NCBI GenBank assembly: GCA_903921725.1 | Contig: CAIXRA010000015.1 | Location: 1-64,000 of the forward strand | DNA length: 64,000 nt | Direction: 5' to 3' | Source: an uncultured Lentisphaerota bacterium | GTDB taxonomy: Bacteria > Verrucomicrobiota > Lentisphaeria > Oligosphaerales > CAITYL01 | Shown: piece after piece, positions 1-64,000 of the stretch | Numbering within the stretch: position 1 is the stretch's first letter | How the letters are laid out: the number at the start of each line of letters is the position of its first letter | Made by a program: the position numbers and the translations under genes | The notes under the pieces: generated by a model | What the model saw: the letters and a program-made list of their open reading frames with translations, nothing else | Told to the model about the DNA's origin: nothing | Database searches by the model: none

Positions 1-120
1 AAGGCCGACTCGAAACAAGCCTGGCGTCTCGCCGTCGAAGGATGGCTCATCGAAACGGGAAATGTGGTCGTCAAAAACTGGGAGCAGTTACCCACTTTAC
101 AGCTCGCGATAGGTGCATAA
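1..120 (+). CDS. 3' end of an unknown gene (partial at window edge)
   Basis: The window opens inside a rightward gene. Its last 39 codons are visible in frame 1 and end at TAA 118-120; the peptide ends in LQLAIGA. It is too short to place in a family. It converges on the cytosine methyltransferase gene, with 41 bp between the two stop codons, and shares that gene's AT-richer composition. A partner restriction endonuclease would be the textbook neighbour of such a methyltransferase, but that is a guess from position only. Confidence 0.5.
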   Translation, partial: KADSKQAWRLAVEGWLIETGNVVVKNWEQLPTLQLAIGA

Positions 121-161
121 TCTGGTCGTGCGCACACTGATTTCGATGGGAATCGGCATAG

Positions 162-1541
162 TCAGACTTTCGGTTGTTCGAATAATACGAGTTGTTCTTC
201 CTTCAATCCCACTAACTTGGCAAACAAGAATTCTGTCCGGGCTAGTGCAGGACTCATTCCTTCGGAGCGAGTAAGGCGAAAACGAAACCTGGGATATACT
301 GGCCCATCGTAACACGCCTGAAATCCATACGTCATCGCAATATGCTCCGCCACCGTTCGTGCGAGAATCGGAGGAATGGCATTACCAATTTGCTGGATGC
401 GACTAGCAGCGTTACCAGCAAAAACAAAAGAATCAGGAAAGGTCTGCAATCTGGCGCACTCCCTCAACGTCAGAAGCCTGTCTTCGGTCGGATGCACAAA
501 CTCTCTGGTTGCCGCGCTGGTAATTGTCAGGCTGGGTTCATCTGCAAAAAAACGTTTTAACCCGGATGGAGCGCCCCCACGTCGTTCGACGGGCGTTCCG
601 TCCATCACACGACGGAATGCTCGCCGATGAAAAGACTCGTGTTGCAAATGTGCGGGCAAATCCTTCATGGTCTGTCCCGACTGCAATCCGAGTACCCGTT
701 CCAATTGGATTCCCGATAATACCGGCGAAAAGTGATCGGCAACCGTCTTCGATGCACCTCGCAAATAAGCCTGCAATTCATTTGTCGGTGGCCCGATGTA
801 CGAAAGCAATTGCCCCGCGTCTGTCGTTGCGGGTGGCAGATCGCTTGTTGCGGTCGAAAATGTGATTTCGCCTTTACGAAAAATGTTTCCGGAAAACCGC
901 GTGACTGCTTCGGGAAAGACAAAATCATGCCCCAGCCGATTCCCGACGATTAACACGCGCTTGCGGCGCTGGGGTACACCGTATCCCTGCGCATAAACCT
1001 TTTCAAGATTGACCGAATAGCCAGCTTGAAGGAATGCCTCTACTGCATCGCGAACATGTAGTCCGTCGTCATTTGTCAACAAGCCCTCGACATTTTCCAT
1101 AATGAACCATTTGGGTTGGATAACTTCGAGCAACCGAACATAGTGACAAACAAGTGAGTTGCGCGGATCCTCGCCAGACTTCATCCCGGCACTGCTAAAT
1201 CCCTGACAAGGCGGCCCTCCCAGCAGGATGTCAAGTTCGCCAGCTTTAAGACCAACTTTGCCAATTAGCATTTCCGGCCCGATATCACGAATATCAGCCA
1301 CTTCACAAGGAGTTTCAGGAAAATTGCGCCGATAAGACTCAACTGCATCACGATTGATGTCCGTCGCAAATAGCACTTCAAAACCGGCTTGCTTGAAACC
1401 GAGAGAGCATCCACCCGCTCCCGCGAACAAGCTAATGGCCGTGGGGCCACGCTCGTCAATTTTCAATAGGCTATTTGTGTTTTGAATCATTTTAGATTGA
1501 CTCGAAATTGATTTTGGGTGCATGAAAGATGCAATACGCAT
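162..1541 (-). CDS. C5-cytosine DNA methyltransferase
   Basis: This 459-residue protein transfers a methyl group from S-adenosylmethionine to C5 of cytosine in a specific DNA site. The family motifs appear in order: motif I ISLFAGAGG (about residues 37-45), the catalytic GGPPCQGFS with Cys112 in PCQ, ENV at 149-151, QRRKR near 190, and a C-terminal RECARLQTFPDSF plus QQIGNAIPP. The start at 1541 has AGGTGG directly against the ATG, so the ATG seven codons in is an alternative start. It begins 12 bp behind the valS stop on the same strand, so it is probably co-transcribed with valS. Base composition is near 50% GC in sampled lines, well below most of the window, which suggests transfer. It is likely the modification half of a restriction-modification system or an orphan enzyme; target specificity cannot be read from the sequence. 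Confidence 0.93.
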   Translation of the reverse strand: MRIASFMHPKSISSQSKMIQNTNSLLKIDERGPTAISLFAGAGGCSLGFKQAGFEVLFATDINRDAVESYRRNFPETPCEVADIRDIGPEMLIGKVGLKAGELDILLGGPPCQGFSSAGMKSGEDPRNSLVCHYVRLLEVIQPKWFIMENVEGLLTNDDGLHVRDAVEAFLQAGYSVNLEKVYAQGYGVPQRRKRVLIVGNRLGHDFVFPEAVTRFSGNIFRKGEITFSTATSDLPPATTDAGQLLSYIGPPTNELQAYLRGASKTVADHFSPVLSGIQLERVLGLQSGQTMKDLPAHLQHESFHRRAFRRVMDGTPVERRGGAPSGLKRFFADEPSLTITSAATREFVHPTEDRLLTLRECARLQTFPDSFVFAGNAASRIQQIGNAIPPILARTVAEHIAMTYGFQACYDGPVYPRFRFRLTRSEGMSPALARTEFLFAKLVGLKEEQLVLFEQPKV

Positions 1542-1553
1542 CCACCTTTATTT

Positions 1554-4271
1554 TCACTCCAGTGCTTTGATCTGTTCGTTAACGCGTACGAGCATGGCTT
1601 CAGAGTCGGCAAGTTTGATCTTTGTCATCTCAACCACAGCAGGAGGCGCATTGGCAACAAAGCTATCCTTGGCAAGATTGTTCTTGTAGCCGTCTCGAGC
1701 TTTTATTATAGCCTCTTTCTGCTTTTTCAACTTGGCGACTTCCGCTACGGAGTCAATCAGTCCGGCCAGCGGGATGTACATCGTCCCGGCATCACTTACA
1801 ACCGCGCTTGTTGCGGGACTGGTAGAACTCATACTTTGCCACTCGCTTGCATCAATAATTTTAATCTCTGCGTTTAGAAGTGCTGAGAATGAAACGGAGT
1901 CGTCTACAATCAACTGACGATATTGGTCGTCAGTGGGCACGATTATGGCCGATATCTTGGTACTCTGTGCAATTTTGTAGTTGGCGCGGACGTTGCGACC
2001 TCCGCTTAACATTGCAAACTTACCCTGCACGAGCGCGGCCATGGCCGGGGTCGCGCCGAGGCGTTCGCGTGCGGAGTCCGCAAACGGTTTCGGCCAGGGG
2101 GCGAGCATCAGTGAGTCGTCCTTGGTGACGAAGCCGAAGGAGTGCGCGACCTCTTCCGTGATGAACGGCATCAGCGGCTGGACCAGGCGCAGGATCATGC
2201 CGAACACATGGTCAAACACATGGAGCGTGCGCGCCTTCGCCGCGTCGTCACCGGCGTTCAGCACGGCCTTGGCGGATTCCAGGTACCAGTCGCAGAACTC
2301 GTTCCAGACGAACTCGTAGATGTCGTGGGCGTATTGGTGGAAGTCGAAGTTGTCGAGCGCCTTGGTAGTGCCGGAGGTGATCGCGTCGAGCCGCGCTAGG
2401 ATCCAGCGGTCGTGCGGGAAGAGGTCCTTCGCCGCAAGCGTGTCGAGCGAGGCCCACTCCGCCGTGAGGTCGCCGAAGCGCTGGCGGAACTTGGCCACGT
2501 TCCAGAGCTTGGTGGCGAAGTTGCGGCCGATTTCGCACTTCTCGTTGGCGTAGCGGATGTCCTGGCCGACGGGCGCGATGTAGATGATGGTGAAGCGGAG
2601 GGCGTCGGTACCGTACTGCGCCATCACGTCCAGCGGGTCGGGGGAGTTGTTCAGGCTCTTGGAGAGCTTGCGCCCCTTGTCGTCACGGATGATGGAGGTG
2701 AAGTACACGTCCTTGAACGGCACCTCGCCCATGAATTCGAGCCCCGACATGATCATGCGGGCGACCCAGAAGAAGATGATGTCCGGCCCGGTCACCAGCG
2801 TGGCGGTCGGGTAGAACTTCTTCAGCTCGGCGGTTTGTTCCGGCCAGCCCATGACCGAGAACGGCCAGAGCCAGGAGCTGAACCAGGTGTCGAGCACGTC
2901 CTCGTCCTGCTTGAAGCAACTGCCGCCGCACTTCGGGCACTTGGCGGGCGTCGCCTTGTCCACGACGATCTCGCCGCAGCCTTCGGCCTGGCAGTAGTAG
3001 GCCGGGATGCGGTGGCCCCACCAGAGCTGGCGGCTGATGCACCAGTCGTTGATGTTCTCCATCCAGTGGCGGTAGGTCTTGGTCCAGCGTTCCGGGTGGA
3101 ACTTGATGCGGCCGTCCTCGACCGCGGCGAGCGCGGGTTCGGCCAGCGGCTTCATCTTCACGAACCACTGCTCGGAGAGGCGCGGCTCGACCGGCACGTC
3201 GCCGCGCTCGGAGAAGCCGACCTGGTGCGTGTGCTCCTCGATCTTCTCCAGCAGTCCGGCCGCGTCCATCATCTTGACGATCTTCTTGCGGCAGACGTTG
3301 CGGTCGAGCCCCTGGAACTCCGCGCCGGCGTCCTCGTTCATCGAGGCGTCATCGTTCATCACGTTGATCATCGGCAGCTTGTGGCGCAGCCCCATCTCGT
3401 AGTCGTTCGGGTCGTGCGCCGGGGTCACCTTCACCGCGCCGGTGCCGAACGCCGGGTCCACGAACTCGTCGGCGATGATCGGGATCTCGCGGCCGACCAG
3501 CGGCAGCACGATCAGCTTGCCGATGAGCGCGGCGTAGCGTTCGTCCTTCGGGTTGACGGCGACGGCGGTGTCGCCGAGCATCGTCTCCGGGCGCGTCGTC
3601 GCGACGACGATGTGGCCGGAGCCGTCCTTGAGCGGGTACCTGAAGTGCCAGAGGCTGCCGCGGGTTTCCTTGTAGTTCACTTCCTCGTTGGAGAGCGCGG
3701 TGCCGGACTTCGGGCACCAGTTGATGATGCGGTGCCCCTTGTAGATCAGCCCCTTCTTGTGCAGGCGGATGAACACCTCCTGCACGGCGTCGGAGAGCCC
3801 CTGGTCGAGGGTGAAGCGCTCGCGCTCCCAGTCGCAGGCCACGCCGAGCCGGCGGAGCTGCTGCACGATGGTGCCGCCGTACTGGTTCTTCCACTGCCAG
3901 ACGCGTTCCAGGAACTTCTCGCGGCCGAGGTCGTGGCGCGTGAGCTTCTCCTTTTCCTTCAGCATGTGCTCGACGCGGGCCTGCGTCGCGATGCCCGCAT
4001 GGTCGGTGCCCGGCACCCAGCAGGTCTCGCGGCCGCGCATCTTCTCGAAGCGGATCAGGACGTCCTGCAGCGTGTTGTTCAGCACGTGCCCGAGCGTGAG
4101 GATACCGGTGACGTTCGGCGGCGGGATGACGATGACGTACGGGTTCTTCGCCGACGCCGGGTCCCCCTTGAAATAGCCGCGGCGCTGCCATTCCTCGTAC
4201 CAGAACGCCTCCGCCTCGGCGGGGTTGTACGCGGCCTTGCTCTCCGGCTTGCTGGTCGTCTCTTCGCTCAT
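1554..4271 (-). CDS. valS: Valyl-tRNA synthetase
   Basis: This class I aminoacyl-tRNA synthetase of 905 residues charges tRNA-Val in the cytoplasm. The nucleotide-binding signature PPPNVTG...LGH lies at residues 50-62 and the KMSKS loop is present as KLSKS near residue 535. An editing domain sits between them, with a Cys-rich insert (CGEI...CPKCGG) typical of a zinc knuckle. The C-terminus is a Lys/Glu-rich coiled coil, as in other ValRS. The start at 4271 is preceded by AAGGAAG at a suitable spacing. Oddity: codons after about position 2000 are much AT-richer than the rest. Sampled 60-base lines give 42-58% GC between 1681 and 1980, against 73% at 2041-2100. The protein reads as intact and full length, so the AT-rich tail looks like a replaced segment rather than decay. 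Confidence 0.97.
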   Translation of the reverse strand: MSEETTSKPESKAAYNPAEAEAFWYEEWQRRGYFKGDPASAKNPYVIVIPPPNVTGILTLGHVLNNTLQDVLIRFEKMRGRETCWVPGTDHAGIATQARVEHMLKEKEKLTRHDLGREKFLERVWQWKNQYGGTIVQQLRRLGVACDWERERFTLDQGLSDAVQEVFIRLHKKGLIYKGHRIINWCPKSGTALSNEEVNYKETRGSLWHFRYPLKDGSGHIVVATTRPETMLGDTAVAVNPKDERYAALIGKLIVLPLVGREIPIIADEFVDPAFGTGAVKVTPAHDPNDYEMGLRHKLPMINVMNDDASMNEDAGAEFQGLDRNVCRKKIVKMMDAAGLLEKIEEHTHQVGFSERGDVPVEPRLSEQWFVKMKPLAEPALAAVEDGRIKFHPERWTKTYRHWMENINDWCISRQLWWGHRIPAYYCQAEGCGEIVVDKATPAKCPKCGGSCFKQDEDVLDTWFSSWLWPFSVMGWPEQTAELKKFYPTATLVTGPDIIFFWVARMIMSGLEFMGEVPFKDVYFTSIIRDDKGRKLSKSLNNSPDPLDVMAQYGTDALRFTIIYIAPVGQDIRYANEKCEIGRNFATKLWNVAKFRQRFGDLTAEWASLDTLAAKDLFPHDRWILARLDAITSGTTKALDNFDFHQYAHDIYEFVWNEFCDWYLESAKAVLNAGDDAAKARTLHVFDHVFGMILRLVQPLMPFITEEVAHSFGFVTKDDSLMLAPWPKPFADSARERLGATPAMAALVQGKFAMLSGGRNVRANYKIAQSTKISAIIVPTDDQYRQLIVDDSVSFSALLNAEIKIIDASEWQSMSSTSPATSAVVSDAGTMYIPLAGLIDSVAEVAKLKKQKEAIIKARDGYKNNLAKDSFVANAPPAVVEMTKIKLADSEAMLVRVNEQIKALE

Positions 4272-4595
4272 GGTGTGCTGCTTCCTTCGAATAGAAAATC
4301 GGACGGCTCCGACCGATCGGACAGATCAAATCTCCGGGCCGGAAAACCACAAAAAATCAAGCCGGGAATTTAGCCTGAAAAAAATGCTTTCCAAGCCGCG
4401 GCCGGCACACCGGGCCGGCCCTTGGCCCGCCCGGCCCCTGCACCGCAGGCCGGATGGGGTGCCCGGCATGCCCCAAACGGGAGCGTGGGCGTTGAAAGTT
4501 GAACGTTCTTCCATACTTTGCGCCTTTGCGCTTCAATTCATGTCCGTCGATTTGAGCGTTGAACGTTCACAAAATAAGCAGGCTATATTCCCCGC
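4272..4595. other. Intergenic region between divergent valS and methyltransferase genes
   Basis: No gene is supported here. The region holds the valS leader, one copy of the GAC-N-GATC periodic repeat (4301-4328), GC-rich CCGG/GGCC stretches near 4400-4450 that could fold, a TTTGCGCC/TTTGCGCT tandem near 4517-4535, and two GTTGAACGTTC words near 4497 and 4557. No T-box-like antiterminator was recognised upstream of valS. Confidence 0.5.
4301..4328. repeat. GAC-N-GATC periodic repeat, copy 1
   Basis: Three consecutive nine-base units of the form GAC-N-G-N-TC-N lie in the valS leader. Related runs occur at 5796, 8971, 9221 and 9423. Confidence 0.55.
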
Positions 4596-5807
4596 ATGAC
4601 CACACCACAACCAGCCCAGGACGCCGTCGAAGGCTTTTTCGCCCTGTTGCGGAGCGCGCTCGGCGGGGGCGCGTTCGTCAATCTCATCCTCGGGAAATAC
4701 CGCGGGGATGATCCGGGCCTGCAGCGCGTCATGATCCGGGCCGTCACGATCAAGGAGGAGCCGCGGCTGTCGTTCGTGTACCGCTATGAGCGGAAGGACA
4801 TTGCGAAGAACTTCCCGATTCCGGCTGGGTTTGAGGCGATCCACGATCTGATCGCATCGGGTTTCCGCAGTGCGCACCTGTTCACGCTGGCGGAGGACGT
4901 CCTGCTGGAGTTCAACAAGAAGAGCGAACCGAAACTGGTCCGCAGCAAGGCGACGCAAAAGGCCGCGCCCGCCACGGCGCACAACCGCGAGAAGCAGCGG
5001 CTGGTCAACCCCGCCGCGCCGTTCCTCTGGGAGCTGGGCGTCACCAACAGCGAGCACCAGGTCCTGCCCTCGATGTCCCGGAAATGGAAGCAGATCAACG
5101 TCTTCCTCGAACTGTTCGAGGGCGCGTTCGCCTCCTCGGGGCTCGCCAAGGCGGAGCGCGTGCAGGTGGTGGATTTCGGTTCCGGCAAGGGATACCTGAC
5201 CTTCGCGGTCTACGACTACCTGTGCGGCGTCATCGGCGACCGGGCGCAGGTGCTCGGGATCGAGGAGCGGCCCGAGCTGGTGCAGTTCTGCAACGAGACC
5301 GCGAAAAAAACGGGGATGACAAACCTGCGCTTCTCGCAGGGCGATGTGCAGAGCACCGTCCCGGAGAAGATTGACGTCATGATCGCGCTGCACGCCTGCG
5401 ACACCGCGACCGACCTGGCCATCCATGCGGGGATCCGCGCCGGCGCCGCCGTCATCCTGTGCGCCCCGTGCTGCCACAAGGAGATCCGGCCGCAGATGAC
5501 CAATCCGGCGGTGCTCCAGCCCGTACTGCGCTTCGGCATCCAGCAGGCGCAGGAGGCGGAGATGGTGACCGACAGCCTGCGCGCGCTGCTGCTGGAGGCG
5601 TCGGGCTACGAGGCGCAGATCTTCGAGTTCGTCTCGCCGGAACACACGGCCAAGAACAAGATGATCCTCGCCGTCAAACGCGCCGGCGCCTCCCGCCGCG
5701 AACCCGCGCTCGCCCAACTCCAGGCGCTGAAAGAATTCTACGGCATCCGGGAACAGTGCCTGGAACGGCTGCTGATGCCACCCCTCAAACAAGAAGAATC
5801 CGACTGA
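4596..5807 (+). CDS. Class I SAM-dependent methyltransferase (Methyltransf_32-like)
   Basis: A 403-residue soluble protein with a Rossmann methyltransferase domain in its C-terminal half. The SAM-binding motif I is VVDFGSGKGYLTF near residues 190-203, followed by an acidic motif II (GIEERPELV), a later HACDTATD segment and ILCAPCCHKE. This layout matches the uncharacterised Methyltransf_32/GSTCD-like group, for which RNA substrates are suspected but not established. The N-terminal ~130 residues are specific to this family and may bind the substrate. The stop codon lies inside a GAC-N-GATC repeat, so the last residues (ESD) are encoded by repeat sequence. No strong ribosome-binding site is seen; the ATG at 4596 is the first in a long open frame. 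Confidence 0.8.
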   Translation: MTTPQPAQDAVEGFFALLRSALGGGAFVNLILGKYRGDDPGLQRVMIRAVTIKEEPRLSFVYRYERKDIAKNFPIPAGFEAIHDLIASGFRSAHLFTLAEDVLLEFNKKSEPKLVRSKATQKAAPATAHNREKQRLVNPAAPFLWELGVTNSEHQVLPSMSRKWKQINVFLELFEGAFASSGLAKAERVQVVDFGSGKGYLTFAVYDYLCGVIGDRAQVLGIEERPELVQFCNETAKKTGMTNLRFSQGDVQSTVPEKIDVMIALHACDTATDLAIHAGIRAGAAVILCAPCCHKEIRPQMTNPAVLQPVLRFGIQQAQEAEMVTDSLRALLLEASGYEAQIFEFVSPEHTAKNKMILAVKRAGASRREPALAQLQALKEFYGIREQCLERLLMPPLKQEESD

Positions 5808-5829
5808 TCCGACGGATCGGTCCGATGAC
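5796..5829. repeat. GAC-N-GATC periodic repeat, copy 2
   Basis: Nine-base units GACTGATCC and GACGGATCG followed by GTCCGATGA overlap the stop codon of the upstream methyltransferase gene (TGA 5805-5807). Confidence 0.55.
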
Positions 5830-5873
5830 AAGTCACCTTAAGCGCAACCCCATTTGCAGGAAGGAATATTCCC

Positions 5874-6371
5874 ATGATCAGCAACGACGTCATCCGCCGG
5901 CTGCGGTACATCTTGAACTATTACGACACCACGCTGGTGGACATCTTCGCCCTCGGCGGCTGCACGGTCACACACGACCAGGTCGCCGAGTTCCTCAAGA
6001 AACCGGAGGAGCCCGGGCATGTCGAGTGTGGGCAGCCGGAGATGGAGTGCTTCCTGAACGGGCTGATCATCCATCGGCGCGGCAAGAAGGAAGGCGCCCC
6101 AGAGCCGGTGCTGAATCCGCGCGCCATCGTGACCAACAACGATGTCCTGAAGAAACTACGGATCGCCCTAGAACTCCAGGAGCAGGAGATGCTCGACATC
6201 ATGCAGCAGGCCGGCGCGGAAATCTCCCGGCACGAACTGAGCGCGCTCTTCCGCAAGGACGGCCACAAGCATTACAAGGATTGCGGCGACCAGTTCCTGC
6301 GCAATTTCCTAAAGGGGCTTGCCCTGCGCTACCGCCCGCAGGAAACCGGTGCCGTACAAAAGGATGCATAG
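5874..6371 (+). CDS. DUF1456 (YehS-like) protein
   Basis: A 165-residue protein made of two copies of the DUF1456 fold. The first starts MISNDVIRRLRYILNYYD and the second TNNDVLKKLRIALEL, each followed by a short helical segment with a conserved His/Glu pattern (ECFLNGLI, FLRNFLKGL). E. coli YehS has the same architecture; its function is unknown. The start at 5874 has AGGAAGG nine bases upstream. It lies in a run of rightward genes with the methyltransferase and dbpA, separated from dbpA by a large palindromic repeat, so co-transcription is uncertain. Confidence 0.88.
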   Translation: MISNDVIRRLRYILNYYDTTLVDIFALGGCTVTHDQVAEFLKKPEEPGHVECGQPEMECFLNGLIIHRRGKKEGAPEPVLNPRAIVTNNDVLKKLRIALELQEQEMLDIMQQAGAEISRHELSALFRKDGHKHYKDCGDQFLRNFLKGLALRYRPQETGAVQKDA

Positions 6372-6375
6372 ACTT

Positions 6376-6483
6376 TTTAGACAGGATTGCAGGATCTGCA
6401 GGATGTACAGGATAATGGCAAGCTTTTATAGATGAAACTGCATGAATCCTGCTGATCCTGAAAATCCTGTAATCCTGTCTAAA
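6376..6483. repeat. CAGGAT-core inverted repeat
   Basis: Two 38-base arms (6376-6413 and 6446-6483) are inverted copies of each other. Each arm carries TTTAGA and then four CAGGAT hexamers with two- or three-base spacers. By eye all mismatches between the arms (about six) fall in the spacers; every hexamer is intact. It fills the gap between the yehS-like gene and dbpA and could form a long hairpin or terminator. Confidence 0.85.
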
Positions 6484-6507
6484 CTCAACGCCCCCCGGAA
6501 TCCTCCC

Positions 6508-7881
6508 ATGCCCCGCAGCTTTTCCAAGCTTTCGCTCCCCGCGCCCTGCCTCGCCAATCTGGCCGCCATCGGCTATGAGGCGATGACGCCGATCCAGGCG
6601 GCGAGCCTGCCGGAGATCCTCCAGAACAAGGACCTGATCGTCCAGGCCAAGACCGGCAGCGGCAAGACGGCTGCGTTCGGACTGGGAATCCTGGCGAAAC
6701 TCGACCCGGCGAAGTGCTGCGTCCAGGCGCTGGTGCTCTGCCCGACCCATGAGCTGGCGGAACAGGTCGGCACGGAACTGCGTCGGCTGGCCCGCTACCT
6801 GCCGAACATCAAGATCCTGACCATCTGCGGCGGCGCGCCGATGCAGGTCCAGTTCAACTCGCTCGCCCACGGCGCGCACATCGTGGTCGGCACCCCCGGC
6901 CGCATCCAGAAGCACGTCCGCAAGGGCGGCCTCCCGCTCGCCGCGCTCACGACGCTGGTGCTGGACGAGGGCGACCGGCTGCTGGACATGGGGTTTTACG
7001 ACGGCATCCTCGACATCGCCGATGCCGCGCCCAAGCACCGGCAGACGCTGCTCTTCTCCGCCACCTTCCCAGGCCGGATCATGGAGATGAGCCGGGCCGT
7101 CCAGAAAGACGCCGCCAAAATCGCGACGGACACCGAGCATTGCGACGAGTCAATCCGTCAGATTTTCTACAAGACCGCAAAGCCGGAGCGCAACAACCTG
7201 CTCTACACGCTGATCGCGCACTACCAGCCGGAGTCCACGGTCGTCTTCTGCAACACCAAGCAGAGCTGCCGCGACGCCGCCGACTACCTGCGCAACAAGG
7301 GGTTCAGCGTCGCCGGACTGCACGGGGACCTGGACCAGGAGCAGCGCACGCGGGTCTTCACGCAGTTCGCCAACCGCAGCACCTCGATCCTGGTCGCGAC
7401 CGACGTCGCCTCCCGCGGCCTGGACATCGACAGCCTGGCGGCGGTCATCAACTACGAACTCTCGCCCGACCCGGAGGTCCACGTCCACCGCATCGGCCGC
7501 ACCGGACGCGCCGGCAAGGACGGCCTGGCGCTCAGCATCTGCCTGGAGACGCAGGATTTTTTGGTCCAGCGCATCGAGGAATACCAGAAACGCCCCGTGC
7601 AGTGGGAGGACCCCGCCTCGCTGACCCGGCGTCCGGGCAAGCTCGTGCCGGCGATGGTGACCTTTGCGCTCAACGGCGGCAAGAAGGACAAGATCCGCCC
7701 CGGCGACATCCTCGGCGTGCTGACCGGCGACGCCGGCCTGCCGGGGAGCAGCGTCGGCAAGATCAACATTTTCGACAGCTACGCCTACGTCGCCGTCGCC
7801 CGCGAGGACGCCGACAAATTCAAGCACTGGCTGGCCCACGGCAAGCTCAAGGGGCGCAGCTTCAAGGCGGTCTCCGCATGA
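6508..7881 (+). CDS. dbpA: DEAD-box RNA helicase, DbpA type
   Basis: A 457-residue ATP-dependent RNA helicase. Visible in order: Q motif (GYEAMTPIQ), Walker [11 protein letters not shown] and GTPGR motifs, Walker B, SATF, the motif IV region (VVFCNTK), [11 protein letters not shown] and [10 protein letters not shown]. The C-terminal 75 residues ([17 protein letters not shown]...[12 protein letters not shown]) match the DbpA RNA-binding domain, which in E. coli recognises hairpin 92 of 23S rRNA during large-subunit assembly. Oddity: Walker B reads DEGD (residues 153-156) instead of DEAD. I chose the ATG at 6508 because upstream in-frame codons run into the CAGGAT repeat. The stop overlaps the next gene's start (ATGA). 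Confidence 0.93.
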
Positions 7882-8153
7882 CCACGCCGGTGCCATCCAA
7901 GCCCCAGGATCATCTGCACGGCGTCACGCTCGAACGGATGCTGACCGAGCTCTCGGCGCACCACGGCTGGGAGGAGATGGGCCGCCGCATCCCCATCAAA
8001 TGCTTCACCACCAACCCGAGCATCAAGTCGAGCCTGGCCTTCCTACGCAAGACCCCCTGGGCCCGCGCCAAGGTCGAGGTGATGTACCGCTGGTACCGGG
8101 AGAAGCTGGCGAAAACGGCAAACAAGGACGGCGGGAGCGCCGCCGGGTTGTAA
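7878..8153 (+). CDS. VF530-like DNA-binding protein (DUF2132)
   Basis: A 91-residue protein whose core [33 protein letters not shown] and [13 protein letters not shown] matches the VF530/DUF2132 family. Members are small helical proteins proposed to bind DNA; their role is unknown. Its ATG overlaps the dbpA stop by four bases, so the two genes are almost certainly translationally coupled. The last 15 residues are low-complexity and probably disordered. Confidence 0.88.
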
Positions 8154-8256
8154 CGGCCTTTCCGTACGCTATGGTATTTTTCGATGAGACACCTGCAGGC
8201 GGTGAACGGGGTGCGGCATCCGCGCATCCGCCGGTTCCCCTACGAGGAGAACAAGC

Positions 8257-8886
8257 ATGCCGCTTCCCCACCACAAAACCTACACTTGGCACGACTAGCA
8301 GACCTGGGACGACGACCAGCGCTGCGAACTGATTGACGGCGAAATCTTCGACATGACCCCCGCGCCGCGGACTGCGCACCAGCAAGTGTTGGGCAAGTTC
8401 GCAACGGCATTCGACCGCTTCTTCGACGGCAAGGGCCAGCCGTTCATCGCGCCGACCGATGTCGTCCTTTCCGAGCATGACGTCGTGCAGCCCGACCTCT
8501 TCGTCGTCTGCGACCCCGGCCAGATCAAGGAAACGCACGTCGAGGGTGCGCCCGCGCTGGTGGTCGAGATCGCATCGCCCGCAACCCGGAACCGCGACCG
8601 CGTGCAGAAAATCCGGCTGTATGCCCGCGCCGGGGTCAAGGAATACTGGATCGTCAGCCCGGAGGATCGGGCGGCGGAGCTGTTCCTCCTGAACAACGGC
8701 AAGTACACGCTCGAACAGTCGCTGGAAGCGCATGAGACACTGGCCAGCCCCAGCTTCCCCGGGCTCAAGATCCCCTTGGGCAAGCTCTTCCCGCCGGCCC
8801 GGCCCAAGCTCGAGCTCGCCGAGGAAAACGAACCCTACGGCGCCGCCCCCCGCAGGAAAAAGCCCGTGCGCCGGCCGGCAAAGTAA
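8257..8886 (+). pseudogene. Uma2-family (DUF820) nuclease-like gene with in-frame amber stop
   Basis: A good ribosome-binding site (GAGGAG, seven bases upstream) precedes an ATG at 8257, and the frame reads MPLPHHKTYTWHD, then TAG at 8296-8298, then QTWDDDQRCELIDGEIFDM and onward to 8886. In Uma2 proteins this N-terminal region is continuous and usually has Tyr at the interrupted position, so TAG for TAC is the simplest explanation. The rest keeps PDLFVVCD, VVEIASPATRNRDRVQK and GVKEYWIV, the PD-(D/E)XK-like core. An internal ATG at 8353 could give a 177-residue product but would lack the ELIDGE segment and has no comparable ribosome-binding site. I call it a pseudogene; readthrough cannot be excluded. 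Confidence 0.8.
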
Positions 8887-8970
8887 CGCGGGGCTCCAGC
8901 GCGGCCAGGAATGGCCCGCGTTACTTCAGGCGCATCTCCCTCTTCCCCCGCGTGCGGCTTCGACGCGGTT

Positions 8971-8997
8971 GAAAGACCGATCGGTCGGATCTGCCCG
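8971..8997. repeat. GAC-N-GATC periodic repeat, copy 3
   Basis: The run GACCGATCGGTCGGATC lies exactly at the 5' edge of the headless suffix-domain reading frame. Confidence 0.5.
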
Positions 8998-9368
8998 ATT
9001 ACTCCCGCACCTCCGACGACCAGCGCTACGCGCTTTACGCCAAGTGGCTCGACCACGAAGAGCCCGCCATCCGGGCGAACGCCCTGCTGTGCATCATCCA
9101 CCAAGCCAATTACCTGCTTGACAGCCAGATTGCCGCCCTGGAGGCGCAGTTCGTCGAAGACGGCGGGTACAGCGAAAAACTTGCCGCCGCCCGCCTCGTC
9201 GAGCGCAACCGCAGGAAAAACCGGACCGATCCGTCCGATAAAATCCCCCCCTGCCCGAAATGCGGGAGTGTCATGGTTTTGCGCACGGCGCACAAAGGCA
9301 ACCAGCCGGGCAGGCAGTTCTGGGGCTGTTCCGCCTACCCCGCTTGCAGAGGCCTGCTGGATGTTTGA
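8973..9368 (+). pseudogene. Headless four-helix-bundle 'suffix' domain plus topoisomerase-type zinc ribbon
   Basis: The reading frame opens right after a stop at 8970-8972 and runs 131 codons to TGA 9366-9368, with no ATG before codon ~98. Residues RTSDDQRYALYAKWL, ANALLCIIHQANYLLDSQI and EKLAAARLVERNR match the 'four helix bundle suffix' domain. It is followed by a C4 zinc ribbon (CPKCGS...WGCSAYPACRG) like the C-terminal fingers of topoisomerase I. In related PVC genomes this suffix normally follows a four-helix bundle or similar N-terminal domain; that part is missing here. GAC-N-GATC repeats sit at its 5' edge and at the linker between the two domains. I read it as a truncated remnant. 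Confidence 0.65.
9221..9240. repeat. GAC-N-GATC periodic repeat, copy 4
   Basis: GGACCGATCCGTCCGAT encodes the linker RTDPSD between the suffix domain and the zinc ribbon. Confidence 0.45.
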
Positions 9369-9422
9369 ACGCGCGGTCGCATGAGCCGGTCCGCCGGAGT
9401 TGCGGAGGCCGCAGGGAGCATA

Positions 9423-9457
9423 AGACTGATCCGACTGATCGGACCGATCGGTCGGAG
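9423..9457. repeat. GAC-N-GATC periodic repeat, copy 5
   Basis: This is the longest run: GACTGATCC, GACTGATCG, GACCGATCG, GTCGGA. It lies between the suffix-domain remnant and the end of uvrB. Its ACCGATCGGTCGGA segment is identical to that of copy 3. Confidence 0.6.
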
Positions 9458-9516
9458 AACTCGGGCGTTCGGCTTTCGCACGCGCATTTGCCCGCCCCTT
9501 TCAGCCGTCTTGTCTG

Positions 9517-9540
9517 CGCAATCTGTGAAATCTGTGGATT
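9517..9540. repeat. AATCTGTG tandem abutting the uvrB stop
   Basis: Two AATCTGTG units at nine-base spacing end at the base before the uvrB stop codon. The same words form the inverted repeat at 60760-60876. Confidence 0.5.
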
Positions 9541-11610
9541 CTACTTCCGCCCGCGCTTCGGCTTGGTCTTGATGCGGAGGTTGAGGGCGGGAGGCGTTTC
9601 GGGTTGCGGGTTGCGCGTTGCGGGTTGAGCGCCCCCGACTTCATGCGTCCCCTTCTTCAGTGCCGCGATCTGGTCGCGGAGCATGGCGGCGCGTTCGAAC
9701 TCGAGGACGGCGGCGGCCTCCTCCATCTCGCCCTCGAGCTGGCGGACGACCTCGGCGACGTCGTAGTCCTCACCGGCGTCGCGCAGCACCATTTCCGCGG
9801 TCTGTTCCGCCTCCTCGTAGAGGCGCAGGCTGGCCTGCACGGCGCGCTCGGTGGTGCGCGGGGTTATTTTGTTTTCCTGGTTGTACCGGAGCTGCCGTTC
9901 CCGCCTCTGCTGGGTGAGCAGGCGCATGCGCTGGATGCTGTTCGTCAGCACGTCGGCGTAGAGGATGACGCGGCCGTGGATGTTGCGCGCGGCGCGACCG
10001 GCGGTCTGCACCAGCGAGGTTTCGGAGCGGAGGAACCCCTCCTTGTCGGCGTCGAGGATGGCAACGAGCGCGACCTCCGGCAGGTCGAGCCCTTCGCGCA
10101 GGAGGTTGATGCCGACCAGGCAGTCGAAGTCGCCGGTGCGCAGGCTGCGGATGATCTCCACGCGCTCGATGGCGTCCACGCCGGAGTGCAGGTAGCGCAC
10201 GCGCAGGCCGAGGTCGCGCAGGTAGTCGGCCAGGTCTTCGGCGGTCTGCTTGGTGAGCGTGGTGACGAGCACGCGCTGCTGCTTCTCCGCGCAGCGGCGG
10301 ATCTCCTCCAGCACGTCGTCCACCTGGTGCTTGAGCGGCCGGACCTCGATCTCGGGGTCCAGCAGGCCGGTCGGGCGCACGACCTGCTCCACCGGTTTCG
10401 TCCGCGCCAGTTCGTACGGGCCGGGGGTGGCGGAGACGAAGATGCGCGGGGGGCAGACCTTCTCGAACTCGTCGAAGGTCAGCGGGCGGTTGTCCAGCGC
10501 GGAGGGCAGGCGGAACCCGTGCTCGACCAGGGTCAGCTTGCGGCTGCGGTCGCCGTTGTACATCGCCCGGAGCTGCGGGATGGTGACGTGCGACTCGTCC
10601 ACGACCATCAGGAAATCCTTCGGGAAATAGTCCATCAGCGTGTCCGGGTGCGAGCCGGGCGCGCGGCCGGTGAAATGGCGCGAGTAGTTCTCGATCCCCT
10701 GGCAGTAGCCGATCTCGCGGAGCATTTCGAGGTCGTAGTTCGTGCGCTGGAAGATGCGCTGGGCCTCGACGAGGCGGTTCTCGCGCTCGAACTTGCGGAC
10801 CTGCTCCTTCATTTCGGCGACGATGGCGGCGGACGCCTGCTCGAAGCGGCTCTGCGGAATAACGAAATGCTTGGCGGGGAAGATATTGGCGACGTCGAGC
10901 GAGTCGAGCTCCCGGCCGGTGAGCGGGTCGCGCCGGGTGATGCGCTCCACGGTGTCGCCCCAGAACTCCACGCGCAGCAGGTCGTCGCGGTAGGAGAGGA
11001 AGATGTCCACGGTGTCGCCGGAGGCGCGGAACTCGCCGCGCTTCGGGGCGACGTCGTTGCGGGAGTACTGGATGTCCACGAGTTTGCGCAGGAGCGCCTC
11101 GCGCTGGAGTTCGCCCCCGCGGGTGACGGTGGCGCGCATGGCGGCGATGTCCTCCGGCGCACCGAGGCCGTAAATGCAGGAGACGGAGGCGACGATGATG
11201 ACGTCGCGCCGCTCCATCAGCGCGGCGGTGGCGGCGAGGCGGAGCTTCTCGATCTCCTCGTTGATCGAGGCGTCCTTCGCGATGTAGGTATCGGTCTGCG
11301 GGATGTACGCCTCGGGCTGGTAGTAGTCGTAGTAGCTGACGAAATACTCGACGGCGTTCTCAGGAAAGAAGGTCTTGAACTCGCTGTAGAGCTGGGCGGC
11401 GAGCGTCTTGTTGTGCGAGATGACGAGCGTCGGGCGCTGCGTCTGCGCGATTACGTTCGCGAGCGTGAAGGTCTTGCCCGAACCGGTCACGCCGAGCAGC
11501 GTCTGCTCCCGCTCGCCGCGCGCCAGGCCGGCGGCCAATGCCGCAATCGCCGCCGGCTGGTCGCCCCCGGGCAAATAGGGCGAATGAAGGGTGAACGGAC
11601 GGTTTTGCAT
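9541..11610 (-). CDS. uvrB: Excinuclease ABC subunit B
   Basis: This 689-residue helicase-like subunit of nucleotide excision repair receives damaged DNA from UvrA and recruits UvrC. Walker A is [10 protein letters not shown] near residues 40-49. The damage-probing beta-hairpin is visible as [18 protein letters not shown]. Further helicase motifs ([39 protein letters not shown]) are intact. The UVR motif that pairs with UvrC is at the C-terminus ([18 protein letters not shown]). Length fits the family. There is no ribosome-binding site before the ATG at 11610; instead TATATT ends six bases upstream, so transcription could start at or next to the ATG (leaderless message). The gene stands alone between unrelated neighbours. 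Confidence 0.97.
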
Positions 11611-11934
11611 GAGGACAATATAAGGAGGATTTCAGGAAGGGCGCGGAACCCGGGTGATCTTTCCGTTCACCTCCGGCAGCAGCACCCGCACCGACCACTA
11701 TCCCCGTCCGCATCCACAACCCACTCCGACATTGTGCTTTCCGTTTCGGACATTGCGCTGGATTTCCAGAATGACTCCGGCTATCTTGCCTCCATGCTTG
11801 AACCACAATGACCCACGGGCAGGCATTCCAATCGAAGATTCCCCGCACGGACCGGGGCATTGGCCCCTTACCCGGAATATGTTTTCGGCCGCACAACCTT
11901 CCACATCAGCCCACTCCCACCACAGGAATCCGCC
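11611..11934. other. Divergent uvrB / GH29 intergenic region
   Basis: The region carries the putative uvrB -10 element (TATATT, 11617-11622 on the opposite strand), a pair of GACATTG words 21 bp apart (11728-11755) listed separately, and a possible -10 TATCTT at 11782-11787 for the rightward GH29 gene. No gene is supported. Confidence 0.5.
11728..11755 (+). promoter_or_regulatory. Candidate XylR/AraC operator: two GACATTG words 21 bp apart
   Basis: GACATTG occurs at 11728-11734 and again at 11749-11755, exactly two helical turns apart. The spacer contains CTTTCC and the second word is preceded by TTTCG. The same arrangement, with the same CTTTCC and TTCCG features, occurs at 25031-25058 beside an XylR-like regulator gene. 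Direct repeats spaced by 21 bp are typical of AraC-family dimer sites. It lies about 180 bp upstream of the GH29 start. Confidence 0.55.
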
Positions 11935-13758
11935 ATGACCACCGCCAACAAGCTCCTCGTCGTCCTGTCTGCTTTGGCCGCGTTTGCCACACATGCGGGC
12001 ACCCTGCCGCAACCCGCACAGGCCACGGCGAGCTTCGACGCCCTCCATGAATCCCCGGAAGCCTACAACGCCCGCGCCCAGTGGCTCCGGGATGCCAAGC
12101 TCGGCGTGTTCCTGCACTGGACTCCCTCCGTGCTCTGCGGCGGCGAAGTCTCCTGGATCATGAGGCAGAACATGGGCGACATGCCCAAGGTCAGCAAGGA
12201 TATCTACATGAACCTGCCAAAGCAGTTCAACCCGAAAAATTTCGACGCAAAACAGTGGGTGAAGCTCTTCGAAGAGGCCGGCATCCGCTATGCAGTGATC
12301 GTACCGAAGCATCACGACGGCTTCGCGATGTGGGACACCAAGGTGGATCCCGGCATCCCGGACTGGACAATCATGAAAACTCCCTGGAGGCGTGATTACG
12401 TCAAGGAAGTCGCAGAGGCCTGCAACGGTTCGAAGGTTCAGTTTTGCCTCTACTACTCCGTGCTCGATTGGGTGAATCCACGTTACAAATCGAATGCAGG
12501 TGCCGACCTCACGGCGTATAAGAACGAGGTCTTCAAGCCGCACATGAAGGAATTGCTGACCCGATACGGCAAAGTGGGTTGCGTCTGGTTTGACGGCCAC
12601 TGGGAGGCCAGCTGGACCCATGCGGATGGCAAGGAAATGTATGCCTACATGCGCCGCCTGCAGCCGGGCACCCTGTTCGGCAACCGCATTGACCAGAAGG
12701 CGAAAAGCAGCAAGGCATGCTCGTGGACGGGCTCATTCTTCGACGCCCCCGACGCGGTGGGCGACTATCAGGCCCGCGAGATGGACGTGGGCAATTTCTA
12801 TATGGACAAGGCCTGGGACAACTGCTACAACCTGCGCGCCAATCCGTGCGGCAGCTGGTCATGGGTCAAGGATCAATACAACTGGCCGGTGCGCACCCGC
12901 GACGACGTGATCGGCAAACTCATCGAATGCATCGGCCGTGACGGCGGTTTATTGCTGGGCTTGGGCCCGCGCGAGGACGGCACCATCGACCGGGAGGACG
13001 CATCCGCCCTGCGCACCATCGGCGTATGGATGAAGGAGAACGCCGAGGCTGTTTACGGCACCCGCGGCGGCCCGTGGACGCCCGGGCCCTGGGGCGTCTC
13101 CACCCGCAAGGCTCGCAAGGTGTTTCTCTTCGTCCAGCAACTCCAGGATGGAAAGCTCACCCTGCCCGCCCTGCCCGCCAAGGTGCTTTCCGCCCGCATG
13201 TTGCAGGGAGCCCCGGTGGAACTCACCACCAACGACGGAATCATGACAATCAGCATCCCGCGCGGACGCCGCAATCTCAGCCCCGCCGCCATCGTCGAAC
13301 TGACGCTCGACCAGGACGCGTTGAAATTGTCTCCCATCTCCTCCTCCGCCTCCGCCGTCAACAACTACGCCCTCGGCAGGCCGGTGGAAGTCTCCAGCGT
13401 CTGGGCCGGGCGCGACACAACCGACCTCAAGCCCGCATTCATCACGGACGGCGAGGAATCCACCACTTGGGCGGCCGCGGAATCCGCCCGCAGCGCGACC
13501 GTTACAGTGGATCTTGGCAAGGAATGCACCGTCCGGAAAATCATCTTCTCCGACGCGCCGTACCGCCGCACCCGCGCCTTCGATATCGAGGCGCTGGTCG
13601 GCGACAAATGGCAGAAAATCGGTGACGGCACCGAAACGAACTTCTCCGGCAACGCCGAAATCAAAGTTGCCGATCTTAAAGCCCGGAAAATCCGCGTGAA
13701 CATCCGTCAGGCGTCCGACACACCCGTTGTCTCCGAAATACAGGTGCTCGGCAAATAA
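11935..13758 (+). CDS. Secreted GH29 alpha-L-fucosidase with discoidin-like tail
   Basis: A 607-residue exported glycosidase. A signal peptide (MTTANKLLVVLSALAAFATHA) leads into the GH29 barrel: AKLGVFLHWTPSV, the VPKHHDGFAMWD signature, and VWFDGHWE, whose Asp220 is the expected nucleophile by family rule. A beta-sandwich follows. From about residue 480 a discoidin/F5-8-type domain is visible (ALGRPVEVSSVWAGRD, ITDGEESTTWAA, VDLGKECTVRKI), probably carbohydrate-binding. GH29 enzymes release L-fucose from glycans. I chose the ATG at 11935 for its AGGAA six bases upstream and its clean signal peptide. It may be controlled through the paired GACATTG site upstream. It converges on another GH29 gene. 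Confidence 0.92.
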   Translation: MTTANKLLVVLSALAAFATHAGTLPQPAQATASFDALHESPEAYNARAQWLRDAKLGVFLHWTPSVLCGGEVSWIMRQNMGDMPKVSKDIYMNLPKQFNPKNFDAKQWVKLFEEAGIRYAVIVPKHHDGFAMWDTKVDPGIPDWTIMKTPWRRDYVKEVAEACNGSKVQFCLYYSVLDWVNPRYKSNAGADLTAYKNEVFKPHMKELLTRYGKVGCVWFDGHWEASWTHADGKEMYAYMRRLQPGTLFGNRIDQKAKSSKACSWTGSFFDAPDAVGDYQAREMDVGNFYMDKAWDNCYNLRANPCGSWSWVKDQYNWPVRTRDDVIGKLIECIGRDGGLLLGLGPREDGTIDREDASALRTIGVWMKENAEAVYGTRGGPWTPGPWGVSTRKARKVFLFVQQLQDGKLTLPALPAKVLSARMLQGAPVELTTNDGIMTISIPRGRRNLSPAAIVELTLDQDALKLSPISSSASAVNNYALGRPVEVSSVWAGRDTTDLKPAFITDGEESTTWAAAESARSATVTVDLGKECTVRKIIFSDAPYRRTRAFDIEALVGDKWQKIGDGTETNFSGNAEIKVADLKARKIRVNIRQASDTPVVSEIQVLGK

Positions 13759-13960
13759 GGCCTCCGACAGCCGGGCGTCAACGCGGCGAAGACATGCCGT
13801 GACGGAGCCCTGCCCGGCTGAGTCGAGTCAAGGGCGGGACTGGCTGCCGGCAGGCAGCAGCCTGCTCCGCGGGCGGTAACCCGGTGCCGCCGGCGGAAAA
13901 CGGCCTGCGCGTTTGCCGTTCACCTCACGCACAAGGACGGGGAACGCCGCCCCGGCCTCT

Positions 13961-15889
13961 TCACTTCCCGTACACTTCGAGCTGCTTCAGCAGGAGCGGT
14001 GCGGGCGTGGCCGGATGCGTCTGCAGGCGGATGAAGCGTGCCGGACGGCCGGGAATCTGGGCGCCGGAAACGAAGGTCGTGACGGGGAACTCCCAGCTTG
14101 CATCCGAGTTCGCCGCCTTCCACACTCCGATCCAAGCCTTGCCGTCCACGGACACGCTGGCGCACAGGGTGGCCATGCGGTTGGCGGCGTTTTCGGGATT
14201 GGCGTTGCGGACGAAAATGCCGGTGATCTTGACTTCCCGTCCCAGATCGATCTCCACAAACGGCGCGGCTTCCGGAGCCGTGTGGAGCGCGAAGGAGTTG
14301 GGTTGCATCTTCGCCACCAGCGTCGCGCCGCCGTCGACGGGCATCCACTGCGAGGTGGAACTGGCCTTCACTTTGGCACCGCGCGAAACGACCGCACCAT
14401 AGGTGCTGGGGTCGGTCGCGAAAGAACAGCCGCCCGGGGGGTCCGCCGAAATGGACGGTAGTCCGTCGAGCGTTTCGGTCATCGTGAGCACAACAACGAG
14501 GTCGCCGCAGATCGCACCCTGACCGGGAATGGCGAGCGTCAGGCGCGTGGTGTCCTGCTTGAACGGCACCTCCCCGCCGCCGGCCAGCAGCTTGGCGGAG
14601 ACAATCCGGCGCCCAGGAATGGCAGGCAGCGTCAGGCTGCCGGCGGCCGGACGCGAGAACAGATGAATGTAGGCCTTTTTCCCGTTGCGCGTGGAACCGC
14701 CCCATGCAGCGGGTTTCCACGGCCCGCCGCGCGTGCCGTAAATGGATTCGCCATTCGCCTTCAGCCAGTCTCCGATCTCGAAAAGACGCTGTTTCTGCGC
14801 CTCATCAAACGCGCCGCTCCAGCGCGGCCCCCATGAAAGCAGCAGGTTGCCGTTGCCGCAGGCCGCACCGGCAATCAGATGCAGGAGATGCTCAAAGGAA
14901 TGGGCCGGACTGCCCGTGTAGCACCAGGCATCCGAGAGCGGGATGCAGGACTCCCATGGACGCCAGTCCTGGAACGCGCCCAGATGCCCCTCCGGCGTGT
15001 CGTAGTCGCCCGGCAGCGAGGCGCGGTTGTTGATGACGATGCCCGGCTGGAGCTCGCGGATCATGCGGGTCACGTTCTCGGAATCCCACATCTCCCTGGT
15101 GAACATACCGTCCCACGACACGGCGTCCCACCACCAGATGTCAATCTTGCCGTACTTGGTGCAGAGTTCGCGGACGGCTTTCTTCATGTATGCCAGATAC
15201 TTGGCGTGGCGGGGCCCCAGCGGGCTGGTCACGCCCGGCTTCAGTACCCAGTTGTTCCCGCTGGCCGTCACCTTGCTCAAATCCACCGGCTGATAGTCCG
15301 GATGGTACCACTCGCGCTGGGCAAAGTAAAAACCGACCGGCATCTTGGCTGCGTGACAGGCGTCCACCAGTTCCTTGATGTAGTCGCGACCGAACGGCGT
15401 ATTGGTGATCCGGAAGTCCGAAAAAGCGGTGTCCCACATGTGGAACCCCTCATGGTGCTTGGCGGTCACCACGATGTATTTGAATCCCCCACGCCGGGCA
15501 ATCTCCACCCATTCCCCGGCGTTGAACTTCTCCAGCTTCATCTCCTTTCCCCACGTCGTCCATTCCTCCGTGCGCTTCTGGCCGTTGGCCGTAATGCCGG
15601 GGGTGTCCGGTGCATAGCGCGGGCTGATGCTGCCCCACGACAAATCCTTTTCCGCCTTGGAGGTGATGCCGAAGTGGATGAACATGCCGTAGCGCAGATC
15701 CTGCCACTGCCTCATCACCTCCGGCGACGCATAGTTGGAGGCTACCCACTGCGCCTTGGTGAAGTGTTCAAAGCGCACGCCACGCTGTCTGCCGGTGGGG
15801 AATTCATCACGCACGGCGGACTGCGCGAAAACCGGGAGGGAGGATAGGCTCAAGGCGACGGTCGTGACAAGCGTGGCGGAGATGTTCAT
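13961..15889 (-). CDS. Secreted GH29-family glycosidase with discoidin-like tail
   Basis: A 642-residue exported protein. The start at 15889 follows AAGGGA and a signal peptide ending ...SLPVFAQS. The GH29 fold is shown by LRYGMFIHFGI, VVTAKHHEGFHMWD, YIKELVDACHAAKMPVGFY and WWWDAVSWDG; Asp255 there aligns with the usual nucleophile, although the canonical WFDG context is replaced by WWDA. The last ~140 residues form a discoidin-like domain (KVKASSTSQWMPVDGGATL, VEIDLGREVKITGIFV). The altered pocket leaves alpha-L-fucosidase versus another GH29 specificity open. It is separated by a 500-bp gap from the six-gene operon upstream, so it probably has its own promoter. Confidence 0.88.
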   Translation of the reverse strand: MNISATLVTTVALSLSSLPVFAQSAVRDEFPTGRQRGVRFEHFTKAQWVASNYASPEVMRQWQDLRYGMFIHFGITSKAEKDLSWGSISPRYAPDTPGITANGQKRTEEWTTWGKEMKLEKFNAGEWVEIARRGGFKYIVVTAKHHEGFHMWDTAFSDFRITNTPFGRDYIKELVDACHAAKMPVGFYFAQREWYHPDYQPVDLSKVTASGNNWVLKPGVTSPLGPRHAKYLAYMKKAVRELCTKYGKIDIWWWDAVSWDGMFTREMWDSENVTRMIRELQPGIVINNRASLPGDYDTPEGHLGAFQDWRPWESCIPLSDAWCYTGSPAHSFEHLLHLIAGAACGNGNLLLSWGPRWSGAFDEAQKQRLFEIGDWLKANGESIYGTRGGPWKPAAWGGSTRNGKKAYIHLFSRPAAGSLTLPAIPGRRIVSAKLLAGGGEVPFKQDTTRLTLAIPGQGAICGDLVVVLTMTETLDGLPSISADPPGGCSFATDPSTYGAVVSRGAKVKASSTSQWMPVDGGATLVAKMQPNSFALHTAPEAAPFVEIDLGREVKITGIFVRNANPENAANRMATLCASVSVDGKAWIGVWKAANSDASWEFPVTTFVSGAQIPGRPARFIRLQTHPATPAPLLLKQLEVYGK

Positions 15890-16389
15890 GCGGTTCCCTT
15901 TTTGCGTCCGGGCATCCAGCCATAGGACACACACAGTTTCGCCAAGTTTCATATTCGTGAAAACAAATAATCGAAATGCGCAAAACAAGCAGCCAATACC
16001 GAAGTCGTTGGCGGCATACCGCGGGAAACCGCCACGATCCTACCCGCATTGCATGCTCCCGATACGCCTGCACCGAATCCGTAGCATGTCAGTGCCCGGT
16101 GCGGGCCGGTGGTAATGCCGCCGCGCGCGGCGACTTCCAGCATAAGCCGCAAAGCCGCCTCGATCCGGGCACAGGGTGGATCACGTCATCCTCATGGCCG
16201 GCCATTACCCAAACGTCCAGCTCCTGGTTGCGGACCAGGGGGGGCCGTGTCCCGTTGGAGTCTTTGTCCCTAATCCTGTCGCCCTCAGCCGCTCCTGTTC
16301 GGCGGCGGCGGTCAACGCCAGCGGTTGCCATGGCGGCGCGACGGCGCCGAGAGCGGCACCCCCTTGGACGGCGGCACTGGCGTGGCCGG
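15890..16389. other. 500-bp gap between two leftward GH29-type genes
   Basis: No complete gene is supported. On the reverse strand the first ~70 bp hold the likely control region of the 13961-15889 gene, including an inverted TTTCA/TGAAA pair (15947-15962). Around 16275-16300 a 22-base stretch is nearly identical to the end of the dehydrogenase gene at about 17886-17907 and can be read as TAAAEQERLR on the reverse strand. That may be a small relic of a similar C-terminus; it is too short to call a pseudogene. Confidence 0.4.
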
Positions 16390-17805
16390 CTATTTGGCGT
16401 GGAGCTGGAATTTCCGGATCAACGGGGTGCCAACCGATTTGGTGATGCGGACACGGACTTTGCTGACCGGGGTCGCCGGGCAGCGGCTGAGATAACGGCG
16501 GCCCACCGCCGTGCCGCGCGACAACTCAATCCACTCTTTGCCGTTGAAGCCTTCGATGACAAACTCGCGGATGCGGTGGCCGTAGCGGTAGTCCTCCCAC
16601 AAGTCGGCGTAAGCAATCTCTTTCAGGCCGCCAAGATTCAGGACGACCTCGTTGCCCGGCACCTGTTCGACCACGGCGACGGGATGGCCGAAGCGGCGCT
16701 CGATCTCGGCGCCAAGTTCCTGGTAGCGCTTCATGTCGTCGGGATGGACGCTGCCGTCCGCCATCGGCGCGCAGTTCAAGATCAGGAAGCTGTTGCGGCC
16801 GACCGATTGTTCGTAGCAATTCATCAAAGCTTCCAGGCTGCGGCGATGGTTCAGCGCATCGGGTCGCATGTGCCAGAAGTGGTCGTGCAGCGTGATGTCC
16901 GCTTCGTGCGGAGCCCAATAGGTGCCATCCGGATCATCATTGCTTTGCGCTTGATATCCATCCGCCTCATACTGCGTCTTGGGGTTTTTGGCAATCTGGC
17001 TCCACTGAATCGTCGACCAGCAGGGATACTTCACGGTTCCGGTTTCCGTGCCCGGCCAGCGGATGGTCGGGTAGGGATCATGACATCCGATCGCCTGAAC
17101 GACAGCCTTCGGAGCACGGGCGGCAATCGCTTTGCCAATTTTGGCCTTGATCGGTTGATCGATCCATATTTCGGTAACCAGATCGGCTCCCAGCCGGTCC
17201 ATGATTTCGTTAAACCGAGTACCAAAGACCTTATGCGCGTCATCCCATGTCTGCACTTTGTCCAACCGGCTGTATGAAACTGTATTTACGTCAGCCTTCT
17301 CGCTTAACGGCCGGGGCATCCAGAAGTAAAAACCCGCCTTAAGGCCATGCCGCCTGCAGGCGGCCGCGAATTCCTTGACCACGTCGCCGTTGCCGCCCTT
17401 GTAGGGGGTGTTGCCGATGTGATAGGAGGTGGTCTTGGTCGGCCACATGCAGAAACCGCCGCTGTGGGCGAGCATGAAGACAATCTCCTTGGCTCCCCAG
17501 GCCTTCGCCGCCATGCACCACTCGTTGACATCGAGCTTCTCGAACTTGATCTCCTTCATCGGCGTCGTGCCGTTGTCGTATTCCCCTTGCTGAATCGTGG
17601 CGGGGTCGAGCTGGATGAACATCGCCCGCTCCAGCTCCTGCCAGTCATACTGGACCTTGGTGGGGCGCGCCAGTTGTGCGGCGGCGGGATCGGCAACCGC
17701 CCGTTTCCAGGCGGCATCGTCCTTTACAGCCGCCTGCATGACGCTGGCGGACAAGGTCAGGAACAAGGCCCCGGCAATACACATTTCTGCAATAAACGTT
17801 TTCAT
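16390..17805 (-). CDS. GH29-like exported protein, divergent
   Basis: A 471-residue protein with a signal peptide (MKTFIAEMCIAGALFLTLSA) and a GH29-like barrel: ERAMFIQLDPATI, FMLAHSGGFCMWPTKT, FAAACRRHGLKAGFYFWM and EIWIDQP, where Asp216 takes the nucleophile position. The usual HHDGF signature is degraded to HSGGF, so activity on fucosides is uncertain. A C-terminal beta domain (LNLGGLKEIAYADL, REFVIEGFNGKEWIEL) resembles the tail of GH29 proteins from PVC bacteria. It is the last gene of the leftward operon, 65 bp after the two-Rossmann dehydrogenase, with GGAG upstream of the chosen start. Being secreted while its neighbours are cytoplasmic fits a hydrolase feeding the same pathway. Confidence 0.78.
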   Translation of the reverse strand: MKTFIAEMCIAGALFLTLSASVMQAAVKDDAAWKRAVADPAAAQLARPTKVQYDWQELERAMFIQLDPATIQQGEYDNGTTPMKEIKFEKLDVNEWCMAAKAWGAKEIVFMLAHSGGFCMWPTKTTSYHIGNTPYKGGNGDVVKEFAAACRRHGLKAGFYFWMPRPLSEKADVNTVSYSRLDKVQTWDDAHKVFGTRFNEIMDRLGADLVTEIWIDQPIKAKIGKAIAARAPKAVVQAIGCHDPYPTIRWPGTETGTVKYPCWSTIQWSQIAKNPKTQYEADGYQAQSNDDPDGTYWAPHEADITLHDHFWHMRPDALNHRRSLEALMNCYEQSVGRNSFLILNCAPMADGSVHPDDMKRYQELGAEIERRFGHPVAVVEQVPGNEVVLNLGGLKEIAYADLWEDYRYGHRIREFVIEGFNGKEWIELSRGTAVGRRYLSRCPATPVSKVRVRITKSVGTPLIRKFQLHAK

Positions 17806-17870
17806 GATCGTCCGCTCCATCTTGATGACAAAATTGCCCGCGAAAAAGAACAATGCCGGAAACGGCAATC

Positions 17871-19523
17871 TTACCTTGCCACCTTCAGCAGCTCCTGCTC
17901 GGCGGCGGCGGTCCAAAGCCCGTGGTCGAGCTTGGCCGCAACGGCCGGGAATTGCGTTGCGATCTCCGCAAGCGGAACCAGGCCAAGCTCATGCAGCCCC
18001 GGATAGACGATGACCTTGCCGGCCAGCGTGCGGTTCTCGACCGCCGCCAGGCCGTCCAATGCGCCCGCCATGCCCGACACGGCGTCCACCGACGCATTCG
18101 TGTTGAGCTGGCCGTCCGTCACCTTGCGCAGCACGATCTTCATGTCTTCAATGCGGGAGCCGCTCGTGCCGAACATCCAGCAGCGGTTCTTCACGTAAAG
18201 GTCGAGATCCACCGGCGCGCGGGTGCCGGCGGGGATGCCGGCGAAGATGTTGATGACCGTGCCTTCGCGGCTGTCCTTGACGGCCCGCGTCACCAGCGGC
18301 GCAATCGGGGCCATGACGGCGACGTAGTCGAACGCGCCCGTCACCGGCGCCTCCTTGGGGTTCACCAGCTCCAGCTTCACGCCGTTCTTTCTGGCCATCA
18401 GCTGCGCTTTCGCGTCCAGCGAGGCCAGGCGCGCGTTGTCGAAATCGGTGCCGACCACCGACACGCCCTTGCGGTCCGTGCAGGCGCAGCGGATGACGTG
18501 CATCTGCCCCATCGGTCCGGCGGCGCCGATGATCAGCACCCGGTCGTTGTCGCGGAGTTCGCCGGTGGCGGGGATCTGCCTGTAGCCGTCCGCCGCGGAG
18601 GCGGAAAGCGTGCCGGTGAAGCGGATGTTGCCGTAATGCACGCGGCCGACGTCAATCAAGGCCGGTGCGCCGAACGCCGCACCGCCCGTGACGAGGTTTA
18701 GAATCCCCTTGGCCGCCAGCTTCACGTCCAGCGTCCCGACGGTTGCGGGGTCCGCACCGAAATACACGATGTCGTCAAACCCGCCGTCCGGCAGCACCGC
18801 AATCGCGGCGGCGACCTGAGCCGCATCGCCCCGGACAATCGTCTGCTCCGGTGCCGCGCCCGCCGCTTTCACCGCCTCCTCCAGCCCCGTGATTTCATGC
18901 CCCGGCCCGGCCACCACCAGCAGCCGGCCGCCGCCGAGGATGCCCTGGCGTTCGGCCGTCGCATACGAATTTTCCACACACGCCCACGGCTCGACCAGTG
19001 CGATCTCCGCAGCGCTCAGGCGCTCCGCCGCCGGGATCAGGAAACTTTCGCCCGTCGCCGCGTCAATGATCACGCGCTCGTCCATCAGCACATATTCCTG
19101 GAGCGCGCCCTCAAAATTGTAGCCGAACGCCCCGTTCGAGCCCGCCGTCTTCAGGCTCCGGTAGTCGGCCTGCACCAGCACGCGTTCACCGACCCTGTGG
19201 TGCTTCACCTCCGCGCCGACCGCAATGATGCGGCAGACCGCCTCATGCCCCGGAACCGTCGGCTTGTCGCCCGGCACATAGCTCGGGATTTCGGCGAGCG
19301 TGTCACTGGAAATCCCCGCAACAATCCCGTCCTTGCGCACATGCCCCGAGAACTGCTTCAACAGTTTCAGATCGGAAAAACAGAGGCCGACCGCCTCAAT
19401 CCGCGCCAGCAACTGCCTCGGTCCCGGCGGCATGACCGGCTTCGTCTTGTTCAGCTCCAGCGTCCCCGGCCCCGTCAATTGAACCGCCCATTCCGTCGCC
19501 GGAATCTTTGCACTGTCCGTCAT
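17871..19523 (-). CDS. Zinc-type medium-chain dehydrogenase with two Rossmann-like domains
   Basis: A 550-residue cytoplasmic oxidoreductase, about 200 residues longer than normal medium-chain dehydrogenases. The N-terminal GroES-like part keeps the catalytic zinc ligands (Cys48 in GLCFSDL, His93-Glu94 in PGHEAV), but the four-cysteine structural zinc loop is absent. Two nucleotide-binding-like regions follow. The first (RLLVVAGPGHEITG to about residue 310) lacks a clean GxGxxG; the second (RVLIIGAAGPMGQMH) is intact and followed by a full C-terminal half. This suggests a duplicated Rossmann unit of which one may be structural. Polyol or sugar-phosphate oxidation is likely from its neighbours (mannitol-dehydrogenase-like, ketose epimerase), but the substrate is unknown. 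GGAG precedes the start. Confidence 0.75.
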   Translation of the reverse strand: MTDSAKIPATEWAVQLTGPGTLELNKTKPVMPPGPRQLLARIEAVGLCFSDLKLLKQFSGHVRKDGIVAGISSDTLAEIPSYVPGDKPTVPGHEAVCRIIAVGAEVKHHRVGERVLVQADYRSLKTAGSNGAFGYNFEGALQEYVLMDERVIIDAATGESFLIPAAERLSAAEIALVEPWACVENSYATAERQGILGGGRLLVVAGPGHEITGLEEAVKAAGAAPEQTIVRGDAAQVAAAIAVLPDGGFDDIVYFGADPATVGTLDVKLAAKGILNLVTGGAAFGAPALIDVGRVHYGNIRFTGTLSASAADGYRQIPATGELRDNDRVLIIGAAGPMGQMHVIRCACTDRKGVSVVGTDFDNARLASLDAKAQLMARKNGVKLELVNPKEAPVTGAFDYVAVMAPIAPLVTRAVKDSREGTVINIFAGIPAGTRAPVDLDLYVKNRCWMFGTSGSRIEDMKIVLRKVTDGQLNTNASVDAVSGMAGALDGLAAVENRTLAGKVIVYPGLHELGLVPLAEIATQFPAVAAKLDHGLWTAAAEQELLKVAR

Positions 19524-19589
19524 TGTGATTCTCCATTTGCCTGTCTGAATTTGTCAGCGGTGGCCGGCCTACGCTTGACCGGCCGTCAG

Positions 19590-20774
19590 TCAATTCTTTG
19601 CCGTTGCCCCAATCAGTTCCGCAATCCGCTCCGCCCCGCCGCCCTGCCAGGCGGCCGCGGGCCAGAGCGCGTGCAGGTCCACCGGTTGCGCGGCCGCCAG
19701 CGCCGCACGGGCGCCTTCCGCCAAACACACCGGCGTCACTCCCGCCTGCAGGGCCAGACGCATCGCCCCCACCAGACGGTCATCCCAGCCCAGCTTGCGC
19801 TGGGGATCGCGAATCACGCGCTCCACCGGATCCGACAGGAACGGGTTGGTCATCCGCACCAGCAAATCGTCCGCGTACGCTTGAAACCCCACCGGGGTAA
19901 ACAGCGGGTCTTTTCCCTGGTAGCGGTGAAGCAGCCCAGCCCCGGACTCGCCCAAAAATGCGTTGCGGGCCGTCTGCATGAGCGCCTGATCCCGTCCTGC
20001 TTCGGCCATGGTCCGGTATCCGCGTTCATTGGCGAGATAGCCGAGCAACGCGTGGACGGCGTTGTGCCCGTAGAGCTTGGCCTCCTCGAACGGCAGCAGA
20101 TCGTCCTTCTCTTCAAAAACCGTGATGCCGCGCCGGAACCCCGGCAGGCGGATGCGGGTGATCAGAATGCGGTTGAACTCCTCGACCAAGACGGCGCGCG
20201 CAATTCCCGGCGCCATGCACGCCAGCCCCAACCGCCGCCGTTCTGCCTCATCCGCAATCAGGCCCGACATTTTGCCGATTACGGTATTGAGGACCTGAAC
20301 GCCCGCAGGCATTTTGCCGCCGGGCAAAAGGGCGCTTATGCACGACTCCAGGATTTCGGCGGCGTGGTTGTGGTTTTCCGCCGTGTAAATGACCGCGCCA
20401 TGCCCGGAATCCCTGCGGCTTATGCCTTCAGCCAGACACGCGGCCGGCGCGGCGGCACCCCCCATTCCATAAAACGACACCGACGGCAGCGCGACCGCAA
20501 TCTCATCCGCGGCGGCGATGGCCTCAATCAGTTCCACCCTGTCCGCCGCATCCCGCGGATTCAACACCCGCACGCCGTCGACCCCATGCGCCGCGATGCC
20601 GTTAGGATCCGCGACGTTGACCGTGAAGCGGCCGGCGGCGGCACGGAGCGCCCGGACCGTGCCGTCGTCAATCTCCGCAACGGTCAGCGAGTCAAAATTC
20701 CCGGAGCGGTGCGCTTCATAGAGAAACAGTCCCGACTGGATGGCGCCAAATCCGATGCCGACGAATTTCTTCAT
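19590..20774 (-). CDS. Mannitol/polyol-phosphate dehydrogenase-like protein
   Basis: A 394-residue long-chain polyol dehydrogenase-type protein. It begins with a Rossmann dinucleotide motif (KKFVGIGFGAIQSG), has a central YTAENHNHA segment and the VLNTVIGKMSG stretch that corresponds to the Asn/Lys active-site region of MtlD. The C-terminal helical half carries AKLYGHNAVHALLGYLA, also MtlD-like. NAD(P)-dependent oxidation of a sugar alcohol or reduction of a ketose is inferred. Its ATG overlaps the stop of the upstream epimerase gene by three bases (ATGA), so the two are translationally coupled and likely act on consecutive intermediates. Confidence 0.8.
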   Translation of the reverse strand: MKKFVGIGFGAIQSGLFLYEAHRSGNFDSLTVAEIDDGTVRALRAAAGRFTVNVADPNGIAAHGVDGVRVLNPRDAADRVELIEAIAAADEIAVALPSVSFYGMGGAAAPAACLAEGISRRDSGHGAVIYTAENHNHAAEILESCISALLPGGKMPAGVQVLNTVIGKMSGLIADEAERRRLGLACMAPGIARAVLVEEFNRILITRIRLPGFRRGITVFEEKDDLLPFEEAKLYGHNAVHALLGYLANERGYRTMAEAGRDQALMQTARNAFLGESGAGLLHRYQGKDPLFTPVGFQAYADDLLVRMTNPFLSDPVERVIRDPQRKLGWDDRLVGAMRLALQAGVTPVCLAEGARAALAAAQPVDLHALWPAAAWQGGGAERIAELIGATAKN

Positions 20775-21676
20775 GCGACATGCCCCACACTCGAAGCGGC
20801 ACAGCCTTTCAGAAACGCCAGTCCCTGCCGGACAAACGCATCCGGATCCGGGCAAAGATCCTGGAAAATGCCACGGGAGATGCCGAAATCGCCGGAACCG
20901 GTGTTGTAGGTTTCCAGCATCACCCGCACGCAGCCGGGGGCGTCCGCCAGCGCACCAAACACATCCGACCACGGCACCAAGCCGCCGCCGGGCACGCCGC
21001 GATCGTTCTCGCACGCGTGAATCCCCCACAGGATCGGCAGCGCATGGCGCACGGCGGCCCCATAGTTCCGCTCCTCGGTGATCATGTGGTAGGTGTCAAG
21101 GTTGATCCGCAGGTTGGCATGGTCGGCCAGCGTGACCAGTTTCACGGCCTGCACCGACGTATTGACGAGGTGAAGGCGGAACCGGCTCATCGGCTCGATC
21201 ACCAGGCGGACCCCCAGCCGACCGGCAAACTCCGCCAGCTCGTGAAGGTTCTCCGCGGTCCACCGCAATTCCTCCTCCGGCGGGCGCCGGCAGCACAAAT
21301 AGCCGGGGTGGCTGTAAAAGGAACCGCAATAAGCGACAGCGCCAAACTCGGCGCCCCACTCAATGATCTTCTTGTGCCAGGCCATCCCCAGCTGGCGGTG
21401 GCGGGGGTCGTCATCGCTGATGTTGCAGTTCTTGGGCCAGGCGTTGCCGGGACCGACCGTCAGTTCCATGCCAAGGTTTTCCGCATGCCGGCGCAGAAGT
21501 CCGCTGTTGAACTTCACATCATCCCCGAGCGAAATTTCAAAAATCGTGCAGCCGGCATTGCGCGCCGCGTCCAGAATGCCAAGGTCGCCGTCCGTCCAGT
21601 GACTCTTCCACAGAAACTGGTGCGCGCCGAAGCAGAACTTGTCGGTCATGGCCGACGGTAAAGGATGAGGATCCAT
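20771..21676 (-). CDS. Ketose 3-epimerase-like TIM-barrel isomerase
   Basis: A 301-residue AP-endonuclease-2/xylose-isomerase-fold protein. Residues resembling the metal-binding set of tagatose/psicose 3-epimerases are in order: IEPMSRF (Glu), NLRINLDTYHMITEE (Asp, His), GIHACENDRG (His) and a final VMLETYN (Glu). These enzymes interconvert ketoses at C3. The start is taken at 21676, preceded by AAGGGA, 16 bp after the transporter stop; a second ATG nine codons in is possible. Coupling by overlap to the polyol dehydrogenase suggests that the epimerised ketose is handed directly to a reductase/oxidase. The actual sugar is unknown. Confidence 0.8.
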   Translation of the reverse strand: MDPHPLPSAMTDKFCFGAHQFLWKSHWTDGDLGILDAARNAGCTIFEISLGDDVKFNSGLLRRHAENLGMELTVGPGNAWPKNCNISDDDPRHRQLGMAWHKKIIEWGAEFGAVAYCGSFYSHPGYLCCRRPPEEELRWTAENLHELAEFAGRLGVRLVIEPMSRFRLHLVNTSVQAVKLVTLADHANLRINLDTYHMITEERNYGAAVRHALPILWGIHACENDRGVPGGGLVPWSDVFGALADAPGCVRVMLETYNTGSGDFGISRGIFQDLCPDPDAFVRQGLAFLKGCAASSVGHVA

Positions 21677-21692
21677 GTATGCGTTTCCCTTG

Positions 21693-23105
21693 TCAGTGTT
21701 TCAGCCAGGATTTTTCGATTTCCTCCAGCGACCGGCCCTTGGTTTCCGGCATGATCTTCCAGACGAAATAGAACTGCGGGATCAGGATGGCCGCGAACAC
21801 GTAAAACGTCGCCTCCTTGCCCAGGCTGTCCCGGAGCAGCGGGAACAGTTGGTTCAGAATCGCGTCGGCCGTCCAGACGGCCAGCGAGCAGATCGCCACC
21901 GCGCGGCCGCTGATGCGGGTCGGAAACACTTCCGACATGAACACCCACTTGATCGGCCCCATGGAGAACGCGAAACAGGCCACGAACGTCGCGGCGGCGG
22001 CAACCTTCATGGCGCTGGAAGAGCCGGGATTACCCAGCAGCCAGCCCAGCACGATCAGCGAAATGAAACACCCGAGATTGCCCCAGAACAACAGGCGCCG
22101 CCGGCCGGCATAGTCCATCAGCCAGACCGCGACAATCGTGAAAAGCGACAGCGACGACGCAATCACCACCATGCCGCTCATCTCGTTCGTCAGTTGAATC
22201 CCCTGCCCGCGGATGATCTCAGGCCCGAAATTCCAGATTGTCGTGATGCCGCTGAATTCGGAAATGACGGCGAGAAACAAGGCCATGAAGAGGGGACGGC
22301 GCAAGCCGGGCCGGAAAAGTTCCGCCAGCGATCCGGTTTCCTGGGCCACCGCAGCGTCGATGTCTGCCAATTCGGCGGCAGCAGCCTCCGGGCCGTTGAT
22401 TTTTCCAAGCACCTCCTGCGCCTCCCGGTTCCGTCCGTTGGCCGCAAGCCAGCGCGGGCTTTCGGGGATGATGACGCACATGACAAAGAAGAAGATTGCC
22501 GGGACCGACTCCATGCCCAACATGCTCCGCCACACATCCTTGGCCACCATCATGCCGGCCAACCCTTCCGCGGTGCCGCCTTTGATCTTGTCATGCCACG
22601 ACAGGAGGCCGGTGTTGATCACGATGGCCATGACGATGCCGACGCAGATTGCCAGCTGGAAGAGCGTCACCATCCGGCCCCGCAGGCGGGCCGGAGAGAT
22701 TTCCGAAATGTACAGGGGGCAGACCATGGAGGCGATGCCGACCCCCACGCCGCCGATCCACCGGAAGAAGATCAGCGAGGCGGAAGACCACGCCAGGCCG
22801 CAGCCGATGGAGCAAAGCAGCAGGAAGAACGAAGCAATCAGCAGCACCCGCTTGCGGCCGAACCGGTCGCTTGCCATGCCGGCGAGAAGACAGCCGAGCA
22901 TCGCGCCGACCATGGCCGAACTGACAAACCAGCCTTCCATGAGCGTGGACAGGCTGAAGTGCGCGACAATCAGATCTTTGGCGCCCGAAATCACAAAGAG
23001 GTCATAGCCGAACAGCAGTCCGCCCAATGCCGAAGCAAAACAGCAGAAGAATAGATAGGGGATGCTCCCGCCGCGAACCTTGCTTTCGCATGTGCCTGTT
23101 TTCAT
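21693..23105 (-). CDS. MFS sugar porter (XylE/GLUT family)
   Basis: A 470-residue inner-membrane sugar transporter with about 12 membrane segments. Family signatures are LGGLLFGYDLFVISG in helix 1, DRFGRKR between helices 2 and 3, RWIGGVGVGIAS, YISEISPARLRGRM in loop 4-5, SEVFPTRISGRA in the second half and PETKGRSLEEIE at the C-terminus. Proton-coupled uptake of a hexose, pentose or deoxyhexose is expected. It lies 33 bp downstream of a secreted GH29 gene, with GAGGAG before the ATG, and leads into the epimerase gene, so it is the likely importer of the sugar released by the hydrolases. Confidence 0.93.
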   Translation of the reverse strand: MKTGTCESKVRGGSIPYLFFCCFASALGGLLFGYDLFVISGAKDLIVAHFSLSTLMEGWFVSSAMVGAMLGCLLAGMASDRFGRKRVLLIASFFLLLCSIGCGLAWSSASLIFFRWIGGVGVGIASMVCPLYISEISPARLRGRMVTLFQLAICVGIVMAIVINTGLLSWHDKIKGGTAEGLAGMMVAKDVWRSMLGMESVPAIFFFVMCVIIPESPRWLAANGRNREAQEVLGKINGPEAAAAELADIDAAVAQETGSLAELFRPGLRRPLFMALFLAVISEFSGITTIWNFGPEIIRGQGIQLTNEMSGMVVIASSLSLFTIVAVWLMDYAGRRRLLFWGNLGCFISLIVLGWLLGNPGSSSAMKVAAAATFVACFAFSMGPIKWVFMSEVFPTRISGRAVAICSLAVWTADAILNQLFPLLRDSLGKEATFYVFAAILIPQFYFVWKIMPETKGRSLEEIEKSWLKH

Positions 23106-23138
23106 GGTTTCTCCTCGTTGTCTGCCGCAACGTCTGTG

Positions 23139-24932
23139 TTACTTCCCGAACAGCTGGAACTCCGCCAAGGCCGGGGTATCATTCGCCTTGCGGATGTTCA
23201 ACCGGAACTTCTGCGCCTTGACGGCGGGGAAATTCAATACCAGGTCCGCCCCGATGGCGGTGCCTTCCGCAATCTTCTTCCACTGCCCGCCCACCTGCGC
23301 CTCCACATCAAAAAGCTGCGTGCGGGCGTAGGGCCCCTCGGAAAGACGGATCTGCGTGACCTCGGCTTCCTTTTGCATCTCCACGGTGACCGACGCCTCG
23401 CGCGCACTCTCTTCCGCTGCCCAGATTGTGCCGGAATTGCCGTCGGTGATGTTCGCCGGCTTCAGATCCTTCTGGTCGCGCCCCGGCCACACGCTGGAGA
23501 CTTCAACCGGCCCGTCCACGGATAGTTTCTTCGGGGCTGGAACTGGTACGGCCGGCCCTTCAATCTCCACCACCACCACCGTGTCGATGGGATCCGGCGC
23601 GGCGGCGGGAAGCGCGACCTGGACGCCGTTGGCGACAACCGTCACCGCCAGATTCTGGCCCGGTATTGCGAGCAGGCGGGCGGAGCGCACCTTGTTCGTG
23701 ACCGGCACCAGCAGCCGGCCGTCGGCCGGCCATTTGAACACGTGCAGAAACAGCTTGCCGGGCTTCTGCGTGCAGCGGCCGTCGAACGGAAGGCGCTCAA
23801 ACGGACTGGCGGTCGTCCCGTGAATCGCCTCGCTGTTGACCTGCATCCAGGCGGCGAACTTCTCCAGGCGCTGCCGGGCCTGCGGCGCAATTTCACCTTC
23901 GGCGGTCGGCCCGATGTTGAGCAGCATGTTGCCGCCTTTGCTGGTGACGTCGACCAGCTGCCGGAGCATATCCTCGAACGGACGGAAGCCGACCAGCCGA
24001 TTGTAGCCCCAATTCTTGGGTGGCTGCATGGTCTGGCAGGTCTCCCATTCGATGCCGGGAAGGCCGGTCGACGGCACTTCGTTCTCGGGGGAGATGTAGT
24101 CGCCGGCGAAGATGTAGCTGTACGTGTTGCTGATCTCGATGTTGAGCTTGCGCTGCGGCGGCAGATAGCCGGAACGGTTGTTGAGGATGACACTGGGCTG
24201 AAGCGAACGGGTGTAATCCTCGAGCGCCTTGCCGTCCTCGGACGTCCACGATTTGCGGTCCCAGGTGCCGTCAAACCAAACCATCCCGATCGGCCCGTAG
24301 TTGGAGAAAAGCTCCTTGAGCTGGCCGTACAGATACTGCTTGAAGCGCGCCTTGTCCGGCTGCCCCTTGGCGTAGTCGTTGAAGGCGGGGCGGCCGGGCC
24401 AGTCCGGGTGATGCCAGTCCATGACCGAGTGATAGATGCAGAACTGCAAGCCCTCCGCACGACATGCGTCGGCCAGCGGCTTCAGCAGATCCTTGCCGCC
24501 GGGGGTGCAGGCGATGTTCCAGTCGTCGTTCATCTTCGTCGGCCACAGGCAGAAGCCGTCGTGATGCTTCGTGGTGATGCAGACGTACTTGATGCCGGCG
24601 GCCTTCATCAACCGCACCCATTCGCGCGGGTTGTATTGGGTCGGATTCCATGTCTTGGCCAGAACGCTGTACTGCGAACTGGGAATCGCTTTTTGCTCCT
24701 GAATCCATTCTGCGCCGAACCCGGTGGTCTTGTCCTTCCACTTGCCCGCCGGCTGCGAATAGAGCCCCCAATGGATGAACATGCCGAACTTCGCATCGCG
24801 GAACCACTGCATCCGCGCGTCGTTGGCCTCCTTGCTCTCTTGAAAAGGAGCGGCGACGGGGAGTGCCTGGGCCGGACAATTAGCACCGGCGAGCAGAAGT
24901 GCGGCAAATGCGACGGAGACGGCTGATCTCAT
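23139..24932 (-). CDS. Secreted GH29 alpha-L-fucosidase with discoidin-like tail (operon leader)
   Basis: A 597-residue exported enzyme and first gene of the six-gene leftward operon. A signal peptide (MRSAVSVAFAALLLAGANCPAQA) precedes the GH29 barrel: AKFGMFIHWGLYS, ITTKHHDGFCLWPTK, MVWFDGTWD with nucleophile Asp221, and GGNMLLNIGPTAEGEI. The C-terminal ~130 residues form a discoidin-like domain (VEVSSVWPGRDQKDLKPA, ITDGNSGTIWAAEES) very similar to that of the GH29 gene at 11935, pointing to a shared ancestor. AAAGGA is seven bases before the chosen ATG. A promoter and a paired GACATT site lie upstream in the divergent region shared with the XylR-like regulator. Confidence 0.94.
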   Translation of the reverse strand: MRSAVSVAFAALLLAGANCPAQALPVAAPFQESKEANDARMQWFRDAKFGMFIHWGLYSQPAGKWKDKTTGFGAEWIQEQKAIPSSQYSVLAKTWNPTQYNPREWVRLMKAAGIKYVCITTKHHDGFCLWPTKMNDDWNIACTPGGKDLLKPLADACRAEGLQFCIYHSVMDWHHPDWPGRPAFNDYAKGQPDKARFKQYLYGQLKELFSNYGPIGMVWFDGTWDRKSWTSEDGKALEDYTRSLQPSVILNNRSGYLPPQRKLNIEISNTYSYIFAGDYISPENEVPSTGLPGIEWETCQTMQPPKNWGYNRLVGFRPFEDMLRQLVDVTSKGGNMLLNIGPTAEGEIAPQARQRLEKFAAWMQVNSEAIHGTTASPFERLPFDGRCTQKPGKLFLHVFKWPADGRLLVPVTNKVRSARLLAIPGQNLAVTVVANGVQVALPAAAPDPIDTVVVVEIEGPAVPVPAPKKLSVDGPVEVSSVWPGRDQKDLKPANITDGNSGTIWAAEESAREASVTVEMQKEAEVTQIRLSEGPYARTQLFDVEAQVGGQWKKIAEGTAIGADLVLNFPAVKAQKFRLNIRKANDTPALAEFQLFGK

Positions 24933-24979
24933 GGCAGTTCCTTTCAAAGCTTGTCTACTTTTTCCCATTCCGGATACAA

Positions 24980-25009
24980 ACTATACAGCTATGACGCCCT
25001 CACGGCCAA
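24980..25009 (-). promoter_or_regulatory. Candidate sigma-70-type promoter of the GH29 operon
   Basis: On the reverse strand TTGGCC (25004-25009) and TATAGT (24980-24985) are separated by 18 bp. It reads toward the GH29 operon, about 48 bp from the start codon, and lies just inside the paired GACATT site, a position suited to activation by an AraC-family regulator. Confidence 0.45.
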
Positions 25010-25030
25010 CATAGTTGCAGAATTGTTTCA

Positions 25031-25058
25031 GACATTGACTTTCCAATTCCGGACATTA
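25031..25058. promoter_or_regulatory. Candidate XylR/AraC operator in divergent region
   Basis: GACATTG (25031-25037) and GACATTA (25052-25058) are 21 bp apart, with CTTTCC in the spacer and TTCCG before the second word, the same design as the site at 11728-11755. It sits between the leftward GH29 operon and the rightward regulator gene and could serve both autoregulation and operon control. Confidence 0.6.
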
Positions 25059-25114
25059 CCCTATCCGCCAAAGACAACCAGCCCCCACCGCAATACAAAA
25101 AAGGGCACCGTACC

Positions 25115-26281
25115 ATGCCCCGAAAACGCGTTCTCTTCATGATGGACTACTACGTGCCCCGGATCCACCAGGGCGTGGTGTGGTATGCGCAGAAAACTGG
25201 ATGGATCCTGGACGCGGGGATGGCGCGGACACGGAAGCCGCCGGAACACTGGCACTGCGACGGGATCATCGTGTTCGACGGCATGCGGCCGGAATTGCAG
25301 GCAGTCATCCGGCAGGCGGCGGTGCCGGTCATCGAACTCTTCGGCGGCGCGGTTTATCCGGGCAGCGCGCAGGTCCTGTTCGACCACGAAAGCATCGGCC
25401 GGATGGCCGCCGAATACCTGGTCCCCAAGGGGTTCAAGCATATCGGCTTTGTCGACACCAACGCCCACGACCTCACGCACTCGCAGCACGCCGTCGAACG
25501 GATCCGGGGCATGCGGCAGGTGACGGAGGCGGCCGGCCGGTCTTTTTTCACCGTGTCCTTGACGCAGCTCCCCAAGCTGGCGGCCACGCTCCCAAAGCCG
25601 TTCGCCATCATGGGGCACAACGACTATGTCGCGGAGCGGGCCATGCAGCGGCTGATGGAGGCGGGATTCCGGATTCCACTGGACGTCGCCGTCATCGGTG
25701 CCGACAACGATCCGCTGTTCCACGGTGTGGCGCCGGTCCCTCTCTCCTCGATCGTTGACAACGGCGAATCCGTCGGCTATCGGGCGGCGGAGATTCTGGA
25801 CGACATGATGAAGGGCAAGCCCGCGCCGACGTCGCCGGTGCTGATCCAGCCGGCCCGCGTGGTCGAGCGCGAATCAACCAACATCCTCGCCATTTCACAT
25901 CCGCCCACCGCCAAGGCGCTCCGGCTACTAAAAGAACATTACACCGAACCGGTCGACCTTGATGCAATCGCCTTGCAGGCGGGCATGTGCCGACGGCGCC
26001 TGGAGGACTATTTCCTGAAGCTCGTCGGGCATTCCATGTCCGGAGAATTGTTGCGGCTGCGAATCGGAGAGGCGCGGCAGTTGCTGACCGGCTCCGACTG
26101 CAAGATTTCGGAGGTCGCCCAAAAGGTCGGCTTTGCCAATGTCGCCCACTTCGCCACCCGCTTCCGGAAAACAGTCGGCCGCAAGCCGTCCGCGTGCCGC
26201 CCCGCAGGCATGCCAACGGCCAGCCCCAACGCCGATAATCCGCCCTGCAAGGCCGGCCCCAAAGATCGGTCAGGCCGCTGA
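25115..26281 (+). CDS. XylR-type transcriptional regulator (LacI-like sensor plus AraC DNA-binding domain)
   Basis: A 388-residue cytoplasmic regulator. The first ~270 residues are a periplasmic-binding-protein-like sensor (VRIHQGVVWYA-like start, CDGIIVFDG, LVPKGFKHIGFVD, AIMGHNDYVAE, IPLDVAVIGADNDPL, PLSSI), as in XylR and other LacI-type sensors. Residues ~275-365 are a two-helix-turn-helix AraC domain (DLDAIALQAGMCRRRLEDYF, KISEVAQKVGFANVAHFATRF). This arrangement matches XylR-like activators, which sense a sugar and activate hydrolase genes. The tail after ~365 is low-complexity. It is divergent from the GH29 operon, with AAGGGC upstream of the start. The ligand is unknown; the fucosidase context suggests L-fucose or a derivative. 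Confidence 0.92.
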   Translation: MPRKRVLFMMDYYVPRIHQGVVWYAQKTGWILDAGMARTRKPPEHWHCDGIIVFDGMRPELQAVIRQAAVPVIELFGGAVYPGSAQVLFDHESIGRMAAEYLVPKGFKHIGFVDTNAHDLTHSQHAVERIRGMRQVTEAAGRSFFTVSLTQLPKLAATLPKPFAIMGHNDYVAERAMQRLMEAGFRIPLDVAVIGADNDPLFHGVAPVPLSSIVDNGESVGYRAAEILDDMMKGKPAPTSPVLIQPARVVERESTNILAISHPPTAKALRLLKEHYTEPVDLDAIALQAGMCRRRLEDYFLKLVGHSMSGELLRLRIGEARQLLTGSDCKISEVAQKVGFANVAHFATRFRKTVGRKPSACRPAGMPTASPNADNPPCKAGPKDRSGR

Positions 26282-26344
26282 CCCCAATGTTGCCTGCCCG
26301 ACGCAATGGGGGTGGGCGGGATTGCACGATTCCACGGAGAGAGA

Positions 26345-26917
26345 ATGAAAAAAGAGCCGCACATCGACAAACGGTTTGAGAAGGCCGTTTATACAGGCAC
26401 GGCACTGACGGGGGAGGAGTTCGAGGGCTGCACGTTTCTCGGCTGCAACCTTACGGAGTGCGACCTGTCCGGCTGCCTCTTTGCCGACTGCCGGTTGACC
26501 GACTGCAACTGGAGCATGGCCAGGCTTGCCAACACCAACCTGCGAAATGTCGCCTTCGTGAACTGTAAGCTGGTCGGCGTCGACTTCGGCGGCTGCCTGC
26601 CTTTCCTCTTTTCCGTGAGCTTCGAAAACTGCTGCCTCGACTATTCCCGCTTCCGCAAGAACCGGCTGAAAGAAATGAAGTTCCGGGGCTGCTCCATCCG
26701 CGATGCGGAGTTCGCGGACACCGACCTGACCGGAGCGGCCTTCGACGGCTGCGACCTCGCCAACACGGTGTTCACCCGCGCCACCCTGAACCAGGCCGAC
26801 TTCCGGACGGCGCACAACTACGCGATCAACCTGGAACTGAACAGCGCACGCAAGGCGAAATTCGCCCTCCCCGGGCTTCCCGGACTGCTGAGCCAGTACA
26901 ACCTGGTCATCGAATAA
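26345..26917 (+). CDS. Pentapeptide-repeat protein (Qnr/McbG-like)
   Basis: A 190-residue protein built almost entirely of pentapeptide repeats in the A(D/N)LxX style: FEGCTFLGCNLTECDL, LFADCRLTDCNW, LANTNLRNVAF, and a second block after a short break (FRGCSIRDAEFADTDLTG). Such proteins form right-handed quadrilateral beta-helices. The two-block layout with a single linker resembles Qnr and McbG, which protect DNA gyrase, but many homologues have no known role and resistance cannot be inferred. GGAGAGAG directly precedes the ATG at 26345. It follows the regulator by 63 bp on the same strand and converges on recQ across a palindromic repeat. Confidence 0.88.
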   Translation: MKKEPHIDKRFEKAVYTGTALTGEEFEGCTFLGCNLTECDLSGCLFADCRLTDCNWSMARLANTNLRNVAFVNCKLVGVDFGGCLPFLFSVSFENCCLDYSRFRKNRLKEMKFRGCSIRDAEFADTDLTGAAFDGCDLANTVFTRATLNQADFRTAHNYAINLELNSARKAKFALPGLPGLLSQYNLVIE

Positions 26918-26971
26918 GGGCTTACGAACCTCAAAACGATTAGCAGACCCCAAAAAGGTAGAGATTGATTC

Positions 26972-27041
26972 ATTCGTGAAGATTCGTGTGGTTCGTGGGC
27001 AACACATTTTCCGCCCACGAATTTCACGAATCTGCACGAAT
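26972..27041. repeat. ATTCGTG-core inverted repeat between convergent genes
   Basis: Two 29-base arms (26972-27000 and 27013-27041) are inverted copies. Each holds ATTCGTG, ATTCGTG and TTCGTG with three-base spacers; by eye the cores match and the differences lie in the spacers. It separates the pentapeptide gene from the 3' end of recQ and could act as a bidirectional terminator. Confidence 0.8.
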
Positions 27042-27099
27042 CCATGCATGGAACGGGCTGAACGTCATGCTTATCTTCAGGCGCCCCGCCCTCCCCCGG

Positions 27100-29325
27100 T
27101 CACTCCCTGGCGGCGGCGGCGCGGGCGGCGAGCCAGAGGCGGATCTGGCCGTAGTCGGCCCGGCCCCGGAGCTGCGCCTCGATCTCTTTCATGCCGTGGG
27201 TGGCGGGAAGATTGTCGAACACATCCGCGATGCACGCCTGCAGGGATGGCGGCAGGAGGCGGTCGATGTCGACGGCGACCCCGGCGCGCAGGGCGGCCTC
27301 GATGTGGCTGTAGATGGTGCTGACGGCGAAGCCCCGTGTTTTCGCGATCTCCGCAACCGGCATGCCTTTCCGGACCAGTTCCAGCGTCTGGGTGCTGCTG
27401 CCGTTGAGCTTGGCGGCGGCCGCCGCAGGGGTGGGCTTGAGCATCGTCCGGCCCGGGAAGTCGAGCCGGGGATTGTCCGCGAGGAACGCGGCGATCTCCT
27501 CAAGAAACGCACGGGCGAACTCCGCCAGTTTTAGGCGGCCGACGCCGGGAATGCGGGCGAAGGCGGCCTCGTCTGCGGGATAGGAACGGGCCATCTCGCG
27601 CAGGGCGACATCGGAAAAGATGATGTACGGCGGCACGTCGCGCTCGGCGGCGATGCGGCGGCGCAGGACGCGGAGTGCCTCGAACAGCGCTTCGTCGCAG
27701 GTGATCTCCCCCGCCTTCGGACGGCGTGCGGACTCCGTCTCGGGTGGCGCCTGCGGGGGCAGCGCGAGCATGACACTGCGGCGTTCGCGCAGCACGGCCT
27801 CCCCCTCTGGCGTCAGGGCCAGCGCGGCAAACTTGTCGGTACCCTGGGTTAGGAGTCCCAGGCGGACGAGCTCGCGGCCGACGGCCTCCCAGTTGTCGTG
27901 GCCCAGCTCCTTGCCGATGCCGTAGGTGGAAACGGCGTTGTGCTCCCACTGGCGGATGAGCTTCGTGTTTTTGCCGCACAGCACGGCGGCGATGTGGCTG
28001 ACGCTGGCGCCGAACGACGGCGTGGCCTGCCGGATGCGGAGGATGCAGGAGAGGAATTTCTGGGCCTCGACGGTGCAGTCGCAGGCGGTGCGGACGTCGA
28101 GACAGTTGTCGCAGCCGCCGCAGTTGCCCGCGGCCTGCTGTTCGCCAAAGTAGCCCAGGAGATGGGCGCGGCGGCAGGCGGCACTCACGGCGTATTCCTG
28201 GATGTGCCGGAGCTGTTCCTCGGCGACCTGGCGCTCCTGCGGGTCGGGTTTCTCCTCGATGAAGCGGCGGAGCTTTACGGCGTCGGCGGAGCTGAAGAGC
28301 AGGAGGCATTCGGCGGGGAGGCCGTCGCGCCCGGCACGCCCGGTTTCCTGGTAATAGCCTTCGACGTTTTTGGGCAGGTCATGGTGGATGACATAGCGGA
28401 CGTTGGGTTTGTTGATGCCCATGCCGAAGGCGATGGTGGCGCAGACAACGCGGATGTCGTCGCGCAGGAACGCCTCCTGGTTGGCGGCGCGCACGGGCGC
28501 ATCGAGGCCGGCGTGGTAGGGGCTCGCGGGGACACCGTCGGCGCCCAGCCGCGCGGCGAGATCACCCGTGGTCTTGCGGCTGTGGCAGTAGATGATGCCG
28601 CTTTCGTTCGGGCGGGCGCGGATGAAGGCCAGAACCTGGGCGTACGGCGTGCTCTTGGGCAGGACGCGGTACGAGAGGTTCGGGCGGTTGAAGCTGGCGA
28701 CGTAGCAGCGGGGGTCGCGAAGCGCGAGCTGCTGGACGATGTCGGCGCGGACGCGCTCCGTCGCGGTGGCGGTCAGCGCCATCAGCGGGAGCGCCGGAAA
28801 GCGCGTGCGGAGTTCGCGGAGCTGGCGGTACTCCGGGCGGAAATCATGCCCCCATTCGCTGACGCAGTGCGCCTCGTCCACGGCGAGCATGGCGGGGTTC
28901 CAGCCGGCGAGCGCGTCGAAGAACCCCGGCATCATGATCCGCTCCGGCGCGGCGTAGAGCAGGCGGTAGCGTCCCTCGCGCAGCCCCTGGACGCGGCGGC
29001 GCTCCTCGGCGGGCTCGAGCGTGGAATTGAGGAAGGTCGCGGGCACGCCGGCGGCGGTGAGCGCGTCCACCTGATCCTTCATTAGCGAGATGAGCGGGGA
29101 GACGACGACGGTGAGGCCGCCGCGCGCCAGGGCCGGAAGCTGGTAGCAGAGGGATTTGCCGCCGCCGGTCGGCAGGAGCGCGAACACGTCGCGCCCGGCC
29201 AGCGAATCGCGGATGATCTCCTCCTGCAGCGGCCGGAAGGAGCCGTACCCGAAGTACTGCCGGAGCAGGCCGGAGAGAGATGCGGCGGAGGTGGCGGGGC
29301 GGTTTTCTGTCTTTGTGCGCGGCAT
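27100..29325 (-). CDS. recQ: ATP-dependent DNA helicase RecQ
   Basis: A 741-residue 3'-5' DNA helicase for recombination and fork repair. Motifs in order: GYGSFRPLQEEII, Walker A LPTGGGKSLCYQLP, DEAH box VDEAHCVSEWGHDFRP, TATA, IIYCHSRK, ATIAFGMGINKPNVR and QETGRAGRDG. The RecQ zinc site is visible as CRR...CGGCDNCLD. It is followed by a winged-helix RQC region, an HRDC domain (FEALRVLRRRIAAERDVPPYIIF) and a C-terminal helix-turn-helix (ELVRKGMPVAEIAKTRGF), a tail common in Bacteroidetes and PVC RecQ. GAGG precedes the start. It is divergent from the terC-like gene. Confidence 0.96.
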   Translation of the reverse strand: MPRTKTENRPATSAASLSGLLRQYFGYGSFRPLQEEIIRDSLAGRDVFALLPTGGGKSLCYQLPALARGGLTVVVSPLISLMKDQVDALTAAGVPATFLNSTLEPAEERRRVQGLREGRYRLLYAAPERIMMPGFFDALAGWNPAMLAVDEAHCVSEWGHDFRPEYRQLRELRTRFPALPLMALTATATERVRADIVQQLALRDPRCYVASFNRPNLSYRVLPKSTPYAQVLAFIRARPNESGIIYCHSRKTTGDLAARLGADGVPASPYHAGLDAPVRAANQEAFLRDDIRVVCATIAFGMGINKPNVRYVIHHDLPKNVEGYYQETGRAGRDGLPAECLLLFSSADAVKLRRFIEEKPDPQERQVAEEQLRHIQEYAVSAACRRAHLLGYFGEQQAAGNCGGCDNCLDVRTACDCTVEAQKFLSCILRIRQATPSFGASVSHIAAVLCGKNTKLIRQWEHNAVSTYGIGKELGHDNWEAVGRELVRLGLLTQGTDKFAALALTPEGEAVLRERRSVMLALPPQAPPETESARRPKAGEITCDEALFEALRVLRRRIAAERDVPPYIIFSDVALREMARSYPADEAAFARIPGVGRLKLAEFARAFLEEIAAFLADNPRLDFPGRTMLKPTPAAAAAKLNGSSTQTLELVRKGMPVAEIAKTRGFAVSTIYSHIEAALRAGVAVDIDRLLPPSLQACIADVFDNLPATHGMKEIEAQLRGRADYGQIRLWLAARAAAARE

Positions 29326-29365
29326 GGCGGAACCTCATTGCGGGAAATATCCCAGACAAAACACT

Positions 29366-29385
29366 AACTTATGTTAGCATAAGTT
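29366..29385. promoter_or_regulatory. Palindrome in recQ/terC divergent region
   Basis: AACTTATG-TTAG-CATAAGTT is an eight-base perfect inverted repeat around a four-base loop, overlapping a second small palindrome (CTAAC...GTTAG). It sits in the AT-rich middle of the divergent region and may be an operator; no regulator can be named. No yybP-ykoY riboswitch was recognised before the terC-like gene. Confidence 0.4.
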
Positions 29386-29483
29386 GGTTTAAATAAAACG
29401 CAAGCGCGGTATTGGGAAAAAGAACCGCCGGGGCTAAATTCACACATCGTCAATGCGTTGTTCGCCCCCCGGAGTTTTTCATC

Positions 29484-30413
29484 ATGGTCTTGTTCTGGAC
29501 AATCCTGATTGCCGTCCTGGTCGTCCTAACACTGGCGGACGCCTACCTGGACCGGAACCGCGAACCGAGTACGCGGCTCGCCCTGTGGCGCTTGGCGGGC
29601 TGGGTCGGCCTGGCGCTGGCGTTCAATGCTTTCGTCTGGCTGGGGCCCGTCTATGCGCCGGAACTGCGGCAGGCGAAGGCGCTGGAGTTCCTGACCGGGT
29701 ATGTGGTCGAATACTCGCTGAGCGTGGACAACCTGTTTGTGTTCGTCATGCTCTTCGCCTTCTTCAAGGCGGACGGGAAGCAGGAGCTGAAGGCGCTGCA
29801 GTGGGGCATCTACGGCGCCATGATCCTGCGGTTGCTGTTCATCCTCGCCGGCGTGACGCTGATCAACCTCTTCCATCCCGTGATCTACCTTTTCGGCGCG
29901 CTGCTGCTTTGGACTGCGTGGAAGATGCTGACGGCCAAGGAAACGGAGTCCGACCCGAACCAGATGTGGCTCGTCCGCATGGCAAAGAAGCTCTTCCCCG
30001 TGACCGACCAATACCACGGCTCCCGCTTCTTCATCCGCCGCGACGGCAGGCGCTGGGCGACGCCGATGGTGCTGCTGGTGGTGGCGGTGGAAAGCTCGGA
30101 TGTGATGTTCGCCGTGGACTCCATCCCCGCCATTCTCTCCATCACGACCGACCCGTTCATTGTCTTTTCCTCGAACATCTTCGCCATCCTCGGCCTGCGC
30201 GCGCTGTTCTTCCTGCTGGCGCGGATGATGAAGGCGTTCCGCTACCTGAAGGCCGGCGTGTCGGCAATCCTGGCCTTCGTCGGCGTGAAAATGCTCCTGG
30301 CCGATTTCGTCCACATTTCGGTCGCATTGTCGCTGGGCGTAATCGCCGTGGCCATGGCGGCCGCCGTCCTTGCCTCCGTCGTCCACGGAAAGAAGGCCGT
30401 TGAACCGAAGTAG
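29484..30413 (+). CDS. TerC/Alx-family integral membrane protein
   Basis: A 309-residue inner-membrane protein with about nine hydrophobic segments. The two TerC signature acidic regions are present: EYSLSVDNLFVFVMLF and VAVESSDVMFAVDSIPAI. The length and layout match Alx of E. coli, implicated in manganese export, and TerC of tellurite-resistance loci; a metal-ion role is inferred by family. The ATG at 29484 has GGAG ten bases upstream. It stands alone between recQ and a GH2 gene, with an AT-rich divergent promoter region. Confidence 0.9.
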   Translation: MVLFWTILIAVLVVLTLADAYLDRNREPSTRLALWRLAGWVGLALAFNAFVWLGPVYAPELRQAKALEFLTGYVVEYSLSVDNLFVFVMLFAFFKADGKQELKALQWGIYGAMILRLLFILAGVTLINLFHPVIYLFGALLLWTAWKMLTAKETESDPNQMWLVRMAKKLFPVTDQYHGSRFFIRRDGRRWATPMVLLVVAVESSDVMFAVDSIPAILSITTDPFIVFSSNIFAILGLRALFFLLARMMKAFRYLKAGVSAILAFVGVKMLLADFVHISVALSLGVIAVAMAAAVLASVVHGKKAVEPK

Positions 30414-30557
30414 GCGTGCGCCCCGCCCCGGAACTCTCCGGACTTGAAACGCCGCCGATCCAAAACACACATGGATTTGCCTGTTTCCGCCATGGCACTT
30501 CGTTCCATTGGTGTTACTTTTGCTCATCCCGTCTTAACAAAACCGGAGGGCGCACCC

Positions 30558-33500
30558 ATGTTCAACCGAATCCTCGCCGCCGCCGTCATGGCCATTCCGC
30601 TCAGCCTCCCCGCGGCAGCAGCCGGCCAGCGCGTCGCCTATGATGACGCTGGCGAACCGGCGCGGCAGCCCCATCTCATCGAGGGCGAAAACTGGACATT
30701 CAAAAATCCCGGCGCCGACACGCCCGCCGCGCGTTCCGCCGCCTTCGGAACCGCCGTCAAATTCGGCTATTCCAACCTCAACCCCCAGGCCAATTATCAG
30801 GCGAAGCTCACCTTCTTCGCCGATGAAGACCGCACCATGCTCGTCAAGGCCGGCCGGATCGAAGCCGGCAGGCTTTCCGCCAGCAGGAACAAGACGACGA
30901 CCGCCACCGTTGACATCCCCGCCGCCGCCATCGCCGACGGTAAGCTGATCCTCTCGTTCGAAAAACTCACCGGCCCCAACGCCGTCGTCTCGGAGATCGA
31001 AATCCTCTCCGACGACCCCCGCCCGCTGGAGGCGCTGGCCGGCGCGAAGGAGGAGATGCTGCGCGCCTCGCTCCCGGACTTCGGAAAACTGACGCCGATC
31101 CTCTCTCCGCAGCCCGCCGCCGTTGCGGAGTGCGCAAACCCCGTGCTCGACCTCGGCGGCGTCTGGAAATTCAGCGAGTCCGTCGCGCCCGGCTTTGAAA
31201 AGGCCGCGCCGCAGGACTGGAAGGAGATCCGGGTTCCCGGCGAGTGGGCGATGCAGGGGTTCCGCGTCAAGCACGTGCGCAAGGGCGAGCATTTCGTCTC
31301 CGGCGACACGGCCGGCTACTTCCGCACCTTCACCCTGCCCGCCGACTGGTCCGGCAAGCGGGTCAAGCTCCGCTGCGACGCCGTGTACAGCGACGCCGCC
31401 GTCTTCGTCAACGGCAGGGAAGCCGGCAGGCACCTGGGCGGCTTCACCCCGTTCGAGCTCGACGTCACCGCCCTGGTGAACCCCGGCACGGAAAACTGCA
31501 TCGCGCTCGCCGTCTGCAGCGAGTCCGCCGCCGACACGCTCGCCAGCGGCTCGAAGTACGCCTGCCACCAGCTCGGCGGCATCAACCGCAACATCCGGCT
31601 GTTCGCCGTGCCGGAGACGCACATTTCCGGACTCCGCGTCATCACCCGTTTCGACAAGGAGTACCGCAACGCCACGCTGGAGCTGGACGTTGAGACGCAG
31701 GGCGGCGACGCGGAGCTGGCGGTGTCGCTGGCGCGGGTGAAACCGGACGGGCCGGAGCGGTCCGGCGGATCCGTCCCGTCGGACATCCGACTCAAGTCCG
31801 GCCATTCCGAAATTCCGGTTGCGAACCCCGCGAAATGGGACACCGAGCACCCCAACCTTTACACGCTCACCGTGAAGCTGCTGAAGAACGGCAAGACCGT
31901 GGAGACGGTCATGCGGAAGATCGGGTTCCGCCAGGTCGAGGTCCGCGGCAACCAACTCTTCGTGAACGGCCTGCCGGTCAAGCTCCGCGGCAGCAACCAC
32001 CACGAGGTTTATCCGACCACCGGCCGCAGCCTGCCCGCCGGCATCCACCGCCGCGACATCGAGCTCTTCCGCGAAGGCAATGTCAACCACCTCCGCACCT
32101 GCCATTATCCGCCGGACGAGGCGCTCCTTGAGGCCGCCGACGAACTCGGCATGTTCATCGAGTGCGAGGCGCCGTTCTGCTGGGCTCCGGGCAATGGGCA
32201 CGTGGATCTGGTGTGCCACGAGACCGCCGAAATGGCCGTGGCCTACCGCAACCATCCCTCCGTCATCCTCTGGTCCGTCGCCAACGAATCCACCTGGGGG
32301 CCCAACTTCATCGCCTCCTCCACCTTCCTCCACAGGCTTGATCCGACCCGACCCCTCATCTTCAACACCTGGTACAAGGAGATCCAGCTTTACGAAGAGG
32401 GGTTCATCGAAATCGCCAACATCCACTATCCCGGGTACAGCGGCCCCGCCAAAGCCCGGACATACACCAAGCGCCCCGTCTACCTCGGCGAGGACACCCA
32501 CCTCAATGCCTACAACCGCCTGGAGCTCGCCACCGACCCCGCGCTGCGCGACAGTTGGGGCCGCACCATCCGCGAACTCTGGGACGACGAGTACGCCACG
32601 CCGGGCATTCTCGGCCAGTCCATCTGGTCGGGCGTGGACGACACGTTCTACATGTACGAGAACGACACCGTCGGCTACGGCACCTGGGGCCCGATTGACG
32701 GCTGGCGCCGGCCAAAGCCGGAATATTGGGGCATGAAGAAAGCCTATTCCCCGGTTCGCCTTGGCACGCCCAAGCTTGCGGATGGAACAATCAGCGTGGA
32801 CGTCGAGAACCGCCAAATCTTCTCCAATCTGAACGAGATGAAGATCGCTTGGCACCTCGGCTCCCAATCCGGCACCGTTTCCACCAGCGCCGCCCCGGGG
32901 ACCAGGGGCGTGCTCGCCATCCGGCCGGCCGCCGCACCGAAGCCCGGCGATAAGCTTGGCTTGGCCTTCACCGACCCGCGCGGCTTCATCGCCGACCAGT
33001 TCCGTCTTGAAATCGCCGGGCTTGCCGCCCTCGCCGCCCCGGACGCACCGGCCGCGATGGGCAAAACCGTCTGGACGCTCGATGAAAAGACCGGGCTGCT
33101 CGCCAGTATCAACGGCCAGCCCGTCAGCGGCCCGCACCTGATGCTACTCGCCATGAACAGCACCGGGGAAAGCCAGATGAGCGGAAAAACCAAAGTTTGG
33201 ACGCCGTTCACCGAGCCGTGCACCGGCTGGATGTGCGGCAAGATCACGACCACCGGAAACAGCGTCACCGTCGAAGGCCAGTACGATGGCGCCACGGGCA
33301 GTTACATCTACACCTTCAAGCCCGGCGGCGTGGTCGAGGTCGCCTACGAGTTCACCATCACCAAGGCCGTCAATCCGCGTCAGACCGGCCTCGTCTTCTC
33401 GCTCCCGCACGGCTGCGAGACGCTCACCTGGGAACGCAAGGGCTACTGGGATGTCTATCCCGACGACCACATCGGCCGGCTCAAGGGCACGGTCAGGGCC

Positions 33501-33848
33501 TCCGAAGGCTTTGATGCCACCAGCGTCGGCCCGCGCACCAAGCCGTCGCACCCCTGGCGCCTCGACAACCTGCCGTACGGCAACAACGACTTCTGCTCGA
33601 CCAAGCACAACATCCTCACCGCCTCGCTGACGGATGCCACCGGCAAGGGCGTTTCCGTCGACGGCCAGGCGAAACAGCATGTCCGCGCCTGGCGCACCGC
33701 CGACGCCGTCCACTTACTGGTCGCCGACTACTCCAACGGCGGCGCCGAGCGCTTCCTCCGCGGCCTCACCGGCAAGGACGACTGCCCGCTCAAGCCCGGC
33801 GGCAAGCTTTCCGGCATCGTGCGGATTTCCGTCACCAACGGCCGGTAG
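30558..33848 (+). CDS. Secreted GH2 glycosidase (beta-galactosidase-like)
   Basis: A 1096-residue exported hydrolase. A signal peptide (MFNRILAAAVMAIPLSLPAAAAG) is followed by an unusual N-terminal beta domain (to ~residue 190), then the GH2 sugar-binding sandwich (LDLGGVWKFSE, FRTFTLPADWSGKRV, FVNGREAGRH), an Ig-like domain, and the barrel. The barrel holds the GH2 signature RGSNHHEVYP, HLRTCHYPPDEALLEAADELG, acid/base Glu577 in SVANEST and the likely nucleophile Glu645 in LGEDTH. A large C-terminal beta domain follows. Beta-galactosidase is the nearest family guess; other GH2 specificities are possible. GGAGGG precedes the ATG. It has no transporter or regulator next to it. Confidence 0.9.
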   Translation: MFNRILAAAVMAIPLSLPAAAAGQRVAYDDAGEPARQPHLIEGENWTFKNPGADTPAARSAAFGTAVKFGYSNLNPQANYQAKLTFFADEDRTMLVKAGRIEAGRLSASRNKTTTATVDIPAAAIADGKLILSFEKLTGPNAVVSEIEILSDDPRPLEALAGAKEEMLRASLPDFGKLTPILSPQPAAVAECANPVLDLGGVWKFSESVAPGFEKAAPQDWKEIRVPGEWAMQGFRVKHVRKGEHFVSGDTAGYFRTFTLPADWSGKRVKLRCDAVYSDAAVFVNGREAGRHLGGFTPFELDVTALVNPGTENCIALAVCSESAADTLASGSKYACHQLGGINRNIRLFAVPETHISGLRVITRFDKEYRNATLELDVETQGGDAELAVSLARVKPDGPERSGGSVPSDIRLKSGHSEIPVANPAKWDTEHPNLYTLTVKLLKNGKTVETVMRKIGFRQVEVRGNQLFVNGLPVKLRGSNHHEVYPTTGRSLPAGIHRRDIELFREGNVNHLRTCHYPPDEALLEAADELGMFIECEAPFCWAPGNGHVDLVCHETAEMAVAYRNHPSVILWSVANESTWGPNFIASSTFLHRLDPTRPLIFNTWYKEIQLYEEGFIEIANIHYPGYSGPAKARTYTKRPVYLGEDTHLNAYNRLELATDPALRDSWGRTIRELWDDEYATPGILGQSIWSGVDDTFYMYENDTVGYGTWGPIDGWRRPKPEYWGMKKAYSPVRLGTPKLADGTISVDVENRQIFSNLNEMKIAWHLGSQSGTVSTSAAPGTRGVLAIRPAAAPKPGDKLGLAFTDPRGFIADQFRLEIAGLAALAAPDAPAAMGKTVWTLDEKTGLLASINGQPVSGPHLMLLAMNSTGESQMSGKTKVWTPFTEPCTGWMCGKITTTGNSVTVEGQYDGATGSYIYTFKPGGVVEVAYEFTITKAVNPRQTGLVFSLPHGCETLTWERKGYWDVYPDDHIGRLKGTVRASEGFDATSVGPRTKPSHPWRLDNLPYGNNDFCSTKHNILTASLTDATGKGVSVDGQAKQHVRAWRTADAVHLLVADYSNGGAERFLRGLTGKDDCPLKPGGKLSGIVRISVTNGR

Positions 33849-34001
33849 GCGCGGCGAACCCTCCGCGGTTGCCCGGTTCCCGGAACACAAGCGGGCGTCC
33901 GCGGGTTGTCCGAGGCCGATGCGGCATTACGTTATTCGGCCTGATTTGCGCTCGGGGCGCGCCTAACCCGAACCGTTCCGCCTCCCAACGGAGTCCGTTC
34001 C

Positions 34002-35033
34002 ATGTCGTTCGACATCACGCTGCTCGCCGTCAGCCTGGCCCTCATCCTGGCTGCCAGCATCCTGTTCACCAACGCCGTCGAGGTGCTGGGGGAAAATCTC
34101 GGCATGCATCAGGGCGCGACCGGAAGCATCCTAGCGGCGGTCGGGACGGCGCTTCCGGAAACCGTCATCCCCGTCATCGCCATCCTCTGGTTTGCCGACG
34201 CGGAGGCGAAGAACATCGCGGTCGGCGCCATCGCCGGCGCACCGTTCATGCTCAGCACGCTCGCCTTCTTCGTCACCGGCGCCGCGGTGTTCATTTTCAC
34301 GCTCCTCCGGCGCCGCACGCTAACGATGAAGCTGGACATGGGGATTTTCTCGCGCGACATGACCTTTTTCCTCGTCAGCTACTCGCTGGCGATTCTGGCC
34401 ACCTTCGTCCATGAGATCACGCCGCTCAAGTGGCTGGTCGCCGGCCTCCTGCTCGGCATCTACATCCTCTACACCTACGTGACGGTCAAGTCCGACGCGG
34501 CGGAGCTGGAGGAGGTGGACCACCTCTATCTCTGCCGTCTGATGAAGCGCAAGGACCCGAACTTCCTGCTGATCGGCATCCAGCTCGCCGTCTCCCTGGC
34601 GGTCATGATCGCCGGCGCGCACCTGTTCGTCACCTGCACCAAGGAAGTCGCCGCCGCGTTTGGCATCTCGGCGCTGGTGCTCTCGCTCATCATCACCCCG
34701 ATCGCGACGGAACTGCCCGAGAAGTGCAACTCCGTGCGGTGGATCGGCAAGAAGAAGGACACGCTCGCGCTCGGCAACATCACCGGCGCCATGGTCTTCC
34801 AAAGCAGCTTTCCGGTGGCGTTCGGCCTGGTCGGCACGCACTGGGACCTCTGCCATGAGAACAACGGCGTGACCCTTTTCTCCGCGCTGGTCACCCTGCT
34901 CTGCGGCGGCATGATCCTCATCCTCGCCCGCAGCGCCCACCAGCTCGCCGGACGGATCATGCCCTGGCTGCTGCTCTCCGGCGGTGCCTTCTACACAGCA
35001 TTCATCATCTACCTGCTCCGGCAGAAGATGTAA
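34002..35033 (+). CDS. CaCA-family sodium/calcium exchanger-like membrane protein
   Basis: A 343-residue inner-membrane protein with ten or so helices arranged as two inverted halves. The two alpha-repeats that carry the ion are clear: AAVGTALPETVIPVI in the first half and ITPIATELPEKCNSV followed by LALGNITGAMVFQSSFPV in the second. A hydrophilic loop (KSDAAELEEVDHLYLC) separates the halves. Family members exchange Ca2+ (or other cations) for Na+ or H+; the ion is not determined by sequence. It stands between a GH2 gene and the convergent aspA-like gene with no obvious operon. Confidence 0.9.
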   Translation: MSFDITLLAVSLALILAASILFTNAVEVLGENLGMHQGATGSILAAVGTALPETVIPVIAILWFADAEAKNIAVGAIAGAPFMLSTLAFFVTGAAVFIFTLLRRRTLTMKLDMGIFSRDMTFFLVSYSLAILATFVHEITPLKWLVAGLLLGIYILYTYVTVKSDAAELEEVDHLYLCRLMKRKDPNFLLIGIQLAVSLAVMIAGAHLFVTCTKEVAAAFGISALVLSLIITPIATELPEKCNSVRWIGKKKDTLALGNITGAMVFQSSFPVAFGLVGTHWDLCHENNGVTLFSALVTLLCGGMILILARSAHQLAGRIMPWLLLSGGAFYTAFIIYLLRQKM

Positions 35034-35112
35034 GCGAAAACAGCCCCCGGTTGAGCAATGGCCGGCTGTCAGGCAGCGCACCCCGTAACGCGGGGGCTTG
35101 AGAGTGGAACGT

Positions 35113-36804
35113 TCAGAGAATGTCGCCCTGTCCGGCCCCGACACCGGACGCCTCTCCGGAATGGCCGAGCTGCAGGAGCTTCTCCGGCGCCAGCCATTTT
35201 TCGGCCGTCTCCCGGTCCACGCCGGCCACCGCCTGCAGCGCGGCGAAAAGGTCGTCCCCCTGCTCCGCCATGCGGCGCGCGACCCGGCTGGCCACCCCGT
35301 AGCCGAGATGCGGCACCAACGCCGTCACCCACGCCGTCGAGCCCACCGCCACGCCGGCGCCCGGCCCCGCCTCGATTCCCCGCACGCCGAACTCCGTGAA
35401 GCGCGGAAGCAGCCCGTGCAGCAGCCGCAGGCTCCCAAGCAGGTTGTGCGCGATCACCGGCAGGAACGCGTTCAACTCCAATTGCCCCGCGGACGCCGCC
35501 TGCACGACCGCCGCGTCGTTCGCCAGAACCTGCATCGCCACCGACGCCGCATGCTCCGCCATCACCGGATTCACCTTCCCCGGCATGATCGAAGAACCCG
35601 CCTGACGCGCCGGCAGCCGGATTTCGCGCAGCCCGTACTCCGGCCCCGATGCCAGCAGCCGCAGATCGCCGCTCACCTTCAGCAGGTTCACCGCCACCGT
35701 GCGCAGGATGCCCGACACCTCCGCGAACACGTCCTGGTTCTGCGTCGCCTCCACCAAGTTTTCCGCCCGCGCCAGGCCGAGCCCCGTCAGCTCCCGCAGC
35801 TTCTCCGTCGCCAGAAAGATGTACGCCCGCGGCGCGCCGAGCCCCGTGCCGATCGCCGTCCCGCCGAGGTTCACGACGCGCAGCCGCTCCTCGCACTTGA
35901 ACACGCGCCAGCGGTCCCGCGCAAACGCCTCCGCCATCGCGCCGAACTGGCGGCCGAGCGTGTACGGCACCGCGTCCATCAGCTCCGTCCGCCCCATCTT
36001 CACCGTCTTCGCAAACTTGCGCTCCAGCTCCTGAAACGCGCCGTGCAGCGCGGTCAGGTCGGCGTCGAGCTGGCGGCAGCCGCGGATCGCCGCCACCTTC
36101 AGCGCCGTCGGATAGGTGTCGTTCGTGGACTGGTGCAGGTTCACCGTCTCCAGCGGGCTGACGGCCGCATAGTCGCCCGGCTTCTTCCCGAGCCGCAACA
36201 GCGCAAGGTTCGCCACCACCTCGTTCACGTTCATGTTCAACGACGTCCCCGCCCCGCCCTGCAGCGCACCCACCGGAAACGCCTCGTGAAAACGCCATGC
36301 GGCGGGGGGATGACGTTCTCTCATCCCCCCGAACCCCTCTGGAGAGTGGCACTGCCACGGATAACTTTTAAAATCCGGCGTTGCAGAGTCCGCGGATTGC
36401 GCACCATCGCCCGGCGCCGCGCCCCCGCTTCCGGAAGCCGCCGCCGCACCGGCACCACCGGCCGCGGACTCTGCAACGCCGGATTTTGAAAAGGAAACCG
36501 TGCCTGTGGCACCCTCAGGGGGATTCAGGGGGAAGGAGGACGCTTCCCCCTGACACACGGACGCGATTTCCGCGCAGGCGGACTCGATGGCGTCGGCGAT
36601 TTCCGCGGGGATGAAACCGAGTTCGCGGTTGGCGCGCGCCGCCGCGCGTTTCACGTCGGCGTACGCCGCCACCAGTTCCGGCGCCACCGGCGGTTCCGCG
36701 CCGAAATTCGCCAGCGCCCGCACCGTGTGGATGCCGTACAGCGCGTCCGCCGGCAGCTCCAGCGCCCCGAGCATATCCTCTTCACGCCGCATCGTCTTCT
36801 TCAT
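35113..36804 (-). CDS. aspA: Aspartate ammonia-lyase/fumarase-family enzyme with an in-frame palindromic insertion
   Basis: A 563-residue member of the aspartase/fumarase superfamily, which removes ammonia from aspartate to give fumarate. Signatures: LYGIHTVRALANF, FPVGALQGGAGTSLNMNVNEV, STNDTYPTA, MGRTELMDAVPYTLG, VNLGGTAIGTGL and the catalytic loop SSIMPGKVNPVMAE. The VNLGGTAIGTG region favours aspartase over fumarase. Normal family length is about 470. The excess comes from residues ~84-167, a Gly/Ala/Ser-rich stretch inserted between the helix ending IASVC and the FHEAFPV strand; its DNA is a large palindromic element (36304-36553). The frame stays open, so the enzyme may fold around a looped-out insert. 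It follows larE by 60 bp on the same strand. Confidence 0.88.
   Translation of the reverse strand: MKKTMRREEDMLGALELPADALYGIHTVRALANFGAEPPVAPELVAAYADVKRAAARANRELGFIPAEIADAIESACAEIASVCQGEASSFPLNPPEGATGTVSFSKSGVAESAAGGAGAAAASGSGGAAPGDGAQSADSATPDFKSYPWQCHSPEGFGGMRERHPPAAWRFHEAFPVGALQGGAGTSLNMNVNEVVANLALLRLGKKPGDYAAVSPLETVNLHQSTNDTYPTALKVAAIRGCRQLDADLTALHGAFQELERKFAKTVKMGRTELMDAVPYTLGRQFGAMAEAFARDRWRVFKCEERLRVVNLGGTAIGTGLGAPRAYIFLATEKLRELTGLGLARAENLVEATQNQDVFAEVSGILRTVAVNLLKVSGDLRLLASGPEYGLREIRLPARQAGSSIMPGKVNPVMAEHAASVAMQVLANDAAVVQAASAGQLELNAFLPVIAHNLLGSLRLLHGLLPRFTEFGVRGIEAGPGAGVAVGSTAWVTALVPHLGYGVASRVARRMAEQGDDLFAALQAVAGVDRETAEKWLAPEKLLQLGHSGEASGVGAGQGDIL
36304..36553. repeat. REPIN-like palindromic element inside aspA
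   Basis: A 250-bp symmetrical element. At one end GGGGGGATGA (36304-36313) pairs with TCATCCCCCC (36321-36330) over a seven-base loop. At the other, TCAGGGGGAAG (36525-36535) pairs with CTTCCCCCTGA (36543-36553), also over a seven-base loop. Between them are perfect 26-base inverted arms (36370-36395 and 36462-36487), and the flanks between hairpins and core are imperfect inverted copies of each other. Two hairpins in inverted orientation around a centre is the layout of REPIN elements. It lies wholly within the aspA-like coding sequence and keeps the frame. No other copy was seen in this window. Confidence 0.85.
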
Positions 36805-36864
36805 TCCCCCGCCCTTCCGCATTCCAACTGCTGTCGTTCGCCCCCGGCTTCCGCACTCCCCGCC

Positions 36865-37722
36865 TCACCCCATGCTCCCCGTACGATAACCGTCCAAATC
36901 CAGCGCGGCGTGCCGGAAGCCGTTGGCGTGCAGGATATCCACAATCCGTTCCGCTTTTGCGACGGCCGCCGCCAGCATCGCCGGTTCCAGCTCCAGCCGC
37001 GCCACGTCGCCATGCACCCGTACCCGGAGCTGGCGGAACCCGAGGGCGCGCAGTGCGGACTCCGCACGCCCGACCGCGGCCAGACGCTCCGCGGTCAGTG
37101 CGGCGCCGTGCGGGAAGCGCGTGGCCAGGCACGCGTTCGCCGGACGGTCCCACGTCGGCAGCCCGAGTTCGCGGCTGATGGCGCGCACGTCCGCCTTCGA
37201 CAGCCCCGCCTCCGCCAGCGGGCTGCGGACTCCGCACTCGACGGCCGCGCGGCGCCCCGGCCGGTCCGACGCCTTCAGGTCGTCCGCGTTCTCGCCGTCC
37301 ATGACGCAGGCAAGCCCGCGCTCAACCGCCATCTCCGCGAGCCTGCCGAAAAAACCTTTCTTGCAGATGTAGCAGCGGTCGGCCGGATTCGTCCCGTACC
37401 AGTTCACCGCGTTCAGCGCCTCCGTGTCGAGGAATTCATGCGCGGCGCCGAACTCCCGCGCCAGCGCCACCGCCGACTCCACCTCCTCCGCCGACAGCAC
37501 CGACGAGCGCGCCGTGACGGCGAGGAGCCCCCGCGAACCGGGAGCCGGCCCCGCCTCAAGTTCTTCCGTGGCGATCTTGAGCGCGAGCGTGGAATCCACG
37601 CCGCCGGAAAAGGCGACGAGCGCGGAGCCGCAGCCGCGTACCGCCAGCCGTAGCCGCTGCAGCTTCAACGCCAGATCGCCGGAACCGCCCGGCGTTGCCT
37701 GATTTTTTTGCAGCGTCTTCAT
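36865..37722 (-). CDS. larE: LarE-type ATP-dependent sacrificial sulfur transferase
   Basis: A 285-residue PP-loop enzyme. The pyrophosphate motif SGGVDS is at about residues 39-44; RCYICKKG, MDGENADDLKASDRPG and NACLATRFPHG follow. In Lactiplantibacillus LarE the Cys of the last motif (here about Cys198) gives up its sulfur to build the nickel-pincer cofactor of lactate racemase. No larA, larB or larC is in the window, so the target here could be another nickel-pincer racemase or a different thiolation. GGAG is six bases before the ATG. It lies upstream of aspA on the same strand, 60 bp away, and may be co-transcribed. Confidence 0.87.
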   Translation of the reverse strand: MKTLQKNQATPGGSGDLALKLQRLRLAVRGCGSALVAFSGGVDSTLALKIATEELEAGPAPGSRGLLAVTARSSVLSAEEVESAVALAREFGAAHEFLDTEALNAVNWYGTNPADRCYICKKGFFGRLAEMAVERGLACVMDGENADDLKASDRPGRRAAVECGVRSPLAEAGLSKADVRAISRELGLPTWDRPANACLATRFPHGAALTAERLAAVGRAESALRALGFRQLRVRVHGDVARLELEPAMLAAAVAKAERIVDILHANGFRHAALDLDGYRTGSMG

Positions 37723-37744
37723 TCCGAACTCCGGCACCGGTTGT

Positions 37745-38431
37745 TCAGTCCGCCCTGCCGACGGGAAAGGCCACCCAAAGCAGCTGGCCGTAATAGTAGT
37801 GGTTCATACGCCCGCCGCCAAGCACGCCGGCGGCCAGGAACCAAATCTCAAAGGCATTGTATTGACCGGGTGTTTGCCCGTCTGAAATCGCAAGCGTGAC
37901 CGGCTCCGCCATCTTCACCCTGCCGGCGATGAAGCACCCCAACCCAAGACCGAAGGCGTTGCGGCGGCCAATCTGCTCGCCGCTCGACTGCATGTAGGTG
38001 CCGGACCATGCGGTCCAGACCGGCCAGACCAAAGGGTACCCCGGAACGAACGTGGTATCTTCACGAAAAACGGTTGAGCTGCGCTCCCCCTGGGAACGGC
38101 GTTCGATGTAATGCACGCGGGACGGAACCCATCCGGACTTCAGGATTTTACCCAGCGAGTAATCGGTCTTCATTTGCAGTGCGCCGGATGCACCGGAACC
38201 ATTCAGCCCCCTCAACCAATCCTCGGACTTGTCGAGCTGCGCGAACGACTCTTTCTGCTGCTTGTCGGCAGGGGTGAAATCAGACCCCATGATCTGGGCG
38301 GCCTCCTGCCGGCTGACCGGACCACCGCCGGACTTGGCTGTGATGCAGCCGGTAATGCCGGACAGCGAGAGGATGGCCAGAATTCCGCTTGCGATGATTC
38401 GTTGGCGTGTCATTGGCGTTGTTTCTTTCAT
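37745..38431 (-). CDS. Predicted lipoprotein of unknown function
   Basis: About 228 residues with a lipoprotein signal peptide (RIIASGILAILSLSGITGC; the lipobox Cys follows ITG), so the mature protein is anchored in a membrane. The remainder has a short helical, charged stretch (FTPADKQQKESFAQLDKSED) and a beta-rich C-terminal half with YIERRSQGERSS and a hydrophobic AFEIWFLAAGVLGGG. I do not recognise a family. A second ATG at 38413 gives a more usual signal peptide and is a plausible start; neither has a strong ribosome-binding site. It sits between larE and an LA_2272-like repeat protein on the same strand. Confidence 0.7.
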   Translation of the reverse strand: MKETTPMTRQRIIASGILAILSLSGITGCITAKSGGGPVSRQEAAQIMGSDFTPADKQQKESFAQLDKSEDWLRGLNGSGASGALQMKTDYSLGKILKSGWVPSRVHYIERRSQGERSSTVFREDTTFVPGYPLVWPVWTAWSGTYMQSSGEQIGRRNAFGLGLGCFIAGRVKMAEPVTLAISDGQTPGQYNAFEIWFLAAGVLGGGRMNHYYYGQLLWVAFPVGRAD

Positions 38432-38492
38432 GATGCGTTCATGGAGTGGATTGGGCGGCGGGCGACGGCCGGCGGGTTTTTCGTTGCCTGCG

Positions 38493-39419
38493 TCAAAAGC
38501 CGACCCGGATCAACGGTATCGCGCGCAGCCAAGATTTCGAGCAGCGGTTCCAAAGACCCACCTGGACGCCCCGGAGTTCCGTGCAGGAGTTGAAGGCGCC
38601 AAGCTGGACACCATTGACCATCGCGGTGTCGTTGATGAAGCCGGCCTGGACCCCATGGAGCGTCGACGTGGCACCGTCACTCCCGTTGATGACACCAACC
38701 TGAAGCCCGGCGGCGGAGGCATCGAACAAATTCATCAGACCGGCCACCTGGATGCCCCGTGCCTCCGTGGCGCGGTTCATGAAGCCGACCTGCATGCCCT
38801 GCAAGGTTTTTGCCGTATTGAAAAAACAGGCCGCCTGCAATCCGTTCACGCCGGGACAAAAACGGTTCCACTGGCCATAGGATGTGTACTGCTCGCTGTA
38901 AGCCCCGGTGCGCACCGTCGGTCCACGGTGATGCTCAGCCCAAGTATCCCCGTTGTTCATCAAACCAACCTGCACTCCAAGCATCCCCTTCTCCACTTGG
39001 TTGACGAGCCCCAACTGAAGGCCGGGCTTCATGCTCAAGGCCCCGTTGCCAAGCGCCCCCAACTGGAAGCCGGCCAGTTCCTTTGCATCGGCGACCAATC
39101 CGACCTGGACGCCCACCATCCGGTTGACGGCCGAGCCGAACAGGCAGTCGATGGCGAGGCCGTAAATGTTCCAGGTGCGGGAGGGGGCCTGAAGCGGACC
39201 AAACGCTACCTTCACGGGTGACCAGGGCGCCGGCGTGTCACCGGTTTTTTCCGCTGCCTTTGCCGCCGGACCGGGGCTGGCGGCGTCCGTGATTGGGTTG
39301 ACGGCAGACGGCGCAGCGGGGGCCGGAGTTCCCGACGGGCTCTGCGCAAACGCCGTCACCGCGCCGCACAGGATGATCGTGATTCCCGCCCAAGCGGATG
39401 ATCGAAGGAATGTTCTCAT
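38493..39419 (-). CDS. Exported GxQVGLxN repeat protein (LA_2272-like surface repeats)
   Basis: A 308-residue exported protein with a signal peptide (WAGITIILCGAVTAFAQ) and a Pro/Ala-rich linker. The body is made of short beta repeats of the form G-(V/L/M)-Q-(V/L)-G-(L/F/A)-x-N: GVQVGLVAD, GFQLGALGN, GLQLGLVNQ, GVQVGLMNN, GMQVGFMNR, GLQVGVING, GVQAGFIND, GVQLGAFNS and GVQVGLWNR. This periodic pattern matches the LA_2272-type surface repeat proteins of Leptospira and some PVC bacteria, probably outer-membrane or surface beta structures of unknown role. AGGGGA precedes the start. The neighbouring lipoprotein gene may be functionally linked. Confidence 0.75.
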   Translation of the reverse strand: MRTFLRSSAWAGITIILCGAVTAFAQSPSGTPAPAAPSAVNPITDAASPGPAAKAAEKTGDTPAPWSPVKVAFGPLQAPSRTWNIYGLAIDCLFGSAVNRMVGVQVGLVADAKELAGFQLGALGNGALSMKPGLQLGLVNQVEKGMLGVQVGLMNNGDTWAEHHRGPTVRTGAYSEQYTSYGQWNRFCPGVNGLQAACFFNTAKTLQGMQVGFMNRATEARGIQVAGLMNLFDASAAGLQVGVINGSDGATSTLHGVQAGFINDTAMVNGVQLGAFNSCTELRGVQVGLWNRCSKSWLRAIPLIRVGF

Positions 39420-39678
39420 CGGGTTCCCCTATGGGTTGCGTGGGACTGCGCAATCCGGACCGCGAAAAAAGGCGGGACACAAAACGGGAAACGGGCCACG
39501 CGGAACGGCCAATTGTGCAATTTAGACTGCGGCGTGCGTGATGCAAGCGGCGGGGCGGCCGCCACCGTCCGTTGTTGGCGCGCCGCCGGCGCTTGCCATG
39601 TGCCCGGCGGGTATTATGGTTGCCGCTGGTGGTTCCGTACAGCGCCGTTTGCCTGCACGACCGCCGCACGGGATTTTC

Positions 39679-41064
39679 ATGCGCACCCGGATCAAACACA
39701 CTCTCTGGCATGCGGCGGCGGCGCTGGCGGGCGCGGTGGCCGGCGCGCTCACGGCGCTGGCGCTGGCGCATCTGCCAGCCGCGGCTTCCGCCACGGTTCC
39801 GGCCTGGTTGCTCGTGCCGTTCCTGGGGCTTCTCTGGTGCATCGCCATCGTGCCGCAATTTCATCCGCATCTGTGGGAGCGGCACTACGCCGGTTTTTCG
39901 CTGGCGCTGGGGGCGTTCACCGTCGCCGTGTACGCGGCGCTGTACGGCGCGGCGGGTTCGCCGGCCATCGGGCACACCGCCGTCGAATATATGCAGTTCA
40001 TGGCGCTGGTCGGCGGCCTGTTCGTCGTCAGCGGCGGCATCCTGATCGACGTGCGCCGTCCGGGACGGCCGCTGGTGAACACGCTGCTGCTGGGTGCGGG
40101 TGCGCTGCTCGCGAACGCGGTCGGCACCACCGGCGCCTCCATGCTGCTCATCCGTCCGTTCCTGCGCATCAACCGCGGCCGCATCCGGCCGTTCCACATC
40201 GCCTTCTTCATCATGATCGTCTCGAACTGCGGCGGCTGCCTGACGCCGCTGGGCGACCCGCCGCTTTTCCTCGGCTACCTCAAGGGGGTTCCGTTCACCT
40301 GGACCTTCACGCACCTCTGGCCGTACTGGCTGCTGGTCAACGGCCTGCTGCTGGCGCTGTTCTGGATCTTCGACCGGCGGACACAGGCCACGGGCGACGC
40401 ACTCCCCGCCGCCGCCGGCCCCGCCGTCACGGTCGCCGGCTGGCGCAATGTCGCGCTGCTCGTCCTGTTCTTGGGCGCGCTGATGGCCGACGCGCCGCTG
40501 CGGAAGGCCACCGGCTGGCACGGCGTCCCGTTCGGCGCCGTCCTCCAGCTCGCCATCGCGCTCCTCTCGCTCCGCACCGCCCGCCGCGACATCCTTGCGG
40601 CCAACGAGTTCACGCTCCGGCCGGTGCGCGAGGTCGGCTTCCTCTTCGCCGGCATCTTCGCCACCATGATCCCGGCCCTTGAATTTCTTCAGCAGAACGC
40701 CGGTTCGTTCGGGATTGAGAGCCCGCGCGGTTTCTTCTACGCCTGCGGCGGGCTCAGCGCCGTGCTCGACAACGCGCCAACCTACCTCAGCTTCCTGCAG
40801 GCGGCGCTCGGCGCGACGGGTGCGGCGGACCCCGCCGCCCTGCTGGCGACCGCGCACGGTAACGCCCTGCTGGCGGCCGTCTCGGCCGGCGCGGTCTTTT
40901 TTGGCGCCATGACCTACATCGGCAACGGCCCGAATTTCATGGTCAAGGCGGTTGCGGAGGCCGCACACGTCCGCACGCCGACCTTCCTCGGCTACATGGG
41001 CTGGTCGCTGCTGGTCCTGCTGCCGGTGCTGGCCCTGGCGTTCCGGCTGCTGGGCGGCGGTTGA
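39679..41064 (+). CDS. Sodium:proton antiporter-like membrane protein (ion transporter superfamily)
   Basis: A 461-residue polytopic membrane protein with about 12 hydrophobic segments. Ion-transporter-superfamily hallmarks are LLANAVGTTGASMLLIRPFL, SNCGGCLTPLGDPPLFLGYL and, in the second half, AVLDNAPTYLSFLQ and YIGNGPNFMVKAVAE; the paired TPLGDPP and DNAPT/GNGPN loops are typical of NhaD/UIT-type Na+/H+ antiporters. Citrate or arsenite transport cannot be excluded from motifs alone. I chose the ATG at 39679; upstream in-frame ATGs give only low-complexity extensions. The 259-bp region before it also holds the divergent repeat-protein promoter. Confidence 0.85.
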   Translation: MRTRIKHTLWHAAAALAGAVAGALTALALAHLPAAASATVPAWLLVPFLGLLWCIAIVPQFHPHLWERHYAGFSLALGAFTVAVYAALYGAAGSPAIGHTAVEYMQFMALVGGLFVVSGGILIDVRRPGRPLVNTLLLGAGALLANAVGTTGASMLLIRPFLRINRGRIRPFHIAFFIMIVSNCGGCLTPLGDPPLFLGYLKGVPFTWTFTHLWPYWLLVNGLLLALFWIFDRRTQATGDALPAAAGPAVTVAGWRNVALLVLFLGALMADAPLRKATGWHGVPFGAVLQLAIALLSLRTARRDILAANEFTLRPVREVGFLFAGIFATMIPALEFLQQNAGSFGIESPRGFFYACGGLSAVLDNAPTYLSFLQAALGATGAADPAALLATAHGNALLAAVSAGAVFFGAMTYIGNGPNFMVKAVAEAAHVRTPTFLGYMGWSLLVLLPVLALAFRLLGGG

Positions 41065-41162
41065 ACTTTTTCTCCGGGCCGATCTCTTATACCGCCATCG
41101 CGTCCATCACGTTTTTTTCGCCGGCGCCATCGCTCCGCATAACACACAGGGGGACACCCGTC

Positions 41163-42584
41163 ATGCCGCTCAACCGGAACACACTCCTTGCGGGGCTCGC
41201 CGCCGCCGCCGCCGCACCCGCCTGTTTTGCCACGCCAGCGGCGGCCGCCAGGCCGAACATCGTCTTCATCCTGATTGACGACATGGGCTGGGCCGACGTC
41301 GGCTTCAACGGCAGCAAGTACTACGAGACGCCGAACCTCGACCGGCTCGCCGCCCGCAGCATGCGCTTTCCGAACGGCTACGCCGCCTGCGCCGTCTGCT
41401 CCCCCTCGCGCGCCGCCATCCTGACCGGCAAATACCCCGCGCGCCTGCACATCACCGACTGGATTCCCGGCGAGGGCGGCTGCAAGACTGGCACGCTCGA
41501 GATTCCCAAGTGGCAGCAGCACCTCCCGCTGGAGGAGGTCACTCTGGCCGAGGCGCTCAAGCCGGCCGGTTACAGCTCCGCCAGCATCGGAAAGTGGCAC
41601 CTCGGCGGTCCGGCCTTTTTTCCGGAAAAACAGGGGTTCGACGTGAATGTCGCCGGCGGACACATCGGCCATCCCGCAAGCTATTTCCATCCCTACGGCA
41701 AGGAGAAGGATTCCCACCGCGTCCCGGGCCTGCAGGCGACCGGAAAAACCGGCGAATACCTGACGGATCGCCTCACCGAGGAGGCGCAGTCCTTCATCCG
41801 GACCAACAAGAACAAACCGTTCTTCCTCTATCTCGCCCATTACGCCGTGCACAGCCCGCTCATGGGCAAACCGGAACTCGTGACGAAATACAAGGGAAAG
41901 GCGCCGGTCGACGGCCAGAAAAACGCCACCTACGCCGCCATGGTCCAGAGCGTGGACGAGAGCGTCGGCGCCATCGTGAAGACGCTGGAGGAACAGGGGA
42001 TCGCCGACCGCACGATCATCGTCTTCACCTCCGACAACGGCGGGGTGGTTCATGACGGAAATCCGCCCGCCACCTCGAACGCCCCGTTGCGCGCGGGCAA
42101 GGGGTACCCGTACGAGGGCGGCATCCGCGAGCCGCTGCTCGTCTGCTGGCCGGGCGTCACCAAAGGCGCGGCCTGCAGCGTGCCGGTATGCGGCATCGAT
42201 TTCTACCCGACTTTCCTTGAAATCGCCGGCGCGGCCGGCGACACGGCACACAACCGGAAGGTGGACGGTGTCAGCATCGTCCCCCTGCTCCGCGGCACGG
42301 GCGCGATCAAGCGCGACACGCTCTTCTGGCACTACCCGCACTACTGGAACGGCGGCACAATCAAACCCTACAGCATCGTGCGCAAGGGCGACTGGAAGCT
42401 GATTGAGTTCCATGAAACCGGCATGGTGGAGCTGTACGACCTCTCCAAGGACATCAGCGAGAAGAACGACCTGGCCCCCGGGATGCCGGAAAAAGCCGCC
42501 GAACTGCGCAAGTGCCTCCACGACTGGCTCAAGTCCGTGGACGCCCAGATGCCGGTGCCGAAAAAGACGGCGGCCGCGGCGTAA
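41163..42584 (+). CDS. Secreted sulfatase (formylglycine-dependent)
   Basis: A 473-residue exported type I sulfatase that hydrolyses sulfate esters, probably on polysaccharides. The signal region (LLAGLAAAAAAPACFA) is followed by IVFILIDDMGWADVGFN with the metal-binding Asp pair, and CSPSRAAILTGKYPARL, where Cys79 would be converted to formylglycine by a maturation enzyme encoded elsewhere. GKWHLGG, FFLYLAHYAVHSPL and VFTSDNGGV complete the active site. GGGGGA lies eight bases before the ATG. It sits alone between the antiporter and rsmE. Sulfated fucan or glycosaminoglycan degradation is suggested only by the fucosidases elsewhere in the window. Confidence 0.93.
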   Translation: MPLNRNTLLAGLAAAAAAPACFATPAAAARPNIVFILIDDMGWADVGFNGSKYYETPNLDRLAARSMRFPNGYAACAVCSPSRAAILTGKYPARLHITDWIPGEGGCKTGTLEIPKWQQHLPLEEVTLAEALKPAGYSSASIGKWHLGGPAFFPEKQGFDVNVAGGHIGHPASYFHPYGKEKDSHRVPGLQATGKTGEYLTDRLTEEAQSFIRTNKNKPFFLYLAHYAVHSPLMGKPELVTKYKGKAPVDGQKNATYAAMVQSVDESVGAIVKTLEEQGIADRTIIVFTSDNGGVVHDGNPPATSNAPLRAGKGYPYEGGIREPLLVCWPGVTKGAACSVPVCGIDFYPTFLEIAGAAGDTAHNRKVDGVSIVPLLRGTGAIKRDTLFWHYPHYWNGGTIKPYSIVRKGDWKLIEFHETGMVELYDLSKDISEKNDLAPGMPEKAAELRKCLHDWLKSVDAQMPVPKKTAAAA

Positions 42585-42681
42585 CGCCCGGCCGGGCCGC
42601 CGCAAGATTCCGTGCTGAATCCGCCTTGCAAACTCCGGCGCAACGGGTTAAGTTGTCGCACAACCGGAGGGCACCGTCCGC

Positions 42682-43434
42682 ATGCGTTCCTTTTTCTGCA
42701 CAGCAATCCCGGAGGCCGGCGCCGAGGCCGTAATCGGCGGCGAGGAGGCGTTCCACGCCGTCCGCGTGCTGCGGATGCGCGAGGGCGGCCGGCTCCGCCT
42801 GCTGGACGGCCACGGCGGGCGCGCCGAGGCGGAGATCGTGCGGCTGGAGCGGCGGGGACGTTCGGAGGACGCCGTCGTGCGCGTGCTCCGCGCCGAACGC
42901 TGGGAGCCGCCGCGGGTGCGGCTGCATTTGCTGGTCGCGCCGCCGCGGGCGAAGCTGATGGCGCAACTGGTGAAGGATGCGACGGAGCTCGGCGTCTGGC
43001 GCATCACCCCCGTGCTCTGCGAACACAGCGTGGCCAAACCCGAGGGCGAAAATTCCGTCGCCCACTGGCGGGCGGACGCGCTGACGGCCCTGAAGCAGTC
43101 GGGCAACCCTTTTCTGCCGGAACTCGACGAGGCCGTGACCTTCGCCCAGGCCCGCGCGCGATTCCCCGCCGGGGGCGTGTTCGGGGATCTGGAACCGGAA
43201 GGGCAACGGAGCGGGGATCGGCCCGCACCGCCGGAGGGCGGCGGATCGTTGCCGGTCTGGATCGGGCCGGAGGGTGGATTCTCGGAAAAGGAGCGGGCGG
43301 CGTTGCTCGCCGGGGGCGCGGTCTCCCTGCAGATTGGAAGCTGGATTCTGCGCGTGGAAACGGCGGTTCCGGCACTTGTGGGTTTTTTACTGGGAGCAGG
43401 CGGACATGATTACAGTTGCCATCAGCGTTCCTGA
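42682..43434 (+). CDS. rsmE: 16S rRNA (uracil-1498-N3)-methyltransferase
   Basis: A 250-residue SPOUT-class methyltransferase that modifies U1498 of 16S rRNA. The N-terminal PUA-like part (EEAFHAVRVLRMREGGRL) is followed by the SPOUT domain: LLVAPPRAKLMAQLVKDATELGV, ITPVLCEHSV, and the knot residues IGPEGGFSEKERAAL and SWILRVETAVPALVG. A short Gly/Pro-rich insert precedes the knot. GGAGGG lies upstream of the ATG. The next gene starts 29 bp before its stop, so the two are likely translated from one message. Confidence 0.93.
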   Translation: MRSFFCTAIPEAGAEAVIGGEEAFHAVRVLRMREGGRLRLLDGHGGRAEAEIVRLERRGRSEDAVVRVLRAERWEPPRVRLHLLVAPPRAKLMAQLVKDATELGVWRITPVLCEHSVAKPEGENSVAHWRADALTALKQSGNPFLPELDEAVTFAQARARFPAGGVFGDLEPEGQRSGDRPAPPEGGGSLPVWIGPEGGFSEKERAALLAGGAVSLQIGSWILRVETAVPALVGFLLGAGGHDYSCHQRS

Positions 43435-44200
43435 GGAACAGCTCGAGTGCTGGCTGGACGCCGTCGCCGGCACCGCGCTCGTGCGGCAGGTGGAGCTTCC
43501 CGCCGCCGCGCTCAACGACCCGGAGCCGACCCTGCGCCTGCTCCGCCCCCGCGGGCTGACGCCGGGCCATGTCGCGCGCTTCCTGCCGCCGGGGTTCGGC
43601 CCGCGCTTTGCGGAGGCATCGGACGACCTCCGCGCCACTTTCGTGCAGCAGCTCCAGACGGCCGCCGCCCGCTGCCGCGACTGCGGCGCGCGCCACATCT
43701 CCCTGGATCTCAACGAGGACGACATCTGCGTCCTGGAGGCCGCGCACCCGGAGACGCTCCGCTGCTGGGCCGGCCTCGTACGCCGGCTGCTGCCGATGGC
43801 GATGGAGGCGGGGATCACCCTGAACATCCCCGTCGCGCAGCCGCCGCCCTTCCCCGGTTCGCGCAACTGGGCCGGCGCGGGCAACCTCATCCACGAGATC
43901 ATGCACCCCGCCTGCCGCCTGGAGCTGAACCTGGCGCTGGCGGAACTGCCGCCGGAGTTCGACATCACGGCGACCCTGCGCAACTGCCTCTTTCACCTCG
44001 ACACCATCCGCCTGCATTATTCGCCGGCGGAGGGGGAGGCGCCGGATCCGGCGCAGCAGCGGCAGTGGGGCGCCGCGCTGACCCGCCAGGGGTTCAAGGG
44101 CTCCGTCGTCTTCTGCCCGCGCGCCGGAACGCCGGAAGGCATGCGCGCCGCCTGCCGCCGTGTGGACGAGCTGGTCCCGGCGTACAACGGGGGCGCGTGA
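43406..44200 (+). CDS. Hypothetical protein, possible TIM-barrel sugar-isomerase-like fold
   Basis: A 264-residue cytoplasmic protein that I do not recognise. It starts inside the end of rsmE (29-bp overlap), with GGGAG upstream. Beta-alpha spacing is visible (ITVAISVP, HISLDLNEDDICVLEAAHPE, AGITLNIPVAQPP, FDITATLRNCLFHLDTIRLHY, FKGSVVFCP), resembling xylose-isomerase-type barrels, but clear metal ligands are not obvious. The IHEIMHPACRLELNLALAEL segment contains the most conserved-looking residues. It lies between rsmE and dxr, all on one strand, suggesting a housekeeping context. Confidence 0.55.
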   Translation: MITVAISVPEEQLECWLDAVAGTALVRQVELPAAALNDPEPTLRLLRPRGLTPGHVARFLPPGFGPRFAEASDDLRATFVQQLQTAAARCRDCGARHISLDLNEDDICVLEAAHPETLRCWAGLVRRLLPMAMEAGITLNIPVAQPPPFPGSRNWAGAGNLIHEIMHPACRLELNLALAELPPEFDITATLRNCLFHLDTIRLHYSPAEGEAPDPAQQRQWGAALTRQGFKGSVVFCPRAGTPEGMRAACRRVDELVPAYNGGA

Positions 44201-44276
44201 CGCCCCGCAGCCGCGCCGTGCGGAATGCGCGACAACACCTTGTCATTACCCCCAATCATCCGGGTTGACCTCCGCC

Positions 44277-45428
44277 ATGAAGAAAAAAATCGTTATTCTG
44301 GGTTCCACGGGTTCCATCGGCCGCAACGCCGTGTGGGTGGCGCGCAACCTCGGCGACGGCCTGCACGTCGCCGGCATCAGCGGCTACCGCAACCTCAAGC
44401 TCGTGGCGGAGCAGGCCGCCGAGTTGCGCTGCGAATGGGCCTGGGCGCCCGACCCCGCCGCGGCGCGCGAACTCCGCACGATGCTGCCGTCTGGCTGCCG
44501 CGCCGTCCACGGCCGCGAGGGGATGCTGCAGATGGTCACCGCGCCGGGGGTGGACATGGTCCTCTGCTCCATCGTCGGCACCGGCGGGCTGGAACCGGTC
44601 CTCGCCGCCATCCGCGCGGGAAAAAACATCGCGCTCGCCAGCAAGGAGATCCTGGTCATGGCCGGGGAACTGGTGATGGCGGAGGCGAAACGCTGCGGAG
44701 TCCGCATCCTGCCGGTGGACAGCGAGCACTCGGCCATTTTCCAGTGCCTGGAAGGGCAGCGCCGCGAGGCCGTACGCCGCATCTGCCTGACGGCGAGCGG
44801 CGGGCCGTTCCGCCGGACGCCGGCGGCCGGGCTTGAGGCAATCACCGCCTCGGAGGCGCTGGCGCACCCGACCTGGGAGATGGGGCCGAAGGTCACAATC
44901 GACAGCGCCACGCTCATGAACAAGGGGCTGGAGCTGATGGAGGCCCGCTGGCTGTTCGACGTCCTCCCCGCGCAGCTTGAAGTCGTCGTGCATCCGCAGT
45001 CGGTGATTCATTCCATGGTCGAGTTCGTGGACGGCAGCGTGCTCGCGCAGCTCGGCCGGCCCGACATGCGCCTGCCGATCCAGTACGCCCTCACCTGGCC
45101 CGAGCGCCACGCGCTGCCGCTGGAACCGCTGGATTTCGTGAAGCTCGGCCGCCTGGAGTTCGAGGCGCCCGACACCGCGCGCTTCCCCGCGCTCGGCCTG
45201 GCCCGGCGCGCCATGGAGGGCGGCGGCACGCTGCCGGCCGTGCTCAACGCGGCGAACGAAACCGCCGTGGAGCGCTTCATGAAGGGGAACATCCGCTTCA
45301 CCGCCATCCCCAAGCTCGTGGAGCGCGTCATGGAACGGCACGAGAACCAGCAGCAGCCTGGCCTGGAGCCGATCCTGGCCGCCGACGCTTGGGCGCGCCA
45401 CGAAGCCGCCGCCCTGCCCGCGCCCTGA
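44277..45428 (+). CDS. dxr: 1-deoxy-D-xylulose-5-phosphate reductoisomerase
   Basis: A 383-residue enzyme of the non-mevalonate isoprenoid pathway, converting DXP to MEP with NADPH. The dinucleotide motif ILGSTGSIGRNA is at residues 6-17. Metal and substrate residues are in LPVDSEHSAIFQCL and LTASGGPFR, with HPTWEMGPKVTIDSATLMNKGLE, the family signature, and VHPQSVIHSMVEF. The C-terminal helical domain includes LPAVLNAANETAVERFM. The ATG at 44277 begins MKKKIVILGSTG, as in homologues. A stable hairpin follows the stop immediately. Confidence 0.96.
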   Translation: MKKKIVILGSTGSIGRNAVWVARNLGDGLHVAGISGYRNLKLVAEQAAELRCEWAWAPDPAAARELRTMLPSGCRAVHGREGMLQMVTAPGVDMVLCSIVGTGGLEPVLAAIRAGKNIALASKEILVMAGELVMAEAKRCGVRILPVDSEHSAIFQCLEGQRREAVRRICLTASGGPFRRTPAAGLEAITASEALAHPTWEMGPKVTIDSATLMNKGLELMEARWLFDVLPAQLEVVVHPQSVIHSMVEFVDGSVLAQLGRPDMRLPIQYALTWPERHALPLEPLDFVKLGRLEFEAPDTARFPALGLARRAMEGGGTLPAVLNAANETAVERFMKGNIRFTAIPKLVERVMERHENQQQPGLEPILAADAWARHEAAALPAP

Positions 45429-45447
45429 GGGTGCCGTGGTGGCACCC
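45429..45447 (+). terminator. Hairpin directly after dxr
   Basis: GGGTGCC-GTGGT-GGCACCC forms a perfect seven-base stem with a five-base loop, starting at the base after the dxr stop codon. No T-run follows, so Rho-independent termination is uncertain; it may also protect the message end. Confidence 0.45.
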
Positions 45448-45481
45448 GAATGAAGCCATGGCGGCAAAACAAGGGCCGCCC

Positions 45482-45946
45482 TCATTTCCCGCCCATGAGC
45501 TGCCTTTCCAGTTCCTCGAGCGACTTTCCCTTGGTTTCCGGCAGGAAGAAGAGGATGCCGAGCGTGCCGGCGACGCAGACGCCCGCGTAAACCCAGAAGG
45601 TGGCCGCCACGCCGAGCCGCGTCTTGAGGATCGGAAAGGCGTAGGTCAGGATGAAGCAGGCGATCCAGAGGAAGCCGACGGCAATCGACATGGCGGTGCC
45701 GCGGATGCGGTTGGGGAAGATCTCCGAGATCAGCACCCAGGTCACCGGTGCCAGCGACATCGAGTAGACGCTGATGGCGGCGAGGACCAGCGTGAGGAAG
45801 AGCACCGGCGCAACCGCGATCCCTGCGGCCTTCAGGTGGTAGCAGTAGCCGATGACGATGTAGATCACGGTCAGCCCGGCGAATCCGAAGAGCATGAGCG
45901 GCTTGCGCCCGAGCCTGTCCCCGGTGAGTAGCGCGACTGCCAGATG
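45482..45946 (-). pseudogene. 3' remnant of an MFS sugar porter
   Basis: Only the last ~155 residues of a sugar porter remain: the loop-8/9 motif (TGDRLGRKPL), SEIFPNRIRGTAMS, several membrane helices and the C-terminal PETKGKSLEELERQL. About 60% of the protein, including the first six helices and the LFGYD and RWxxG signatures, is missing. Upstream the frame runs directly into sequence that, in another frame, encodes the N-terminus of a GH2 hydrolase. The join lies at about 45931-45941. The upstream in-frame start is not credible. I read it as the downstream half of a deletion scar. Confidence 0.82.
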
Positions 45947-46236
45947 ACACGCTCCAGCAGAAGCTCCGCCTCCTGCTTGCGCCAAGCTTCGGTGATGACG
46001 ATTTCACACTGGCACCAGGCGGCGCCGATGCATTCATGCCGGCGCGTCAGCACGCCGTTGCGCTCCGGCCCCGGTCCGCCGATGCCCGCCTCGTCCGTCG
46101 TCCCCGGCAGGCGGATGGTGCCGGACAGTCCGCGCGCCGCCCAGTTTTCCGCCACGCCGGCATTCTGCGGGTCGGCGGCGAACCGCCACTCGCCGGCAAG
46201 CGGCAACAAGCGTTGCAAGGAAGAGCGCTGCGATTG
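45931..46236 (-). pseudogene. 5' remnant of a GH2 glycosidase
   Basis: About 95 codons match the start of the GH2 sugar-binding domain: LPLAGEWRFAADPQNAGVAENW, then LPGTTDEAG, RRHECIGAAWCQCEI, ITEAWRKQEAELLLERVIWQSR. In homologues this is followed by VWVDG, but here the sequence passes straight into the 3' remnant of an MFS porter in a different frame. No in-frame ATG exists; the upstream AAGGGA is followed by ATCATAAAA in another frame, as though the original start and signal peptide have also decayed. It is 33 bp downstream of the URO-D-like gene and was probably part of that operon. Confidence 0.78.
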
Positions 46237-46269
46237 TTTTTTATGATGGTTTTCCCTTCGTTGAGATGA

Positions 46270-47523
46270 CTATTCCCAGTGGCTGTCGATGAGGTTCCGG
46301 ACGATCTCCGCAGCCTGGCGGAGTTTGGCGGGGTTTCCCTCCAGCGTGTAGATGTCGCGGAAGGAGAACTCGAGCCGGCAGCCGCGGGCGGCCTTCAGCG
46401 TCTTGAGGATGTGCGCGGAGAAGGCGGCGGCGTCCAGTTCCCGGTCTTCGGAAAAGAAGTTGGGGCTGGGTTTGCGGTGGTAGATGACCTTTCCGCCACG
46501 AAGGGCTTCGCCCATGATCGCCTCGTCGCACCAGGCGGAGATGGAAACCTTGCGGAGGTTGGCCAGTTCGGAGATGCACGGATTCCAGTGCAGGTGGACT
46601 GGTTCGCAGCAGCCGTAGGAGACGAGGCCGAACAGGCCGGCGAGCTTCTTGTAGTACGGCCAGAAGAACTCGCGGAACATCTCGGCGGAGATGCCGACGG
46701 TTTCCTGGGAATCCAAGTACCCCCAGACGTCGCGGCTCATGACCTTGCCGGCGGGCGTGGGCAGGTCGCGGGTGAAGCAGAAGGAACCCTGGCAGAGCCA
46801 GTCGTTGGCGGTGGTGGGGAGAAGCAGTCCGTTGTCCTCAAGCATGTTCTGGAAGGCGACGCGGTCGGCGGTCAGCTTCTCCATCAGCAGGTGCACCTCG
46901 TCGGGGGAGTCCATCATGGCGTACATCATCGCCTCCATGCCCATGAGATCAATGATGTTCTGGGTGAGAACATGCACGGAGGAGCGGCCGGCGATGCGGA
47001 CGGGGAGGATGTCGCCGATGGCTTCCTCGACGACGGTTTTCCAGACGAGAGTCGCCTCCTTGTCGAACCCCATCGTGGAGGGCTTCAGCTTGTGGACATC
47101 CGCTGCGAGGTCTTTAATCGGGGTCTCGGTGTGGTAGCCGAGATCGCGCCCTTTCGAGTCCTTCACATAGTCGCGGTGGAAGGTGAAGTCGAAGAGGTTG
47201 AACCAGGTTTTCCAGCCGATGTCGAAGGTGGCGGGGACGACGCGGTCGTCGCCGATGAAGTCATGGTTCAGCAGGATGCGGCGGAGCTGGTGCTCGATGG
47301 TGCACCCCGCCTCGCTCTCGCAGACGAGCGGCGGCATGATCTCGTGCTCGAACGTGTCAACCTCGAAATGGACCATCGGGCGGCCGCCCTTGAGGTCGTT
47401 GTGGTCGTACCAGCGTGCGGCGCGCTCCGCCATGACGGGAAGCCGAGACACCTCGAGCTGCCTCCTGGCGAGTTCGCGGAGGACGGCTTTTTCATGCGCG
47501 GGGATGGCGGTCGGACTTGTCAT
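46270..47523 (-). CDS. Uroporphyrinogen-decarboxylase-family protein in a glycan cluster
   Basis: A 417-residue protein with the URO-D/MtaA-like TIM barrel. Visible landmarks are VHFEVDTFEHEIMPP near the N-terminus, the GMEAMMYAMMDSPDEVHLLMEKLT helix region (GME...MMDSPDEVH), FREFFWPYYKKLAGLFGLVSYGCCEPVH (within it SYGCCEPVHLHW, a possible zinc or cobalamin-site Cys) and ISAWCDEA. True HemE is about 340 residues and keeps RQAGRYM-type N-terminal residues, absent here, so this is not haem synthesis. Related proteins occur in sugar clusters of Lentisphaerota and Planctomycetes with unknown function, possibly methyl transfer or decarboxylation of a modified sugar. It lies 50 bp after the large GH2 gene. 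Confidence 0.8.
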   Translation of the reverse strand: MTSPTAIPAHEKAVLRELARRQLEVSRLPVMAERAARWYDHNDLKGGRPMVHFEVDTFEHEIMPPLVCESEAGCTIEHQLRRILLNHDFIGDDRVVPATFDIGWKTWFNLFDFTFHRDYVKDSKGRDLGYHTETPIKDLAADVHKLKPSTMGFDKEATLVWKTVVEEAIGDILPVRIAGRSSVHVLTQNIIDLMGMEAMMYAMMDSPDEVHLLMEKLTADRVAFQNMLEDNGLLLPTTANDWLCQGSFCFTRDLPTPAGKVMSRDVWGYLDSQETVGISAEMFREFFWPYYKKLAGLFGLVSYGCCEPVHLHWNPCISELANLRKVSISAWCDEAIMGEALRGGKVIYHRKPSPNFFSEDRELDAAAFSAHILKTLKAARGCRLEFSFRDIYTLEGNPAKLRQAAEIVRNLIDSHWE

Positions 47524-47573
47524 CGGAGTCTCTCTTTCGGACGGCGGCTCTGCAAGCCGCCGGCTTCACGGTT

Positions 47574-50500
47574 TCACGGAGCGGAAACAGGTTCGATTTC
47601 GGCGAAACTGGCGAACGGTTCGCCGGATTTTTGCGGGGCGAGCATGCGGAGCCTGATGAACCTGGCCTGGCCGGCGGGGAAGGTGACGGCCTGCCATTCC
47701 TGGTTGTTGGCGAGCGACTTTTCGGCGACGGATCTCCAGGTGGTGCCGTCGGTACTGGTCAGGATTTCGATTCCCTTGACCCGCCCATTGGCATTGCCGT
47801 CCTGGCGCGGAAGCAGGTTGAGGCCGGTGAGCTTGGCGGGTTTGGCCAGTTCAATGCGCAGCTCATGCGGATAGTCCGCCGCGCTGCCTTCCCATTCGGA
47901 ATGCCAGACGGTTTCCGGATTGCCGTCGACCGCGTTGGCGGCGGGGTAGTCTGCGTTTTGCGAACTGGCTTCTATTTTGGAGATCAGCCGGTTGGCCTTG
48001 CCGGCGGCAAAAAGGGTTCCCAGCTGCTTTTCGTCGAGCGCGATCGCCGGCTGGAACGCGGGAGAATTCATGTACGCCAGGAGGCTGCCGCGGAACTGGC
48101 GGGCGACGGGACGTTTGGCCAGATCGCCCTCAAGGTCGCAGGAGGCGATCATCAGCTTTCCGGCACCCACCTTGGCTTCCAAAAGGAGGCCGAGACGGCG
48201 GCAGCTGTTCCAGTCGTCAATCGGCTGGACAATGGGGCGGAACCCTATCGGGAGCGAGTCCAGAACCATCGGCTTGGAACGGTTCATGATCTCCCACCAC
48301 TGCCAGTCGGCGTGGAAGTCGGTGGGGAACTGCGCAAGCGCCGGATGGCGGTTCCGGATGAGCAGGCCGAGCGTGTGCTCCTTCTGCCCGGGGAACCAGG
48401 CCTTGTTCCAGAAGATGGGCTGAAAGGTGCCGAACGTTTTTCCGGCAACCTGGGCGGGTTTTGGAAGGAGCAGGACGGCGGCGCCCCCGGCGATTTTCGC
48501 CAACGCCTCATCAAGGGTCTGGCAGACGACAACGCCGCCGATGTCGCCGGAGGATTGCGCGGGATAGACCCAGAAATTCCATTCGTTCCGGTACTCGGTC
48601 CCGGACAGCGAAACGCGCAGGGTCAGCTTGTCGGCGTGGGTGACGGTGTTGAGCGGGAATGAAACATCGCCAAGCTCCATGGCGTTGCCGACGGGGATGG
48701 TGCCGGCGGCGAGCCTGCCCGAGGCGATTTCATCCCCCGCGGCGTTGATGATCTGCCAGGCGGGCCGGGCGTCCGGGAGCGGCGCGCCTGAGTATTGGGC
48801 GATGCGGATTTTCGCGGTGAAGGTTTCATCGGAGGTCCAGGTCCGTTTCTCCATGAGGGCCAGCGGCACGACCGGGCCGCTGAAGCGCCGGTACTCGGCG
48901 GCGCTCACATAGGGTTTGGCGTCCCAAAAGACGTCGACGACGCCGACGAGGGCGGTCCCCTGGCCGGGGAAGTCGTTCAGCCCGAGCAGCTGGTAGCCGC
49001 CGATGCCGCGGGTCCGGAGATAGGCTTCAATCTCTTCCTTGTAGATCAGTGTCTGAAATTTGCCCGAGGCCATCAGGAAATCGCGGGCCTGGTCCAGCAT
49101 GCCGGCGCCCTTCATAAAATCGCGGACGATCTCGAAGTTGTTCGCCTTCATGCAGCCGGTGTATTTCTTGATTTCGGCGAGGTTGGGAAACACGCACCAC
49201 TGGCCGGTTTCGTGGGCGATGCAGGGGGCCGTTTTCAGGGCGATCTGGTCCTCGTAGTTCCGGGTGGTGGCGGGAGTCTTGCCCAAGCTGCCATGATAAC
49301 GGATATAGAAGCCGCCGACACAGCCGGGGACATGGAAGTCGTTGTTGTCGCCGAGCGGATAGTGCGAGCCGCCGGCCACCAGATGGCGCGTGTCGAGCTT
49401 CTTCATCGCCGGCACCCAGGTGTCGTTCAGCCATTTGCTGTCGAGTTCCCACGGTTCATTGCCGTGGGCCAGAAGGACGAAGGAGGGATGGTTGCCATAT
49501 TCCCGGCAAATCCGCTCCGCCTCCTCGGAGAGGAACGGCTCGACTGGCTTGGCGGTTTTGAAGGGACAGGTGCCGCGCCAGACTCCGCACTCGGGCTGAA
49601 GGTACATGCCTTCCTGGTCGGCGGCGGTGAAGGCGGCCTCGGGCGGACACCAGGAATGGAAGCGCACATGGTTGAGGCCGTAGGCTTTGTACACACGGAA
49701 GATGCGGGTCCATTCCGCAACATCCATCGACGGATGCCCGGTGAGCGGGAAGGCGGCGCAGTCGAGGTTGCCGCGCATGAAGGTCGGAACGCCGTTGACC
49801 AGCAGGGTGCGGCCGTCGGCGCGGATTTCGCGGAAGCCGAACGGGGTCGAAACGGTTTCACCGGCAACGGTGGTCGTGGCAACGTGGAGGTTGGGCGTGA
49901 ACTCGCTCCAGAGCCTGGGCGGCCGGTCGAGCTTCAGGCCGAGCGCGGTGGTCGTGACGCCGGGCGGGACGGTGACGGTTTTGGCGGCCGAGCCCACTCT
50001 TTTGCCGGAGCCTTTTTCCGTGATCTCGGTGCGGATCGCGGCTTCCACGGATTCCCCGCCGTCGTTGCGCAGCTCCAGTTTGACCTGGAGCGTGCCGTCG
50101 TTTTTTGGGTAAATCTGCTGCGTGGCGATGGCGGGAACGGAATGCGCGGAAAGCTCGATCCTGCCGATGATGCCGTTCCAGTTGGTCTGCGTGTGGTCGG
50201 TGACGGAGCTGGCGTCGGGGCCGACGCGGATCAGGTAGTTGTTGTCGATGCAGAGCGTGAGGAGGTGTTTGCCGGCGGGGAGCGCGCCGAGGCTGTAGCG
50301 GTGCGGCGTGCCAAGGCTTTCCGCCGTCCCGACTTTTCTGCCGTCGACCCAGGCGGCGGAGCCCCAGTGGCAGCGTTCGAGCAGCAGGCTGACCTGCTTG
50401 CCCTGCCAAGCGGCGGGGACGGTGATCGCGCGCTGGTACCACGCCCTGCCCTTGTAATATTTGTCCGGCTGCAGCCAGAACGGGAGCTTGATCCGGCCGG

Positions 50501-50819
50501 GCTTGCAGTACGGCGCATAGCGGGGGTCGCTGGTGAATCCGCCGCTGCCGGTGAACCCCATCCAAGGGGTGTTCAGCGAGATTTCGTCGCCGATGCCGTT
50601 GGTGGTCAGGGAGCCGGGGAGCCGGACGGGGACGGCCTGGGTCAGCGGCCGCTCCGCCCACTGCTGCGCCTCGCCGACCTGCGCGGGGTCGAGACTGACC
50701 GACCAGCGGCCGGCCAGCGAAACCGTGTCCGCCGCCGGGGCGCCCGTGGAGAACGCCAGCACGCACAGTCCGGCGGCGGCCACGGACCGGAACCGTTGCG
50801 GCATGTTGGTGGACGGCAT
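47574..50819 (-). CDS. Secreted GH2 glycosidase with discoidin-like tail
   Basis: A 1081-residue exported hydrolase. The signal peptide ends SAGAPAAD-like (FSTGAPAADT), followed by the GH2 jelly-roll (LAGRWSVSLDP, RAITVPAAWQGKQVSLLLERCHWGS), the Ig-like domain and the barrel. RGNLDCAAFPLTGHPSMD, acid/base Glu455 in HGNEPW and nucleophile Glu537 in AHETGQW are present. The final ~150 residues form a discoidin/F5-8-type domain (EASSQNADYPAANAVDGNPE, TVWHSEW). GAGGGAG lies eight bases before the ATG, and a tandem CTGTTATG site (50842-50861) lies 22 bp upstream of the start. The GntR-type regulator is immediately upstream on the same strand. Confidence 0.9.
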   Translation of the reverse strand: MPSTNMPQRFRSVAAAGLCVLAFSTGAPAADTVSLAGRWSVSLDPAQVGEAQQWAERPLTQAVPVRLPGSLTTNGIGDEISLNTPWMGFTGSGGFTSDPRYAPYCKPGRIKLPFWLQPDKYYKGRAWYQRAITVPAAWQGKQVSLLLERCHWGSAAWVDGRKVGTAESLGTPHRYSLGALPAGKHLLTLCIDNNYLIRVGPDASSVTDHTQTNWNGIIGRIELSAHSVPAIATQQIYPKNDGTLQVKLELRNDGGESVEAAIRTEITEKGSGKRVGSAAKTVTVPPGVTTTALGLKLDRPPRLWSEFTPNLHVATTTVAGETVSTPFGFREIRADGRTLLVNGVPTFMRGNLDCAAFPLTGHPSMDVAEWTRIFRVYKAYGLNHVRFHSWCPPEAAFTAADQEGMYLQPECGVWRGTCPFKTAKPVEPFLSEEAERICREYGNHPSFVLLAHGNEPWELDSKWLNDTWVPAMKKLDTRHLVAGGSHYPLGDNNDFHVPGCVGGFYIRYHGSLGKTPATTRNYEDQIALKTAPCIAHETGQWCVFPNLAEIKKYTGCMKANNFEIVRDFMKGAGMLDQARDFLMASGKFQTLIYKEEIEAYLRTRGIGGYQLLGLNDFPGQGTALVGVVDVFWDAKPYVSAAEYRRFSGPVVPLALMEKRTWTSDETFTAKIRIAQYSGAPLPDARPAWQIINAAGDEIASGRLAAGTIPVGNAMELGDVSFPLNTVTHADKLTLRVSLSGTEYRNEWNFWVYPAQSSGDIGGVVVCQTLDEALAKIAGGAAVLLLPKPAQVAGKTFGTFQPIFWNKAWFPGQKEHTLGLLIRNRHPALAQFPTDFHADWQWWEIMNRSKPMVLDSLPIGFRPIVQPIDDWNSCRRLGLLLEAKVGAGKLMIASCDLEGDLAKRPVARQFRGSLLAYMNSPAFQPAIALDEKQLGTLFAAGKANRLISKIEASSQNADYPAANAVDGNPETVWHSEWEGSAADYPHELRIELAKPAKLTGLNLLPRQDGNANGRVKGIEILTSTDGTTWRSVAEKSLANNQEWQAVTFPAGQARFIRLRMLAPQKSGEPFASFAEIEPVSAP

Positions 50820-50841
50820 GATGGCTCCCTCGTCTTCGGCT

Positions 50842-50861
50842 TACTGTTATGTACTGTTATG
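50842..50861. promoter_or_regulatory. Candidate GntR operator upstream of the GH2 gene
   Basis: TACTGTTATGTACTGTTATG is two ten-base units in tandem, ending 22 bp before the GH2 start codon. An 18-of-20 match lies just before the regulator's own gene (51977-51996), in a similar position. The best reading is a regulator-binding site shared by both promoters. Confidence 0.65.
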
Positions 50862-50928
50862 GCAATCTTGGACAGCCGTTTTTCCCCAAGGTTCCCGCGC
50901 GGGAAAAGAGATGGGGAAAGGCCGGCGG

Positions 50929-51960
50929 TTACAGCGTTTTCCGCAGGACAAGCCGCGTCGGCTCCAGGATGTTGACCTTCCCGCGGGTCAGCACCTGGCG
51001 GCCCGCCTTGCGCCCCTGTTCGAGGAAATCCACGGAGAGCACCGTCACGCCACCCTCGGCGATCTCCTTCAGCGGGGTGTCGTTGTAGGAGAGGATGCCG
51101 ACATCCCTGCCGGCCTGCCAGCCGCGGGCGTGCAGTTCCTTGACCAGCGCCACCAGGTCGGTGTCGCGGATCACCAGGCAGACGGTCCCCTTGCGCACCG
51201 ATTTCGTGTCGAGTTGCCCGGAGACCGCCAGCGGCAGGCCGTGTTTCCGGCAGAACCGGCGGCACGCGTCCTTGATGCCCGGCGGGTTGTCGACGCTCTC
51301 CGGAAACACCAGTTCGAATCGTTTGTAGCGTGCGAACCGTTCCGCGGCCGCCTCCAGCACCCGCTCCAGCTCCGCATCGTGGTCCTGCCGGATTACCGCG
51401 CACGCCTTGCCGGGAAAGTCGAGGTCGATGTCCAGCAGCAGCAGCTTGTCCTGGTCGAACGCCGCCAGACATTCCGCCACGCGCCGACTCCCGAGGAACG
51501 GCATCACGACGTAGTACTCGTACTTCCCTCGCTGTTCCTCGAGCGTGTGGCAGAACAGGTCCTCGTTGAAGTTGTGGCTGTAGAAATCGAAGTCGGCGCG
51601 GTCGCCGGCGGCCTCCAGCAGCCCTTTGTACACCCGCTCCTTGAATCCGTTCGAGAGCACGTCGAACATCACGAACACCCGGACGCGCCGGGTCACGCGG
51701 TTCGTCGCCACATAGAACCCCCGGCCGTGGCGCGCCTCGACGGCGCCGCGCGCCTCCAGCGCGTCGTACGCCTTCACCACGGTATCACGGCTGAGCGCGT
51801 GCCGGCGGCAGAGTTCCGTAATCGAAGGCAGCGCGTCCCCCTTCGCCAGCGCGCCCGACTCGATCCCGCGCAGCACGTTCTCCACGATCTGCCGGTACTT
51901 CGGCTCCGCGGAGTGCGCGTCCACCATCACAGGAGCCGCCTTCTTCATTTTCGCCGCCAT
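50929..51960 (-). CDS. GntR-family repressor with LacI-like sugar-sensing domain
   Basis: A 343-residue regulator. Residues ~15-80 form a GntR winged helix (KYRQIVENVLRGIESGAL, LPSITELCRRHALSRDTVV, ALEARGAVEARHGRGFYV). The rest is a LacI-type sensor domain (VRVFVMFDVLSNGFKERVY, YYVVMPFLGSRR, LLLLDIDL, TVCLVIRDTDLVALVKELH, DVGILSYNDTPLKEIA). GGAG is eight bases before the ATG chosen at 51960. A tandem CTGTT(A/T)TG site lies 17 bp upstream of its start and a near-identical one before the GH2 gene, consistent with autoregulation and control of the hydrolase operon. Ligand unknown; a sugar released by the GH2 enzyme is likely. Confidence 0.92.
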   Translation of the reverse strand: MAAKMKKAAPVMVDAHSAEPKYRQIVENVLRGIESGALAKGDALPSITELCRRHALSRDTVVKAYDALEARGAVEARHGRGFYVATNRVTRRVRVFVMFDVLSNGFKERVYKGLLEAAGDRADFDFYSHNFNEDLFCHTLEEQRGKYEYYVVMPFLGSRRVAECLAAFDQDKLLLLDIDLDFPGKACAVIRQDHDAELERVLEAAAERFARYKRFELVFPESVDNPPGIKDACRRFCRKHGLPLAVSGQLDTKSVRKGTVCLVIRDTDLVALVKELHARGWQAGRDVGILSYNDTPLKEIAEGGVTVLSVDFLEQGRKAGRQVLTRGKVNILEPTRLVLRKTL

Positions 51961-51976
51961 GCGTCCCGCTCCGTTG

Positions 51977-51996
51977 TTCTGTTTTGTACTGTTATG
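51977..51996. promoter_or_regulatory. Candidate GntR autoregulatory operator
   Basis: TTCTGTTTTGTACTGTTATG differs at two of 20 positions from the site before the GH2 gene (50842-50861). It lies 17 bp upstream of the regulator's start codon. Confidence 0.65.
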
Positions 51997-52180
51997 TAAA
52001 GTAAACGGTGGGGGCATGCTGTCAACCCGCGCCCCCGGCCGGCGCCCGCTTGGAATGCCGCGTACTTGGCATAGATTAGCCGCCGGGGCACACAATCATA
52101 AAGCGTTAAAACTCTCGAAGATGGAGCCTCCAGAAAAAAGAGCATACTTTTACTTCGCGTGAAGCAGCAGGAGGTGTGGC

Positions 52181-52387
52181 ATGACAACCGAAAAGACATC
52201 ATCTCTGTGGACGCCGACAGAGGGGATATTTGCGGCCATCGGCATTGCCGGATGGTGCTTTTTTCCGGTCGCGCTTTTTAACGAAAAGGGAAGCGGCATG
52301 CTCATTTCGTGCGCGGTCTGCGGACTCTGCTGGCCGCTGTCCGTGATATGCCTGCGCCCGCGGAAACTCATCGAAAAGGCGGAATAA
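52181..52387 (+). CDS. Small two-helix membrane protein
   Basis: A 68-residue protein with two hydrophobic segments (IFAAIGIAGWCFFPVALF and LISCAVCGLCWPLSVICL) joined by a short polar loop (NEKGSG) and ending in a basic-acidic tail. AGGAGGTG lies six bases before the ATG, which is the best evidence that it is real. Family and function are unknown. It lies alone between the GntR regulator (divergent) and the polymerase gene. Confidence 0.7.
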   Translation: MTTEKTSSLWTPTEGIFAAIGIAGWCFFPVALFNEKGSGMLISCAVCGLCWPLSVICLRPRKLIEKAE

Positions 52388-52536
52388 CCATGCATTACTC
52401 TACCGATACGCGTCTCCATTCTCTCCGTGATTAAAACCCCTGGCTGTTGTTTTGTAACCCATTCGAGATAAACCGATAAATCCGGTTCCACTCCCGCACG
52501 CCGGCGGCCCGGCGCGGGGGCAAGGGGATACTTCCG

Positions 52537-54786
52537 ATGACCATGCACGGGATTGATCTGGACGCGCTCGCCCCGAGCTGTTTCCGGCGGCTGGTGGCGG
52601 TGGAGCCGGAGACGGACGGCACGGCGACGCTGTTCGAACGGCGCGAGGACGGCACCGTCGTATCCTACGCCGTTGAATTCCATCCGTTTGTGCTGCTGTC
52701 GGACCCGGCGCTGGCCGGGCTGCTGGAGAATGTCTGCAGCATCCGCCCGCTGAGCGGGCCGGGCGTCTTCCGCGCCCGCGTTCATTTCCCGGATGAAAAG
52801 GCGTACGCCGCCGCCCTGAAGAAGCTCAAGGCTGAGACGGGGAAAAACCCGGGCGACGGGGCCGCGCCGTACCGCGCCTTTCCCGACTTCACGCAACAGC
52901 TTCTCGCCCTGCTGCCGGCGCGGCTCTTCCGCGGCATGACCTTCGGCGAACTCCGCCGGCTCCAGCTCGACATCGAGACGCGGACCGGCGCCGGCTACGA
53001 CTTCCCGAACGCCGAGCGCGAAGGCGACGCGGTGATCATCGTGGCCCTGCGCGACACCACCGGCTGGGAGAAATGCCTTTCACTGGCGGAGTTCGCGGGC
53101 GACGAGGGCGCGCTGCTGAAGGCGATGGTCGAGGCCGTCCGCGAACGCGACCCGGACGTGATCGAGGGGCACAACCTCTGCAATTTCGACCTGCCGTATC
53201 TGGCGGCGCGGGCAAAGCGGCACAAGGTGAAGCTCGCCTTCGGGCGCGACGGCAGCCCCGCCTCCGTGCGGAGTTCGCGCTTCTCCGCCGGCGAGCGCGT
53301 GTCGGCCTACCAGCGCTGGGACGTGTACGGGCGGCACGTGGTGGACACCTACCACCTGGTCCAGCTCTACGACGTGAGCCACCGCGACCTGGACAGCTAC
53401 GGCCTGAAGAACGTCGCGCGGCATTTCGGCGTGGCGGCGGCGGAGCGCACCTACGTCGAGGCGGCAACAATCTCGGAGGCCTACGCGGCCGATCCGGAGC
53501 GCGTGTGCCGCTACGCGATGGACGACGTGCGCGAGACGGAGGCCGTCAGCCGCATCCTCTCCCCCAGCTATTTCTACCAGGCGCAGCTCGTGCCGTTCTC
53601 CTACCAGAACTGCGTGGTGCGCGGCAACGGCGTGCGGATTGACGCGCTACTCACCGCCGGCTACCTCGAGCGCGGCGCCGCCCTGCCCCTGCCGCAATCC
53701 GCGCGTCCGTTCCAGGGGGCGCTGACGGAGGCGGTGCGCACGGGGGTGTTCCGCAACGTGTGGCACGTCGACGTCGCCTCCCTCTACCCTTCGGTCATGG
53801 TCAGTTTCAACATGGTGCCGGCCAACGACCCGCTGCGGATCTTCCCTGAGCTGCTGGCCGGGCTGCGCCGCTTCCGCCTCGATGCGAAGGAGGCCGCGAA
53901 GCGCGCGGAGTCCGCGGCGGAGCGCGACCATTTCTCCGCGCTGCAGTCCAGCTTCAAAATCCTTATCAACTCCTTCTACGGCTACACCGGCTTCTCTCAG
54001 GGCACGTTCAACGATTACGCGATGGCGGAGGCGGTGACGGGCAAGGGGCGCGAGATCCTCACGGAAATGCTCGCCTTCCTTAAGGAGGAACGGGCCGAGG
54101 TCATCGAGATGGACACCGACGGCATCTACTTCGTCCCGCCGCCGCAGGCGACGGACGCCGGCGCCTTCCTCGCGCGCATGCAGCAGCGGCTGCCGCCGGG
54201 GATTGAAGTGGAACTGGACGCGGCCTATCCGGCCATGTTCAGCTACAAGAGCAAGAACTACGCGCTGCTGGACGCCGCCGGCCGGGTCGCGATGACCGGT
54301 GCCGCGCTGAAGTCGCGCGGGCTGGAACCGTTCCAGCGGCGCTACATCCATGAACTGGTGGCACTGATGCTGCAGGGGCGCGCCGCGGAGGCGCCGGCGC
54401 TCTTCGCCGCGTACGCCGCGGCGATCAAGGGCAACACCTGGCCGCTGGCGGAGTTCGCGCAGCGCGAGACGCTCTCGACATCGCCCCAGGCCTACGCAGA
54501 CAAGCTGGCCCGCGGCGAGACGCGCCGCAGCGCGGCCTACGAGCTGGCGCTGAAGTCGGCGAAGCGCAGCTACGCGCAGGGGGACCAGGTCGCCTTCTAC
54601 CTCGTCGGCAACAAAAAAAACGTGGCCGTGACCGACGCCGCGAAGCTGCTGGCCGACGCCGACCCCGCACTGCGCGACGAGAACATCCCCTACTACCTGG
54701 ACAAGCTGGAAAAACTCCACGAAAAGTTCGCCGAATTCCTCCCCGCCGACAGCCTGCCGATGCCGGTCGACGGCCTGTTCGGGTGA
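52537..54786 (+). CDS. Family-B DNA polymerase
   Basis: A 749-residue polymerase with 3'-5' exonuclease. Exonuclease motifs are present: DIE at residues 145-147, GHNLCNFDLPY, and YAMDDVRE. Polymerase motif A is DVASLYPS (Asp412), motif B KILINSFYGYTG, and motif C MDTDGIYF with Asp526 and Asp528; KxYA-like SKNYALL follows. All catalytic residues are intact, so it should be active. It resembles the Pol II/archaeal-type enzymes scattered in PVC and other bacteria rather than the replicative PolC/DnaE. Repair or damage-tolerant synthesis is the family expectation. No accessory gene is adjacent. A GC hairpin with a T-run follows the gene. Confidence 0.92.
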   Translation: MTMHGIDLDALAPSCFRRLVAVEPETDGTATLFERREDGTVVSYAVEFHPFVLLSDPALAGLLENVCSIRPLSGPGVFRARVHFPDEKAYAAALKKLKAETGKNPGDGAAPYRAFPDFTQQLLALLPARLFRGMTFGELRRLQLDIETRTGAGYDFPNAEREGDAVIIVALRDTTGWEKCLSLAEFAGDEGALLKAMVEAVRERDPDVIEGHNLCNFDLPYLAARAKRHKVKLAFGRDGSPASVRSSRFSAGERVSAYQRWDVYGRHVVDTYHLVQLYDVSHRDLDSYGLKNVARHFGVAAAERTYVEAATISEAYAADPERVCRYAMDDVRETEAVSRILSPSYFYQAQLVPFSYQNCVVRGNGVRIDALLTAGYLERGAALPLPQSARPFQGALTEAVRTGVFRNVWHVDVASLYPSVMVSFNMVPANDPLRIFPELLAGLRRFRLDAKEAAKRAESAAERDHFSALQSSFKILINSFYGYTGFSQGTFNDYAMAEAVTGKGREILTEMLAFLKEERAEVIEMDTDGIYFVPPPQATDAGAFLARMQQRLPPGIEVELDAAYPAMFSYKSKNYALLDAAGRVAMTGAALKSRGLEPFQRRYIHELVALMLQGRAAEAPALFAAYAAAIKGNTWPLAEFAQRETLSTSPQAYADKLARGETRRSAAYELALKSAKRSYAQGDQVAFYLVGNKKNVAVTDAAKLLADADPALRDENIPYYLDKLEKLHEKFAEFLPADSLPMPVDGLFG

Positions 54787-54839
54787 GGTGGATGCAAACG
54801 CCAAACGCTCACCATTCAACACGGTTCCCGCCGACGGGA

Positions 54840-54870
54840 GGGCGGGCGTCCCGCCCGGCGCATGATTTTT
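54840..54870 (+). terminator. Probable Rho-independent terminator after the polymerase gene
   Basis: GGGCGGG (54840-54846) pairs with CCCGCCC (54850-54856) around a three-base loop, with TTTTT at 54866-54870 about ten bases further on. Confidence 0.5.
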
Positions 54871-54978
54871 GAAACGCAAAGGCGCGGAGGCGCAACAAAC
54901 ATTCCGGGCACAATGTCCACCAAGCCCATCCCCGTCCACGTTCCAAAAACAACACTGACATGACCTGCCGGCCCTGCG

Positions 54979-55050
54979 GATCCGCACATCCACAAAGCCA
55001 TCCCCATCCTTCCAGCCGCAGCCCGCGGAGCGGCCGGCCCTTGAGCGGCG
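54979..55050 (+). repeat. 72-bp direct repeat, copy 1
   Basis: Begins GATCCGCAC and ends TTGAGCGGCG. The central AAGCCATCCCCATCCTTCC and GCGGAGCGGCCGGCCCTTGA parts are identical in copy 2, 221 bp downstream. Confidence 0.75.
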
Positions 55051-55199
55051 CGCCGTACTCGGCAGCCTGAAACTACTCCCCTGGGGAGAGGCCCCTCAAA
55101 AAACCCGAACCGCCAAGGCATACAAAGACACCAAGAAAACTTTTTGCGGAACTTGCGGGACACAACTTCCACAACTATCTTCAGCCCCGTTCGGAACCG

Positions 55200-55271
55200 G
55201 ATCCACACCCCCATGAAGCCATCCCCATCCTTCCTGCTGCAACCCGCGGAGCGGCCGGCCCTTGAGCAGCG
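55200..55271 (+). repeat. 72-bp direct repeat, copy 2
   Basis: Begins GATCCACAC and ends TTGAGCAGCG. It is the same length as copy 1, with differences scattered mainly in the first 15 bases and at four or five internal positions. Confidence 0.75.
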
Positions 55272-55421
55272 TGCGGCCTGTGCGGCGGCGGCCTCGCCGT
55301 CATCTTCAACAGCGCGCGCCTCGTCCGTTCTGGCGAGAAACGGGAGCGCTCCCTGCACGCCAAGGGTGACTTCTGCCAACGAATCCGTACGGGCATCGAG
55401 ACTTGTGTCCGGGAGAATGAG

Positions 55422-56288
55422 ATGTTTGACATTCATGGCATAAGCGCCGCCCTCAAAAAAGCGGACGACGGCATCTGGTACAGCACGACGGAAGAACCCG
55501 TCTCGTATCCGGCGAACGGGAACGCATGTTGCTTTGCCGTTGAGGACCAGTCATTCTGGTACAAGCACCGGAATGCGTGCATTGTCGCCGCCGCGTCCGC
55601 CTTTCCTCCAGTTCCGGCCGCGCCGGGCAAGGCGGCTCCGATTTTCGACATCGGCGGAGGGAACGGCGTTGTCTCATTCGGACTGGCCGGCGCGGGGTTT
55701 GACGTGGTTTTGGTCGAACCCTCTCGGACAGGGGCGGCAAATGCAAAAAAACGCGGCATCCCCAATGTCATTTGCGCAACCACGCAGGCCGCTCAGTTCA
55801 AAGAAAACTCCCTGCCGGCAGCCGGAATGTTTGATGTTTTGGAACACATTGAGGACGACCGGGGATTCCTGCGGTCGCTTCATGCGTCCTTGCAGGACAA
55901 CGGTCTGCTATACCTGCTTGTCCCCGCCTACAATTGCCTTTGGTCACACGGCGACAACGACTCGGGACACTTCCGCCGTTACACGCTGACAAGCGCCTCT
56001 TCCGTACTGAAATCCGCCGGGTTCGAAATTTTGTACGGCACCTACATCTTCAGGTACCTTCCCCTCCCGTTCTTCCTGCTCAGGACCATCCCCTACCGCC
56101 TGGGCTTAGGAAGGAAAAAACAAACGTTCACCAACCAAAAAGTCAAAAACGACTATGTCGTGACCAACCGCTTGGTTGTCCGTGTTTTGGATCACCTGCT
56201 GGCCGGCGAAGTGAAGAACATACGGGACAAAAAGACCATGCATGTGGGCGGGAGCTGCCTGCTGGTTGCCCGAAAAAAAATGCCGTAA
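55422..56288 (+). CDS. Class I SAM-dependent methyltransferase
   Basis: A 288-residue methyltransferase. Motif I is FDIGGGNGVVSFGL, followed by the acidic VVLVEPS, and motif IV is GMFDVLEHIED. LYLLVPAYNCLWSHGDNDSGHFRRYT is a stretch common in methyltransferases near polysaccharide genes (key part: HFRRYT). The C-terminal part has a hydrophobic YIFRYLPLPFFLL segment that may contact the membrane. The substrate is probably a lipid-linked or cell-surface sugar intermediate, judging only from the neighbouring YfhO-like membrane protein 40 bp downstream. GGGAG precedes the ATG. Composition (53% GC in one sampled line) is below that of its flanking genes. Confidence 0.85.
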   Translation: MFDIHGISAALKKADDGIWYSTTEEPVSYPANGNACCFAVEDQSFWYKHRNACIVAAASAFPPVPAAPGKAAPIFDIGGGNGVVSFGLAGAGFDVVLVEPSRTGAANAKKRGIPNVICATTQAAQFKENSLPAAGMFDVLEHIEDDRGFLRSLHASLQDNGLLYLLVPAYNCLWSHGDNDSGHFRRYTLTSASSVLKSAGFEILYGTYIFRYLPLPFFLLRTIPYRLGLGRKKQTFTNQKVKNDYVVTNRLVVRVLDHLLAGEVKNIRDKKTMHVGGSCLLVARKKMP

Positions 56289-56328
56289 GGCAAGAAAACA
56301 CCATCAACGCAGGAATGGCGACGCCGTA

Positions 56329-58737
56329 ATGATGGACAACAAAAAGCACCTGTGGATTTTTTATGTTTTGTTTTATTCCCTCGCCATCCTGTTGGTGGAC
56401 GGGCCGCTTCTTTTCAGTTCCGCCAGGATGACATCCGCGCCCGGCTGCGACGTATGGATTTTCTGGCATGACTTCAATGACTGGTGCGTTTCCGACCTGG
56501 CGGGGGGGGGGCTGGCGCTCTGGCAGCCCCATGTCCTTGGAGGAACCCCGTACATGGGTGCTTTTGAGGCCGCGGTTTTCTATCCGCCGAACCTGCTGTT
56601 CCTGATATTCCCCTCCGCTCTGGCAGCCAACTTGTCGTTTGCCCTGCATTTCCTGCTTGGCGGGCTCTTCATGCACGGGTGGCTGGCGCGGCGGAAACTG
56701 CATCCCGCCGCCTGTCTGGCCGGCGGCATGATGTTCATGTTCTGCGCGCCGTTCTTCCTGCGGGCATACGCCGGGCACCTTGGCACGCAGCACACCATCG
56801 CATGGATTCCCTTGATTTTTCTTGTGATTGACGCCTTGATCGAAGAAACGTCGCTCTGGTGGATGCTGGTGGGGACGTTTGCCGTGTCCATGCTGCTATA
56901 CGCCGGCCACCCGCAAACGATATTTTACACCGCCATCATTGCGGGAGTCTACACGCTGGCGCGCCTGCCGGAATCGCCGCGTAAGTTGGCCTCGCTGGGC
57001 GCGATGGCGGGCATGAACCTGCTGGCGCTGGGAATCTGGGCCGTGCAGTTGGGCGCGGGATTGGCGCTGATGACGGAATGCAGCCGCAGCGGCGGGGTGG
57101 GCTACGAGTTTGCCGCCATGTTCTCCTTCCCGCCGGAGAACTGGCTGACCTTCCTGAGCCCGAGCCTGTTCGGCGACCGGCATGCCGATCTGGCGAACGG
57201 TGCCGGGCTGACGCCGCACCTGATGTACTGGGGGCGGTGCTATTTATGGGAGATGACACCGTTCTTCGGAATCTGCGGTCTGCCGCTGGCGGTATTGGCG
57301 CTTGGTTTATTTTGGCGGCGCCGCATCGTTTGGATCGTCGCCGGCTGCGCAGCGATTGGTTGCCTGCTGGCGATGGGGGCGCATATGCCATGGTTCCGGT
57401 TCATGCATGAGCATGTTCCAGGCTTTAATGTGTTCCGGGGCAACTCAAAATTTATCATCCCAACCGTTGTGCTTCTGATATGGCTTGCCGCGCATGGCAT
57501 TGACGCACTCGTCCCGCACAGCAAAGAAGTCGGCAAACGGCCGCGCCGCCCCCTGTTTCTGCTAACAGTTATTGCCGGCCTGTTTTGTGTTGGCGTGGCG
57601 CTTCTGGCTGGAACGGCCTTTTTAAGCTCCCCGACGAGCGGCTGGTGGAAAGATGTTTTCACCCTGCCGTTCCGTTCAGGGGAATCCTATTTGCCGGCGG
57701 AGGCCGTCACGGCGGCGGCATCGGCGGAGGCACAGTCGTTTTTTATCAAGTGCCTGCTTCCGGCCATTGCCGTTCTTGCGCTGCTGGCAGCATTCGCCTT
57801 TGTCGCTATCCGCAGTGAAAGGTGGCACCGACGCCTGGCGTGGCTCATCCTTGCCGTAACCGCAGCAGACCTGCTGGTGTTTGCCTGGCGTTTCAACTAT
57901 TCGTATCCCGTCGCAGATCAGCAGGCGACCTACGCTCCCCTGAAAAGGTTCCTGGCCGACCGACCGGGGGACTACCGCATACTTTCCGTGTCGGGCGCGA
58001 ATGTGGCGCTGCCCCTGCGGACGCATGACATGTCCGGCTATTTTTCCCAGGCTGTCGTGCATCGCTACGCTGAGTTCCTGGCATGGACGCAAGGCGACGA
58101 CCCCAACAAAGCCACCGGTTATCCGCAGATTCGGAAATCCCATCCGCGCTTCGACCTGATGCGCTGTCGGTACATCATTGTCCCGCAGGCACAGGGCGGC
58201 GAGCAGGTGGTGGAAATGACGGGCGGCCTTCCCCATGTGTCGCTAATTTCCGACTGGAAATGCACCGGCGGCGGGCGGGACGCGGTATTTGCTGAATTGG
58301 AAAAGCCGGTATTTGACCCGCACAAGACGGCCGTCCTTGAGGGCCAACTTCCCGCCAGCATGGGAACGCCGGACGGCGGGGCGGCACCCCCGGCGGGAAC
58401 TGTGCGCATTTCACGGGAAGGGGCCGACTTCTTGGAAGTAGAGGCGACGCTTTCCCGTCCCGCCATCCTGTTGGTCTCGGATCTTTATACGCCGAACTGG
58501 CATGTCCGCGCATTGCCTGGAAGCGCGCAGGCCAACTACGAGCTGATTCCGGCGGATTACATCCTCCGCGCCATCCCGCTGCCGGCCGGCGAACACCGGC
58601 TGCGCATGGAATACCGCCCGCGGGCGTTCGTAATCGGCGCCTGGATCTCCGCCGGCTCGCTCCTGCTCTTCGCGGCGCTGGCGTGCGGCCGGGCTTGGCA
58701 ACGGCTCCGCCGGAAGGCGGCCCCGCCGGTCAGATGA
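56329..58737 (+). CDS. YfhO-like polytopic membrane protein (GT-C type)
   Basis: An 802-residue inner-membrane protein with at least 11 hydrophobic segments and a C-terminal extracytoplasmic beta domain (ILLVSDLYTPNWHVRALPGS, YILRAIPLPAGEHRLRMEY) followed by a last helix. The N-terminal outside loop has acidic residues (CDVWIFWHDFNDW) and LWQPHVLGGTPYMG, as in YfhO-type proteins, which are thought to use polyprenyl-phosphate sugars to decorate surface polymers. Two adjacent ATGs (56329, 56332) are possible starts with a weak ribosome-binding site. It is co-directional with the methyltransferase gene and overlaps the end of the convergent Rrf2 gene by eight bases. Confidence 0.82.
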   Translation: MMDNKKHLWIFYVLFYSLAILLVDGPLLFSSARMTSAPGCDVWIFWHDFNDWCVSDLAGGGLALWQPHVLGGTPYMGAFEAAVFYPPNLLFLIFPSALAANLSFALHFLLGGLFMHGWLARRKLHPAACLAGGMMFMFCAPFFLRAYAGHLGTQHTIAWIPLIFLVIDALIEETSLWWMLVGTFAVSMLLYAGHPQTIFYTAIIAGVYTLARLPESPRKLASLGAMAGMNLLALGIWAVQLGAGLALMTECSRSGGVGYEFAAMFSFPPENWLTFLSPSLFGDRHADLANGAGLTPHLMYWGRCYLWEMTPFFGICGLPLAVLALGLFWRRRIVWIVAGCAAIGCLLAMGAHMPWFRFMHEHVPGFNVFRGNSKFIIPTVVLLIWLAAHGIDALVPHSKEVGKRPRRPLFLLTVIAGLFCVGVALLAGTAFLSSPTSGWWKDVFTLPFRSGESYLPAEAVTAAASAEAQSFFIKCLLPAIAVLALLAAFAFVAIRSERWHRRLAWLILAVTAADLLVFAWRFNYSYPVADQQATYAPLKRFLADRPGDYRILSVSGANVALPLRTHDMSGYFSQAVVHRYAEFLAWTQGDDPNKATGYPQIRKSHPRFDLMRCRYIIVPQAQGGEQVVEMTGGLPHVSLISDWKCTGGGRDAVFAELEKPVFDPHKTAVLEGQLPASMGTPDGGAAPPAGTVRISREGADFLEVEATLSRPAILLVSDLYTPNWHVRALPGSAQANYELIPADYILRAIPLPAGEHRLRMEYRPRAFVIGAWISAGSLLLFAALACGRAWQRLRRKAAPPVR

Positions 58738-59167
58738 CGAAGTCGGTGGATTCCTGGACGCTGGCTTGGCGTGCGGAGAGATCGGCCAGATTGACGGAGC
58801 GCATGTCGCGCTTCATGTTTTCCGTGATCATCTGCCACGTTTCCCGGGTCACGCAGCGCGGGGAGCGCTTGCAGTTTTTGGGATTGCCCAGGCAGTCGAC
58901 GAGCTGAACCTCGCCTTCCACCGCCTCCACCACGTCCAGCAGCGTAATCTCTTTGGCCGGCCGGGCCAGCCGGTAGCCGCCGGAACGTCCGCGGACGCTC
59001 GTCAGCAGCCCGTGCGTGCGCAGCGGAAGCAGGATCTGGTCCACGTACGGCTCCGAAATCTCCTGAGTGGCGGCGATGCGGCGCGAGAAAACCGGACGTT
59101 CGCCCGTCTCTCCTGCAATCTGCACCATGATGCGGAGGGCGAAGCGGATTTTCGTGGAAAATTTCAT
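58730..59167 (-). CDS. Rrf2-family regulator with IscR-type cysteines
   Basis: A 145-residue transcription factor. The N-terminal winged helix is typical (MKFSTKIRFALRIMVQIA, SEPYVDQILLPLRTHGLL, VRGRSGGYRLARP). Three cysteines, Cys92, Cys99 and Cys105, lie where IscR binds its iron-sulfur cluster, so it probably senses Fe-S status, redox or nitric oxide. The ATG at 59167 begins the usual MKFSTK; a palindromic GGTATACC site lies 39 bp upstream. No isc or suf genes are nearby. Confidence 0.92.
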   Translation of the reverse strand: MKFSTKIRFALRIMVQIAGETGERPVFSRRIAATQEISEPYVDQILLPLRTHGLLTSVRGRSGGYRLARPAKEITLLDVVEAVEGEVQLVDCLGNPKNCKRSPRCVTRETWQMITENMKRDMRSVNLADLSARQASVQESTDFVI

Positions 59168-59198
59168 TGTGCCGGAAGCCTTCTGCGTTAAAACCTTA

Positions 59199-59217
59199 TT
59201 AAAACGGTATACCTTAA
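59199..59217. promoter_or_regulatory. Palindrome upstream of the Rrf2 gene
   Basis: TTAAAACGGTATACCTTAA contains the perfect eight-base palindrome GGTATACC with partly symmetric A/T flanks, 39-46 bp before the start codon. It may be an autoregulatory operator or part of the promoter. Confidence 0.4.
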
Positions 59218-59298
59218 TCCAAAATTCACAGGATGCCAGCAACGCCGCAAAGACGGCGCCAAGCCGGATTCCTCACGGGGCGTCGATGAGGCATGAAG

Positions 59299-59625
59299 CT
59301 ACGCGTCCGTAATCAGGCTGTAATACTCGATGATGCTGCGGATGGATTCCACGGCCAGCATGCACAGGATTCCGCTCAACAGCAGGATGACAAGGGTGAG
59401 TCCGATCTTCCAGCCGCGCGGTGTGGCCGGACGCAGCCAGATCAGCGGCAGCGCCAGCGGCCCCACGCAGCAGACGGCCAGGATGATGAAGGATTTCCGG
59501 CAATACCATTTGACGCGCTCCTCCTCCCGGAGCCGGCGGGGCGGTGCTTCGAGAAACTCGCCGCAGTGCCTGCACTTGATCGCCGCGTCCTGGATTTCCT
59601 CCGCGCAGTATGGACACTTTTTCAT
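59299..59625 (-). CDS. Zinc-ribbon membrane protein
   Basis: A 108-residue protein. The first 25 residues form a C4 zinc ribbon (Cys4, Cys7, Cys18, Cys21: KCPYC...KCRHCGEFL). A basic helical linker ([17 protein letters not shown]) leads to two membrane helices ([20 protein letters not shown] and [19 protein letters not shown]). Its ATG overlaps the aat stop by four bases (ATGA), so it is translationally coupled to aat. Function unknown. Confidence 0.8.
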
Positions 59626-60347
59626 AAGGCCCCTTCCTGTGACTGACACCCGGCCCGAACGTCAAACTCCGCACCTGAAGCGGAGGCCCCGGCGACGGCC
59701 CCGCCGAGCAGGCGCAGGAACTCGCGGCGCGGGATTTCATGGGCGCCGAAACGCGCCAGATGCTCCGTGTAAACCTGGCAGTCCACCAGCAGACACCCTT
59801 CATCGCGCAGCTTGCGGACGAGCGTGGCGAACCCGGCCTTGCTCGCGTCCGCCTCCAGGGCGAACATCGACTCCCCGGCGAAGACCCGCCCGATGCGCAC
59901 GCCGTAGAGGCCGCCGACCAGCGCGCCGGCCCGCCACACCTCCACCGACAGCGCGTGCCCGGCCTCGTGCAGACGGCAGTACGCCTCGATCATCTCCGGT
60001 GCGATCCAGGTACCGTCCTGACCGGGGCGCTCCGCGTCGCGGCACCCCTCCATCACCGCGCGGAACTCCCGGTTGAACGTGACCTCAAAGCGGCCGGAGC
60101 GGATGACGCGCTCCAGGCTCTTCGGCACCCGCAGCTCCTCCGGAAACAGCACGAAGCGCGGATCGGGGGACCACCAGACCGGGAACCCCTCGTAGATCTC
60201 CCAGGGGAAGATGCCGCCGCGGTACGCCTCCAGCAGCCGCTCCACGGAGAGGCCGCCGCCGAGCGCCAGGGGCGTGTCCGCCGGGGCCGTTGCCGCGGAC
60301 GGCAGCGGCCGCCCCTCCTGCACCACCACGATTTTCTGCCGCATCAT
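59622..60347 (-). CDS. aat: Leucyl/phenylalanyl-tRNA--protein transferase
   Basis: A 241-residue enzyme that adds Leu or Phe from aminoacyl-tRNA to N-terminal Arg or Lys, creating N-degrons for ClpS. Signatures: [82 protein letters not shown] and [23 protein letters not shown] take the ATG at 60347; an earlier TTG overlapping the clpS stop is possible. It lies immediately behind clpS, giving both halves of the N-end-rule pathway in one operon, and is followed by the coupled zinc-ribbon gene. Confidence 0.95.
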
Positions 60348-60366
60348 GCAAACCCCGGGCGCCGGT

Positions 60367-60657
60367 TCACGCAATCTCCTCGATGGTGGCGGCCAGACCG
60401 AGCAGCCGGAGCTGGTTCCGATGGCGGCGGGCCGGCGGGCCGGCCTCCACCTCGGCGATGGCCCGGCCGCGGTCGTGCGCCTCCATCATGATCTTCACGG
60501 CCAGCGCCTCGTTGTGCCCGAAAACCGCCATCAGGCACCCGACCACGTGCGCCATGTCGTTTTCATCGTCGTTGTGCAGCACGACCTGGACCCTCTCCTC
60601 GCGCCGGGTGGCGGAGAGTCCCTGGAGCATGGGGGTTTCAAACGGCAGTGCCGGCAT
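60367..60657 (-). CDS. clpS: ATP-dependent Clp protease adaptor ClpS
   Basis: A 96-residue adaptor that brings N-degron substrates to ClpAP. The core RVQVVLHNDDENDMAHVV (DDEN region) contains the conserved N-degron-pocket residues, followed by HNEALAVKIMMEAHDRGRAI. The start at 60657 follows GAGGAC at five bases and gives a normal flexible N-terminal extension; longer frames enter low-similarity sequence. It is 19 bp upstream of aat. Confidence 0.93.
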   Translation of the reverse strand: MPALPFETPMLQGLSATRREERVQVVLHNDDENDMAHVVGCLMAVFGHNEALAVKIMMEAHDRGRAIAEVEAGPPARRHRNQLRLLGLAATIEEIA

Positions 60658-60759
60658 CTTGTCCTCAAAATCCTGAAGGGTGTTCCACGGGCAACGTCCT
60701 TCAAGTATAGCGCCGGAGCGCGCCACGGTCAACGGCGCGCCTTCCGGCTACGAAGTGAA

Positions 60760-60876
60760 GACATCCGCAGATTGAGCGGATTTCACGGAAAGGCGTTGAT
60801 GGCGGAGGAGGCGTGTATATTTCCGCCAGCCTCTTTCCGGCCGCCCTCTGCGTAATCCGTGCAATCTGTGGATGTC
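60760..60876. repeat. GACATCC/ATCTGTG inverted repeat at a gene start
   Basis: Arms 60760-60784 and 60852-60876 are 25-base inverted copies (21 of 25 by eye). The right arm ends five bases before the ATG of the 5'-nucleotidase gene, so it covers where a ribosome-binding site would be. Confidence 0.65.
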
Positions 60877-60881
60877 CGCCC

Positions 60882-61817
60882 ATGCCGTTCGCCATTGAAA
60901 GCAAGCTCGTCATCGCCGTCGCCTCCAGCGCGCTCTTCGACCTGGCCGAGGCCGACCGCGTCTTCCGCACCGAGGGGATCGACGCCTACCGCCGCTACCA
61001 GCACGAGCACGAGGGCGACATCCTCAAGCCCGGCTGCGCCTTCCCCTTCATCCGCCGCCTGCTGTCACTGAACGGCGAGCGCGAGGACGACCAGCCGGTC
61101 GAGGTCGTCCTCCTCTCCCGCAACGACGCCGACACCGGCCTGCGCGTGTTCAACTCCATCGAGCACCACCGCCTCGGCATCTCCCGCGCCGCCTTCACCC
61201 GCGGCCGCTCGCCGCACTCCTACATCGGCGCGTTCAACGCCTCCCTCTTCCTTTCCGGCGACCCCGCCGACGTCGCGCGCGCCATCGCCCAGGGGCAGCC
61301 CGCCGGCACCGTCATCCACGCGCCGTTCCTCGACGACCCGGACGACCGCGAGCTGCGCATCGGCTTCGACTTCGACGGCGTGCTGGTGGACGACGAGGCG
61401 CAGCAGGTCTACGACCGCGAGGGGATCGACCGCTTCCTCGCCAGCGAGGACCGCCAGGCCGCCTCCGTGCTCAACCCAGGCCCGCTCAAGCGCCTCCTCG
61501 GCGAGCTCGCCGGCATCCAGCGCCTCGAACGCCACCGCAAGGAGCAGGATCCGGCCTACGAGCCGCGCCTGCGCACCGCCATCATCACCGCGCGCAACGC
61601 CCCCTCCCACAAGCGCGTCGTCACCACCCTGCGCTCCTGGGGGCTGAACGTGGACGAGGCGTTCTTCCTCGGCGGCATGGACAAGCGCCGCATCTTCGAG
61701 GTCTTCCGGCCGCACATCTTCTTCGACGACACCCTGCGCACCGTCGAGAACGCCGCCGCCCAGATCCCCGCCGTCCACATCCCGTTCGGTCTGCAGAACC
61801 GCCACCCGGGCGCCTGA
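60882..61817 (+). CDS. 5'-nucleotidase (PF06189 family)
   Basis: A 311-residue cytoplasmic nucleotidase of the bacterial PF06189 type. The family is recognised from KLVIAVASSALFDLAEADRVF, VVLLSRNDADTGLRVFNSIEHH, FNASLFLSGDPADVARAI, the HAD-like IGFDFDGVLVDDEAQ, AIITARNAPSHKRVVTTL, FFLGGMDKRRIFEVF and HIFFDD. It would dephosphorylate nucleoside monophosphates. The ATG at 60882 matches the usual N-terminus (MPFAIESKLVIAV). There is no clear Shine-Dalgarno; the leader is an arm of an inverted repeat that could hide or shape the start. Confidence 0.92.
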   Translation: MPFAIESKLVIAVASSALFDLAEADRVFRTEGIDAYRRYQHEHEGDILKPGCAFPFIRRLLSLNGEREDDQPVEVVLLSRNDADTGLRVFNSIEHHRLGISRAAFTRGRSPHSYIGAFNASLFLSGDPADVARAIAQGQPAGTVIHAPFLDDPDDRELRIGFDFDGVLVDDEAQQVYDREGIDRFLASEDRQAASVLNPGPLKRLLGELAGIQRLERHRKEQDPAYEPRLRTAIITARNAPSHKRVVTTLRSWGLNVDEAFFLGGMDKRRIFEVFRPHIFFDDTLRTVENAAAQIPAVHIPFGLQNRHPGA

Positions 61818-61832
61818 TGCGGGAGGCAAAAA

Positions 61833-61944
61833 CCGTTCTCGCGCAGAGGCGCTGAGGCGCAGGGAAAACAATCGAAGACAAACAGGAATAGCTTTGCGTT
61901 TTTCCGCATGAACCCTGCGCCTCAGCGCCTCTGCGCGAGAACGG
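61833..61944. repeat. Perfect 32-bp inverted repeat with GCGC-AGAG core
   Basis: Arms 61833-61864 and 61913-61944 are exact inverted copies, beginning CCGTTCTCGCGCAGAG, with GCGC words every eight bases. The 48-bp loop contains no gene. It lies between the 5'-nucleotidase stop and the L,D-transpeptidase gene and may act as a terminator. Confidence 0.88.
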
Positions 61945-62057
61945 CATCCGCCCCGGGCGTCGTCCGCTGGAAAACATTTCGCCCCGAAGTAGAGTAGGCC
62001 GCAGTGCGCGCCATAACCCGCTTTCACCTCCCCCCCCCCGCAGGAAAAACAGACACC

Positions 62058-63194
62058 ATGAAACGCCTCCCGTTCTGCCTGTCTTTCGCCCTCCTCCTTC
62101 CGTGCCTCTGCCCCCCGCCCGCCGCCTTCGCCGCGCCTGCGGATTCCGCGGCGGTTCCGGCGGCAAAAAATCCGGGCGTGTCCGCGTTCGGGCCGCGCCC
62201 CGCGCTGCCGCCGCAGGAGCCGTCCGTCGGCCCGAGGCCGGTCAGGCGCGAGCCGGGTACCGCGCCCGTCGCGCAGCCTCCGGGGCCGGCGGCGACTGCG
62301 GCGCCCGGCATCGCACCCAAGGCGCTGCTCAAGCTCTCGTTCAGCCAAACGCTGGCGCTGCAAGTCGGACTCGACCGCCTGGCTTTCTCGCCGGGCTGCA
62401 TCGACGGCAAGAGCGGCGGCCAGACGACCCTGGCGATCCAGGCCTGGCAGATCAGCAACGGCCAGGCGCCGACCGGTTCGCTGACACCGGAGGATCTCGC
62501 GAAGCTCGGCAACCCGGACGACGCGCTCGCGCTCTACACGGTCACGGAGGAGGACGACGCCGCCATCTGTTCAACGCCGAAAAGCTGGAAGGAAAAATCC
62601 GAGATGACGCGGCTCGGCTACTACAGCCTCATCGAGCTGGTCGCCGAACAGTTCCACTGCAAGGAGGATCTGCTCCGCCGCCTGAACCCGGAGCTCGACT
62701 GGAAGACGGCCGCGGCGGGGACTGAGGTGACCGTGCCGGACACGCTCGCCGGCGAGGTGCGTCCGGGCAAGGCGGCCCGCCTCCAGGTCAACCTCCAGGA
62801 GAAATACATCCGCGCCTACGACGCCAAGGAGCGGCTCATCGCGCACTTCCCCTGCTCCATCGCAAAGGCCCAGGAAAAGCGTCCGAGCGGCGACGGCAAG
62901 GTCATCACGGCGGCAAAAGATCCAAGCTACACCTACGATCCGGCGCTGTTCGCCGACGAACCGGAGTCCAAGCTGTACAACGGCAAGAAAATGATCATCC
63001 CGCCCGGCCCGAACAACCCCGTCGGCACCGCCTGGGTCAGCCTGAACCTGCCCGGCTACGGCATGCACGGCACGCCGAAACCGGAGGATATCGGCAAGAC
63101 CGGTTCGCACGGCTGCTTCCGCCTCGCCAACTGGAATGCGGAAAAGCTGCTGCGGATGGTGGACGCCGGCATCCCGGTGAAGTTCGAGCCGTGA
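62058..63194 (+). CDS. Exported L,D-transpeptidase (YkuD domain)
   Basis: A 378-residue envelope enzyme. A signal peptide (MKRLPFCLSFALLLPCLCPP) is followed by a Pro/Ala-rich linker and a peptidoglycan-binding-like repeat (LQVGLDRLAFSPGCIDG, TTLAIQAWQ). The LysM-like middle part (YYSLIELVAEQFHCKEDLLRRLNP) precedes the C-terminal YkuD domain. The catalytic site is GMHGTPKPEDIGKTGSHGCFRLAN, with His in HGT and Cys in SHGC (key residues only). Such enzymes form 3-3 cross-links or attach proteins to peptidoglycan. The gene stands alone. Confidence 0.92.
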   Translation: MKRLPFCLSFALLLPCLCPPPAAFAAPADSAAVPAAKNPGVSAFGPRPALPPQEPSVGPRPVRREPGTAPVAQPPGPAATAAPGIAPKALLKLSFSQTLALQVGLDRLAFSPGCIDGKSGGQTTLAIQAWQISNGQAPTGSLTPEDLAKLGNPDDALALYTVTEEDDAAICSTPKSWKEKSEMTRLGYYSLIELVAEQFHCKEDLLRRLNPELDWKTAAAGTEVTVPDTLAGEVRPGKAARLQVNLQEKYIRAYDAKERLIAHFPCSIAKAQEKRPSGDGKVITAAKDPSYTYDPALFADEPESKLYNGKKMIIPPGPNNPVGTAWVSLNLPGYGMHGTPKPEDIGKTGSHGCFRLANWNAEKLLRMVDAGIPVKFEP

Positions 63195-63364
63195 TGCAGC
63201 CGGGGAGCGTCTTCCGTGGAGACGCGGCGGGCCGGGTCTGAACACGGGAGCGAACGTTCAGGGCGTTTGCGCCGCGTGAATGCCGCATGCCGAATAGTGC
63301 GGCGTGAGCGGGCCGTGAATCTCCGTGGCGAGCATGGGGAGGAGCAAACCACCACCCCCAACTA

Positions 63365-63994
63365 TCAGGCCCCGGCGTCCCCGCTGCCGTTCGGTTCCTT
63401 ATCCATAAACTCGGGATACAGCCTCTTCATGCAATCCGGGCAGATGCAGTGGCTGAACTGGGCTTCTGTGTGGTTGCTGACATAGACTTCCACCATGTCC
63501 CAATACCCCTTGTCGTCCCGGATTTTTTTGCACCCCGCGCAGATCGGCACAATACCGCGCAAAGTCTTGATCTGGTCAAACGCCCGGCGCAGCTCCTCGA
63601 TCTTGCCGGCCAGTGCGGCCTGCATCTCGATCAGGCGCCGCCCGACCTCGACCCGGGCCCGCAGCTCGCCGGAGTCGAACGGCTTGGCCAGATAGTCGCT
63701 GGCTCCGGCTTCAAGCCCGACGATGATGTCGGCCTTTTCGCTTTTGGAGGTCAGCATGATGAGATAGGGCGGCTGGTCGGTTGCCAGGGAGCGGATCCGG
63801 CGGATCACCTCCGGCCCGTCCATCCCCGGCATCATCCAGTCAATGACGGCCAGGCGCGGCGCGTCAGGTTGCCGCATCGCCTCCCACGCCGCCGTGCCGG
63901 TGCAGACCTCCACCATTTCGTGCCCGAGCTTTTTCAGCACGCCGGACAGCACGTTGCGGGAGGTGAAATCGTCTTCGGCAATCAATATTTTCAT
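63365..63994 (-). CDS. Response regulator with coiled coil and Cys-rich output domain
   Basis: A 209-residue protein. Residues 1-~120 form a receiver domain (ILIAEDDFTSRNVL with Asp8/Asp9, phosphoacceptor Asp52 in VIDWMMPGMDG, LTSK, and YLAKPFDSGELRARV with the invariant Lys). A coiled coil (ALAGKIEELRRAFDQIKTL) links to a ~45-residue tail GIVPICAGCKKIRDD, GYWDMVEVYV, HCICPDCMKRLYPEF with two CxxC pairs, probably metal- or haem-binding. This tail recurs on many response regulators and sensor kinases of unknown output. No histidine kinase is adjacent. The start is at the window's edge. Confidence 0.88.
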   Translation of the reverse strand: MKILIAEDDFTSRNVLSGVLKKLGHEMVEVCTGTAAWEAMRQPDAPRLAVIDWMMPGMDGPEVIRRIRSLATDQPPYLIMLTSKSEKADIIVGLEAGASDYLAKPFDSGELRARVEVGRRLIEMQAALAGKIEELRRAFDQIKTLRGIVPICAGCKKIRDDKGYWDMVEVYVSNHTEAQFSHCICPDCMKRLYPEFMDKEPNGSGDAGA

Positions 63995-64000
63995 GCTGGG

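Follow-up and report, generated by a model that had tools for sequence, protein, structure and literature searches.

The window analyzed here, a 64,000-nucleotide stretch from an uncultured Lentisphaerota bacterium (genome G000; 3.18 Mb in 82 contigs), carries an aspartate ammonia-lyase gene, aspA, whose minus-strand reading frame stays open right across a long palindromic element. The features at this locus are as follows.

35113 to 36822, minus strand: aspA, aspartate ammonia-lyase of 569 amino acids (PF00206 and PF10415), with the element-encoded stretch near residues 89 to 174
36303 to 36553, minus strand: whole palindromic element (nhmmer family model and alignment of 45 copies)
36303 to 36333, minus strand: right terminal hairpin (R-type REP), 11-bp stem, loop GAGAACG on the minus strand (helix 6: paired in 94.6% of cells, with two-sided change in 7 of 12 pairs)
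36370 to 36395, minus strand: inner arm, perfect 26-nt inverted repeat, covarying among copies (helix 4: 97.5% paired)
36462 to 36487, minus strand: inner arm, partner of 36370 to 36395, covarying among copies (helix 4)
36526 to 36554, minus strand: left terminal hairpin (L-type REP), 11-bp stem, loop CGTCCTC on the minus strand (helix 2: 93.4% paired, 6 of 9 pairs changing on both sides)

The element is a near-perfect palindrome of 251 bp, lies in sense orientation relative to aspA, and scores 177.9 bits against the family model. It exceeds the 217 to 232 bp typical of the family because its center holds about 27 extra nucleotides. Along the minus strand from 36553 to 36303, a hairpin with loop CGTCCTC is followed by a G+C-rich spacer, a 26-nt arm, a 66-nt loop, the complementary arm, a spacer, and an 11-bp hairpin whose loop, GAGAACG, is the complement of CGTTCTC. 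The terminal hairpin on the 36303 side reads CGGGGGGATGA-CGTTCTC-TCATCCCCCCG and that on the 36553 side TCAGGGGGAAG-GAGGACG-CTTCCCCCTGA, with CGTYCTC as the consensus loop of both. An initial annotation of this DNA had described stems of 10 and 11 bp with seven-base loops, and perfect 26-base arms in the middle; the loops and the arms (26 of 26 positions complementary) stand, but both stems measure 11 bp. Folded as RNA, the whole element forms one long hairpin at -184 kcal/mol (z = -11.8), and none of 200 shuffled sequences folded equally low.

Alignment to relatives placed the insert exactly between conserved blocks of the enzyme. The aspA genes of G001 and G002 (77% and 76% identical outside the insert, respectively) are contiguous or nearly so at this site, and 13 further homologues of the same order likewise lack the insert. 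The initial annotation had located the interruption where the family has no insert and had given 83 or so added residues; the net gain relative to G001 and G002 is about 82 to 87 codons. The family invariants are kept in an alignment with 26 homologues, again as first described, and the element-encoded residues are small and hydrophilic. In another genome of the order (G023), the aspA locus (L062) is 100% identical over 4053 bases to an NCBI record named 'Lentisphaerae bacterium ADurb.Bin082'. An AlphaFold2 model built with the 26 homologues as input (561 residues scored) reached a pLDDT of at least 90 in 326 of the 561 residues, a pTM of 0.80, and a TM score of 0.95 (by target length) to the aspartase structure 1J3U. 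Residues 92 to 165 fell below a pLDDT of 50, and this low-confidence insert sits between helix 65-88 and the 170s segment that precedes the conserved QGGAGTS motif. As modeled, the aspartase fold is retained and the insert is a predicted disordered loop.

The element belongs to a dispersed family. Searching the draft assemblies, in which several copies lie at contig ends, returned about 20 full or partial copies in G000 (68 to 84% identity), about 45 in the sister genus G001, and 1 in G002. Matches in other genomes of the same order were weak and cover only the G+C-rich center; they were discarded as family members. Among 198 genomes of the class, a single further match was convincing: one end of the element in a genome of another order (G066), where a lone REP sits in frame within the gene for an HsdR-like restriction subunit (L318, 1502 to 1552). 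An exact 22-base pattern had no match in GTDB contigs once the own genome was excluded, nor had an exact 20-base pattern in viral contigs; blastn against plasmids gave no match to the element, and Rfam gave nothing above threshold, its subthreshold matches being to generic long hairpins only. Short dimers (L140, L158, and L167), R ends joined to other centers (L132 and L147), and the single REP in the HsdR-like gene point to a modular, REP-like nature. The REP dimer of L147 (2006 to 2202, G001) has as its center a different palindrome, of the AACGTTCGACGTTCG type.

Covariation was assessed on 34 aligned full copies across the terminal hairpins, subterminal hairpins, and inner arms. Standard pairs occupied 92.3% of cells, versus 46 to 51% when partners were slid by 1 to 3 columns, and 27 of 52 pairs changed on both sides, versus 16.1 in shuffles. 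The CGTYCTC loops remain constant among copies while the stems covary, a pattern expected either under enzymatic recognition of the end hairpins or under recurrent correction of one arm against the other. These results support the initial proposal of a mobile palindrome tolerated in a surface loop, given the many genomic copies and the empty sites in relatives. That proposal was said to fail if relatives shared the insert and no other copies existed; the relatives lack the insert and the genome holds the element in some 20 places.

The sites of insertion may follow a rule. The left flank resembles the reverse complement of the right flank in G000 (4.94 versus 3.84 for re-paired flanks, 0 of 400 controls), and flank inversion also went beyond re-paired controls in G001 (5 of 400), in nongenic copies (0 of 400), and in copies within genes (38 of 2000). 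Examples are CCGCTGAA|TTTCAGGCGG in pabB and TTAGAAAGAAGA|TTCTTCTTTCTAG between genes. Such mutually inverted flanks suggest insertion into quasi-palindromic sites, which is a simpler reading than one in which templated mutation later lengthened the palindrome outward; some REP families have been reported inside palindromes (PMC3733652). In the pabB-pabC fusion, the three elements measure 226, 222, and 226 nt, and the corresponding net inserts relative to G005 (by match coordinates) come to 234, 222, and 219 nt, which indicates no target duplication of constant size.

The alternative that fares best concerns the mover. The palindrome could be a canonical REPIN, i.e., a REP doublet mobilized by its own genome's RAYT, a Y1 tyrosine transposase, with its copies in genes being incidental, which we regard as a real prospect though slightly more doubtful than probable. 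The initial annotation had called the element REPIN-like, and its architecture fits, with two inverted hairpin REPs, the short dimers, single REPs, and a conserved loop; Y1_Tnp genes are present in G000, G001, and G002, and the lack of a constant-size target duplication also fits. Membership of the REPIN class does not follow. The hairpin foot lacks a GTAG or CGTC tag, the ends reading (AA)GTCAGGGG and CCCCGA(CTT), and CGTY lies in the hairpin loop, away from the foot. The suggested search for a RAYT found, among the Y1 genes of these three draft genomes, none flanked by element arms. The clearest RAYT-like gene (L173, 2337 to 3658, contig C14 of G000) is surrounded by several copies of its own 54- to 71-nt repeats, a family of the CCTGGGGTGGAACCCCAGG type that is unrelated to the element. 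Moreover, the element is far longer than the short doublets. This alternative is nonetheless compatible with read-through in genes.

It is unlikely that the element is a miniature inverted-repeat transposable element (MITE), left by internal deletion of a DNA transposon and matched at its ends by a full-length relative. The terminal inverted repeats, the length of 220 to 250 bp of DNA that is noncoding in itself, and the internal deletion derivatives observed would all suit such an origin, but a target-site duplication of constant size is absent and no full-length relative was found on contigs that themselves end in repeats. Candidates for such a parent at G001 contig ends (L141, L145, L321, and L322) were rejected, as the longer neighbors there led only to another short repeat beside or within the R hairpin.

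Several other repeats were recorded in the course of these searches. A different repeat of about 200 bp adjoins or is nested in the right hairpin in G001 (L137, about 1750 to 1900; L321, 1408 to 1612; L322, 60 to 264). Contig C18 of G000, which has a second Y1 gene, bears a 37-nt inverted repeat (L172, 2413 to 2562) that is 97% complementary with its arms 76 nt apart. In the window, positions 61816 to 61961 form an inverted repeat with 49-nt arms (84%) that contains CGTTCTCGCGCAGAGGCG, and positions 6376 to 6483 one with 38-nt arms of AGGAT/ATCCT units.

Copies were sorted by their open frames and by a codon-usage score computed for each flank separately. Ten full copies lie inside seven protein-coding genes, to which each would add about 73 to 87 residues.

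aspA: one copy, sense
PabB-PabC fusion, one open frame of 880 amino acids: three copies
carbohydrate ABC permease: two copies
Ppx/GppA: one copy
B12-binding radical SAM protein: one copy, antisense
UxaA, named from its sequence rather than from a database match: one copy
adenine deaminase AdeC, named from its sequence rather than from a database match: one copy, antisense

All ten are in the host frame, free of stops, and a multiple of three in length. Homologues without inserts were found in G001, G002, G005, and G022 at all five host genes of G000, covering the single sites in aspA, Ppx, and the radical SAM gene, the two in the permease, and the three in PabBC. Homologues of UxaA and AdeC were searched for in G000 and G002 and none was found, so that the insertion status of these two genes is read from the element itself. 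The per-flank codon-usage test yielded no proven out-of-frame interruption. Among the copies it flagged for coding flanks in different frames (L041, L043, L133, L137, L138, and L146), the three inspected (L041, L043, and L133) proved to be boundaries between different genes; e.g., in L043 (3045 to 3110) a MutL-like gene lies next to a glutamate mutase E-like gene and takes its last 20 or so residues from the left end of the element.

The sense copies in genes (n = 8) appear to share a preferred reading of the core. All eight have one frame in common across the right inner arm, and seven have one in common across the left inner arm, specifying a peptide of roughly VAE.AG ... PADSAT; at the right end of the element, by contrast, each of the three sense frames is used. 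When copies in the same gene are counted once, one-frame reading of the core would arise by coincidence in about 1% of cases. Copies outside genes are about equally open in the three frames, and the number of open frames out of six does not differ significantly between copies within genes (2.7) and the others (2.0; p = 0.09). A single core frame in genes with no bias outside them suggests that frame preference acts at the level of insertion survival and that there is no strictly conserved peptide. Copies in genes enter the count only once selection has acted, so that their flawless frame record says no more than that the survivors are readable.

These observations bear on two further proposals of the initial annotation, each of which now appears very improbable. 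The first is that the insert is skipped by translational bypassing or RNA removal, restoring an uninterrupted enzyme. The very stable mRNA hairpin and the position exactly between conserved blocks would be in keeping with skipping, but such a process needs no readable insert, and yet every one of the gene-interrupting copies is readable in the host frame and the sense copies prefer one core frame. Agreement in length alone would have a chance of about (1/3)^10 if copies were independent, although survivor bias prevents a strict figure. The second is that the insert is a domesticated linker or domain selected for function in aspartase; the kept frame and the small, hydrophilic residues are as expected from it, but the insert is absent from every relative examined, including G001 and G002 of the same family, and the same DNA occurs in unrelated enzymes and between genes. 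A chance palindrome, an assembly chimera, or a decayed pseudogene is ruled out by the many independent copies, the covarying stems, and the conserved host motifs on either side.

Taken together, the locus very probably holds one copy of a nonautonomous, REP-ended mobile palindrome that is read through in genes, is tolerated as a disordered loop, and is an analogue of the Rickettsia elements. The palindrome, of some 220 to 250 bp, would have dispersed among the genomes of a Lentisphaerota-type family. Its single-stranded hairpin ends are probably recognized by an enzyme, because the end hairpins vary in their stems and share the CGTYCTC loop. Entry would apparently be into quasi-palindromic sites, mostly near gene ends but also inside genes. 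Upon in-frame landing in a gene, as frame conservation suggests, transcript and ribosome would read straight through, and the added residues would act as a disordered surface loop on a host enzyme that keeps its fold.

The closest parallel is provided by the Rickettsia palindromic elements (RPE-1 and others; Ogata et al. 2000, 2002), which the literature (PMC10969869, PMC3733652) describes as dispersed both between genes and in frame inside genes, about 150 bp long, endowed with a conserved peptide, and found in small obligate intracellular alphaproteobacteria. Both families comprise dispersed palindromes placed intergenically and in frame in unrelated metabolic genes, with an encoded peptide that the host protein tolerates; the multicopy dispersal, the in-frame placement in unrelated genes, and the empty sites in relatives were all found here. 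Unlike RPEs as so described, the present element is 220 to 250 bp long, G+C-rich, and without a strongly conserved whole-length peptide, resides in a PVC-group lineage, and occurs three times in one enzyme; the likeness drawn here is one of architecture and gene placement. Protein-coding palindromes of Wolbachia and Methanocaldococcus, cited in PMC2996958, are likewise palindromic repeats in frame in genes, in unrelated lineages. Intragenic GTAG/CGTC REPs and REP dimers of Opitutus terrae and others (PMC3733652) share with the element the hairpins, inverted dimers, insertion inside open reading frames, double insertions per gene, palindromic flanks in some families, and the PVC superphylum. 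However, those REPs carry the GTAG/CGTC foot and many of their inserts are 20 to 30 residues long, with clusters of up to 82, whereas our element has no foot tag, a shared motif in the loop, 73 to 87 residues per insert, and an inner palindrome of considerable length. In REPIN/RAYT systems (PMC3116915), too, a pair of inverted REPs makes up a mobile doublet and singlets exist, but in our case no cognate RAYT with flanking copies was found and the center is much longer.

A bolder proposition, which we hold only tentatively and deem rather doubtful, is that this mobile palindrome is adapted to intragenic life. It would enter quasi-palindromic sites whatever their coding status, its one core frame would give a harmless peptide of small residues, and it would repeatedly add disordered loops of 70 to 90 residues to housekeeping enzymes of a PVC-group lineage, up to three per protein. 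Rickettsiales supply the best-known cases of in-frame palindromes in housekeeping enzymes, and genome reduction was a natural explanation there. The present family, apparently unrelated and residing in a PVC-group lineage whose genomes span 3 to 6 Mb, shows that reductive endosymbionts are not the only setting of the phenomenon. The inverted flanks point to a possible target rule that is testable, and the matched empty sites, together with three insertions in one enzyme, provide a natural series for studying the way enzymes gain disordered segments from mobile DNA.
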